Of a stretch of 64,000 nucleotides of DNA, positions 1-64,000 are shown piece after piece. The DNA lies in assembly GCA_016169945.1 (NCBI GenBank), contig JADLSH010000318.1:1894501-1958500 (forward strand). The letters are read 5' to 3'. The stretch comes from Trachythela sp. YZ-2020 (lineage: Eukaryota; Cnidaria; Anthozoa; Malacalcyonacea; Clavulariidae). Position 1 is the stretch's first letter; each line of letters starts with the position of its first letter. A model generated the notes under the pieces. It did not search any database, was not told the DNA's origin, and worked only from the letters and a program-made list of their open reading frames with translations. The translations under genes were made by a program, and so were the position numbers.

Positions 1-535
1 AACTGATAGAGTTATCCAGTATAAATAAAGTTAGTTTAGGTTTCCTCCTGTAGTAATAGAACTGATGGAGCTATCCAGTATAAATAAAGTTAGTTTAGTT
101 TAGGTTTCCTCCTGTAGTAACACTGGATCAACAAGAGATGATCCTTACTGGACCTCTAGGAAGAACAGTTTACTTTAGAACAGATAGAGCTATCCAGTAT
201 AAATAAAGTTAGTTTAGTTTAGGTTTCCTCCTGTAGTAACACTGGATCAACAAGAGATGATCCTTACTGGAGCTCTATGAAGAACAGTTTAGAACTGATA
301 GAGCTATCCAGTATAAATAAAGTTAGTTTAGTTTAGGTTTCCTCCTGTAGTAACACTAGACCAATACGAGATAACCCTTACTGGACCTCTAGTAAGAACA
401 GTTTAGAACTGATAGAGTTATCCAGTATAAATAAAGTTAGTTTAGGTTTCCTCCTGTAGTAATACTGGATCAACAAGAGATGATCCTTACTAGACCTCTA
501 GGAGGAACAGTTTAGAACTGATAGAGCTATCCAGT
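1..535. repeat. Tandem array, ~110-120 bp unit, SINE-tail-like
   Basis: Five to six units beginning AACTGATAGAGCTATCCAGTAT and containing GGTTTCCTCCTGTAGTAACACTG. Unit starts are near 1, 59, 178, 293, 405 and 517. Single or partial units recur at 960-1060, 30275-30375, 39020-39135 (opposite orientation) and 42830-42970. The GGTTTCCTCC stretch resembles the body of the tRNA-derived SINEs elsewhere in the window. Intronic to ARID2. Confidence 0.85.
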
Positions 536-541
536 ACTCAC

Positions 542-12468
<11,927 letters not shown>

Positions 12469-14700
12469 TTCCAAGTCCTTTTAAATCTTCCAGAAATTTA
12501 CTCCAATTTCAGTTCAATTTCATGAGTTTAAAGGCGCGAGAAATGGCGATATATTTAAACTTTTAATATCGGTCACATATCGGCCAATAGCAATTCAACT
12601 CCCGGCCACTATCCGTCCCATCCACTAAGCGATACCACACTCAAATTACTATGCCTTTCAAGCAGAAATACGAATAATAACCTTACGCTTTCTACCTTTA
12701 AATGGTTGGTCAATTTCCAATTGATATTTTGTACTTTATTTCGTGCAGGTTTGCTTTCAAAACTGGCGACAAAACACGCTATAAAAATCTGTTATTTCAA
12801 CCACAACAAACGAACTTTCGTAGCAAAAAGTAAACGAAATAAACAATGTGACTTCTGATCCCCACAGTTCAGCGAACGATAGGTTCCGGTAGCCAGAAAA
12901 ACCAACCAAAATATTCAAAATTCGTGAACAATAATAAAGCTGTAGAAATTTATACCAAACCAATGCAAACTAGCTCCACGTTGATTGCACATTAAGCCCG
13001 CCACAGCGCTCGTTTTTTCCGTTTTATAAACCAGAATGATAGAAGAGTATTTCGGCTACAATTTCTGGTAATTTTCGTACTGTAATCAACTTGAATTCAC
13101 CAAGAAAATGCGCTCCAAATTTCACGATTGATTTCAAAAGCGTTCCGACCTCTGGTGATGCGAAACAGAGCTTGAACACGAGAATACGAGTCCTCGTTTT
13201 GGAGCGAGTTAATTTACACGTAAGGAGAATTCAAAATTTCATCAAGAAGTGCTGCGATAATATTACCGAAATATTCATTTAATTACTTGTTGAAGCCTTT
13301 ATAATAATAAACAGGCCATAAAAACGCACGAGACGTATATTTTAAGACTTCAAGAGATATTTTTACTTTAAAATATAGACCAAGTCACACGTTTGTTTTT
13401 GGCAAAGCTGATTGACCGCCATTTTCTCATTGTCGCAATACATATTTGTAATTCAGATAAGTGATGGGTCCAAAAGCCGTATACGAGTTGGCACCGAAAG
13501 TTTTGTTGAATTTAGGCAAAATTCATCCTTTTAAACAAAAAATTATTTAGCTAAAATGATCAAATCTTGCCGTTTATGCTTTGAACTTGCCAACACTAGT
13601 TTTATTTTTGATAAAAACGTGTAAAAAGTTGAGAAAAAGCTTGTAATTGTTTAGTGGCCACTGGCAAGTTTGCACGTGAATAGCACACAATAAGACAATA
13701 AAAGCATTAGCATTTTCATACATTTTGTTAAAACACACGAATATTTTCTGTCATAAGAGCGTTTATTTATAGAAATGTACACGCACAAAGAAAGTACGAT
13801 TATAATTATGAACTTATGTAAAATTTAAGACTGAAGAAATTTGGAGGTGATATGATTTATCGGATTTTATAAATTAAAACGATCAGATAACTACTGTATA
13901 TAAATTGTTGTTCATAAAACATTTCAAACTTCCCGCGTTTATCAAGGGCTGCTCTCTAAACTGTGAAGATGTCACGCTACAGGGACCAACCATGAAATTT
14001 AATAGGATATGGTTTAACCATAACTTAACCAAAATCTTAACTCGATAACTTAACGTGGTCAGAAGAATTCAATAATTTTCGACATCAATTCATATGTGCG
14101 CAATCCAAGAACGTTTGTTAGTTTGTTTGTTACAAAGTTGTTGCAAATTGCTTTCTAACTGCTGCATTGTTGCAATATACACTGTACTTGTTACCAATCA
14201 TAGAGTCAGTGACAGTTAATGGTAGCAAGGTACCAAGTACTATCGTGCAGCAGACAGTGTTCACCAATCAGAGAAAATAGTGTTACTTTCATTATAATTA
14301 TGGAGGAGTCTTGTAGTTGGTGGCAAAAAGATAGAATTCAGTTAAATTTCCTTTCTCAATTGTCCTGCTGCCCTGTATAAACGCATACAGCCGAAACCAC
14401 AATAAGAATCAGTAATCAGAATGCTGCTGGTTGAAATAATAAGACACAGAACGATATAGTGTTACTATATTACTATCAAAAGAAATTTATAAATGCTTTC
14501 ACAAATTAAAGTTTTCGAAAAAGTTCAGTTATCTAAAAACAAGAATCAAAACCCTGTGATATATAAAATGTAAACTGGTATATAAAAGTCCCATCTAGTA
14601 TATGATACTCATAAATTCAGTATACTCTATTATACTCTACAGCTGATTTAAAATGAGAAGACCGTTCTCTTTGACTTTGTCTTTCTTTTCCAAACTGTCC
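12469..14700. other. Upstream region of ARID2, no gene seen
   Basis: About 2.2 kb upstream of the ARID2 start. The promoter and 5' UTR must lie here, but no TATA box, CpG island or upstream exon could be assigned. Small open frames (such as 13091-13282) have no recognisable features. Confidence 0.5.
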
Positions 14701-14799
14701 TGGCAAAGGCCCAATTCCTATAAAAACATTAACATGGAAACTTGGCTTGTGAGAATCTTGAACGTGTGGTGCCAGTGTAGGTAGGGTCCATACAATAAC

Positions 14800-14915
14800 C
14801 TTCGGGTCTAGAAGGGCAGACGAAGGGCCTATAATTCGCTAGAAACGTCGAAGTTCTTGTTGAATTTTTCAGGTATTTTGATCCTAAAGACCCGAAGGCC
14901 GAAGCTTCTTGTGAG
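14800..14915. repeat. Hairpin MITE copy
   Basis: GGGTCTAGAAGGGCAGACGAAGG on the left and CCTAAAGACCCGAAGGCC on the right surround the family loop CGTCGAAGTTCTTG and the TTTTTCAGGTATTTTGATCC arm. One arm is degenerate. Confidence 0.6.
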
Positions 14916-15211
14916 AATCTACCTTCAAAAGTCTATACTAGTACACTGTACCAGATCGTTATCTACGCCGAGAATAAACCATTAATAAAATCTACAATTT
15001 AAAGATCTTGCTCAGATCTTCGCTACCCACCTTGCAGAATGTAGAAGGGTCGATTTCACCAAGGAAAAGTTTGACCAAAAAATCGCCGTATTGTTTAAGG
15101 ACCTCATCACACTAAACAACCGTAAGATTAAAGAATAAAAGAATAGTAAGAATAAAGAAGAAGCGTCACTCGTGCATTTTCCCTCGTTGCACTCGAAACC
15201 AAGGCCATGCT

Positions 15212-15602
15212 ATTAATAGCAGGGACGTAGGCAGGGGGGGAGCCTTGGGAGCCGCGGCTCCCCCCCTTTGGTTATATCTAGTGCTAATACTTACTGCAAA
15301 ACCATTAATTATGCCCAACATGTTGGCACGACTACTTTAAATCCAAAGATTTTACGTTTTTTGGTCACAAACTTTTGGCTTATACATAAAATTTTCAGGT
15401 TTTGGACGTTAAATCATACTTAATAGTCAACACTGTTCGGGAAAATTTTTTTTAACCCCCCCCCCGTCGACAAGAAAAATGGAAGAATACTTAGTGAAAT
15501 GGAAAAGTGTGCGGTTAAGTATGGAGGGCCAGCTACGGGCTTGCTTTAATCCCCCCAGGGCTCCCCCCCTTTCAACGTTCTGGCTACGTCCCTGATTAAT
15601 AG
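15212..15602. mobile_element. hAT-type MITE with perfect 8-bp duplication ATTAATAG
   Basis: Element 15220-15594 (375 bp). Ends CAGGGACGTAGGCAG and CTGGCTACGTCCCTG, flanked by ATTAATAG at 15212-15219 and 15595-15602. G/C-run subterminal regions. No coding capacity. Confidence 0.93.
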
Positions 15603-15674
15603 TATTTCTTGTTGGCGAGTTTCAATTGGCTGTACTGCATATAATGAAAATAATTGATATGCTTGAGCGATTAC

Positions 15675-16420
15675 AGGGTCAAACTACCTGGGAAATATAG
15701 CAAGAACTTTGTATTTTTTGTATTTGTATTTTAAGAATTTCCACAAGCTAATTAAATTATCATGTGAATTACAACAATTGTTAAAAAAGTGAATTGACTT
15801 AAATTACTCTATTTACAAACTATTATTAACTATTATTCAAATATTAAATTTAAAAAAGTCTTCTAAGATAAAGTTTGATTAAATCTATCAATTCCATATA
15901 CAATTGGAATATTTTTATAACGTTCAGTTCTACATTTAAAATTGTAAAATTTTTCACCGTTCGATCTGGTAATTCTATCCCTAATCTCCTCAACTGATAA
16001 AGAATGATAAAGAATGTAATTTATGACTTGGATCAAGCATAGATTGAATAAGGTTAATACACATATCTTCCCTGCGTAATTCCAAGGTATCAAGATTACA
16101 CTCCAGTAAAGCTTCTTCATAAGTTAAATTAGAGTAGATTATACGCATAGCTCGTTTCTGAATTTTTTCAAAATCATGTGATTGTTCCATTGTTAAATTA
16201 CCATGCCATATCTGCGCACAGTATTCAAGTGTTGATCTGATGATAGATATGTAAAATACATTCAAATATTGAGTTGGAGCATTATAGTTTTTCAAAACTT
16301 TTAAAAGAAACAAACATTTTGCAGCTTTTTTCACCAAGTATTCTACCTTTCGAGCGATGCCGAAGGCCCTTCGACGTCGAAATTCATATTATATTTTTCA
16401 GGTAGTTTGACCCTGTAATT
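15675..16420. repeat. Hairpin MITE split by a LINE insertion
   Basis: Left arm CAGGGTCAAACTACCTGGGA at 15676-15695 and right arm TTTTCAGGTAGTTTGACCCT at 16395-16415 belong to one hairpin element. Its loop, normally about 35 bp, is occupied by a 5'-truncated LINE. Confidence 0.85.
15712..16345 (-). pseudogene. LINE 3' fragment (end of reverse transcriptase ORF), minus strand
   Basis: Two minus-strand frames overlap: one begins VKKAAKCLFLLKVLKNYNAP and contains RSTLEYCAQIWHG and KIQKRAMRIIY, the usual C-terminal end of non-LTR retrotransposon ORF2. The other continues into LSVEEIRDRITRSNGEKF. The switch near 16010 is a frameshift. The element ends in short AAATAC-type repeats near 15712 and is 5'-truncated. 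Confidence 0.85.
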
Positions 16421-16502
16421 CATTAAGCATATGGCTTATCGCTACTCACAGTGGAACCACGTTCAAATTTTTATCTGAAAATAATTGAGTAAATTGACAG
16501 GT

Positions 16503-17149
16503 TGGACATCCAGGGGCGAAACTACCGGGGGTGTAGAGGGGTATGACATCCCTCCAGTCTTCATAAACCTCGTGTTCTCGGGCAAATCAATACGACTTGA
16601 TCAGGCAAATGTCGAAAATTGACTTGAACGCCGGCTATGTTATTAATTGTATCTATATAGCCTCCTTCGCAGTTGTTGTTCCCACTCTACAACGCTGTTG
16701 AAAGACGCGTGCATCGGGACCAGCAGCGCCTTTAACGTAGCACTTAAGGCCTGGTAAGAAGAACTGAAAAACTCAGACAATATAGAATGTATGATATGAC
16801 GATATGCGTGCTTTTTTAATTCATTAAAGTGTAAAAATGCAACATATTTTAAGTAATCGGTTGTGTTAAATGTTTTCTTTTGAATTAAATAGATTGAAAT
16901 TACTGTTCAAATAGACCATAGCCTGACGCCATTTTTTAGTTTGTCAGTCGGGCTCCAATAGGGCCATGCCTTTTTGTCGGGCAAAAATACCGGTTATAAT
17001 TCCATGACACGCAATCACGAATATTTCTCTTTGATCTTGACCCCAATCCCGACCCAATCCCTAACCCTAACCCTATTTCGTGCGTGTCATGGAATTGTAA
17101 CCAAAATACCCCTCAGTTGTAATATCGAAGTTTCGCCCCTGTGGACATC
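16503..17149. mobile_element. 631-bp hAT-type MITE, perfect 8-bp duplication TGGACATC, with nested telomere-like MITE
   Basis: Element 16511-17141 with ends CAGGGGCGAAACT and AGTTTCGCCCCTG, flanked by TGGACATC at 16503-16510 and 17142-17149. Nested inside (16995-17094) is a second element with inverted ends TTCCATGACACGC / GCGTGTCATGGAA around CCCTAACCCTAACCCTA. Confidence 0.93.
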
Positions 17150-17734
17150 ATCTGCTGCACGATAGTGCTTAGTGACATCAAAATCTATACTTACATCTTT
17201 CATTACAGATGGTGGAAATCGCGAACAAAATATCTTTAATCCATTCCAAATTTCCTCCTGTGGGTAAAAGCAAAATTTGCACCTCTTATTTCAAAGTTAT
17301 TCTTTTCAATAAATGGATGTTCTTCGAATAATATTATTGGCATTTTATAAAGGAGAACAGTTTCATACTTTGGTCGTGTTTTTAGGGAACATGTTCCCTA
17401 AGTAGTTGATTGCGTACATACACTCCTGACATAGGGTTTCATCCTTGGAACCTACAATTAAAGAAATATTTTCTACAATTGGTTGGTTTTAGTAATTGTT
17501 ACGAGTCATTCAGCAGATGGTGGTGTCTTCAGAAATGTTGAAACAAGCGAATTGAACTACATCTCTCAATCTATTTATTTGCCACCAGATACAAGACAAC
17601 TACATATAATGAAAAGAATGAACGTCATTTGCTGCGCGAACCAACGTACAGGCCAAGGTGATTATAAGTCTGGTTTGCATTTGGTCGTAACTGTCATAAC
17701 CAAGTCATGTTCGACGATGTGAAATAGTCTGGAT

Positions 17735-17950
17735 CTATCTTGTCTTTTATGTATGCAAATCAGTCTTTAATGATCTTTAATAATACGAGAAATAGCGAAT
17801 TTAATTTCGCATTACCTAAGCCAAAAACAAATAATATGAAAAAGGCCTTTGCCTACAGGGGGGCTGAGGCTTGGAATAACCTTTCCACTGCAATAAAATC
17901 ATCGAAAAGCATCTCTAGCTTTAAAACCAAAATAAAGCGAATATACTAAT
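17735..17950 (+). pseudogene. LINE ORF2 C-terminal fragment
   Basis: Reads FALPKPKTNNMKKAFAYRGA and then EAWNNLSTAIKSS, the terminal motif of CR1/L2-type reverse transcriptase ORFs (LPKPKT..KK...YRGA..WN.LP). Only about 70 codons remain. Confidence 0.8.
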
Positions 17951-18542
17951 ACTGGAAATTCATTTTCAGTCACCTAATTTTTTGTAGACCATTGATATTT
18001 TATATAATATATTTGTAGTGCATGCACACGGCCTATTGGAAGATCACCTTTTTCTTTCTTTCTTTTTTTTAATTAACATCATTGTAAATAATTAATCAGG
18101 TGAAATAGTACCGTTTTTAACAAAGTCAATAAAGTCAGTCATTCTATTACATCGACCACATTGAGGTGTTCACGACAGTTACGACTAAATTGAAACCAGG
18201 CTTTAACGAAATAGCAGACAAGATTGATGAACATACCTTTAGTTTGCTCATTTCTGAACATCTGTAAAAGCTTACAAAGATTCCTTTTTATAGACTGCTT
18301 TTCTTCTTCCAGTTTTATTACCTCCTGGAAAATGAACGCGAAAAGTTTTGTCTTTCTGTAATAATAATCTTTTAATATCCATCTTTAGTTAAAAAATACA
18401 ATGGATTTACAGCTGTAAGAATAATTTCTATACAATAATATATGATATGTACAAAACTATAAAAATGGTTAAATTATTAATTAGTATATAGAATAATCTA
18501 TCGTCTAATTGCATGGTTCTAATAATCATGTTATCAAATAAT

Positions 18543-19340
18543 CTATCGTCTAATTGGATCATACTTATTTAAAAGAGCAATTGCCCTTGGGATAAAAGAT
18601 TGTTCGTGTCTTTTGGTGTGTGATATTGGGTATGGAATACTAGTGTTTCTTCTCAGATCATGAGTATGAGATGTTGGCAAAGGGATAAACTTATGACAGG
18701 GGTGGGTAGCATCAATTTGAATTCGTTTCAGTTCCTCCATAGCAACATCGTTTCTTCTTTCTCGTAATGATTTTAAATTATCCCTAGGGATTCCAAGTAT
18801 TTTTAGACATCTGTTTTGCGTACTCTCAATTTCGTCCGCAAGATATTCTGGCAGACCGCCCCAAATTGCTGCTCCATATTCTAGCACAGATCTTATCTTC
18901 GTCTGATAGCATGTGAGGCCAACTTCTTGTGGTAATTTGGCTGTGCGGCATTCTCTCAGACTGAATATACGTTTATTTGCTTTCTTTACCATTTCTTCTA
19001 CGTGACGGTTCCATTTTAGATTGTCCTGATGCCACACTCCAAGTAACTTATAGGAGCTAACTCTTTCTATATTCACGCTATCCATAACAAGCGGAGCTGG
19101 TTCTGGGATCGCATTACTAAAACAAATCCACATATCTTTGGTTTTTTGGGAGTTTATCTTCATCTTGTTCAGTATTTGATGTCAGAAGTTGATTTTTAAC
19201 AACCTCATCTTGTGTACAATCGTCTGTACACAAGATGAGGTTGTTGCACAAGAGACAACAAGTCATATGCAAGACGTTCTTGACGCATCGCAAAAATGGG
19301 CCACTGAGAACAAGATGAAGATAAACTCCCAAAAAAATGT
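18543..19340 (-). pseudogene. LINE ORF2 fragment with inverted 5' end
   Basis: The minus strand (19163-18543) reads MKINSQKTKDMWICFSNAIP, then YKLLGVWHQDNLKWNRHVEE and LEYGAAIWGGLPEYL, the region after the RT fingers/palm in CR1/Rex-like LINEs. From about 19205 the sequence turns: plus strand 19217-19340 encodes the preceding part, ending WATENKMKINSQK. The junction is TTGTGTACAATCGTCTGTACACAAG. Confidence 0.85.
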
Positions 19341-19409
19341 CTGATCATTTGACGGATCGAGTTAACAAATAACATTTTCTGAATAGTTTTTCGATTCGCT
19401 TCAAAAATA

Positions 19410-20025
19410 TAATATCCTCGTGATGTTATATTCACCTCAAAAACGGATAATTACGTCGTCACGTAATATTCACCTCGCGCTATGGTGCTCGGTCGTCAAA
19501 AACCGATATAAATATCCTCGTGATTTTATACTGACCTCGCGCTATGGTTGCTCGTTCGTCAAAAACCGATAATAACCTCGTGACGTTATATTCACCTCGC
19601 GCTATGATGCTCGGTCGTCATAAACCAGCGCCCTGTCATAAACCAATAATAATCTCGTGATGTAATATTCACCTCGCGCTGTGGTGCTCGGTCGTCATAA
19701 ACCGATGATAACCTCGTGATGTTATATTCGCCTCGCACTATGGTGCTCGGTCGTCAAAAACCGATAATATCCTCGTGATGTTATATTCACCTCGCGCTAT
19801 GGTGTTCGGTCGTCAAAAACCGATAATTACCTCGTGATGTTATATTCACCTCGCGCTATGGTGTTCGGTCGTCAAAAACCGATAATATCCTCGTGATGTT
19901 ATATTCACCTCGCGCTATGGTGCTCGGTCGTCAAAAACCGATAATATCCTCGTGATGTTATATTTACCTCGCGCTATGGTGCTCGGCGTCAAAAACCGAT
20001 AACCTCGTGATGTTATATGGCGTGC
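19410..20025. repeat. ~60-bp tandem array, about 10 copies
   Basis: Unit contains CTCGTGATGTTATATTCACC, TCGCGCTATGGTGCTCGGTC and GTCAAAAACCGATAAT. Copies are highly similar. Sits about 340 bp beyond the 3' end of the prosaposin gene. Confidence 0.93.
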
Positions 20026-20366
20026 TCTCTTGTGCAAAGCAACAGAACAATCACAGACATGCATTAATTAAACATTTTAATAAACCCACAATATATAAAA
20101 CTGTTTTCAGTAATCTTCCCTCATACATTCATATACCATCCTAGCAAAACAATCTTCTCTATTGAAAATGCTTTCACAGTGCAATTGGTATACTGTAATA
20201 CTTAAGTTTGTGCCTATATTAAGATAATTATTATGTTAATATTAGTTAAACTTATATTTAGTATGCATTATATTAGTATGTAGTGTTATAATCATAAATT
20301 GTAAATTATGTATATAAATTGTAAGTGTAATTAATTAAGTGACATTATCCACGTTGGCTAAACTTC

Positions 20367-20396
20367 TTAGGCGAGGTAGTTGCAGTGCTCCAAGGC
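20367..20396 (-). CDS. Prosaposin-like exon 28, C-terminus and stop
   Basis: Acceptor AAATTTTCAG, then ALEHCNYLA and TAA. It completes the SapA pattern C.A..HC after KCD of exon 27. Too short for any open-frame list. No canonical poly(A) signal was spotted in the following 300 bp. Confidence 0.88.
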   Translation of the reverse strand, partial: ALEHCNYLA

Positions 20397-22306
20397 CTGA
20401 AAATTTAAAATGATAATGATTACGAGTTATATATTTTGATGAGTTATTTAATTGTCGATTACGTAGGGTGTGGTTGCCCGAGTTCAGCCGAGCCAGGCTC
20501 ATGATACACTCGACAACTAAGGCCTAAAGATTAGTTTTTAAGGCCTAAAGATTAGTTTTTAGTGAGGGAGGAAGAAAACTAGAGAACCCAGAGAAAAACC
20601 CTGATACCAACCAAACTCTACTAACACGAGTTTTTATGTACAGGGAAGTTACCTAACCTAAAGCCCGTTTTCCACTAGGCGTAGAAAGCGATCCTACTTT
20701 TTCGCGGCCAATCACGTTGGCGGATTTATATTTCACTTCGCGCGAACAAATTTGCCTAGTGGAAAACGGGTTTAAGTAAATACCCGACCTACAGTAGCAG
20801 GCTTAGCTCAGCGATAAGGGGCAGTGTGCTAACCGCACCTGCCACCCGTGCTCCCCCGAAACCGTTATTTCATATCTGTAATTGTTCTACTGCCGAGGCA
20901 GGGCAATAGGCCCAGTCCCCTCAGCCCAAGTGCGAGAGGATTAGGGCGAGTATTCATGCATAGAAACCTACGCAACTTACGTCGCATTTCAGAGCATTCT
21001 TGTAACTAGCACACCAATAGGATTCACCCAAAACACATTCATCTTTCAGTTGCAATTTCTTCGAAGCTGTGCACAGCTTGAGAAGCTAGAAAGGATAAAG
21101 AGATATTTAAAACATGTCCTATCTTAACAGTCCCGCAGTGACACTACAGGAGGAGACCTAAACCAAACATAACCGTGTTATGAGCAATAGTTTGAGGAGC
21201 GTGAAAATCAAAGTAGTAACCAACCTTGCAGACTTCTTCCGGGGTTATTTCCCCGAGGATTATCTTAATGAGAAGATCACCATACTCTTCCACAAGGGCA
21301 TTACACTATATCAAGAATAAGAGGGGTATGTTTTCAGTAAGAGTAAGAGGGAGGGGGTACCCACCTTGCACACCGCGTAAGGCGGGAACTCAGTAAGTAA
21401 CCATATAAGGTCTGACGTGTAATTGTCAACCAGCTTCAAGCACTAGAAAGAAAGAAACTCTGAATAGCAACAATGTGGATAGAAAGATACAGTACCGTAG
21501 CATCATATGATCGAAGGGAGTCCATGGCCAGGCAATACTGGAAATATAGAAGCGTCTTTTCTTGGTGTAATTACTTGAAAAGCTTAAGTCCTCCGTCTGA
21601 CCCAGATAAAATAAGCAGAAAATGTACTTGCTCGAAATATCAGTACAGTGCTATACTTTATGCTACTCTTTTTCAGGCTCGTGAAAGCTCATCCTTTGGT
21701 TTTATGTTTAGACACTGTATGCAAATGTAATATCCTTTTGTTGCTGTTCGGGGTTTGTTTCTGCATGTTTACTTAGGAATGAAGGAAGGAAGACGAAAGA
21801 TGGGACGGAGATACAAAAAATATTATACATCGATTGCACCAGTGAGGGGAACAGTAAAAATTGGACAAAGATATTAGAAAGGATCTGCATAGGCATTAAA
21901 AAGAAAGTAAACTCATACTTCTGTCTTCAGGGAAGCAGGAAGCATATCGCAGATTTCCTCAAGAGCCTTCTTGATCTCGTCCTATAAATCAACACGATGA
22001 TACTTGATTAGCATTGCAACGTGGGAAAACTTTTGAAAAATCTTGCCAAATCATATCAATGGACTAATGCTATACAATATACCTCAGTTGCATTTGATTC
22101 CAGAATGTTCTCCAGATACTGGACGGCCATTTTGCAAAGATCGCATGTCTCATCATTGGGCTTCTTGAATGAAACTAGTCAAGATTAAACAGCTTTGTTA
22201 AAGGATTAAGGATCAATTTAAGATCTGGATTTCACTAAGCACTATCATGCAGCAGATGGCGGTCAACATGTGGTTATCAGAGTTACCATTAACTGGCAGT
22301 ACCCTA

Positions 22307-22344
<38 letters not shown>

Positions 22345-25300
22345 TAATACTAAAGTAGGGCGCATCTGGGCGCATTGCCAGGTAATGGGTTAATGTTCAA
22401 TCTTTTCATTATATGTACAGTAATTGTATTTTGAGACAAATAGATAGGATTAGCACATACAATTAAATTTACTTGCTCCTATAAGTTTCAACATTTCTGA
22501 AGTTGACCACTACATATCTGCTGCCCTGTAATTCTTACTAAAACCCACCGAAAAAGGTCATACAATATAGTGCTTTCATATCAGTAAACAGTATGATCAT
22601 TTCAGTTGTTTTCCTTACATTTGGCAGGTTTTCCCTTTGAGGAACACAAACCAAGTTCAGTACAGATTTCATCTGGTGAAAATTCTTGCAAGAGAAGTTT
22701 GATAATTTCGTCACCATATTTCTTGACGAAGTCGTCACACTATAAAGTAAGATCGAGACTTAGGAGTCAAAATCTGCATGGATTTCTTAGACCACTTTTT
22801 CTTCATGATATCATCTCAAATGTGTGGTTCGCTGCAGGTAGTATTCTACAATAAGCTGTCGCGGTTTGTGTCTGAACTACCTGAAAAGATGTCTCAAACG
22901 TGGGTGTCCAGTGTAGGTAGTATTGTACAATAAGCTGTCATGGTTTGTGTCTGAACTACCTGAAAAATATATCTCAAACGTGGGGGTCCAGTGTAGGTAG
23001 TATTTTACAAAAACATGCTGCGTCTGAACAGTGGAGACTCTCAAAATCTTGGATAGGGAATAGGGCAAGGCAACTTACCTCAGATCTAACTGTTGATGGT
23101 AGCAATGATCTCACTGGCTCTCCTTCTCTTCCCTGCCTCAAGAAGAAGACAGAAATCACAGAAGACATCATCATCACTATCATCATCACTCACACCATCC
23201 ATCATATGATCACCACCATCATCACCACCACCATCACCACCACCACCACCACCACCATCACCACCACCCACCAACACCATCATCACCCACCATCACTCAC
23301 CAACACCATCATCATCATCACCCACCAACACCAACATCACCACCACCATCACCACACTACCACCATCAACATCACCCACCAACACCAACACCATCATCAC
23401 CATCACCCACCACCACCATCACCCACCAACACCATCATCATCACCCACCAACACTACTATCATCATCACCCAACAGTTGACACCATCATCACCCACCAAC
23501 ACCATCATTATCATCACCCACCAACACCATCATCATCATCACCCACCAACACCATCACCACCATCACCCACCAACACCATCATCACCATCACCCACCAAC
23601 ACCATAATCATCATCACCCACCAACACCATCATCATCATCACCCACCAACACCATCATCATCATCACCCACCAACACCATCATCATCATCACCCACCAAC
23701 ACCATCATTATCATCACCCACCAACACCATCATCACCATCACCATCACCCACCAACACCAACACCATCATCATCATCACCCACCAACACCATCATCATCA
23801 TCATCACCCACCAATACCATCATCATCATCACCCACCAACACCATCATCATCATCACCCACCAACACCATCATCATCATCACCCACCAACACCATCATCA
23901 TCATCACCCACCAACACCATCATCATCACCCACCAACACCATCATCATCACCCACCAACACCATCATCATCACCCACCAACACCATATCATCATCACTAC
24001 CACCACCATCATCATCATCATCACTACCACCACCATCATCATCATCACTACCACCACCATCATCATCATCACTACCACCACCATCATCACGATCACCAAC
24101 ACCATCACCCACCAACACCATAATCACCATCACCCACCAACACCATCATCATCACCCACCAACACTATTATCATCATCACCCAACAGTTGACACCATCAT
24201 CACCACCAACACCATCATTATCATCACTCACCAACACCATCATCACCATCACCCACCAACACCATCATCACCATCACCCACCAACACCAACACCATCATC
24301 ATCATCACCCACCAACACCATCATCATCATCACCCACCAATACCATCATCATCATCACCCACCAACACCATCATCATCATCACCCACCAACACCATCATC
24401 ATCATCACCCACCAACACCATCATCATCATCACCCACCAACACCATCATCATCATCACTACCACCACCATCATCATCATCATCACTACCACCACCATCAT
24501 CATCATCACTACCACCACCATCATCATCATCATCACTACCACCACCATCATCACGATCACCAACACCATCACCCACCAACACCATCATCATCATCACCCA
24601 CCAACACTATCATCATCATCACCAACCTTTGTAGCATTATCTCCCAATATACTGTCCAACTCCCTCATAGCAAATTCACACATGATACATTCAACTGAGG
24701 TTGCAGGAGCCTTGACTTTCTTGTCCTCCTTCTCTGGTGTAATCATTACAGGACCAGGCATTATGGGGAAGAATGGCTTCTTTTGTGCTGGGATGAGACG
24801 CGTTGCTTTCAAAAGATCTACAGCTTTGCTTGACGAGTTACAAAGACCAAGTTCGGTGCAAAGTTCGGTTGGATCCTAAAAGCGCAACAGATAAGCTTAC
24901 GACCATTTCCCAAGATTACGTTTTGCACATATACGCCAAGGACAAATTGATTGACTTTTGCTTCAATTTGGATGAAAACGGGATGAGAAATTTACAAAAA
25001 TTTGTCTTACTTTTCCCGGCTGAAGAGAACTGAATGCGTAATTAGTGCATGTATAATTTATGCATGATATTTGACTTAATTTGCTCACGGCGATATGCAG
25101 TCTCTGACTGAGAGCACTTGTGTTTTCATATTATTTAATACACTAAAATAACTTACATCCAGGGTGGCCAGTTCTTCCAAAATTAAGGGCAAGAAAGCGT
25201 CAACATAGCTCTTGCACTGTACAGTAGATACAAAATTAGATACACATACTGTAAGTATATGGCAGCAAAACAAAACAATTGAGTAAAAGCCACTTTGCAG

Positions 25301-28300
25301 CCTACAAAAAGATTAAAGTAACAAGCTTACTTGATCAGCGAAACTTCCCAGTTCAGCGCAAAGAGATTCAAGAAGAGTACTTAGTTCTTTCTATACAAAA
25401 CAAAACAGAGCATTTCAGTCATACTGTAAATATACATACACATTCATAAACATCCTTCCTTCATTCATTGCATTTAATTAATCATGATATGTTACTGTAG
25501 CTAACACTGCTATCTACAGTACTTATATTTATCCTAATCCACCCTGTCAACATTCCAGGGCTGTGGGAGGACACTGGAGTACTCGGAGAAAACCCATGAC
25601 TTTCGGCAAGGTGTTGACAGACTATTTTCACATGAATATCTACTGTAGTCTGGAGCAAGAATCGAACCCACGATCTCAGAGGTGAAAGCCGGTAGCTCTG
25701 ATGACTTTCGAAGCCCTTCCTCCCTTCCCCCCCATCCGTTATTCCCACCCTACATCCCTTTCTTCTTACATCCCTGCCTCTCTTCCTTGTCCTTTACCTG
25801 CATAGCTTTGTCTTCCAACATGTCCTTGAGCTCAGCAAAGACCAGCTTACAATCGTTACAATAATCCACCTAAATTTGAACGGAAAATCCCTGTAATTGG
25901 TGGGTTTCACTGACCGTTACAGGACAGAAGATGGTGTTTAACTTCAGAACTGTTGTCACTTGTAGAAGCAAAAAAATTAAACTACATCTCTCAATTATAT
26001 TTATTTGCCACCACATATAGGACTACTACATATGAAAAGAACTAACATTTTCACACTCTGATAACTGCTGGTTGGCCACCATCTGCTGCATGATAGTCCT
26101 TGGTGAAACCCACTTACATATATCCCAATATATTTTTGAAGGCAAGCAAACCTACTTAAGCGAGTGACTCACCTTCACAGATCTAAGATGAAGGATGTAA
26201 GGATGAGTTTTCAAGTTTTTAAGGAAAAGTTTCTTGATAATTTCTTCTTTGCCAGTTGAAGGACACATTTCAAGTTCTTTGCACAGTTTCTCTGGGTCAG
26301 ACTGAAGATGGAAAATAGAGTAGAATTAGCGATGGTAAATATTGATGGTGGTGGCATGACAGTGGTGATGATAGTGGTTATGATGGAGGTATAGTAGTGA
26401 CGATGGATGAGGTTCTTTAACAGTAGGGAATTGAGCCGATTAATCGGAAAATCAAAGTCTTTGGTCAAAGAACTTCAAAGCAACAACCGTCTTTGAAAGG
26501 TTTTTACAAGGTTTTTACCTCGCTACTTACAATAATCGGCAGATACCGATTAATCGGCCGATAAGTTGAGATAATCGGCCTACAAATAATCGGCCTCAGT
26601 AATCGGTGATTTTCGAAACAATGTGCAAAAAGTCAGCCTTGGGACTATTATTGAGCATGATCCATCCACGTTAACAGTTATAAAAATACAATGCCAATCT
26701 ATTGTCGTATGATTTATTAAAGGTGCTTTTTCATTCACTCTAGCAATGTATTCACAGACTGGAAGATGCCATACTTTAGCCGCCATTGCAGACATTGTAT
26801 ATTAAAGAAAGACTGCATCTGGTGTTTTAAAAATATACAGTACAATTGTTGCAGTTAATGAGCACTTGTTTCTCTAAGTTCTTAATATAATCATGGTCAT
26901 TCATGAAGCAATTTTATAACAATTTAGAACCCTGATCAGGTTCAGTGATGAGGATGGTATTTAATGATAGTCTAACTGTCATAATAAAATTACTGTGGTT
27001 GCATCACTGATCAGGTATTATAATTGAATCAAATCAAAATCCTAAAAACTTACTGTAATTTGTTTCAGTGCAGCAATGATCTGCTTTCCATAGAAGGCAA
27101 CAGCCAACTTGCACTATACAAATTTCCAAAAAAAATTTTAATATTAAGGGGAAGGGTTGGGTAATAGAAGGTTAATACAACAGTGGGTAATACCACAGAA
27201 TACTATACAGAAAGTCATCTCTATATTGTTTTTGCGTAAGCGCTATTCGTCATCGATTCGCCACTCAGCAAGTGCTGCAAGTAAAAGCACTTGCTGAGTG
27301 GCGAATCGATGACGAATAGCGCTTACGCAAAAACAATCTAGAGATGACTTTCTGTATAGTATTCTGTGGTAATACACTTGCATGTCCAAGTCTGTTTATC
27401 CATCACTAAACATACCTCTGCAGCTTTGGAGCCAAGTGTAGCACAGAGATTGTTCATGATATCCAGGACTTTAGTGGAATTATTAGTAAAATAATAATTC
27501 GCCAGTTTCACTGCGCCTTCACATTCCTCACACTTGTCCTAAAACATGGAAAAATAGAAAGTTAGAGTAGTACTTCAATTTGCTTGCTCCTATAAGTGTC
27601 AAAATTTCTGAAGTTGCCCACCATCTGCTGTCGTGTAACACTTATTGAAACCAAGCTTATTATAGTATAAAAAGCTTAAAGCTTTAGGAAACTTACATCA
27701 GCTGACTTCTCATTCTTCTTGTCTTTAGGAGGTGTTAGGATCACAGGGCCAGGCATAATGGGAATTAAAACCTTCTTTGCTTGTGGTTGCAGATGATGTA
27801 AGGCATTCATGATATTGGCAGCTTTCTGAGTCGAATTGCAAAGACCAAGCTCGTCACAAATTTTAGTTGGATCCTGCAAGTGGTACAGTATATATACCGT
27901 TTATATATGATACCTCAAACTTGGAGATCCAGTGTACAGTAGGTAGTATTCTACAATAAGCTGCTGTGGTTTGTGTGTGAACTACCTGAAAAAGACATCC
28001 CAAATGTGGAGGTCCAGTGTACTGTATATTATTGGTATGCTTTCTCCTTGGATAGAGAATACTTGGACTCGAATTACTTAAGACTCGGACAATTTCTAGA
28101 CTTGAAATTTGAAAATTTGAAAAGGGACTTGGACTTGAATGTATAGGACGTGGACGCAAGTTGTGGACTTGATCACAACACTGCTGAAGAGAAGCTGGTT
28201 CTCATATATGGAGAGTCAACTGCTAGAGAGGCGACCTGTACATGTACAACCACTGCATTATCTAGAAATTATATTTCAGAATACTCACATCTAAGCTGGC

Positions 28301-31300
28301 CAATTCATCCAAAACCGACGGTAGATATTGATCAACATAACTCTTGCACTTAAAACAAAGAACAATATGATACATACAATATATTTATAAATCTATCAAA
28401 ATATACACTGCGGATTAATAAAGTGGAACACATACTTGAGCTGCAAAGCTTCCAAATTCACTGCACAGAGATTCTACCGCAGCAATAATTTCTTTCTGCA
28501 TATCCTTGTCTTCCAAAAGATCTTTAATTTCGCCAAACACAAGTTTGCAGTCTTCACAAAAATCAGCCTAAATTTGAATGAAACAATAATGTCTACTTCC
28601 TAATTGTAGTTCAAGTTATATTTGGCCTTTGTACTCAGAAAGGGTACAATGTAGATGTAATGGGTGATATTCTTAGATTAATGTGATAATGTCCACACCA
28701 GGCCAGTGAGCAAATTATATTATCCTTCTCTCTAGTTACCTTCACAGATTTAAGAGCAAGGATGTAAGGGTGAGTTTTGAGTTTCTCAATAAAAATTTCC
28801 TTCATGATTTTCACTTTGCCAGTTGAAGAACACAATTCAAGCTCTTTGCAGATTTTTTCACTGTCAGACTGAAGATTTAAACAGAGAAGAGTCAACGAGG
28901 CTGGCGATGATGACGATTGTGGTGATGATAATTGTGGTGGTGAGGATGATGGTAGTGATGATGATGGTAGTGATGATGATGGTAGTGATGATGATGGTAG
29001 TGATGATGATGATTATGGCGATTGCGGTGGCGATGATGATGGTAGTGGATGATGGTAGTGATGATGATGATAGTGATGATGATAGTGATGATGATGGTAG
29101 TGATGATGGTGGTGGTGGTGATGGTGGTGGTGGTGCAGGCCTGGCCGTGAGCATTTTTGCAGGTGAGTGGAATATCGCGCGCCATATTCACGTCAGGCGC
29201 CGCGCCTGAAAATGAAAATTTGAAATGATACTTTATTTTTTCTGAACTGAAACCATGCTAGTCACATAGCCATAGAAACTAAAAGAAACAGGGAAGCATA
29301 ATAGCAGAAATCTACCACATGAATGACTTTGAAAGTTAGAAAAAGCTCTAAATACATTGTGATATGTGTGTCAAACCCGCTTGCGCTAGAAGATTGCAGT
29401 CATATATTATAATTTTGTTGTGCTTAATTGTTGCAACAATTATCACCAAAAGGCAAAATATCTTCAGAATCATTCTAAATTATTTATATGAAAGTACAAA
29501 GCTAATCTCTATAACTAAACACACATCTCAAAGCTTGACTGTAAACACTTTCGATTTTGGATTGACATTATGCCTGCATAATTATAGAATATTTTCGGAC
29601 TTGGAATATTTTCGGGCTGTTCACGTTACTTTGAAGCTCAAATTACAAGATGAAATACTTCCGGAAAACGTGTTTTCTTCCGAGTATGAGAGTGTTTATT
29701 ATTCTGTAAAAATCACGAACCACTTTTTCAGATGATGATGATGGTGATAATGATGGTGGTGATGATGATAGTGTGATAATGATGGTGATGATGGATCGGG
29801 TTGGTGACAGTGATGGTATTTAACGATAGTCCAACTGTCATAATAAAATTACTGAGGTTGTATTGCTGATCTGTACTATAATTTAGTCAAATTAAAATCC
29901 TAAAAACTTACTGTAATTAGTTCAAGTGCAGCAACGATCTGCTTTCCATACATTTCAACAGCTAACTTGCACTAAAAATACAAATTTCAAAATATTTTCG
30001 ACTTTCATTTGTCTATAAAAATATTATAACTTAAAGAATCCTAATAAAAAATGTGACTTAATTTTACCTGAGCAGAACCAGTGCTAAGTCCAGCACAGAT
30101 ATTGTTCAAGATTTCGAGAACCTTTGATGAATTTGTTGAGATAAAAGTATGTAATTGTGTTACAGCAGCTTTACACTCATCACATTTGTCCGCCTAAAAC
30201 AAGGATTTACGATATCAAAAGATACAGTTAGGCTTGTAGAAAAAAACATATCTAAATAAACTAACTATATTTAAACTGGATAGCTCTAAACTGCTCTTCC
30301 CTAGAGCTCCAGTAATGGTTATCCCTTATTGATCCAGTGTTACTACAGGAGGAAACCTAAACTAAACTAGCTATATTTACACTAGATATATACAGTAGTT
30401 CCTAAGTTCTGAAGAAGGTACAGTATGTTAATACACTTTTGCAATTTGTCAGACTGATTTTAGGTTTTGCCGAATGTTAATGATGAGTAATGTCTGTTGA
30501 TGTTGATGTTGATGTTGTTGTCAGATGATGTTAATGCTTTGCATCATTCAAATATAATGGTGGATACAAAATCGACCCGACAAATCACCGTCTAAACATA
30601 GCTTAAACTGCTCTCATTTGAGGTTCAATAAGGCCATCCCTTAATTACAGCATATTCAAAGAAAACCTGTAGTGTTTGGTAGAGTTAAACAGGAAGCACT
30701 CTGCTCATATGAGACTGAAACAGCAATTTAAGACACAACAAATTCCCAATACACACCCCCTTAGCTTTCCACACACATTTCTGAAGTTGCCCACCATCTG
30801 CTGTCCTGTAACACTTATTAAAACCAAGCTTATTATAGTATAAAAGCTTAAAGCTTTAGGAAACTTACATCAGCTGACTTCTCATTCTGCTTGTCTTTAG
30901 GAGGTGTTAGAATCACAGGGCCAGGCATAATGGGAATTAAAACCTTCTTTGCTTGTGGTTGCAGACGATGTAAGGCATTCATGATATTGGCAGCTTTCTG
31001 AGTCGAATTGCAAAGACCAAGCTCGTCACAAATTTTAGTTGGATCCTGGAAGTGGTACAGTATATATACCGTTTATATATGATACCTCAAACTTGGAGGT
31101 CCAGTGTACAGTAGGTAGTATTCTACAATAAGCTGCTGTGGTTTGTGTGTGAACTACTTGAAAAAGACATCTCAAATGTGGAGGTCCAGTGTACTGTATG
31201 TTATTGGTATGATTTCTCCTTGGATAGAGAATACTTAGACTCGAATTGCTTAAGACTCAGACATGCTGGACTTGAAATTTGAAAAGGGACTTGGACTTGA

Positions 31301-34300
31301 ATGTGTAGGACTTGGACGCAAGTTGTGGACTTGATCACAACACTGCTGAAGAGAAGCTGGTTCTCATATATGGTGAGTCAACTGCTAGAGAGGCGGCCTG
31401 TACATGTACAACCTCTGCATTATCTAGAAATTGTTTTATTTATTAACTGTGACTATATTTCAGAATACTCACATCTAAGCTGGCCAATTCATCCAAAACC
31501 AACGGTAGATATTGATCAACATAACTCTTGCACTTAAAACAAGAACAATATGATACATACAATATACTGTATTTATAAATCTATCAAAATATATACTGCG
31601 GATTAATAAAGTGGAACACATACTTGAGCTGCAAAGCTTCCAAATTCACTGCACAGAGATTCTACCGCAGCAATAATTTCTTTCTGCATATCTTTGTCTT
31701 CCAAAAGATCTTTAATTTCGCCAAACACAAGTTTGCAGTCTTCACAATAATCGGCCTAAATTTGAATGAAAGAATAATGTCTACTTCCTTGGAGTCCAAG
31801 TTATATTTGGCCTTTGTACTCAGAAAGGTAATACTAGGCAAATCAGTGTAGATGTAATGGGTGATATTCTTAGATTAATGTGATAATGTCCACACCAGAC
31901 CAGTGAGCAAATTATATTATCCCTCTCTCTAGTTACCTTCACAGATTTAAGAGCAAGGATGTAAGGGTGAGTTTTGAGTTTCTCAACAAAAATTTCCTTC
32001 ATGATTTTCACTTTGCCAGTTGAAGAACACAATTCAAGCTCTTTGCAGAGTTTTTCACTGTCAGACTGAAATTTAAACAGAGAAGAGTCAATGAGAAGAG
32101 TCGATGATGATGATTATGGCGATTGTGGTGATGATAATTGTGGTGGTGAGGATGATGGTAGTGATGATGATGGTAGTGATGATGATGGTAGTGATGATGG
32201 TAGTGATGATGATGGTAGTGATGATGATGGTAGTGATGATGATGGTAGTGATGATGATGGTAGTGATGATGGTAGTGATGATGATGGTAGTGATGATGAT
32301 GGTAGTGATGATGGTGATTATGGTGGTGGTGATCTAGCATATCCCAAAATATTGTTCCTTTTACACTATCATTATGAAATAAATTTTGCCATGATTTAGC
32401 GCTTTGTGTGGCAAACAATTGATGCCGTATAACTACAATGATGTGTAGATGTTACTTCGAGCGTAAAAATAATATATACTCGCATAAGACTTCATTACAT
32501 AAGCGATTTGTTTTACGAAGGTTTTTGCATATGCTTAAAACTCTACACGGGAACAAATGTAAATTATGTGGACTGTTCCCATTTGTAAAAGGAACAACGA
32601 ACGAAAAGGAACAAATTGCATTCACTTGAATTGTTGTTCCATTTGCTTTATGTTCCGCAAAGCGGAACCGTTTAATTATGACTTGAATTAGGAACACGAA
32701 ATCAGTTTGTTTTAAACGTTCATTTATTTAGGATGAAGACGTTCCGTGAAGCGGAACGCATATAATTAGTTAGCGTTCATTTACTATTATTGTTCCGTTA
32801 TAAGTTTAGTTAACAGGAACGATTTGGTCTCTGCATTTCGTTCCCTTTTATTGAACCTGTTTTTGTCTCGTTATATTGTTCATTTTTGTTCCGTTTTATT
32901 GTTCTCTTTGTCGTTCCGCTTAATCGTTCCTTTTCATTTCCATTTTGCATTTATTCTGTACAAACAGAATAAAGTTCAAACACCGAAACCATTAAGCTTT
33001 CATATACATGGAAAGCTTACAATACATACATTATTCAGCTCAGACCCCATTGGGGCTTTTCAGTGACCGATTACATCAAGTATCTAGCTTACCTATATTA
33101 TGTACTTAACCTACATTATTTATTTTTACAATTGTGATATTACTTTCCTAATCTGTCTATCCTAACCCACCCAGTCAACTTTCCCTGTGGAAGGAAACCG
33201 GACTGCCCGGAGAAAACCCACGACTTTCGACAGAGCGTTGACTTACTCTTTTCACATGAGTGTGATAACTAAGAGGTGAAAGGCGCTTGCTCTGACGAAA
33301 GGTTGTCGTCCTATGACGTACCAACATTTAACTTTGCGAATGTTTGAAAGTGGAAAAAGCAACGAGGGAATGGTTGACCAGACGATATTCAAAACAGCCA
33401 AGAGGTATGGTTTTGACAGTGTATACTTCGATGAACAGACTATTAGAATTCTACATCAGACCCATTCTCAAACCCACCTGCGAGTACGTTTTGGTAAATC
33501 GAAATGGTAAACAATTTCAGAAACTTACGGATTTTTTGAGCGTTTTAGTGTTTGAAGCCATTGGAAAGTACATTAACCCAACTAGATACAGACAAATCAT
33601 CGAGACTGAAAGTTCTGAAGTCCTTCTACCAAACGAGCAGAAATGGATATCAGAAGACCAAAAACACAGCTCCAATGTTGCGCGTGTGCATTATCAAAAG
33701 AAACGTTCACGAGAAGTAGCAATTAGAGGACGCTGGTGCATGGAAAAATTAATTGGCTCACAGTGCGGACAGGAGTACAAGGATAATAATAGGAACTCAG
33801 AAAACGGAAAAAAGATTGCCCATTTCCCGCGACGACAAGATAATGTAGATGAGAATAGCCGAAGCAACTCGAAGGAGAAACCATGGAAACGCTGTGCCGG
33901 TATTCGATTCACAGCTGAGGAAGACGAGTACTGTACATTAAGATTGGCATACAAAAGTTTGGATTAAGTTGGTCAAAGATACTGCGGCATCCGCAGTTTA
34001 ATTTCAATCCTTGCCGTGTTCCAAACACTTTGAGAAAGAGGGCGGAAGCCTTAACGTTAGTTTGACTAAAAAGCACTGTCTTACTTATTTCAATTCAATT
34101 CAGTGTAACCAAATTACATGAAAATGAGTGTAAATAAATAAATGAAATTAATTCCAAAATTAAATTCCTGCTTTGATATGACATTTTAAGTGGTTGTGTG
34201 AGGCACTTATTCCTACCAATTATAACCAATCTTTCCATATCTTACAACCTTACTACCATGTTTCTTTGTTGAAAACTTACGGGCTACTAACGACCAGTAG

Positions 34301-37300
34301 CCCGTGGTGATTTTTTAGTCGAGTGTGTCGAGTTAACTTAGTCAGTCCAGAAACTCACGGGCTATGGGCTACCCCATAGTAAACCTAATAAATTCCACGG
34401 GCTACGCACGGGCTACCAGCTTAAATTACGGGCTACCGACGTATGGTAGCCCGTAGTCAATTTTTCTATGTCTCATTTAAACTATAGTAAAAAAACCCTA
34501 ATTTGTTCGGACAATTTTTTTCGAAAGTCTTTCGTAAAGGACGAATTGTAAAAGAGTTTTTGCACAACAAATTTGGTAGAAAAAAATTGATTATGGGCTA
34601 CCATACGTCGGTAGTCCGTGCGTATAGCCCGTGAATTTTATTAGGATTACGATGGGGTAGCCCATAGCCCGCGAGTTTCTGGACTGACTAAGTTAATTCG
34701 ACACACCAACGCATGGTAGCCTGTGCTTGTTGATTTTTAAGCATTTCACAGGAGTAAAGATTCGAGACCACACATAAAAGACCTCTAAATTCAGTTTTTA
34801 TCGACTGTAAACATAGGCCACAATACGCCACATATAGTTTTTCAAATACGCGTATCACACACAATCATTTGCTGTCTGCACACAATTTTACAATACACAC
34901 CTATATGCCGTGCTTTAAAATGTCCATTCGTTGAAATTATTTGAATGAAGTTTGAGCGTATATTGATAGGGCGAAGTTCAATTACTTTTAGGCTCAAATC
35001 GGTTAAACCATTTTTAAGCAGGGCACATTTCCAATAACAACATATGTACACATGCACACACAATATAGTTGTGAGCATTTTCCACACAAATTCACAATGT
35101 TCCAATACACATATTTATGTTATATGTATGGACACAATGTGTCCATATTATATGTTAGATGTATATACACAATCGTTTGCAATAATGGTTCGGGTGCAAC
35201 GTGACAACAAATTAGCACGTTCTCGCAAGAACAAGTAAATTGATCACATAGATGGCTATATGAAACCAACAAGTTCAAAACGAATGTATAGCTACTTTCA
35301 TATGCATTATTGTTTGTGTATTATGGGTACGTCAGACACGAACATTCATACTTCAAGGAACAATTCATTGAGAAAATACTTTATGCGTGTTCTGTGGCTT
35401 GTTTATGCGCTTCTAACGCCCAATGCATGTAATTGCTATGTCGCATAAATACAATGTCTTTACCATGGTCTCCATTTTTTAACGACAGTCCAGTAGGATT
35501 GTGAAGGAACCTCTGGTTGCTCGTCGTGGCTCACGTCGCCTTCGGCCTCTTTAATTTTCTCTGGTTTTCCATTTCTCTTGCAACGGGACATCGACTTGAC
35601 AAAACCAACACGTTTGCTTTTTCACGAAGACTCTGAAGGTGAGGGAATATGTCGGCATTCTGCCTCACGAACTTAGCGATATCAAATACCTCCCGTTTTC
35701 TCCCTGTCAGAAGCATCCAAGCGTCGATGGATGGATTGGCTCTCGTCCAAAAATCTTCTTCCTCTTTTGTTCTCCTCAGCTCGGCGGTGCGCAGTCGTTC
35801 CAAGAAGGAGTGGACGTGCGCTTTGCTCACAGAATTGACCATATTGTATTTGATGAGGGCCCTCACCTTAGCCATATACGTTTGGTCATTAAGAATCCAT
35901 TCAGATTCAGACTTGATAACAGTTCCTGTTCCTCATTTTCCTCCTCGACAGGTCGTGAAGAGGGCTGTTCTTCGTTGACACCTTCAGTAGACGTTGGTGT
36001 GGCACATCTGATTTTGATTTTTCGTCGGCTGATACAGGTGATGACGCAACCACTTCCTGGGCGTGCGGTGGATGAAGGTCGTTCGACGCTTCCTCCGTAC
36101 CAGTTTCGGCTGGATCATCTGAAGAACGACCCGTATCTCTTTCGAATGTTTGCAGACTGTTGGCATCATTTAGGGAGTTGCTGAGTCGCTGGAGTCGTCT
36201 TCAATCGTTGCTCTACCTTGAGCAGCTCTTCGCTTTCTTTTTAGCAGCCTTGATCTAAATTCGGCTGCAAAGCTCTCGTGGATAACCGGAATATTTCCGT
36301 CATCCACGGCGAGGTTATCGGCGCGTAGATCAGCCACGGAAACGCGCTTCAACTGGTTTTTGTTGAACAATGATTCTCCCTCGTTGGCGTTGATCGTTAA
36401 TCGTTGTGCATTGCCAACTTCGTACCATAACTCATGTTGTGGAATGAGATGACGATTGGCGTTGATTTCGTCCGCGACCATGCGAGGCAATCCATCGCGT
36501 GATCGTAGATCCATCTGTCTATTCCTGGTTGTGTGCTTGGAAGCGATGTGGTATTGAAAATCTCAATTCGCCTTTTCACATTTTCGTCCTCTTCGCCGAA
36601 GTTTGGAAGATGGTTGGTCGTTATATAGTAAGGGCTGTTGTTCAAGACCGTCCTCGGGAGAGCATGTTTAACAGCTGTCACCATCCATCCGCCTGGTAGG
36701 ATGCACTTCACAAGGTCTGATTCTGTGGTGCTCGCAGACCATTCATCGACGATAACCAGTTGTGTGTCATTATTAATCATGGCCGCAGAAAACTGTCCCT
36801 CGTTCGTGAGGGAAGCGACGTAACCAGGCGGAATGATGCGATGGAATATATTGGACCACGATGTTTTTCCAGAATCTTTGAGACCGGCAACCACGAGCTT
36901 CTTCCTCTCTTAGTTGAACGCCAGAAAACACTGGTAGAACTTGTTAAGGAACTTAACGCGTACTTCGTCCTCCGAGGAGTTGAGAATTCCTTGCCTAAAA
37001 TATTCTGGACGTGGCGGGGTAGAGTGGTCATACGGGACGAAGGATCGCGGTGAAACTTTGCCAAGTATTGATGCCGAGATGGGACAGGGAACGAAGCTTC
37101 GGGATTTGATGGAAAAACAGTAGCCATTTAATACCTCGATGAGATCGAAGTCGAACGCGATTTGAGGTATAATTTCACAGGTTGGATGTACGAGAAGCTT
37201 TTGCACGGATGAGAAATGTTGCACGAGTTTGTCGCGGAGCATCTCGTTGCCCAAATGTCGATGTAAATAACTTGTGACGTCCATCATTTTGACAAAGGTC

Positions 37301-40300
37301 ACGGTAGCTACACGGGTTTCGCGTAAACGTCAGATCGATAGAGAGCGTGATGGCAGACTTTCATGAGCTTTTCAACGTCGTGTATGGTTGTCGCAACATC
37401 ATTGCTGGACGAGAAGTTGAATAGCACGCGTTTCAGCCAAATCAATGACGAGGCCATCAGATTCCAGTCTTGTCAAAGCTGTAGTCAATTGGTCTCGGAA
37501 ATCTTGTTCGTTTACAATCACGAGACAGCAAGGGACGATGGGAAAGTGGGTGCTTCCCGACTCCAGCAAATTATCTACGTCATCTTCATCGCTCTCGGAT
37601 GACGAATCTTGCGCGTTTTGATAGCAGTACACGTTCAAAACGTTCAGCATTGCCTGTATTGTCGAATTGCTGTGGTCTTTTACAACGTTGAATAGTTGCC
37701 GTGCGGCCGTCTCCATTTCGTTGTTCGTATGGACGTGAGTCCTCACCCGAATCGGCGTGATCTCCGGCTCCATGCCCTCGTTGTGCAACGATGTAAACAA
37801 GCTGTTTTCGTTACACGTATCGCATTCCTTGAAGACAATAAAGAATGCTATGGCTGGGTAACTTTCGGCCGGTGTCGTTTCGACGTCCAACGGTTTGGAT
37901 GTCTTGGCGTTGGACATGACGCTCGTCACGCATGAAAAATAGAATTGCACACCCGCTGTGGACGACAATACTTCGTTGAGGCGCAAACGTTTAATTTGGA
38001 AGCCATTTGGCACCTCGCGAGTTGTATATCTTTAGGACAAACTTTCCAGACGGCACGACAAGCTGCTCGAAATCTACGTGTAGAACGATTGGGCAAATAA
38101 GTATTAAGAATGTTATTTCACAAAATACGAAGAGAATAGCTTTACGCATTTTAATAAAGTACAAGCGATTAAACTTACCAAATTTTAAATGTTTGTAGTC
38201 TTGTAGAATCTAGAGATTTTCGCTGACTAGCAGCCATGATGATTACTTGTACGTGCAGTGCGTTCAACATTAAAGAGCTTTCAGCAAGCGAGCAACGTTG
38301 AATGTTAGGATTTTTTTCAAGGCAGTGCGCTTTTTATAGTTCTTTGCACTTCACGCATGAAAGGAACAATATTTTGTACTTTGGTGATGATGATGATGGT
38401 AATAATGATGATGGTGGTGATGAGGATGGTAATAATGATGATGGTGGTGATGATGATGGAGGTGGTGATGATGATGGTGACAATGATGATAATAATGATG
38501 GTGGTGATGATAATGGTGATAATGATGGTGGTGATGATGATGGTGTGATAATTATGGCGATGATGGATTGGGTTGGTGACAGTTACGGTATTTAATGATA
38601 GTCCAACTGTCATAATAAAATTACTGAGGTTTTATTGCTGATCTGTACTATAATTTAGTCAAATCAAAATCCTAAAAACTTACTGTAATTTGTTCAAGTG
38701 CAGCAATGATCTGCTTTCCATACGTTTTAACAGCTAACTTGCACTAAAAATACAAATTTTCGACTTTCATTTGTCTATAAAAATATTATAACTTAAAGAA
38801 TCCTAATAAAAAATGTGACTTTTACCCCTTCAGAACCAATGCTAAGTCCAGCACAGATATTGTTCAAGATTTCGAGAACCTTTGATGAATTTGTTGAGAC
38901 AAAAGTATGCAATTGGGTTACAGCAGCTTTACACTCATCACATTTGTCCGCCTAAAACAAGGATTTACGATATCAAAAGATACAGTTAGGCTTGTGGAAA
39001 AAACATATCTAAATTTTTTAAACTGGATAGCTCAGTATCAGTTCTAAACTGCTCTTCCCTAGAGGTCCAGTAATGGTTATAAATATCTTATTGATCCAGT
39101 GTTACTACAGGAGGAAACCTAAACTAAACTATTAATTTACACTAGATATATAGTTCCTAAGTTCTGAAGGTATAGTATGTTTACACTTTTGCAATTTGTC
39201 AGACTGATTTTAGGTTTTGCTGAATGTTAATGATGAATAATGTCTGTTGATGTTGTTGTTGTCAGACGATGTTAATGCTTTGTGTCGTTCAAATAGAATG
39301 GTGGATACAAAATCGGCCCAACAAATCACTGTCTAAACATAGCTTAAACGGTTCTCATTAGAGGTTCAACAAGGCCAACCCTTAATTGCAGTGCATTCAA
39401 AGAAAACATCTGGTGTTTGGTAGAGTTAAACAGATTAAAGCACTCTTCTCATATGAGACTGAAACAGCAATTTAAGATACAACTATTCTGCTCTAGGTAA
39501 TTTTAACTCTGAAATAAAATCCGAAATTCCTAATACACACCCCCTTAGCTTTCCACACAAATTCCCTGCAGTGTTCGATAGCCCGACATTCCATGGCCTG
39601 CTTGTAGTTTTCACACCAGTACGAAGGGCCATATGTACATTTCTCCTCACCAAGACGGCTTGGATAAGCACAGGCTAGAAAATAGTTATAGGTATGCAAC
39701 TTAGATATTATATTTTCATAGAGCTATTGCCTTATTTATTTAGTACTATTTTTGTTCAAAATGCAATTAAGGGATTGCTCAATAGTCAATAAAACTTTGA
39801 ATGATGATATTACAAACAATAGGGGGTCCAGTGACAGTGTAGGTAGCGACCGTAGTGTTCTACGATAACAAACCTGCCATGGTTTGTGTCTTTATCCTTC
39901 TTCAAGAGATTGGTGGCTACTAAGGACTACTGTACATGTCTGTAAACCTCTTAATAAAGGGGCTTAATTTGCTTGAAATGTCAAAGTGTATTTAATCTTT
40001 ACCTTTTCCCGGTAGTTCAGACACAAACCAATGCAGCTTATTGTAGAATACTACCTACACTGGACTATATCGTTTAAGATATATTTTCAGGTAGTTCAGG
40101 CACAAAACACGACATGCGCTTATTGCTGAGACTTGCTGATGCAGCAAGCGAGCCTGCAGCGAGCGAGCAAATCAGCAGTTCTAATTTATGTAATGGAGTC
40201 TGCAAGTCTGCAAGGGAAGAATCACTTCCTTTTTTACCACAATGCCTTGCTCGCAACCACAATGCCTATGACCCGTGGTCCTGTCTTATACATTATTCTA

Positions 40301-42571
40301 CTGATTACACCACAGAGCAAGTGAGAAGACAATTTTCCATATTATTTTTATGCGATATACTAAATATCATAATAAATAAGCTATTAAATACTTGCTCCAA
40401 CATGCCTTGGCTGGCACTGTTTACAAATTTTTTTGGTCTGTATTGTTGTTTATACATTTCTGTTCTCAGTCGCAATTCTATTAATATTATTTTCAACATT
40501 AGCGGTTGTATCTTGTACGCCTCCTTTGGTTCTCGTTGTCAGTTTGCCTAAACTTTAACAATGGGCATGCATGCCATAAACAAGTTACAGTAAGTATATA
40601 CTGCCTATCGCATTTTAAAACAAGTCAAATTTGAGCAGCCTCGGCTTAGTCTCAGAAGTACAACGTTTCATATATTATAGTGATATTAGTATGCTATCTG
40701 TGCGTAATTCAGAATTTGAATAGTAGGCAATTTTAGGTATATTACATTGATATTTTAGAAATGAGAGCATATGCTTGTGTCATCATTATGATGGTTAAGA
40801 ACTTCAGAATATACACAATCCCGCACACAACGAACTCTCACCATTAGTTGGAAATAAAGTTATGATATATCAATGCCCTTAAATCACAAGGTTGATCTGA
40901 AAATGTACATAAACAAGGTTTTTACTAGCAACGCCAATGCAAGCAGAAGAAAAGACGAAGAGCAAGGCGAGGGTAGCTAAAACAAAGAAATGCAGTGAAG
41001 CATGTCGAAGCAATTTCCATATTAATAACCTCACAAGTAGAATCCTACTAGCCCTTACCCTGCACCTAACCCTGACGTTACACTCGGTAAAAGACTGATA
41101 GTTTATAGGCCTGATCCAAAAGTCAACCCCTAGCTCTTAAACGTGGATAGACGTCATATAAACAATCAACAGTAAATATCAATTCAAAACAATTTATACT
41201 ACATTTGAACTAATTTTTGCACTTCAAAGATTTTGTTACACACATATTTCAAACAATTGAATTCTACACATGCCAAATGCTACGTTTAAAAGAGGCCTTC
41301 ACTTTTGGTGAGCTGGATTCTTAAAAACCTGTGACGTAATAACTATAAGGGTTAGGATGAGGGTTGATGTTAGGATAAGGGCTAGGGTAAGGATGCTAGG
41401 ATAAGGGTTGATGTTAGGATTAGGGTTAGGAAAAGGGTTAAGGTGTTGACCAGTTGAAGTTAGGATTAGGGTTCGGATAAGGATAAGGGTTGAGTTTACA
41501 ATTAAGATTAGGGGTTAGGATTAGGGTCGAGGTTGGTTAGGGTTAGGATGAGAATTACAGTTAGGATTGAGTTTGTATTAACATTTAGGTTGTTGGAAAT
41601 TTTGCCAGAATTAGGATTGCCGGAATAAGGATTAGTTTAACGGTAGAAATCACTGAATACAAAATTGAGGATGTAAATAAGGACATTGGCCTAAACTTGT
41701 TCGAACGGGAAGGAAATAAAAATAGGACAATTAGGAACAAGTCAGCATTTAGTACTGATAAGTATACTAGTTGTAGAATACTACCTACACTAGGACTATG
41801 TTAGAGATATCATTACTCAAACTTTTATTGACGATTGGGCAATCCCTAGATATATGCAACTAATGTCACATGATAAACGTCCTATTTAAGTTTGCCAACT
41901 GAAATTGCTACATGATTTGTTTTTAGAAAACGAAACCATGCTAGATTGCACAATTCAGTGAGGTCCATTGCACAATATTTCATTCAGTTTCACAATTTAC
42001 ATTCACTTCCTGGTCACTGCCATCGACTCAGTCTTAAAACGTGAAGAGAAAATTTCATTTTCAATTGAAAACTTAATGGTGCGAAACGAAACAACTAAAC
42101 AAAACTAAGTTTTAAATGGACAATATTCAAACACAAAATTAACACAAAAATATAACAAGCGGTGTAGTTTTACACTGCAAAAATTAAGAGAATTGCAAAA
42201 GGAAATAAGCGTTAATAGTTAACAGGTGTGTTGCAATTTGTTCCTTAATTTGTTTGAAGAAAAGCAGCAAAATAAGTCTACCATCCAGAATACAAATCCT
42301 AAAACTCTAAACGCGCCATAAGCTTTATTTTATATATTTGTATGCCCTAAAGGAAATAGGAAAAGCTATTTTATAAGACGCAACATAACATTTGCAAGAC
42401 GCTTCGGGAGAATTAATTGCAACCCGCAACAACATACGCAATAAGCGTTCAAACCTAAACCGGCGAAATGCTAAAATAAAGCTAAACTCTTGAGCAATTT
42501 TGTGTAAAAATATTGTTAAAAAATACACTCTTACCCACAGCAATTAGACACGCAATTGCCAAAAGCTTCAT
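20367..42571 (-). CDS. Prosaposin-like lysosomal saposin precursor with eight SapB domains, 28 exons
   Basis: Secreted or lysosomal precursor that proteases would cut into saposins, small disulfide-bonded proteins that present sphingolipids to lysosomal hydrolases. Exons (minus strand): 42535-42571, 39541-39674, 38826-38951, 38684-38743, 31937-32065, 31624-31755, 31473-31532, 30869-31045, 30068-30193, 29912-29971, 28740-28868, 28436-28567, 28289-28348, 27697-27873, 27416-27538, 27054-27113, 26173-26301, 25798-25869, 25331-25390, 25157-25216, 24627-24875, 23079-23132, 22619-22739, 22083-22174, 21919-21981, 21225-21305, 20981-21085, 20367-20396. The sum is 2838 nt, one open frame of 945 residues plus TAA. 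Order: signal peptide, SapA, eight SapB domains, SapA. Vertebrate prosaposin has four SapB domains. Orthology to PSAP is inferred from architecture; exon 22 is the least certain. Confidence 0.92.
20981..22174 (-). CDS. Prosaposin-like SapB domain 8 and start of C-terminal SapA (exons 24-27)
   Basis: Exon 24 (22083-22174) has NDETCDLCKMAVQYLENILE; exon 25 (21919-21981) DEIKKALEEICDMLPASLKT; exon 26 (21225-21305) CNALVEEYGDLLIKIILGEI then TPEEVCK; exon 27 (20981-21085) LLKLCTASKKLQLKDECVLG then ESYWCASYKNALKCD. The last part is the SapA signature C..G.SYWC......AL.C. Confidence 0.92.
22283..22393. repeat. TTAACCCATTA-family MITE copy
   Basis: ACCATTAACTGGCAGTACCC to CAGGTAATGGGTTAA, same core (GACGAGTAAAATCGTCTGG, TTAGACAGAG) as 8104-8345. 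In the prosaposin-like intron between exons 23 and 24. Confidence 0.75.
22619..24735 (-). CDS. Prosaposin-like SapB domain 7 (end of exon 21, exons 22-23)
   Basis: The last ~35 codons of exon 21 encode VECIMCEFAMRELDSILGDN. Exon 22 (23079-23132) is proposed as GREGEPVRSLLPSTVRSE (acceptor TTCTTCTTGAGGCAG, donor GAG|GTAAGT). Exon 23 (22619-22739) reads CDDFVKKYGDEIIKLLLQEF then SPDEICTELGLC. Exon 22 fits the required phase and the LLPS..RSE pattern but has Arg where every other domain has Cys. The intron between 21 and 22 holds the 1.46-kb CAC/ATC array. Confidence 0.75.
22820..23010. repeat. ~77-bp tandem repeat, ~2.5 copies
   Basis: Unit CCAGTGTAGGTAGTATTCTA plus CAATAAGCTGTCATGGTTTG and TGTCTGAACTACCTGAAAA. 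Single copies of the unit occur at 27910-28030, 31080-31210, 39830-39900, 40020-40105 and 41765-41810. Confidence 0.85.
23160..24625. repeat. 1.46-kb CAC/ATC compound satellite
   Basis: Trinucleotide-like DNA (CAC, ATC, ACC) arranged in a higher-order unit of about 27 bp, CCACCAACACCATCATCATC plus ATCACCC, with large internal duplications (for instance the CAACAGTTGACACCATCATC marker at ~23470 and ~24181). Intron of the prosaposin-like gene. The long His/Thr/Ser-rich open frames over it are artefacts. Confidence 0.95.
24627..25869 (-). CDS. Prosaposin-like SapB domain 6 plus linker (exons 18-21)
   Basis: Exon 18 (25798-25869) VDYCNDCKLVFAELKDMLED; exon 19 (25331-25390) KELSTLLESLCAELGSFADQ; exon 20 (25157-25216) CKSYVDAFLPLILEELATLD; exon 21 (24627-24875) DPTELCTELGLCNSSSKAVD with linker FFPIMPGPVMITPEKEDKK. 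Unlike domains 2 and 4, the first half is split by a 407-bp intron at CAG|AAA. Exon 21 also continues into domain 7. Its donor GTTGGTGATGATG reads straight into the large trinucleotide-like array. Confidence 0.9.
25540..25715 (-). repeat. tRNA-derived SINE inside the domain 6 intron
   Basis: Minus strand: GGGCTTCGAAAGTCATCAGA, then B box GGTTCGATTCT, then CTCCGAGTACTCCAGTG and CAGGGTGGATT. Same family as 1540-1757. Lies wholly within the 407-bp intron 25391-25797. Confidence 0.82.
26173..27538 (-). CDS. Prosaposin-like SapB domain 5 (exons 15-17)
   Basis: Exon 15 (27416-27538) DKCEECEGAVKLANYYFTNN; exon 16 (27054-27113) CKLAVAFYGKQIIAALKQIT; exon 17 (26173-26301) SDPEKLCKELEMCPSTGKEE. Same exon layout as domains 1 and 3 but clearly diverged. 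A 90-bp palindrome lies in the intron between exons 15 and 16. Confidence 0.92.
27187..27375. repeat. Near-perfect 90-bp palindrome
   Basis: Left arm 27187-27276 and right arm 27286-27375 are reverse complements with about two mismatches; the spacer is 9 bp. The arms include GCGTAAGCGCTATTCGTCAT and GATTCGCCACTCAGCAAGTG. Intron between prosaposin-like exons 15 and 16. Confidence 0.95.
27697..28567 (-). CDS. Prosaposin-like SapB domain 4 plus linker (exons 12-14)
   Basis: Exon 12 (28436-28567) ADFCEDCKLVFGEIKDLLED; exon 13 (28289-28348) CKSYVDQYLPSVLDELASLD; exon 14 (27697-27873) DPTKICDELGLCNSTQKAAN with the same IPIMPGPVILTPPKD linker. Near-identical to domain 2. Confidence 0.92.
28740..30193 (-). 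CDS. Prosaposin-like SapB domain 3 (exons 9-11)
   Basis: Exon 9 (30068-30193) ADKCDECKAAVTQLHTFIST; exon 10 (29912-29971) CKLAVEMYGKQIVAALELIT; exon 11 (28740-28868) SDSEKICKELELCSSTGKVK. It differs from domain 1 by only a few residues, and the flanking intron sequence is also nearly identical, so this is a recent duplicate. Confidence 0.92.
28900..29135. repeat. (GATGATGATGGTAGT)n microsatellite, domain 3 intron
   Basis: GAT/GGT/AGT-type simple repeat. The paralogous array in the domain 1 intron lies at 32100-32335 and continues at 38385-38560 beyond the insertion. A second stretch of this copy is at 29728-29810. Confidence 0.93.
29136..29727. other. Unidentified ~590-bp insertion in the domain 3 intron microsatellite
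   Basis: Interrupts the GAT-rich array at 29135 and 29728 at the place where the paralogous intron carries the 6-kb element, but the sequence is unrelated (starts GCAGGCCTGGCCGTGAGC). One plus-strand open frame (29364-29735) has no recognisable domain. No inverted termini seen. Confidence 0.6.
30869..31755 (-). CDS. Prosaposin-like SapB domain 2 plus linker (exons 6-8)
   Basis: Exon 6 (31624-31755) starts ADYCEDCKLVFGEIKDLLED and has ESLCSEFG. Exon 7 (31473-31532) is CKSYVDQYLPLVLDELASLD. Exon 8 (30869-31045) is DPTKICDELGLCNSTQKAAN followed by the basic/proline linker KKVLIPIMPGPVILTPPKDK. The linker is a plausible inter-saposin cleavage region and recurs after domains 4 and 6. Confidence 0.92.
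31937..38951 (-). CDS. Prosaposin-like SapB domain 1 (exons 3-5), split by a 6-kb insertion
   Basis: Exon 3 (38826-38951) starts ADKCDECKAAVTQLHTF and has NICAGL. Exon 4 (38684-38743) reads CKLAVKTYGKQIIAALEQIT. Exon 5 (31937-32065) starts SDSEKLCKELELCSSTGK. Six cysteines in the saposin spacing C..C / C / C / C....C. The intron between exons 4 and 5 contains the recombinase/helicase element and is 6.6 kb; the paralogous intron in domain 3 is 1.0 kb. Confidence 0.9.
32500..32960. repeat. Subterminal GTTCC/GGAAC motif cluster
   Basis: More than 20 occurrences of GTTCC or GGAAC in both orientations, often as palindromes such as GTTCCGCAAAGCGGAAC (32651-32667) and GTTCCGTGAAGCGGAAC (32742-32758). 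The same word is part of the terminal inverted repeat. Looks like recombinase or replication-protein binding sites; that role is inference. Confidence 0.7.
33155..33302 (-). repeat. tRNA-derived SINE (truncated head)
   Basis: Contains the family body in minus orientation (plus-strand reading AACCCACCCAGTCAACTTTC, GGAGAAAACCCACGACTTTC). The tRNA-like head is partly lost before GACGAAAGG. Inserted directly upstream of the recombinase reading frame. Confidence 0.75.
33313..34065 (+). pseudogene. Tyrosine recombinase with C-terminal Myb/SANT domain, frameshifted
   Basis: The main frame (33344-33967) has LEFYIRPILKPTCEYVLVNR, YINPTRYRQIIETES and SEDQKHSSNVARVHYQKKRS. These resemble the catalytic C-terminal region of eukaryotic tyrosine recombinases (Crypton-type), including the conserved RYR, the H-S-S segment and a candidate nucleophile Tyr in ARVHYQKK. 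N-terminal sequence (KTAKRYGFDSVYFDEQTIRI) is in another frame, so a frameshift lies near 33430. After FTAEEDEY another frameshift near 33930 leads to IKIGIQKFGLSWSKILRHPQ and RVPNTLRKRAEAL, a Myb/SANT-like helix set, ending at a TGA at 34065. The 5' end is cut by a SINE. Confidence 0.75.
34326..34712. mobile_element. Foldback MITE (ACGGGCTATGGGCTACCCCAT)
   Basis: Left arm GTGTCGAGTTAACTTAGTCA, GTCCAGAAACTCACGGGCTA and onward is matched by its reverse complement ending TGACTAAGTTAATTCGACAC. Arms of ~140 bp, with further CGGGCTAC repeats in the middle. It lies between the recombinase and helicase genes. Confidence 0.9.
34715..35530. other. Non-coding segment of the TIR element, no gene seen
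   Basis: AT-rich with repeated ACACAAT/TGTGCATAC words and a short palindrome ATGGACACAATGTGTCCAT (35126-35144). Small plus frames (35044-35238, 35260-35448) show no recognisable domain. Confidence 0.5.
35531..38150 (-). pseudogene. SF3-type helicase (parvovirus NS1-like ATPase fold) gene, decayed
   Basis: A long minus-strand reading region broken by several lesions. Walker A GLKDSGKTSW (~36885), Walker B LVIVDEW (~36760) and the sensor motif YYITTNHLPNF (~36630) in SF3 order and spacing, followed by KRRIEIF. Acidic serine-rich stretch SSSESDEDDVDN in the N-terminal half (~37580). Visible breaks: frameshifts near 37430 and 37330, an in-frame TAA at 36910-36912 just before Walker A, a frameshift near 36485, and stops after 36172. 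A further frame (35875-35531, FLERLRTAELRRTKEEEDFW) may be the C-terminus. The first ~45 codons (from 38149) may be in a third frame. SF3 helicases drive replication of small viruses and virus-like elements; role here is inferred. Confidence 0.75.
39020..39135. repeat. 110-bp SINE-tail-like repeat copy, minus orientation
   Basis: Complement of the array unit at 1-535 (AACTGGATAGCTCAGTATCA, CAGTGTTACTACAGGAGGAA). The same insertion is at 30275-30375, so it predates the segmental duplication. Confidence 0.8.
39541..39674 (-). CDS. Prosaposin-like exon 2, N-terminal SapA domain
   Basis: Reads CTYGPSYWCENYKQAMECRA followed by IEHCREFVWKAKG. This is the SapA signature C..GP.YWC......A..C.A..HC...VW found at both ends of prosaposins. 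Acceptor TTTTCTAG; donor GGG|GTGTGT, where five Gs make the exact base uncertain, though the frame demands this one. Confidence 0.93.
39830..40105. repeat. TAGGTAGTATTCTACAATAAGCT-family copies
   Basis: Plus copy near 39830-39900 (GGTCCAGTGACAGTGTAGGT) and opposing copy 40005-40105 ending TTTTCAGGTAGTTCAGGC. Together they form a loose inverted repeat in intron 1 of the prosaposin-like gene. Confidence 0.7.
40560..42530. other. Prosaposin-like intron 1, no gene seen
   Basis: AT-rich. Contains the degenerate TTAGGG-type stretch (41339-41645) and one short repeat-family copy (41765-41810). Nothing else recognised. Confidence 0.5.
41339..41645. repeat. Degenerate TTAGGG-like interstitial repeat
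   Basis: Runs of GGGTTAGGA, GGATAAGGGTTGATGTTA and TTAGGATTAGGGTTAGG over ~300 bp. Metazoan telomeres are (TTAGGG)n; this array is too irregular to be a recent telomere fragment. Confidence 0.8.
42535..42571 (-). CDS. Prosaposin-like exon 1, signal peptide
   Basis: ATG at 42571 reads MKLLAIACLIAV, a short lysine-plus-hydrophobic signal peptide core, followed by donor G|GTAAGA. It leaves one base that combines with CC at the start of exon 2 to give Ala. Intron 1 (39675-42534) is 2.9 kb. Confidence 0.85.
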
Positions 42572-43317
42572 GATGGTTTTATTCGGTGTTTTATTCGTCT
42601 AAAATTGATGTAAAAGAACTACTTCAGACTGTGACACCTGAAACCAAACAAATGTCAAAACAAATGTTTACTGTATATTTATTCCTTGTGACCACGAGAC
42701 AATCACGAGTACTAATTATCGTGACGTATTTCCTCTGCCCATAAGGTGGCCTGATCTTGCATTGCTTTAATCATGCTTTAATTTAAACCGTAGCATAGAA
42801 TACAGGATTTATAGGGATAACTTTAGTTACACTGTATAGCTAGCTCTATCAGTTCTAGGTAAATATCAAGTTGTTTTTTTACTTGTTTTCTTTCTCGACA
42901 TCTGCAGATGACGCAGATCGATGGAATACACGAATACTATTCTTTCTAGAGGTCCAGTAAGGTACATAGAAACCTACTTTGATCTCGCCATGACCATCAG
43001 TCATCACAACTATGGAGCTCTTTCGAACTAAAGTTTAGAAGACCATGAGAACTACTACACAACTCTGCAGCAGTTAAATAGCAGCACTTCATAGTTATGT
43101 TTGGTATTTGGCACCACCGCAATACATTTATTTTGATCTTGTGCAGCTTCTATGGGCTTGAGATACAGTAGGACATGTTTCCTGATCCAAAACCTGATAG
43201 CAAGAGTAAAAGATCAGAGCAACGCAACCTGTTTTAAAACTATAAAAATATTTCCTACAGTCCGTAGTCTTTATCACTAGACTAATTGTTCTTTGTTGTT
43301 TTTTTCCGCAATATTTC

Positions 43318-43616
43318 GCCGGGTTGGCCGATAAAACACGGATACGGATGGCACGGATACGGATACGGATGAGGGGATAAAACACGGATATGGGGATAAA
43401 ACACGGATGAGGGGATAAAACACGGATGGGGGGATAAAACACGGATGAGGGGATAAAACACGGATGAGGGGATAAAACACGAATGGGGGGATAAAACACG
43501 GATGGGGGGATAAAACACGGATATAGGGATAAAACACGGATAAGGGGATAAAACACGGATGGGGGGATAAAACACGGATGGGGGGATAAAACACGGATGA
43601 GGCACAGAATAGGGAA
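43318..43616 (+). repeat. 19-20 bp minisatellite element, copy A
   Basis: GGGTTGGCCGATAAAACACG, then CACGGATACGGATACGGATG, then about 12 units of GGGGATAAAACACGGATGA, ending GGCACAGAATAGGG. Inserted after the kinase N-lobe fragment. Six-residue-period HPCFIPxSVFYP frames are artefacts of the repeat. Confidence 0.93.
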
Positions 43617-43619
43617 TAG

Positions 43620-43794
43620 TATTCAGAAATCTCGCTTCTTTGATGAGTTTGCGCTCCGTGTCGATGTCATCGTCAAAAAACGTTTTCACGACAATCGTTT
43701 CACCGTTCGGTAATTCTGCCGTGAAGACGGTCGAATAGCCTCCGCGACCAATCTCGTCTTTATTCCTTAGCTCGCCAAATTTAAAAACTGCCAC
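43620..43794 (-). pseudogene. Protein kinase N-lobe fragment
   Basis: Starts MAVFKFGELRNKDEIGRGGY, with glycine-rich loop IGRGGYSTVFTA and the ATP-anchoring lysine in ETIVVKTFF, then LIKEARFLN (alpha-C helix glutamate). This is the first third of a kinase N-lobe. The frame then runs directly into minisatellite element A. No C-lobe (HRD, DFG) is visible nearby. Either a truncated pseudogene or one exon of a gene continuing elsewhere. Confidence 0.75.
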
Positions 43795-44061
43795 ACCAGC
43801 TAACTCAGATGATATATAGTTGTTTTGCCCTTTTCAATAATTTTCAAGCCACCAAACATCGGCATTTAATGTCAATGCATTGACATTTTGGTAAGAATAA
43901 GCTGAGATATTACATTTTTGGTAAGCAGACAATAAATGCCGACCGCGTCAGTTTAAACCAAGCGCAACAAAACAACTGTCAGGTAGAACATGAGAAGCCT
44001 TTGCAACACTTGTCATGAGAAGCCTTTGCAACACTTCCCATGTCTTGGCATTTATTCAAAA

Positions 44062-44176
44062 TCAGGTTATAACGCCATGTTACGAGTCACGAATATTTCT
44101 CTTTGATCTTGACCCTAATCCCGACCCAATCCCTAACCCTAACCCTAACCCTAACCCTATTGTGTGCGTAACATGG
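44062..44176. mobile_element. Small MITE with telomere-like core
   Basis: CCATGTTACGAGTCACGAATATTTC to TGTGTGCGTAACATGG around CCCTAACCCTAACCCTAACC. Same body as the nested element at 16995-17094 (CACGAATATTTCTCTTTGATC). Confidence 0.85.
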
Positions 44177-44179
44177 ACT

Positions 44180-44775
44180 TAGAACCCACAATCACCTTAT
44201 TCTAGCTAAGATTTGTATCATATATAAAATATCTTGTCATATATATTAAACTGTATGCAAAAAAAAACATTCAACTTAACATAAATGACAACGCGTACTT
44301 TTTGTGGTTATCAAACTATAAATTCGCTTTGTAATCTGCCGGCGTGTTATGGCGTAGATTATTATGTTGTATATATAAGCGTGGGAATACAACCTCATGA
44401 GAGTGTGGCAAGTTTAATTTTAAGGTTAACTAAAAAGTGTTATCCTTATACAAGTAAAATTCATGTTGCATTATAGAAATAATCTACCGCATAAACAGTG
44501 AAAACAAAGCACTGCGAGTTCAAATTATAATCAGATCCGCATAAACGGAAACTCCTCTGACAAGCAACAAATCTCCATCGGTATATCTGGTTTTCTCAAA
44601 AGTATATTAAATAAAAAGTATTACCTTATCTTCTTCCAACAAATGCCCGCAGAAGTTCGCACTTATTGAATGCGCAGTCTACGTGTATCAGCCTTTAGAA
44701 ACATTGCGATTTACGCTAAGTTATATGCTAATCAACCTTTTATTTGTCAGTACATTTAAATATTATCTCATCCAC
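44180..44775. other. Intergenic, no gene seen
   Basis: AT-rich sequence between two repeat elements. Small frames (44285-44476) show no recognisable domain. Confidence 0.5.
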
Positions 44776-44779
44776 GTAC

Positions 44780-45281
44780 AGAATAGGGAACTCCCTATTC
44801 TGTGCCTCATCCCTGTTTTATCTCCCCATCCGTGTTTTATTCCCTCATCCGTGTTTTATCCCCTCATCCGTGTTTTATCCCCTCATCCGTGTTTTATCCC
44901 CCCATCCGTGTTTTATCCCCCCATCCGTGTTTTTTCCCCCCATCCGTGTTTTATCCCCCCATTCGTGTTTTATCCCCCCATCCGTGTTTTATCCCCTCAT
45001 CCGTGGTTTATCCCCTCATCCGTGTTTTATCCCCTCATCCGTGTTTTATCCCCCCATCCGTGTTTTGTCCCCTTATCCGTGTTTTATCCCCTCATGCGTG
45101 TTTTATCCCATCATCCGTGTTTTATCCCCCCATCCGTGTTTTATCCCCCCTTCCGTGTTTTATCCCCTCATCCGTGTTTTATCCCCATATCCGTGTTTTA
45201 TCCCCCCATCCGTATCCATATCCGTGCCATCCGTATCCGTATCCGTGTCATCCGTATCCGTGTTTTATCCCAACCCTATTT
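44780..45281 (-). repeat. 19-20 bp minisatellite element, copy B (inverted)
   Basis: CCCTATTCTGTGCCTCATCC, then about 20 units of TCCGTGTTTTATCCCCYCA, then CCGTATCCGTATCCGTGTCA and TTTTATCCCAACCC. Same end sequences as copy A in opposite orientation, and more repeat units. Confidence 0.93.
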
Positions 45282-45429
45282 CGCACTGTATAATTTAAAA
45301 TAAACCCTTATCAGCCAAACACAAAAAATACTATTTCGAACAGGATTCTAACTACCACTTTAACATACACTGTTCAGCCTGTAGTTTCAGTTACCACTAA
45401 ACTATACTTGTTTTTTTGTTTTCGCAAAA

Positions 45430-46345
45430 TCTAATTTAATTAGGTTCTCGTTGGTTTCGCTCTTGTTATTCCGGAACTTGCTAATGTTGGTCGAACACTG
45501 TCATCGATAGATGTATAGTTATTGATGACCTTATAAAGAAGTATTGGATCTAAGTATTCGTGCATACCAATTGCTCTTCTCTGTACTTTCTCAATATTTC
45601 GATTAATTTGATGGACTGCGGGGACCATACTTGAGACGTGTATGCGAAATTGCTCCGTACAAGTTGTGAATATAGGTATTTCCTCGCTTTGATATCTTGA
45701 ATTTCCATTGTCGATCGTCTTATTAGCCCAAGCAGTTGGTTAGCTTTGGACCGCACCTTGTTGACTTGATCATTCCACATTAAATTGGGTCTGATAATAA
45801 CACCTAGATCGATCTCGGTGTCTGAGAAGGCCAGTTGATCAACACCAATACAAGGCTATATGGAGTGACCAGTGGTGATAATCTTCTGGTTATGGAAAGC
45901 ACTTTACACTTGGATTGATTAAAGCGTAATCTGTTTCCTTCCGACCAACAGTAAAGATGTTCTTGCAAGACCAAGGCATCACACGGATTCTGCATACATC
46001 TATACAGTTTGGTGTCGTCAGCAAACAAACCGCCCCAGTAGAAGAGGATATGCAACTCGGTAAGTCGTTGATGTGTACAGAGAAGAGAAAGGGACCCAAC
46101 AATTATTCTTGTGGAACTCCAGATGTAATAGGCAAAGACTGAGATGTAGCACCATGGATAGTCACCCGTTGAAAGCGTTCATGTAAATAATTTTTAAACC
46201 AGAGGAGAATAGAACCAGAGAAACCAAAATCTTGCAGTTTTTGTAACAGTTTGGAGTGGTCAACAGTATCGAATGCCTTGGAAATGTCAGTAAAAACAAC
46301 ATCAGTTTGTAACCCTCCATCCATGCAAATTCTTGCCAATAGTGT
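45430..46345 (-). pseudogene. LINE reverse transcriptase fragment, minus strand
   Basis: Reads VVFTDISKAFDTVDHSKLLQ and ITSGVPQE (RT domains 3-4), then LGPFLFSVHINDLP, LFADDTKLY (catalytic FADD intact), LRFNQSKCKVLSI and NEIKARKYLYSQLVRSNFAY-like C-terminal sequence. Frame changes near 46100 and 45800 break it. Truncated at its 5' end at about 46345. Confidence 0.88.
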
Positions 46346-46359
46346 GTAAAATCGAAATC

Positions 46360-47700
46360 GTTGACGAAATCACTGTTCCGAATGAATTAGAAAAACCAGC
46401 TTTAAACCTTTTAATATCGTATTTAGCTAACAGAACTCAAATGTGCTCCGTCAATGGCACACTTTCTCATAAAAATTAGTTAGATGTGGAATCCCTCAAG
46501 CCTCAATTCTTGGGCCGCTCCTATTCTTAATCTACATAAATGATTTACCTAACAGTTTGGAGCACTCGTCACCAAGAATGTTTGCAGACAATACGACACT
46601 AACTGCATCTGGTAAGTCAATTCCTGATGTAGAAGTGGCCATCAATCATGACCTAGCTAACGTTAAGCAGTGGCTCTCTGCGAACAAACTATCTTTAAAT
46701 CTTATATATTAAAACTGAATACCTACTAATTGGATCACGGCATAACATTAATAACCTATCCGCTGCTCCAAATGTATTTGTTGGTGATGTACCAATTAAA
46801 AGAGTGAGAGAAACAAAAGCGCTTGGAGTCTATATTGATGAATTTTTGTTAAGGGATAAACATATTGATAAAATTGCTAAAAAGGTTTCATCCGGAATCG
46901 GAGCGATCAGAAAGCACAAATCTTGTGTGGATCATAATACATTAATTGGTGCTTACAATGCACTCATTTTGCCACACCTCGACTATTGTTGCGAAGTTTG
47001 GGATACTATTGGTATCACACTTTCTGATCGTCTCCAGACATTACAAAACAGGGCTGCTAGAGTGACTACCGGTCGTAAAAATGAACACGGCCAATCTGAA
47101 CTTGGTTAAATAATCTCAGAGGTATTCGTGATTTTCCAACAATTCATTATGCAGTGTGATGTCACAGTGATGTTATTTACATATCAAACACATCTTAATA
47201 TCTCAAGAACGAAGTGGGATGTGGAAAAGCTCCAAACGTCAATCTTCATAACTTCAAACGTTCTCTTTAATAAGAGAGTTTCACACGAACCGAATTTTCG
47301 CTGCATAAGACCTTTAAATGAACTAAAATGGAAAACTTTGAAAAAACGCAGAACTCAATTTGTAACAAGTCTTATGTATAAAATAGCTCATGATCTAGCG
47401 CCCAAACAACTAATCGATATCTTTCAAAAGACGCCTTCCTCTCAGCATTATAATTTACGAGGCTCTACCACAAAGCTCTATCTGCCCAAACCTAAGACTG
47501 AATATCTTAAAAAAGGTCTTAGTTACAGAGGAGCAAAATTGTGGAATAGCCTCCCAGACGAACTAAGAAATAAACAATCTCTTAGTCAATTTAACTCAAG
47601 TGTGCGACACCTGGCCAGTTGGATGTTAGATAAAGTTAGATAAATTTGTGATGTAATGATAGTAATTGTAATTGTAATTTTGATTAAAAAAATTTACAGT
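46360..47700 (+). pseudogene. LINE reverse transcriptase fragment, plus strand
   Basis: Reads LNLLISYLANRTQMCSVNGT, then NDLPNSLEHSSPRMFADNTT, ANKLSLNL, TKALGVYIDEFLLRDKHIDK, ILPHLDYCCEVWD and, to 47643, LPKPKTEYLKKGLSYRGAKL. Stops and frame changes near 46470, 46700 and 47105. The catalytic motif is FADN rather than FADD. It ends in TAATTGTAATTGTAATTTTG-type tail repeats. Confidence 0.88.
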
Positions 47701-48365
47701 TTCAGTTTACATTTTCTCATTGAAATTCGAGGGTCCTATTTAAGGTAACGGGAGTGGTATTGGAAGTTAAGACTGAACTTCAGTCAAATTTCTCTAAGAC
47801 TACCGAAGGAAATAGACATTTAAATTGAATGTTTTACAGTACATTATACGGTTCTATGAACGACCTATCTTGTCTATTGTGTGCAAAAGGCAGTGGGAAA
47901 TATGCCTTGCAGTGAAATATCAACACTCCATTGCATCATGATCACATTTGACTGGTATGGATGGAACCTTCACTAGTCGGTCTAGTCCAATCAACAGCCG
48001 GGTGTTCCAGGGCCTCTTTTAACTAATGTACTGGAGGGGCCAAAACCCCACCAGCCCCCATGTGGCCCGCCCAGTGAAGGTCCCTTTTGTCCAAAATATA
48101 AGCAAAAAAGGGAGAATTATGAGGAAAGTTATGGTATTCTCACAACAAAACCTGGCTCCGTTTAGATGGGATATATCAAAATTGTCTCTGAAAATGCAGG
48201 AAATCAAGCCACAGAGACTTAAGAATACAAAAATGTTCTGGGGGCAGTGCCGGATTAACCATATGGCAGAAGCGGCATATGCCACGCCAGCCACGGGCCC
48301 CGCGCTTTTGGTGGCCCCGCGCTTACTCTTACTAAAAAAAAAATTTGACTTGACCTCCCTGTTTC

Positions 48366-48607
48366 AGCGCGGGGCCCAAGCAGCGCGGGGGCCCAAAGAG
48401 CCCAAATCTCCCAGAAAATGCGAGGCCCCAAAATTTAAAAAGCGAGGCCCCACAAAGCGGGGCCCCAAACGTGTTTTTTTTTGTTCCCTCATTCCCTGTT
48501 TTAGCGCGGGGCCCAAACAGTGCGGGGCCCAAAAGAGCACAAGTCTCCCAGAAAATGCGAGGCCCCAAAATGTAAAAAGCGAGGCCCCACAAAGCGGGGC
48601 CCCAACG
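48366..48607. repeat. GC-rich subterminal duplication in the hAT element
   Basis: Two ~125-bp units with GCGGGGCCCAA, CTCCCAGAAAATGCGAGGCC and CCCCACAAAGCGGGGCCCC. Strong GC contrast to the AT-rich surroundings. In hAT elements such repeats are usually transposase binding sites. Confidence 0.85.
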
Positions 48608-50443
48608 TTTTTTTACATGCGTTTTTGTTTAGGTTATATTATTTCCCATATATTATTTTATGAAATATGTAAGTTGTAACTGTCAGCTTGTGAGCTTGTC
48701 ATATGATATGATTGCTGTTACTCATTGTGTCACTAAGCTTGATACAACTCATATTACAATTACAATTACAATTACAATTACAAGTATATACAACGTGGCC
48801 GTGAACTCAATCGCTTAAATCTCAATCGCTACGACGTTTTATATCACAAGCAAACTTAAAGGAAGAAAGGAATTTACTGGATTTTGGTAAGTTTTAATTA
48901 GTAGTTTTTACCTAAATCTACCAACGTTAGAGACTTAGAGTCTGATGCCTTGATCAAGCCGTTTCCGGTCTTTCCTCAACGACTCGACGGGATTTATTAT
49001 AATTTAATACTACATACTGGGATACCTAAAAGTTAGCGAGTGCTGCCTAGCCTGCTTGTTATTCCCACATGTTAACTATAAATTAAAGCACAGCAACTTC
49101 ATAAGTGCAGGGGTCATCCATAGTAATTATAGTATATATATATATATTCAACATTTTCAAAAAGGCAATGACAGATGAAAGATAACATGTGCGTCACTGC
49201 GTCTCAGTGAATTTTAAAGAAAGCAGGAATATATTATATGTTTAACTTCAAAACTTGTTTCCAATTCCCAAGACCACAAAACAATCGTGAAAGAATACAT
49301 GAAATACAGTCACCTTAAAGCATTAAGCATATAATTGACTTAATGTCTTAATTGTCAAGCCACGCTGGCACATGCAGTTCAAAGAATGCACGCGGCTGGA
49401 GCAGTGGAACTAGACGGAAGTGCATTTGACTACCGCAGTACCGGGTGTCCGGGCCGTGTCCCAAAAAAGTACTCGGGTTTGATTCTTAATAACTTTAAAA
49501 CGAGTGTAGCTATTACACTCAAATTAAATGTCATAGAGGAAAAGCTAACTTAGATTTTGATATTTTACAGTTGTATATTTATCAAAAATTGACCGAGATA
49601 TTAATTCGATAGCATATTTCTGATTGTGTCAAAAACTTGTGTAAACGGCGTATCAACTTGTTTTCGCGGGGTATTTTTAAAAATCAATCAAATAATTGCA
49701 TAATTTCAAACGTTAGTATCTCAGTAAACAACGAGCAAAAACTTACATATTATATAATTATATATTAAAATCTAAGTTAGCCTTTCCTCCATCTAATGAA
49801 AGTTATGCGAGTCTAATTAGCCTTTCTCACGCCGCCATTTTTGGGTGGCATTTCGCCAAGCCTGAGAGTCAAAAACCACGTAACGACGACTTTTTATACT
49901 TTTTTGGCGTGTGCCGTTCTAAATTTACTCTGCAAATGGTTAGTTTATTCTTAAAAATTGCTTTTCGCATTGTTTTAATTGTTTACATTCGTTTACGAAA
50001 AACGACTGGCACCCAAAACTGGCGGATATTTTGCGCGTGAGAAAGGCTAATTGCTTCACTCGCTTTAAAAGAGTACTTTTTTGGGAATTGGGATCAGACA
50101 CCCGGAAGATCTTATTTTTGCTCACGCATTGCATTTTAGGTTCTGAGAATTGCATTGTGAGTATATAAAAAAATGAAAATTTCGCCAGCTATCTAAATTA
50201 GACTTCCTTGCTGAATGCTCGATCGCTGCGGCAGAAAGCTAAGCAAGGATGAATGCAATAGCGTTTACTTACAAAATAGACACTTGCCGTTTTAAAATTG
50301 TATGTTATTGACTTATTGTGCACTATGAAGTATGAATATTAACTTTATTTTACTGACACTCCTGCGGCCTTCCCTCGAAATTTATACTTGAATTATTTTT
50401 AGGTTTGCTACAGTTGAGCTACTGTATATGAGACTATGTCACT

Positions 50444-53184
50444 ATGAGTTCTGCAGGTAGCGGTGGCCGCGACCGGGACAAAAATCGCAAATATATATCT
50501 GGGGCAGCGAAACGCAAGGCAAGGGAAAAACGAGTTTCACAGGAAAGCGAAGTTTTGAGTAAAGTGCCAAAAATCTTAGAACTGTTTTTTCCCAAGAGCA
50601 GCGGTGTAAATGCATCTGGTAGCAACGTAGATGTGGTTTCGGACTTGCAACCTCAGCAAAACGATGAAGGGGATTCTGGTGAGTCCAACCGATTTCTACT
50701 GCGGCGATGTCGACAACAATCTCGACAGATTCTGTACCTCAGCCACCTGAAATTTTCTGCCGAATCTCAGATATCTGATGATCCGGCCAGTTCCACTGAT
50801 GCATCAGCATATTCCTGTGATTTGGGGTTTTGGCCTGCTAGTGTTTCGGACAGAATGAGGGAATACTGGGCAGCAAAAGGAAGCAGTCAATGTAGAAACT
50901 CGGATGCAGATTTCAGCGCCTCTTCTACCAGATTTGAGGGAGAGAATTACAACCGGCAATGCCAGAAAAGCTTGTTTACGTATACGCATGCGCTCACAAA
51001 ACAGCAACATTGTCGAACATGGCTCTGTTACTCGCCATCTAAACATTCAGTGTTCTGCTTTGCATGTAAACTGATGAGCGACAGCTTAGTTTTTGGAAAG
51101 CAGGGATACAATGATTGGAAGCGCGCTTCTCAATCAATTCCACGTCACGAGAAAAGTGCAGTGCACAGAGAAGCCATGATTAAGCTATTACAACGCAGTG
51201 ATGCTGGCTGCCGTATTGATGTGGAACTGGTTAGACAAGCCAACGCGGAGCGCGATTATTGGCGTGCTGTGCTTAAACGGATAACAGAAACTATCCGTTA
51301 CCTATCGGAACGTGGTTTGCCATTTCGTGGTTCAGATGAAGTTATCGGATCGCCCACAAACGGCAATTACTTAGGCACGTTGGAACTGATTGCCTTGTTC
51401 GATCCATTTCTAGAGCAACACATCAACCATAACGCAAACAAGGGACGGGGTCACACTTCCTATCTGTCGAAAACCATTTGCGAAGAGTTCATCCATTTGA
51501 TGGCAAATCGTGTGCGCGAGTATATCATTACGGAAGTCAAGTCCGCCAAGTATTTCTCGGTTTCTGTGGACTCGACTCCCGATATTACTCATGTTGACCA
51601 ACTCACCTGTATTCTTCGGTACGTTTTGCCATCGGGTCCTGTTGAACGATTCTTAACCTTCCTCGACATGCAAGGTCACAGTGGAAAAGAACTAGCGGAA
51701 AGCCTGTTAAAGTTCTTAGAAACCCATGACATCGATGTTGCTGATTGCCGAGGCCAGTCGTACGATAATGCGAGCAATATGAGTGGGAAATATAATGGTA
51801 TGCAGGCCATTATTCGACAACAATGTAACCTTGCTGAGTATGTTCCCTGTGCCGCACATTCCCTAAATCTGGTTGGTCAGTCAGCAGTAGGTTGTTGCCA
51901 GCTGGTCGTTGGATTCTTCAATTTCCTCCAACGATTATATTCCTTTTTTGTTGCTTCAACCCATCGTTGGAAAATTCTGATTGATCAACTTGCAAGCAAA
52001 GGCCGACCAACAGTCAAACGGATGTCTGATACTCGCTGGTCGGCACGCGCAGACGCTACAAAGGCTCTAGTCGAGGGATATGACGAGATTAACGCTGCTT
52101 TAGAAGAAATCGCAGATGACGTTGAGGAGAAACCCGAAACCCGAGAAGAAGCTCGTGGATATGCCTCTTATATGAACCGACTTGAAACCGGAATTCTTGC
52201 AGCAGTGTGGCACTATATCCTGCATCGTTTTCACGAGAACAGTCAAGTCCTTCAATCAGCCGACCAAGATCTCAACTCCGCCGTCGCAATTTATGAATCC
52301 CTCATCGAATTTATTCGCAAGCTGCGGGAAAGATATGAAGAGTTCGAGGCCAAAGGGAAAAAGCTCAGTGAATGTGACCATTTCGTAGAAGATGTTAGAC
52401 GCGTGCGTCAACGAAATCGACGTTACGACGAGCCAGGATCAGCGCCTGAATTGCCACAGACTCCAGCCGAAAAATTCCGCACGGGTACGTTCCTGGTCAT
52501 AGTCGATAGCCTGGAAACTGAGCTACGGTACGGCGTACACTGGCATTTCTGAAAGGTTTGGCTTCCTGCGAGTGCTCAAAGACCTCCCAGTTGAACAAGT
52601 AATCCAAAATGCAAAAAACCTGCAACAGTCATACCCTACAGATTTAGAAGCTAGTCTGTCTGACGAATTGATACAGTCAATTTGCCAAGAAATCATTAGG
52701 AGCGACTACACCTTCATCTGTTCCTGCAAATTCTTCAGCCCAAATCGACACATTCTCTGACGAGTCTGATGATGATGATGATGATGACCTAGCTGTCATA
52801 ACTAAAGATGATGAAGACGTCAGATTGAACGTGGAATCGTTGGAAATGCGCATATACAAGCTCATTGTGGCGAACAATCTGGAAACTGTATTTCCAAACA
52901 CTGTCATCGTATTCCGCATTTATCTAAGTCTTATGATTTCGAACTGTTCTGGTGAACGGTCGTTTTCGAAACTCAAGTTGATAAAGAATCAGCTCCGATC
53001 ATGCATGACACAGAAGCGACTAAATAGCCTTACTCTTTTGAGCATAGAAAACGACCTTCTGCGTAAGATTGACATGCCGTCGCTAATTAACGATTTTGCT
53101 CTAAAAAATCGCGTAAGCATGATGTATACAAGGCATCTGCAGAATGAAACTTCAATTACAAGTACGTTACATCATGTATATTGA
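50444..53184 (+). pseudogene. hAT transposase (TTF-type zinc finger / ZMYM-like), two frameshifts
   Basis: The main frame 50444-52552 (702 codons) begins MSSAGSGGRDRDKNRKYISG. A TTF-type zinc finger covers HCRTWLCYSPSKHSVFCFAC and DWKRASQSIPRHEKSAVHRE; then a DUF4371-like part (GNYLGTLELIALFDPFLEQH), RNase-H-like core (FSVSVDSTPDITHVDQLTCI, DCRGQSYDNASNMSGKYNGM) and CAAHSLNL. A frameshift near 52525 and another near 52690 separate the hAT dimerisation end NCSGERSFSKLKLIKNQLRS and TLLSIENDLLRKID (to 53184). About 910 codons overall, typical for the family. Lacks visible introns. Confidence 0.92.
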
Positions 53185-53313
53185 CAATTGGATATTAACA
53201 ATTGTTCATGTTGTTTAGCTATTTTTTCACTGTAAATAATAATAATAATGTTAAATGTTAATGGTATATGAACTATTGAACTGGGTTGAATTTCAGTTCG
53301 ATCAAATCATTGA

Positions 53314-53463
53314 TGTAGCGAAACCAGCCTGACTATTTGGTCTTGCTATGCAAATATTTCCGTGTTCATAGACTGTGAAAACAATCAATTTCTAGAGAAA
53401 TGAATAATGATAATGATTATAAATTTGCATAACAGGACCAAATAGTCATGCTGGCTTCGCTAC
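53314..53463. mobile_element. Palindromic MITE nested in the hAT element
   Basis: GTAGCGAAACCAGCCTGACT plus ATTTGGTC pairs with GACCAAATAGTCATGCTGGC plus TTCGCTAC across a ~60-bp centre (GCAAAT / ATTTGC also pair). Confidence 0.9.
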
Positions 53464-53629
53464 TGATTGATGTATAATATAAATTCTTTTTTTGTATTCC
53501 GCCTTTTTTAATCTTGAATTGAATGTTTAAAATGCGTTAGGGGGGGGTCAATATGCCACGGGCCCCGCAGAACGTTAATCCGGCCCTGTCTGGGGGAGGA
53601 CCTCAGGACCACCAGATCCCTCTTCCCCT

Positions 53630-56388
53630 TCACACACTTGTAATATACGTTACGTCCCCTTTCGATGGTGGCCCCCCCACTGAGGCCCTGGGGTGTTCTG
53701 GATCTGAAAGGATCAATTTGACGATAATTTCCTTTTCATCACGCTTTAAAACTGTTATTTTATGGTTAAGCTTCTCTTTTAAGGCCTCGTAATGGGCGGT
53801 TTTTTGTATGAAACTTTCTTCGGCCCAGATCGTGTCGAACACAAACGGTATTAACACGCCCGCGATTGCCGTTATCACTTGCACACTTTCTGTTACTCCA
53901 GAGTCTCGCGCTAGAGTCATCACGGTGTACATTACAAAGGCATAAACAGAAACAAACGTTACTCTTCTGAAAAAATGAAATAGAAGTTCGTTTAACGGTA
54001 GTTCTTTTTCACTTATTTTTTCATAAAGACCTTTCGGAATCCTCGCTTCGCCATCGCGGTCAAATTTGATAATATGGACAGTTTCTTTATCATTTGTACC
54101 TGCATTTTCGTTGGTTGGACTTTGGTCTCCCAGTGACGTCGACTTTGGCAAGGTTGAACAACTGGCACGTTCTTCATCTCTACGTTGAACTGATGTTGAA
54201 GGGTCCTCAGAAGTATCTTGTGAATTTTGCACGTTTTCCAATGGAAGCACTTCTTCCTCGGTTTTGTTAACTTTGTCGTGAATACATAAGAGAAATGAAC
54301 GTATCCTTCCTATTGGATTCTTGTAGAGGACATCGTTATTTCCTTCATTTTTACCCGTTCCTGATGATCTAGATACATTTTCATATTCGTTGGTGAGATC
54401 AGTGGCGTGCTGGCAGGGGGGCCGGGGGGCCATGGCCCCCCCAGCGAAGATTTTTTAGGGGGCGCCAAAACATAAATGGGGCGCCGAAATTGGCACAAAG
54501 AATAGAAAAAAGGAAATTTTTTTTTTGGAAGTAAATTATTTGTAGGAAGAACCGTATTTATTGGTTAAATAGTAGTATAAGAACGTTAATAGTCCGGAAA
54601 ATTTTTTTAAAAAACCATATCGTCCCCCCGTCGACACATAAACAAAATTATTTATCGTGTCTAAGAGGCTAAACTATAGACATATTACAAGGGGGCGCCA
54701 AATTTCCAGCTGGCCTCCCTTGGTGAACACAAGCCAGCACGCCACTGGGTGGGATGAAAATCTTTCTCTTTACAAACCTCGACAATTGCTGTTTTAAGTT
54801 GCAAAAATTTTATTTCCACCGAAAACTTCCAATTTCTCCAGAAATATATCATTATAGTCACAATTGGCGTAACAAAAGGATTAAAGAATTCACCGTTAAG
54901 AAGGAACCCAACAACAATTGATATAGTGAATGTAAAAACACTGCCAGTAAAAAAGACAACCATTGGGTAGGTAAGTAATCTTATGCAAAATAAAAATAAA
55001 AATTCAATATAGCACATAAATTTATGACAGCTGGAATCGTCATCAACTTGCATGTCACACACACAAAATGCATAGGAATTTAGAAAATCAAAAATAGTGA
55101 AAAAGAATAAATCTAAAACAACTCCAAGTAGAGCAAAAAAAATTATTAAAAGTAAATAAGGTATAATAACTATACCATACATCAAATCCAGGAATGGCTT
55201 AAAAGGTTTTGACCGTTCTGAAAGACTTGAAGATTTTGAACATTCTGTACAATTATTGCATTTTGCATATGACTTAGATCCAAAAGTTAGAGATCTAGAA
55301 AAAAGTTCCGAGAGATCGGCGATTAACGTTTTACCCAACGGCCAATTTTCGCATTCTTTCTTGTGCTCTACGGCGCTAAATCTGAATACATCATATGAAG
55401 TAAAGAAGATTGCCCATACAGTAAGTATACTTTTTAACCACAAAAACTGATAGAAATCGGCTGGAAGAAACAGAACGAAGAAAAACAATACGATCATTGA
55501 TCTCCTGAACAAGGACATCATTGTTCCACTCTCTTCGAATAATATCCTAGATACAATAGAAAGAAGAGACATATGACTTTCAGAAGTTTTATAAAAGTCA
55601 TTTGACGGGAATGATCGTATATATTCGAGCACAAAAGGTAAGACCAAGAAGAAAGATATAAAGAATACCGCTATCACGAACGGAAGAGCGTGTTTGACCA
55701 CAGGAGATGAGTAATCGGCGCAAATTGTCAAGTTTCCACGACCACTGATTCTACAGCAATTGTATACTGTCCAGGGCGTTTCGTCTTCATGTGCTCGACA
55801 TAGTCTATAAAAATGCGTATCTTCACTGCGAGAGAGCTGCTGCAAAAGAAAATTAAAAATTTGATCTGATCCCTTTTCCCCGTCTGGTAAACAACCATCA
55901 ATTTCTTCGACTACTTGAATATTCACAAGTTTAGTCCCAACAGTTAATATTTCGGTAAATACTGGAGATGCAAAAACGAACTCATTTGCTCTAGTAACCA
56001 ATGTGATTATAGTGCGACCAATTTCACTCGCCCATGGCCACTTCATTTCTGGAAAATTTCGCCATTCATTCTCAGAAACAAGCGAGACTTCTATTTCGAC
56101 AATATTTATGGTGCGAATGTACGTCAACTCTAGTACATCCTCGAGGGCTTCCTCGGCAATTCGAAGATTGCAGATGTTTGAATTATTTTTTTGATTTGCT
56201 TGGTTCAAGGCAAGGCGATACCCAAGGTCTTTCCCAGGCAGGAACGTGGAATTTGATGAATTAGCGATCGAAGTAGCTAGATTACTCTTTGAATTTTTTA
56301 CGGTTGGACTTGTTGAATTTGGTAAATTAACGGTTGAACAGCACTGGAAAACAATCACCGTTGAAAAATAGTAAGATAATAAGGTCAT
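53630..56388 (-). pseudogene. Multi-pass membrane protein gene split by a MITE
   Basis: The minus frame 56388-54750 starts MTLLSYYFSTVIVFQCCSTV (signal-peptide-like), then a ~210-residue Asn/Cys-containing extracellular part (several NxS/T sites). Hydrophobic spans follow: FVIAVFFISFFLVLPFVLEY (~residue 240), MIVLFFFVLFLP, IVIIPYLLLIIFFALLGVVL and FFTGSVFTFTISIVVGFLL. The frame 54433-53630 carries the rest: a Glu/Ser-rich linker, VHIIKFDRDGEARIPKGLYE and two more spans (FVSVYAFVMYTVMTLA, VITAIAGVLIPFVFDTIWAE). Removing the 348-bp MITE and one target copy puts both frames in phase (about 800 codons, no intron). The family is not one I can name. The stop at 53630 lies 34 bp from the hAT end, so the C-terminus may also be altered. 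Confidence 0.8.
54392..54755. mobile_element. 348-bp hAT-like MITE inserted in a coding exon
   Basis: Element 54400-54747. Ends CAGTGGCGTGCTGGC and GCCAGCACGCCACTG are perfect complements. Flanks GGTGAGAT (54392-54399) and GGTGGGAT (54748-54755) match in 7 of 8 bases. The subterminal GGGGGCGCCAAA motif appears twice. Confidence 0.93.
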
Positions 56389-57039
56389 CTTGAATTGATG
56401 TCATTAATCTTGGATTCCAATCCTATATTTTTGAGAGAAAAAAAACATGCAGTTTAACCGGTTCAGAAAACCTAAAACTAAAGAGACATTCTTCCGACAG
56501 CGGGTAGAAACATTAGAAATATATTTGCAATAAAGTGTTATAAACTAGATATAAACACATCTATATAGAAGTTTAAAAATAATTAATTATAAATCTATGC
56601 ATTAGACTTCAGTCTTTTTATCCAGTCTTCATGTTTGCATGATCATTCAGTCTTTATGATTGCCAAGGGGCGGTCGAGGGGCCACAAAACACGCTGTTTT
56701 CCCGAGGTTTCAGTAAATAAGTGATTTGTTATATGCCAAGTGTCAAATGATAAAAGATTTCTCGCTTTAAATCTTAAAATTTCGATTAAAATAAAGAAAA
56801 ACAAGTAAAAACTGGCCCCGTTGCCATTGGTTACGCGGAAACATCGCGATTTTCGGACTGCCACGGGTGGGTCTCTCGTCCAATGAAAAGCCACGAAAAA
56901 CAGACTTCGACATTTGGTATATAACAATATAATATATATCTTCAACATAATGTGTAGAGAATTTGTGTTTTGCCATGCTCCTAGAAGGATGGATAATTTT
57001 TGCAGTCTACTTTTTACCACACCTCTTCAAGGGAAACTG

Positions 57040-57725
57040 ACCAGGACCGTTCAGAGAAAACATATCATGCCTCTTTGTAGGAAATATATCAGACCTCGTT
57101 GCAGGAAACATATCAGACCTCTTCGGGGGAAACTTATCATGCCTGTTCGGGGGAAACTTATCATGCCTCTTCGGGGGAAACTTATCATGCCTGTTCGGGG
57201 GAAACTTATCATGCCTGTTCGGGGGAAACTTATCATGCCTGTTCGGGGGAAACTTATCATGCCTGTTCGGGGGAAACTTATCATGCCTGTTCGGGGGAAA
57301 CTTATCATGCCTGTTCGGGGGAAACTTATCATGCCTGTTCGGGGGAAATTTATCATGCCTGTTTGGGGGAAACTTATCATGCCTGTTCGAGGGGAAACTT
57401 ATCATGCCTGTTCAGGGGAAACTTATCATGCCTGTTCGGGGGAAACTTATCATGCCTGTTCGGAAACTTATCATGCCTGTTCGGAAACTTATCATGCCTG
57501 TTCGGGGAAACTTATCATGCCTGTTCGGGAAACTGATCATGCCTGTTCGGGGGAAACTTATCATGCCTGTTCGGGGGAAACTTATCATGCCTGTTCGGGG
57601 GAAACTTATCATGCCTGTTCAGGGGAAACTTATCATGCCTGTTCAGGGGAAACTTATCATGCCTGATCGGGGGAAACTTATCATGCCTGTTCGGGGGAAA
57701 CTTATCATGCCTCTTCGGGGTAAAG
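57040..57725. repeat. 24-bp minisatellite, ~28 copies, in coding phase
   Basis: Unit CTTATCATGCCTGTTCGGGG plus GAAA, with a few 18-25 bp variants. As 24 bp is 8 codons, frames stay open on both strands (MPVRGKLI, ACSGETYH, RHDKFPPN). One plus frame continues directly into the OTU-containing LINE sequence at 57726. Confidence 0.95.
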
Positions 57726-58379
57726 TTCAGAATAGAAACATGCGAGCACAGCGGTGTTCCTTGTGGTGTCACATTAAGTCATGTAATGTTTCAGAACGTG
57801 CTATGAACAGTCACTTCATGGTTGTGCGCAACAATTGTAATTGGGTCAATCTTGGTGATATTGAATCAAACCCTCGTCCTATTCAACATAACAGAGAAGC
57901 TGACACTTCAGTAACTTCCAATGTATCAGTATTATTAGAACAAAGATTACAGTTATTTCAGTTAAGACCATTTGATGTTGGTGGTGCGGGTGATTGTTTT
58001 TTTTTCAGAGCGGCTGTTTCACATCAGTTATATGGTGATCCGTGTTATCACTTGGATATCAGAGCTGCTGGCCGGTATCGCATATACGAAAGATAATCCT
58101 GAACGATTTATTGAAAGTAATACTGAGTATTCTTGGTTACAATACCTTAACAATATGTCTATGCAAGGAACATGGGCTGATAATATGATCATACAAGCTG
58201 TTGCTGATCAACTTAAATTAAGAATTGTCATTATTGAGTCAAATGAAAATTTTCGTGAGGTTAATTATATACAAGCAGTAAGTCTAACACACGGACTAAC
58301 AGATGTATTTTTGGGACATGTAGATGAGTACCATTATGTATCAACAGTGCCATTTTCTGCTAACTCTAATTTGATTTAA
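57726..58379 (+). pseudogene. LINE 5' ORF: degenerate 2A-like motif and OTU protease domain
   Basis: Reads NNCNWVNLGDIESNPRP, resembling the 2A ribosome-skipping motif (D.E.NPGP) with the essential Gly changed to Arg. An OTU cysteine protease domain follows: FDVGGAGDCFFFRA (catalytic Asp-Cys), SHQLYGDPCYHLDIRAAG, then after a frameshift near 58070 RFIESNTEYSWLQYLNNMSM, GTWADNMIIQAVADQLKLRI and LGHVDEYHYVS (catalytic His). The domain is nearly complete. OTU and 2A-like sequences are both known in some animal CR1-type LINEs, which fits the RT downstream. Confidence 0.85.
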
Positions 58380-58499
58380 AATCAAAACAAAGATTTGGAA
58401 AAATTGAATGAAAATGTTTTGACAAACACAATAAACACATCAACTATATTGTTACATGATAGCATAATCATGTAATGTTTCCTATATATAATATCTATA

Positions 58500-60740
58500 T
58501 TTGGAATTAGAAGGTCTATTATCATAAAAAATAAGTTATTTTACTCGGGAGATAAAGAAAATTATAAAATATATCGAAATAAAATAACAAAACTAACACG
58601 TATTAGTAAAAAAACATATTATCATGAGTATTTTAACAATAATCTCAAAAATATGAAAAAAACTTGGGAAGGTATTAATAATTTGATAAATCGCAAAAAG
58701 AAGCATAAAATGATTACAAAATTGAAGTGTCCGAACAAAAATGAGTTCATTAGTAATCCAAAAGATATCCCTGACGTTTTGAATAAGTATTTTTCCACTA
58801 TAGGACAAAAACTGGCATCAAAATTGCCTAATTCTCATACACATTTTAGTCATTACTTAAAAACTAAAAACTATTCAAGTTCGTTTTATTTTAATCCTGT
58901 CACCCCTGTTGAAGTTGAATTTGAAATCGCCTCATTATGTGTTAGCAAATCTGTTGGACTATATTCTTGTCCTACACGTTTACTGAAATGTATAAAGCAA
59001 CAAGTATCTTGGCCATTGGCAGAACTCATGAATTCTTCAATCCTAAGTGGAACGTTTCCGTCAAAACTAAAGCATGCTAAAGTAGTTCCAATCTACAAAA
59101 CTAATGATGAAACCGATCCAGGAAACTACCGACCAATTTCATTACTTTCTAATTTTAATCGAATTTTTGAAAAATTAATGTGTAAAAGACTTCAAAGTTT
59201 CTGTGACAAATATAAGATTCTTTATGAAAAGCAATATGGGTTTCGAGCAAATCATTCAACACAACATGCTGTTGTTGATATTGTAAATAATATCCACAAC
59301 AACATGGACAAAGGCTTATTTTCGTGTGGTGTCTTCATTGACCTCAAAAAAGCGTTTGACACAGTTGATCACTCCATACTTCTAAATAAATTAGAACACT
59401 ATGGTATTCGAGGTATTATAAATAACTGGTTTCAGTCTTATTTAACTGATCGAATACAGACAGTTCAAATTGGACAAAATATATCACCAAAAGAAACAAT
59501 TAGATTTGGAGTTCCACAGGGCTCAGTCTTGGGACCTCTACTCTTCCTCATTTATATAAATGATATTCATACATCATCCAAAGTATTACAATTTTATTTG
59601 TTTGCTGACGACACAAATTTATTATACGCAGATAGAAAATTAAAAAATCTTGAAGCAGTAATTAATCAAGAACTGGTGGAGTCTGCAAATGGTTAAATGC
59701 AAATAAATTGACTATTAATTTAAATAAAACAAACTATGTTATTTTTCGTTCCAATAAAAACGCGTTAACTATCAACCTTGTATAAAATTATTTGATAATA
59801 GAGCAAACAAATCAATTGAAATTGAGTGTAAAGAATTTGTAAAATATTTAGGACTTATTATTGATAAAACTTATCATGGAAACACCACATAGAAAATATT
59901 GCTTCTAAAATAAGTAAGTCAATAGGAATAATCACGAGACTTAGGCATTTTGTGCCTCTCTCAACTCTACTTAATATATATCGTAGCTTAATTCAACCAT
60001 ATCTAACGTATGGTATAATTGTTTGGGGCCGAGCGTCAAAGGCGTATTTAAATAAGTTACTTGTTCTTCAGAAACGAGTTTTGCGGCTAATGAACTTTAA
60101 AGGTTATAAAGAACATGCCATCCCTCTCTTCACTAATTTAAACGTTTTACCCTTGAATATGATTTATTATAAATCGGTGTGTAATTTGATGTATGATGTC
60201 TCTAACAGCTCTTGTCCATCAACAATCTCCGATTATTTTAATCGTTCCAGAAACATTCATACACATAAAACTAGGCATTGTGCATCTAATAATTTTTACA
60301 TTGAATATTCAAGACTAAATAAATTAAATGCCTCTTTTGCGAGATCCGGTGCGAAAATATGGAACAATATACCTGGCAATGTACGCGAATTAGGGAAAAA
60401 GAAATTTAATAAGGCATTGCAAAATTCTTTACTTACAATTCTTGAGCTGGAGGATGATTATGTTGATGTCCCTGTATTAGTTCAATTAATGGCTAAACAA
60501 TAGGATTTTTATCTTTACGAATAGTTTCTATTTTTTTGGCTTGATGATTGGGAAAGTTTCTAATTAAAATCGTTACTTAGGTTATATCTTAATAATAATG
60601 TGTGTTAATAAATTATTATAATTTTTCCTTTTTTTCTTTGTCATCCGCCTCGACTAGCTTTTTAGCTATTAGCGGATGACATTATCTACTCTTGTATATA
60701 GTCATTTTTGTATTAATAAATTTGTATTGTATATAGCAGA
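58500..60740 (+). mobile_element. LINE (CR1-like) reverse transcriptase with 3' UTR
   Basis: The main frame to 59696 includes KTWEGINNLINRKKK, HAKVVPIYKTNDETDPGNYR, ISLLSNFNRIFEKLM, FIDLKKAFDTVDHSILLNKL, GVPQGSVLGPLLFLIYINDI and YLFADDTNLLYADR (catalytic FADD intact). Frameshifts near 59680 and 59860 lead to the C-terminal frame 59952-60503 (YRSLIQPYLTYGIIVWGRAS). The 3' UTR has a hairpin TCATCCGCCTCGACTAGCTT / GCGGATGA and a TTGTAT-type tail ending at ~60738. The endonuclease domain expected between OTU and RT is absent. Confidence 0.92.
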
Positions 60741-61320
60741 GACCTTAATTAACCTTACATGCATGAGTAAGCAAATAGTTTTAGATGTTTAAAAACAATA
60801 ACAGGAAAACGCCTCGTCCCACAAACTAACGTAAACGGACGTATAGCTTGGCTTGGCGTTGGTCGATTTGTGGTTGCTGGAACATGCTTTATCATACTGT
60901 ATTGCGTAGGGGAAATAAGTCATAGTTTTGTAGTTTCTTCCCCTAACAAAACGTATAAAAGTCTGAGCACAACTAGGCAATTCATGCATTATTCATAAGG
61001 CGTTAGCCTGAATAGCATCACTGCTATTAAGAAAGACATATTATACCAAAGAAGATATTGAATCATAAACAAAAGTATTACAACTGAAAGAATTATCAAA
61101 GTTACAAAGTCAAAGAATAAAGTTAACTAAGAATTGTCGAGAGTTATTGTGCTCAGATCAGATAAGTTTGAACCATTAAGAATTATATATATTTAAAGTT
61201 CTAGAGACGCTAATTGTTAAGATAAAGTAATATTGAGTTATAGAAAATATATAGTTGAAAAGTAACTGGTTTCGCATTCTCTTGTTGCGAGTGAAAAGAA
61301 CCAAAAGCGGCCGAATCAAT
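60741..61320. other. Unassigned sequence between LINE and 69-bp minisatellite
   Basis: No gene recognised. A short plus frame from 61255 (KRTKSGRINFIRDARNTINK) runs into the first unit of the following repeat and may be a remnant of the coding sequence from which the repeat arose. Confidence 0.5.
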
Positions 61321-61960
61321 TTCATTCGGGACGCACGTAACACTATTAATAAAAATGTTAAAAACAATCGAAAGGCTTATATGAGAGAATACATGAAAAC
61401 AAGACGTGCAACTAAGCATCCTGAAACTAAGGAAAAGAATAATGAGTAAATGAGAGAATACATGAAAACAAGACGTGCAACTAAGCATCCTGAAACTAAG
61501 GAAAAGAATAATGAGTAAATGAGAGAATACATGAAAACAAGACGTGCAACTAAGAATCCTGAAACTAAGGAAAAGAATAATGAGTAAATGAGAGAATACA
61601 TGAAAACAAGACGTGCAACTAAGAATCCTGAAACTAAGGAAAATAATAATGAGTACACGAGAGAATACATGAAAACAAGACGTGCAACTAAGAAGAATCC
61701 TGAAACTAAGGAAAAGAATAATGAGTAAATGAGCGAATACATGAAAACAAGACGTGCAACTAAGAATCCTGAAACTAAGAATAAGAATAATGAGTAAATG
61801 AGAGAATACACGAAAACAAGACGTGCAACTAAGCATCCTGAAAGTAAGGAAAATAACAATGAGTAAATGAGAGAATGCATGAAAACAAGACGTGCAACTA
61901 AGAATCCTGAAAGTAAGGAAAAGAATAATGAGTACACGAGAGAATACATGAAACTAAAGA
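61321..61960. repeat. 69-bp minisatellite of coding origin, 9 copies
   Basis: Unit GAGAGAATACATGAAAACAA plus GACGTGCAACTAAGAATCCT and GAAACTAAGGAAAAGAATAATGAGTA (69 bp, 23 codons). On the plus strand it reads REYMKTRRATKNPETKEKNN; most units end in a TAA where two have TAC. The period is a codon multiple, which also gives long minus-strand hydrophobic frames. Confidence 0.93.
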
Positions 61961-64000
61961 TTGCTTAGCCTAATGAAACAACTGTATAACTGTGACTTTG
62001 AATTTAGATTGTGAATTTGTGTGTTACTAAATGTATTGTAATGTTAGTCCGGTTGTTCGAAAGGCGTTCATCTGTTATTCCGCACACAAATTGCTGTCTA
62101 ACGGATACAATCCCGTTGTGCAAAGAATGTTCCGAACTGTTGCGTGAAGCCTTGTCCTTTTCAAAATTTCCGTTGCATTTTATGAAATATGACAATGTGA
62201 TCGTGATCACATTCACATATATTATTTAATTAGGAGGTCCATTTCTAAAAGTAATATATTAAGTGCAGCCCTGAGAAAGTCGAAAGAGTAAGAATTAAAA
62301 TTAAAATTAGAACTAATAAACACAAAACTATATATATTTAAATATAAAGAAGTTAAATGTAAAAAGAAATATAATATAATATAATATAATAAGTAAATAT
62401 AATATAATATAAGAAGTTATATATATTTATTAAACTTTTATTGTTTATTCGTGCAAACGTAGATAAGTATACTGTATACGTCTTGAACGCCTTTCAAACA
62501 ACTTGTCCTTGAAGTTCTCTTTGTATTGAATAGTCGGTATATATATTGTTTCCTTTGTATTGATTAGTCGCCTAGTCGGTATAATTTGTGAGTAGTGTTA
62601 ATAGTTGTGTGAATAATTCAACACCGTATTCAATATGATTATTATGCATGTGTTGCTGCAGTTTAATTGTGAATCGCCTAGTTCTTTTTTGGGCAAATCA
62701 TTCAATTCTAAACAGTAGAACAAAAGTCATGCACCTATAAATTCAATTTGCCGGTTTCAAACAACAAGCTGTACACCATCACCCTTGAACGCAGTAGATA
62801 CATGCGCACCGCAGCTTTTATGTATTTTCTTCGTTCCTTTCTCATGTTGTCGCACGCTCTTATATATATAGGAATGAATGCAACTATACCGACCTATACC
62901 GATTACCGGGCTGAAGTTTTAGCCCGCTCAAACTAGCTCAGTGAAACTCAGTCCGCGTTGCAACCACTCCATGTTATAAGCCCCTAAATTATAAAATAGT
63001 TTCTAACATAATGCCAGAAAAATGTTGGCCCAAAAGACCACAGTGAAATAACAAAGAAAATAAGAAGCGACCAAAATAGTATCGTGGGCGAATTGCACTT
63101 GTTGTTTTGATGCTAGTCTGCGAGCATTAGTGATTGAGCTTTATTAAACCAAAAACAAGTTTGAAAAGCAAAATGTGTACGGTTCACGATGTTGCTATCT
63201 AAAATGGATAAAAATGACGCTCTGAAATTTGTTTGAAGTCAGTTACAGTCGCCTCCCGCAGTAAGGGGCGGTTTTCGGTTTCCGAGTAAACCTTATATAT
63301 TCTTAGAACTTGATAAAAGTATAGCTGCATTTACTTAAGTCCATCTCAGCTTAATAAGACAGGTTTCGCATAGGCGTTGTAATGAGCAAGGCTAGGAATT
63401 GACATGAATCACAATAACTTTTCTCAGAAGTTTTGTCTTTTAATGCTCTCAAAAGGGAGTCTGTCGAGTCGTGTTTTTTGTGATGTCGTGAATGGGTATT
63501 TATATACAGGAGGTAAAAACTTGAAAAATCCGCGTTTTAGATTAAAAGAACAGTCAAAACATTTACATTTCCTTAAAACCATCGCAGTCATTCGTGAAAC
63601 GAGTCCGATAAATCTTCTACAAGTAGGAATTTTTGTCGCTATTTTTTATTACCAGTTTCGTTTTCCCGATACCTTATACGTTTCGTTATACCTTAAATAT
63701 ATATGACAGATCTTGAATTTTCACCTTACCTTAATTCTCTAAGATGTAACTTTTTGAAATCAAACAATTGCTCTTTGGCTTGCTTTTTCGATAAAGATGA
63801 ACAGATTGCGATGGGAAGATGACAGACTCATGCACAGTTCCTTGATGTTCTCAGCGACACAACTTTCGATAATTATACGTCTCACGTTTTTGCCCTTACT
63901 GCCTTTCTTCCATGGCCTTGGCAACTACTCAATGACACAAAACGAGGTATTATCGAAAGGGTGGATTAATATAGGTTAGCCGAATGCGTTTTAGTTCAGA
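61961..64000. other. Right end of window, no gene recognised
   Basis: AT-rich, with (ATAAT)n at 62360-62410. Small plus frames at 62011-62229 and 63404-63706 have no recognisable domains, and no splice-linked exons could be put together. Confidence 0.5.

What the first reader, a model, noticed from the sequence alone, without database searches (positions are those of the whole stretch)
32334..38380. Possibly undescribed DNA element: TIRs, tyrosine recombinase-SANT fusion and SF3 helicase in convergent genes
A 6-kb insertion has 17-bp perfect inverted termini, a Crypton-like tyrosine recombinase followed by a Myb/SANT segment on one strand and a parvovirus NS1-like SF3 helicase on the other. 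Cryptons have a recombinase but no TIRs or helicase; Mavericks/Polintons are 15-20 kb with a DDE integrase; parvovirus insertions lack a recombinase. The combination suggests a self-replicating, recombinase-integrated mobile element or virus relic of a lineage I cannot name.
Basis: partly seen in the sequence, partly recalled or inferred. Interest (0 to 1): 0.9.

Follow-up and report, generated by a model that had tools for sequence, protein, structure and literature searches.

The report
Coral transposon with recombinase and helicase
The sequence holds a decayed copy of an unusual coral-type mobile DNA element that pairs a cut-and-join enzyme (tyrosine recombinase) with a virus-like copying helicase; other copies in the same genome are nearly identical to each other, so the family seems to have moved recently, and it looks like a plasmid that lives in an animal's chromosomes.

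Summary
In detail: 32345-38376 is a 6-kb element with 17-bp perfect inverted ends, a tyrosine recombinase (YR) with a Myb/SANT domain on one strand and an SF3 helicase on the other, both decayed here. The ends are att-like: the inverted arms lie inside a directly repeated 6-bp core, GGTSAT. A pair of related sites (C62, C108) differs by an 8,653-bp member placed exactly at that core, inside the end of a resident element, with the core on both sides. 17 of 24 end flanks are simple repeats. A pentamer array (GTTCC/GGAAC) marks the YR side only. Helicase copies on three contigs keep open frames and differ by dS 0.01 or less. Most likely this is a two-gene transposon that replicates as a circle with an E1/NS1-class helicase and integrates by YR recombination; circle and replication are inferred. 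Ten literature searches listed no such element; Repbase could not be searched.

The parts
32328..32333 (+). left core GGTGAT (crossover direct repeat)
   Evidence: matches the YR-side end pattern with 0 mismatches; seen without the core in the pattern
32334..32344 (+). YR-side end, outer part (CTAGCATATCC), shared by other copies
32345..32361 (+). 17-bp inverted arm, YR side
32362..32960 (.). array of 16 GTTCC/GGAAC pentamers, shuffle mean 0.67 (possible origin or binding array)
32989..33298 (.). insertion/deletion scar with a repeat read as SINE-like (repeat match 33158-33298), in place of the YR 5' half
33280..33510 (+). YR piece with the first Arg-bearing motif (KGCRPMTYQHLT)
   Evidence: 33295-33399 matches homologues
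33332..33967 (+). YR catalytic part (PTRYRQ ... DQKHSS..AR..Y) and start of the Myb/SANT domain; frame-shifted against the piece before
33919..34065 (+). remainder of the Myb/SANT domain, other frame
34278..34740 (.). hairpin-rich stretch between the convergent genes (82-bp arms, 93%); similar repeats in the C50 and C240 copies
35531..35932 (-). C-terminal part of the helicase protein
   Evidence: P0164 matches 35478-35896 in two pieces at 32-34%
36397..36909 (-). SF3 helicase P-loop domain
36910..37329 (-). helicase, part before the P-loop; TAA stop at 36910-36912
37399..38031 (-). helicase N-terminal region, fold unresolved
   Evidence: open frame; same region of other copies aligned; model failed
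38360..38376 (-). 17-bp inverted arm, helicase side
38377..38382 (-). helicase-side end, outer part (TACTTT on the + strand), shared by other copies
38383..38388 (+). right core GGTGAT
   Evidence: 0-mismatch match of the helicase-side pattern

Best explanation
One mobile element with two genes. (1) A zinc-finger-like / tyrosine recombinase / SANT protein binds the inverted arms and recombines a 6-bp core (GGTSAT), so that the element leaves or enters the chromosome as a circle whose junction is helicase end - core - YR end. (2) It inserts at matching cores, often in GAT/GGT simple repeats or at the end of a resident copy, which builds tandem copies. (3) An SF3 helicase of the papillomavirus E1 / parvovirus NS1 class unwinds the circle, probably from the pentamer array at the YR end, so that host polymerases copy it. 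Shown: linkage of both genes, ends, core, a member present or absent exactly between two cores, tandem junction, many simple-repeat flanks, near-identical copies, selection on both proteins between clades. Inferred: the circle, the direction (insertion rather than precise loss), the helicase's role, the array as origin.
For: Genome-wide linkage: 49 of 95 merged helicase loci have YR within 10 kb; with both sets placed at random the mean is 0.3 and the largest of 2000 trials 4 (places). In a direct sample, 11 of 16 stretches of 2.4 kb downstream of helicase copies hold YR, and 3 of 4 nine-kb regions show the window's convergent order. Ends: 23 helicase-side ends against 0 for the reversed pattern; 6 YR-side ends against 1, up to 3 mismatches. 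Core found without being in the pattern: 5 of 5 YR-side and 4 of 6 helicase-side ends read GGTSAT. Sites with and without a member: C62:6861742 against C108:62420-71073, flank 99.0% over 518 bp with 93 identical bases beside the core, resident element 99.5% over 2160 bp, 98.8% over 2960 bp further out. Tandem junction with a single core. Flanks: 17 of 24 at or above the 95th percentile of window 80-mers for simple repeats. Array at the YR side, none at 4 helicase sides. Recent: helicase dS 0.00-0.01 among C240, C108 and C16; between clades dS saturated with dN 0.46-0.64. YR fold; E1-class helicase.
Confidence: 0.85

Rival explanations
1. Two independent elements, a Crypton-like YR transposon and a helicase-bearing element or viral insertion, lie side by side by chance in this window.
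For: 46 of 95 helicase loci and 51 of 99 YR loci have no partner within 10 kb.
Against: 49 of 95 linked against 0.3 expected; similar order and distance in sampled copies; the C108 member that lies between two cores holds both genes (helicase C108:63369, YR C108:68485).
Confidence: 0.03
2. An endogenous small DNA virus (parvovirus, CRESS or Polinton-like) that carries or has lost capsid genes; the integrated form is a provirus and particles may be made with a helper's capsid.
For: SF3 helicase of viral type; YR plus S3H is known among Polinton-like viruses (PMC4642659, passages); nimaviruses use YR to enter telomere-type repeats (PMC10871703, passages).
Against: Two element regions list no other unspliced frame of 120 aa or more apart from antisense and simple-repeat frames (small spliced exons would be missed); pattern scans of viral contigs found no relative; no conserved HUH motif.
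Confidence: 0.12
3. A DDE cut-and-paste transposon: the 17-bp ends are ordinary TIRs and GGTSAT is a target site duplication.
For: Perfect short inverted ends; a 6-bp repeat at both ends.
Against: No unassigned frame of DDE size in the two regions listed; the core is a conserved sequence rather than a random duplication and lies outside asymmetric end parts; tandem copies share a single core; a YR is present.
Confidence: 0.03

Closest known systems
Crypton DNA transposons (PMC3212892, passages seen)
   Same: Integration enzyme is a YR; fungal and oomycete ones have 4-6 bp terminal direct repeats; circular intermediate proposed; present in cnidarians.
   Different: Described without TIRs (the mariner-fused MarCry, with 16-bp TIRs, apart); animal Cryptons without terminal repeats or a C-terminal domain; the word helicase does not occur in the paper. 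Here: inverted arms, SANT domain, SF3 helicase, pentamer array.
Polinton-like viruses and virophages with YR (PMC4642659, passages seen)
   Same: YR and superfamily 3 helicase occur in this group of eukaryotic elements; circular donor suggested.
   Different: They carry capsid and packaging genes and are larger (14-40 kb in the abstract of PMC12220804, listing); here two genes in 6-9 kb.
Endogenous nimaviruses of crustaceans (PMC10871703, passages seen)
   Same: YR typically with a C2H2 zinc-binding part; insertion into simple repeats.
   Different: Giant virus genomes (300-360 kb for pemoniviruses); whether the YRs are related was not tested here.
Parvovirus NS1 / papillomavirus E1 replication proteins
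   Same: SF3 helicase domain by Pfam profile.
   Different: No conserved HUH motif, no capsid frame seen in two copies, and a YR partner.
Prokaryotic integrative plasmids (recalled)
   Same: Replication protein plus YR, att-type site, tandem integration.
   Different: Eukaryotic, SANT and E1-class helicase; comparison not tested.

Membership tests
Crypton | Encodes a tyrosine recombinase | tested here: met
Crypton (fungal and oomycete groups) | 4-6 bp direct repeats at the termini | tested here: met
   GGTSAT core at both ends, with one-base exceptions
Crypton | No terminal inverted repeats | tested here: not met
   17-bp perfect arms; the arm also occurs at other copies' ends
Crypton (animal groups) | No C-terminal domain after the YR | tested here: not met
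   Myb/SANT in 15 of 31 members at E<=1
Crypton | YR sequence groups with Crypton YRs in a tree | not tested
   no Crypton sequence was held; only Pfam and PDB searches were made
Polinton-like virus / virophage | Capsid and packaging genes | tested here: not met
   unspliced ORF lists of two copies with open helicase frames
Polinton-like virus / virophage | SF3 helicase and YR in some members | tested here: met
Parvoviridae (endogenous) | HUH endonuclease domain before the SF3 helicase | tested here: not met
   by motif only: no conserved HxH column in 39 proteins, one of 39 with a hydrophobic-H-hydrophobic-H run in the first 350 aa; fold of that part unresolved
Parvoviridae (endogenous) | SF3 helicase of NS1 type | tested here: inconclusive
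   Parvo_NS1 in 7 of 39, PPV_E1_C in 30 of 39 at E<=0.05
DDE TIR transposons | DDE transposase between TIRs | tested here: not met
   no unassigned frame of that size in the two regions listed
Already named in Repbase or Dfam | a matching consensus entry | not testable with these tools
   neither database is on hand

The most novel reading that the evidence does not exclude
A lineage of animal 'integrative plasmids': capsid-less circles copied from a pentamer-array origin by an E1/NS1-class helicase and stored in simple repeats by a zinc-finger-YR-SANT recombinase, exchanging helicase and recombinase modules between subfamilies; either an ancestor or a stripped descendant of small DNA viruses, and recently active in what is probably an octocoral genome.
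Probability: 0.5. Interest if true: 0.92.

Novelty: new variant of a known kind. Interest (0 to 1): 0.82.

Why it matters
Animal YR DNA transposons are described as coding for little beyond the recombinase (PMC3212892, passages). A many-copy, recently moving animal family that joins a YR to a viral-type replicative helicase would be a new route of 'copy then paste' transposition, a natural site-specific integration system (arm-core-arm site, resident att sites, tandem growth) in animals, and a possible bridge between transposons, plasmids and small DNA viruses. The simple-repeat flanks and two clades with different flanking repeats make the question of what sets YR target choice testable. The near-identical copies mean that circles can be looked for in existing long reads.

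Tried and rejected
Viral contigs: four pattern scans, 7, 5, 71 and 6 stretches matched a pattern and none encoded a relative. PHROGs: weak matches to one family of unknown function and to DNA primase families. Phage records: no match. PDB by sequence with two window pieces: none; with the helicase alignment only matches of E 0.28 and worse, mostly P-loop proteins. Helicase structure: failed, pLDDT 41, not used. Rfam on 31800-38900: none at the gathering score. Contig lengths in the protein lists: 5 shared between 120 YR and 162 helicase contigs, weak evidence. Idea that 34278-34740 is a foldback insertion private to this copy: dropped, similar repeats lie in the C50 and C240 copies. A solo 17-bp match at C271 (L008): its outer flank fits neither end type, treated as chance. 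Literature: ten searches; I saw titles and abstract starts of the papers listed (for example 25 of 59), and passages of five papers; none described a YR + SF3 two-gene transposon. Only open-licence PMC papers are held.
Full report
What is there. The window lies at C87:1894501-1958500 of a 578-Mb genome in 396 contigs. Between simple-repeat flanks, 32345-32361 and 38360-38376 are perfect 17-bp inverted arms. On the + strand lies a tyrosine recombinase with a Myb/SANT domain, on the - strand an SF3 helicase; both frames are broken. The YR's 5' half is gone: left-end DNA shared with another copy stops near 32988, homology with the C50 copy resumes at 33298, and in between lies a repeat, SINE-like by my reading, also present near 1566-1733 and 25530-25635. 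The window copy is 85.5-90.3% identical to the C50 copy in the three main pieces: an old, dead copy.

One element, not two. The own genome gave 140 helicase matches and 140 YR matches, both lower bounds. Merged into 95 and 99 loci, 49 of 95 helicase loci have a YR within 10 kb; by the nearest YR, 23 lie downstream on the opposite strand as in the window, 18 downstream on the same strand and 8 upstream. In 7 of these 8 another helicase match lies before that same YR, as expected of tandem copies; the eighth (C2:435574) also has a YR 3.7 kb downstream. With both sets placed at random on one line of the genome's length the mean is 0.3 and the largest of 2000 trials 4 (this ignores clustering of repeats). 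In a direct sample of 16 stretches of 2.4 kb, set only by distance from helicase copies among the best matches, 11 held a YR: 7 convergent and 4 on the same strand. Of four nine-kb regions, C62, C50 and C240 show the window's order; C267 has a weak same-strand YR match. So there are at least two arrangements: a convergent clade, to which the window belongs, and a same-strand clade (C2, C22, C38, C284).

Ends and core. Reading inward, the YR-side end is about GGTSAT + [AC]TAGCATATCC + CAAAATATTGTTCC and the helicase-side end about ATSACC + AAAGTA + CAAAATATTGTTCC. In that call the core was not part of the pattern: 5 of 5 YR-side ends and 4 of 6 helicase-side ends read GGTSAT, two read one base off. 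Scans with the core in the pattern and up to 3 mismatches found 6 YR-side ends (reversed pattern 1) and 23 helicase-side ends (reversed pattern 0). Both ends therefore carry the same core as a direct repeat just outside asymmetric end parts. In C87 (the window) and C277 both cores read GGTGAT; in C22 they differ at one base; in C320, if its two ends belong together 15 kb apart, also at one base; in the C240 tandem the YR-side core is two bases off. At C133 a YR-side end faces the wrong way. Copies of the same-strand clade begin at a related but different end (GCCAAAGTCGAAAAT).

Sites with and without a member. At C62:6861742 a flank meets the core and a resident element. C108 has the same flank (99.0% over 518 bp, 93 identical bases beside the core; 98.8% over a further 2960 bp), then the core, then an element of another subfamily, then the core again and the same resident element (99.5% over 2160 bp); core to core it is 8,653 bp. 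The simplest reading is insertion precisely at the core of a resident copy, giving a head-to-tail pair with a single core between; precise loss from C62 is the alternative and needs the same recombination. The C62 flank occurs twice on that contig. Whether C62 and C108 are alleles or duplicated segments cannot be told. On C240 tandem copies are instead separated by about 300 bp of mostly GATGGT-type repeat.

Flanks. 17 of 24 end flanks reach the 95th percentile of a simple-repeat index of 2000 window 80-mers: 13 of 17 in the convergent clade, in GAT/GGT repeats, of which only 2 of 5 YR-side flanks; 4 of 7 in the same-strand clade, in GATAAGG or GGAA repeats. Flanks under 60 bases and near-identical ones were dropped, and related loci remain, so the 24 are not independent.

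Array. GTTCC/GGAAC pentamers, which also occur in the arms, number 16 in the 600 bp inside the window's YR-side arm (shuffle mean 0.67). Of six such stretches at YR-side ends (window, L001, L005, L007, L009, L042) five exceed all 500 shuffles; L005 does not, its array lying further in past about 640 bp of other DNA. The L042 stretch was set after seeing its sites. A seventh, L043 1-600, also exceeds them, but no end was found there. Four helicase-side ends have none in 600 bp. Some sites form inverted pairs. I read this as an origin or regulatory array; that is inference.

Age and selection. The C240, C108 and C16 helicase copies keep a 919-921 aa open frame and differ by dS 0.00-0.01; between clades dS is saturated while dN is 0.46-0.64. 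YR pairs between C50 and other convergent copies give dN/dS 0.05-0.16; among very close pairs the ratio scatters, up to 1.19 for YR and 2.21 for helicase, on few changes. The YR of C62 is close to that of C240 (dS 0.07) although their helicases are saturated: modules seem to have been exchanged between subfamilies. The second copy on C108 has the C62-type helicase region (99.5%) and a YR close to that of C62 (dS 0.06) and of C240 (dS 0.08).

Mechanism. Shown: linkage, ends, core, presence or absence of a member exactly between cores, tandem junction, repeat-rich flanks, recent copies, selection between clades. Inferred: excision or copying as a circle; unwinding by the helicase from the array; use of host polymerases, since two element regions list no other unspliced frame of 120 aa or more except antisense and simple-repeat frames.

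Known relatives. Cryptons (PMC3212892, passages) share the YR, in fungi and oomycetes the 4-6 bp direct repeats, and the proposed circle, but are described without TIRs, and animal ones without terminal repeats or a C-terminal domain. Polinton-like viruses can carry YR and S3H but have capsid genes (PMC4642659, passages). Nimaviruses enter telomere-type repeats with a YR that typically has a C2H2 part (PMC10871703, passages). PMC11071296 (passages) reports a meldvirus with YR and a primase-SF2 helicase. PMC5013282 (passages) covers parvovirus-like sequences, one cnidarian among 118 species. Ten literature searches listed no element of this make-up. I file it as a new variant of YR DNA transposons; a curator may well give it its own superfamily.

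Noticed in passing
L040, L042, L052, L020: Subfamilies share a close YR (dS 0.06-0.08) but carry deeply diverged helicases, which points to module exchange between elements.
   Followed up: partly
G000:C273:1640001-1640576 (-): A YR match of 75% lies in an open frame of 2039 aa, which may be a fusion or a repeat-made frame.
   Followed up: no
L026, L031, L035, L039 (helicase-side flanks): Members of the same-strand clade sit in GATAAGG/GGAA repeats and have a different end sequence.
   Followed up: partly
L063, L064 (C277 and C22 helicase-side flanks): Both elements share a non-repeat outer flank and a similar YR-side flank, so the two loci may be copies of one insertion or of one repeated target.
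   Followed up: no
50432-52552 (+): 706-aa frame with DUF4371 and a weak zinc finger match, a hAT-like transposase relative (the hAT link is recalled).
   Followed up: no
58476-60503 (+): Reverse transcriptase RVT_1 in 58476-59696 and a following frame, a non-LTR type element by my reading.
   Followed up: no
1566-1733, 25530-25635, 33158-33298: Dispersed repeat, SINE-like by my reading, 80-91% alike in its main piece.
   Followed up: partly
43128-43833 (-) and 44611-45303 (+): Tandem repeat that reads VLSPHPCFIPPSVFYP in several frames, once continuing what looks by eye like a kinase-type exon (no Pfam match).
   Followed up: no
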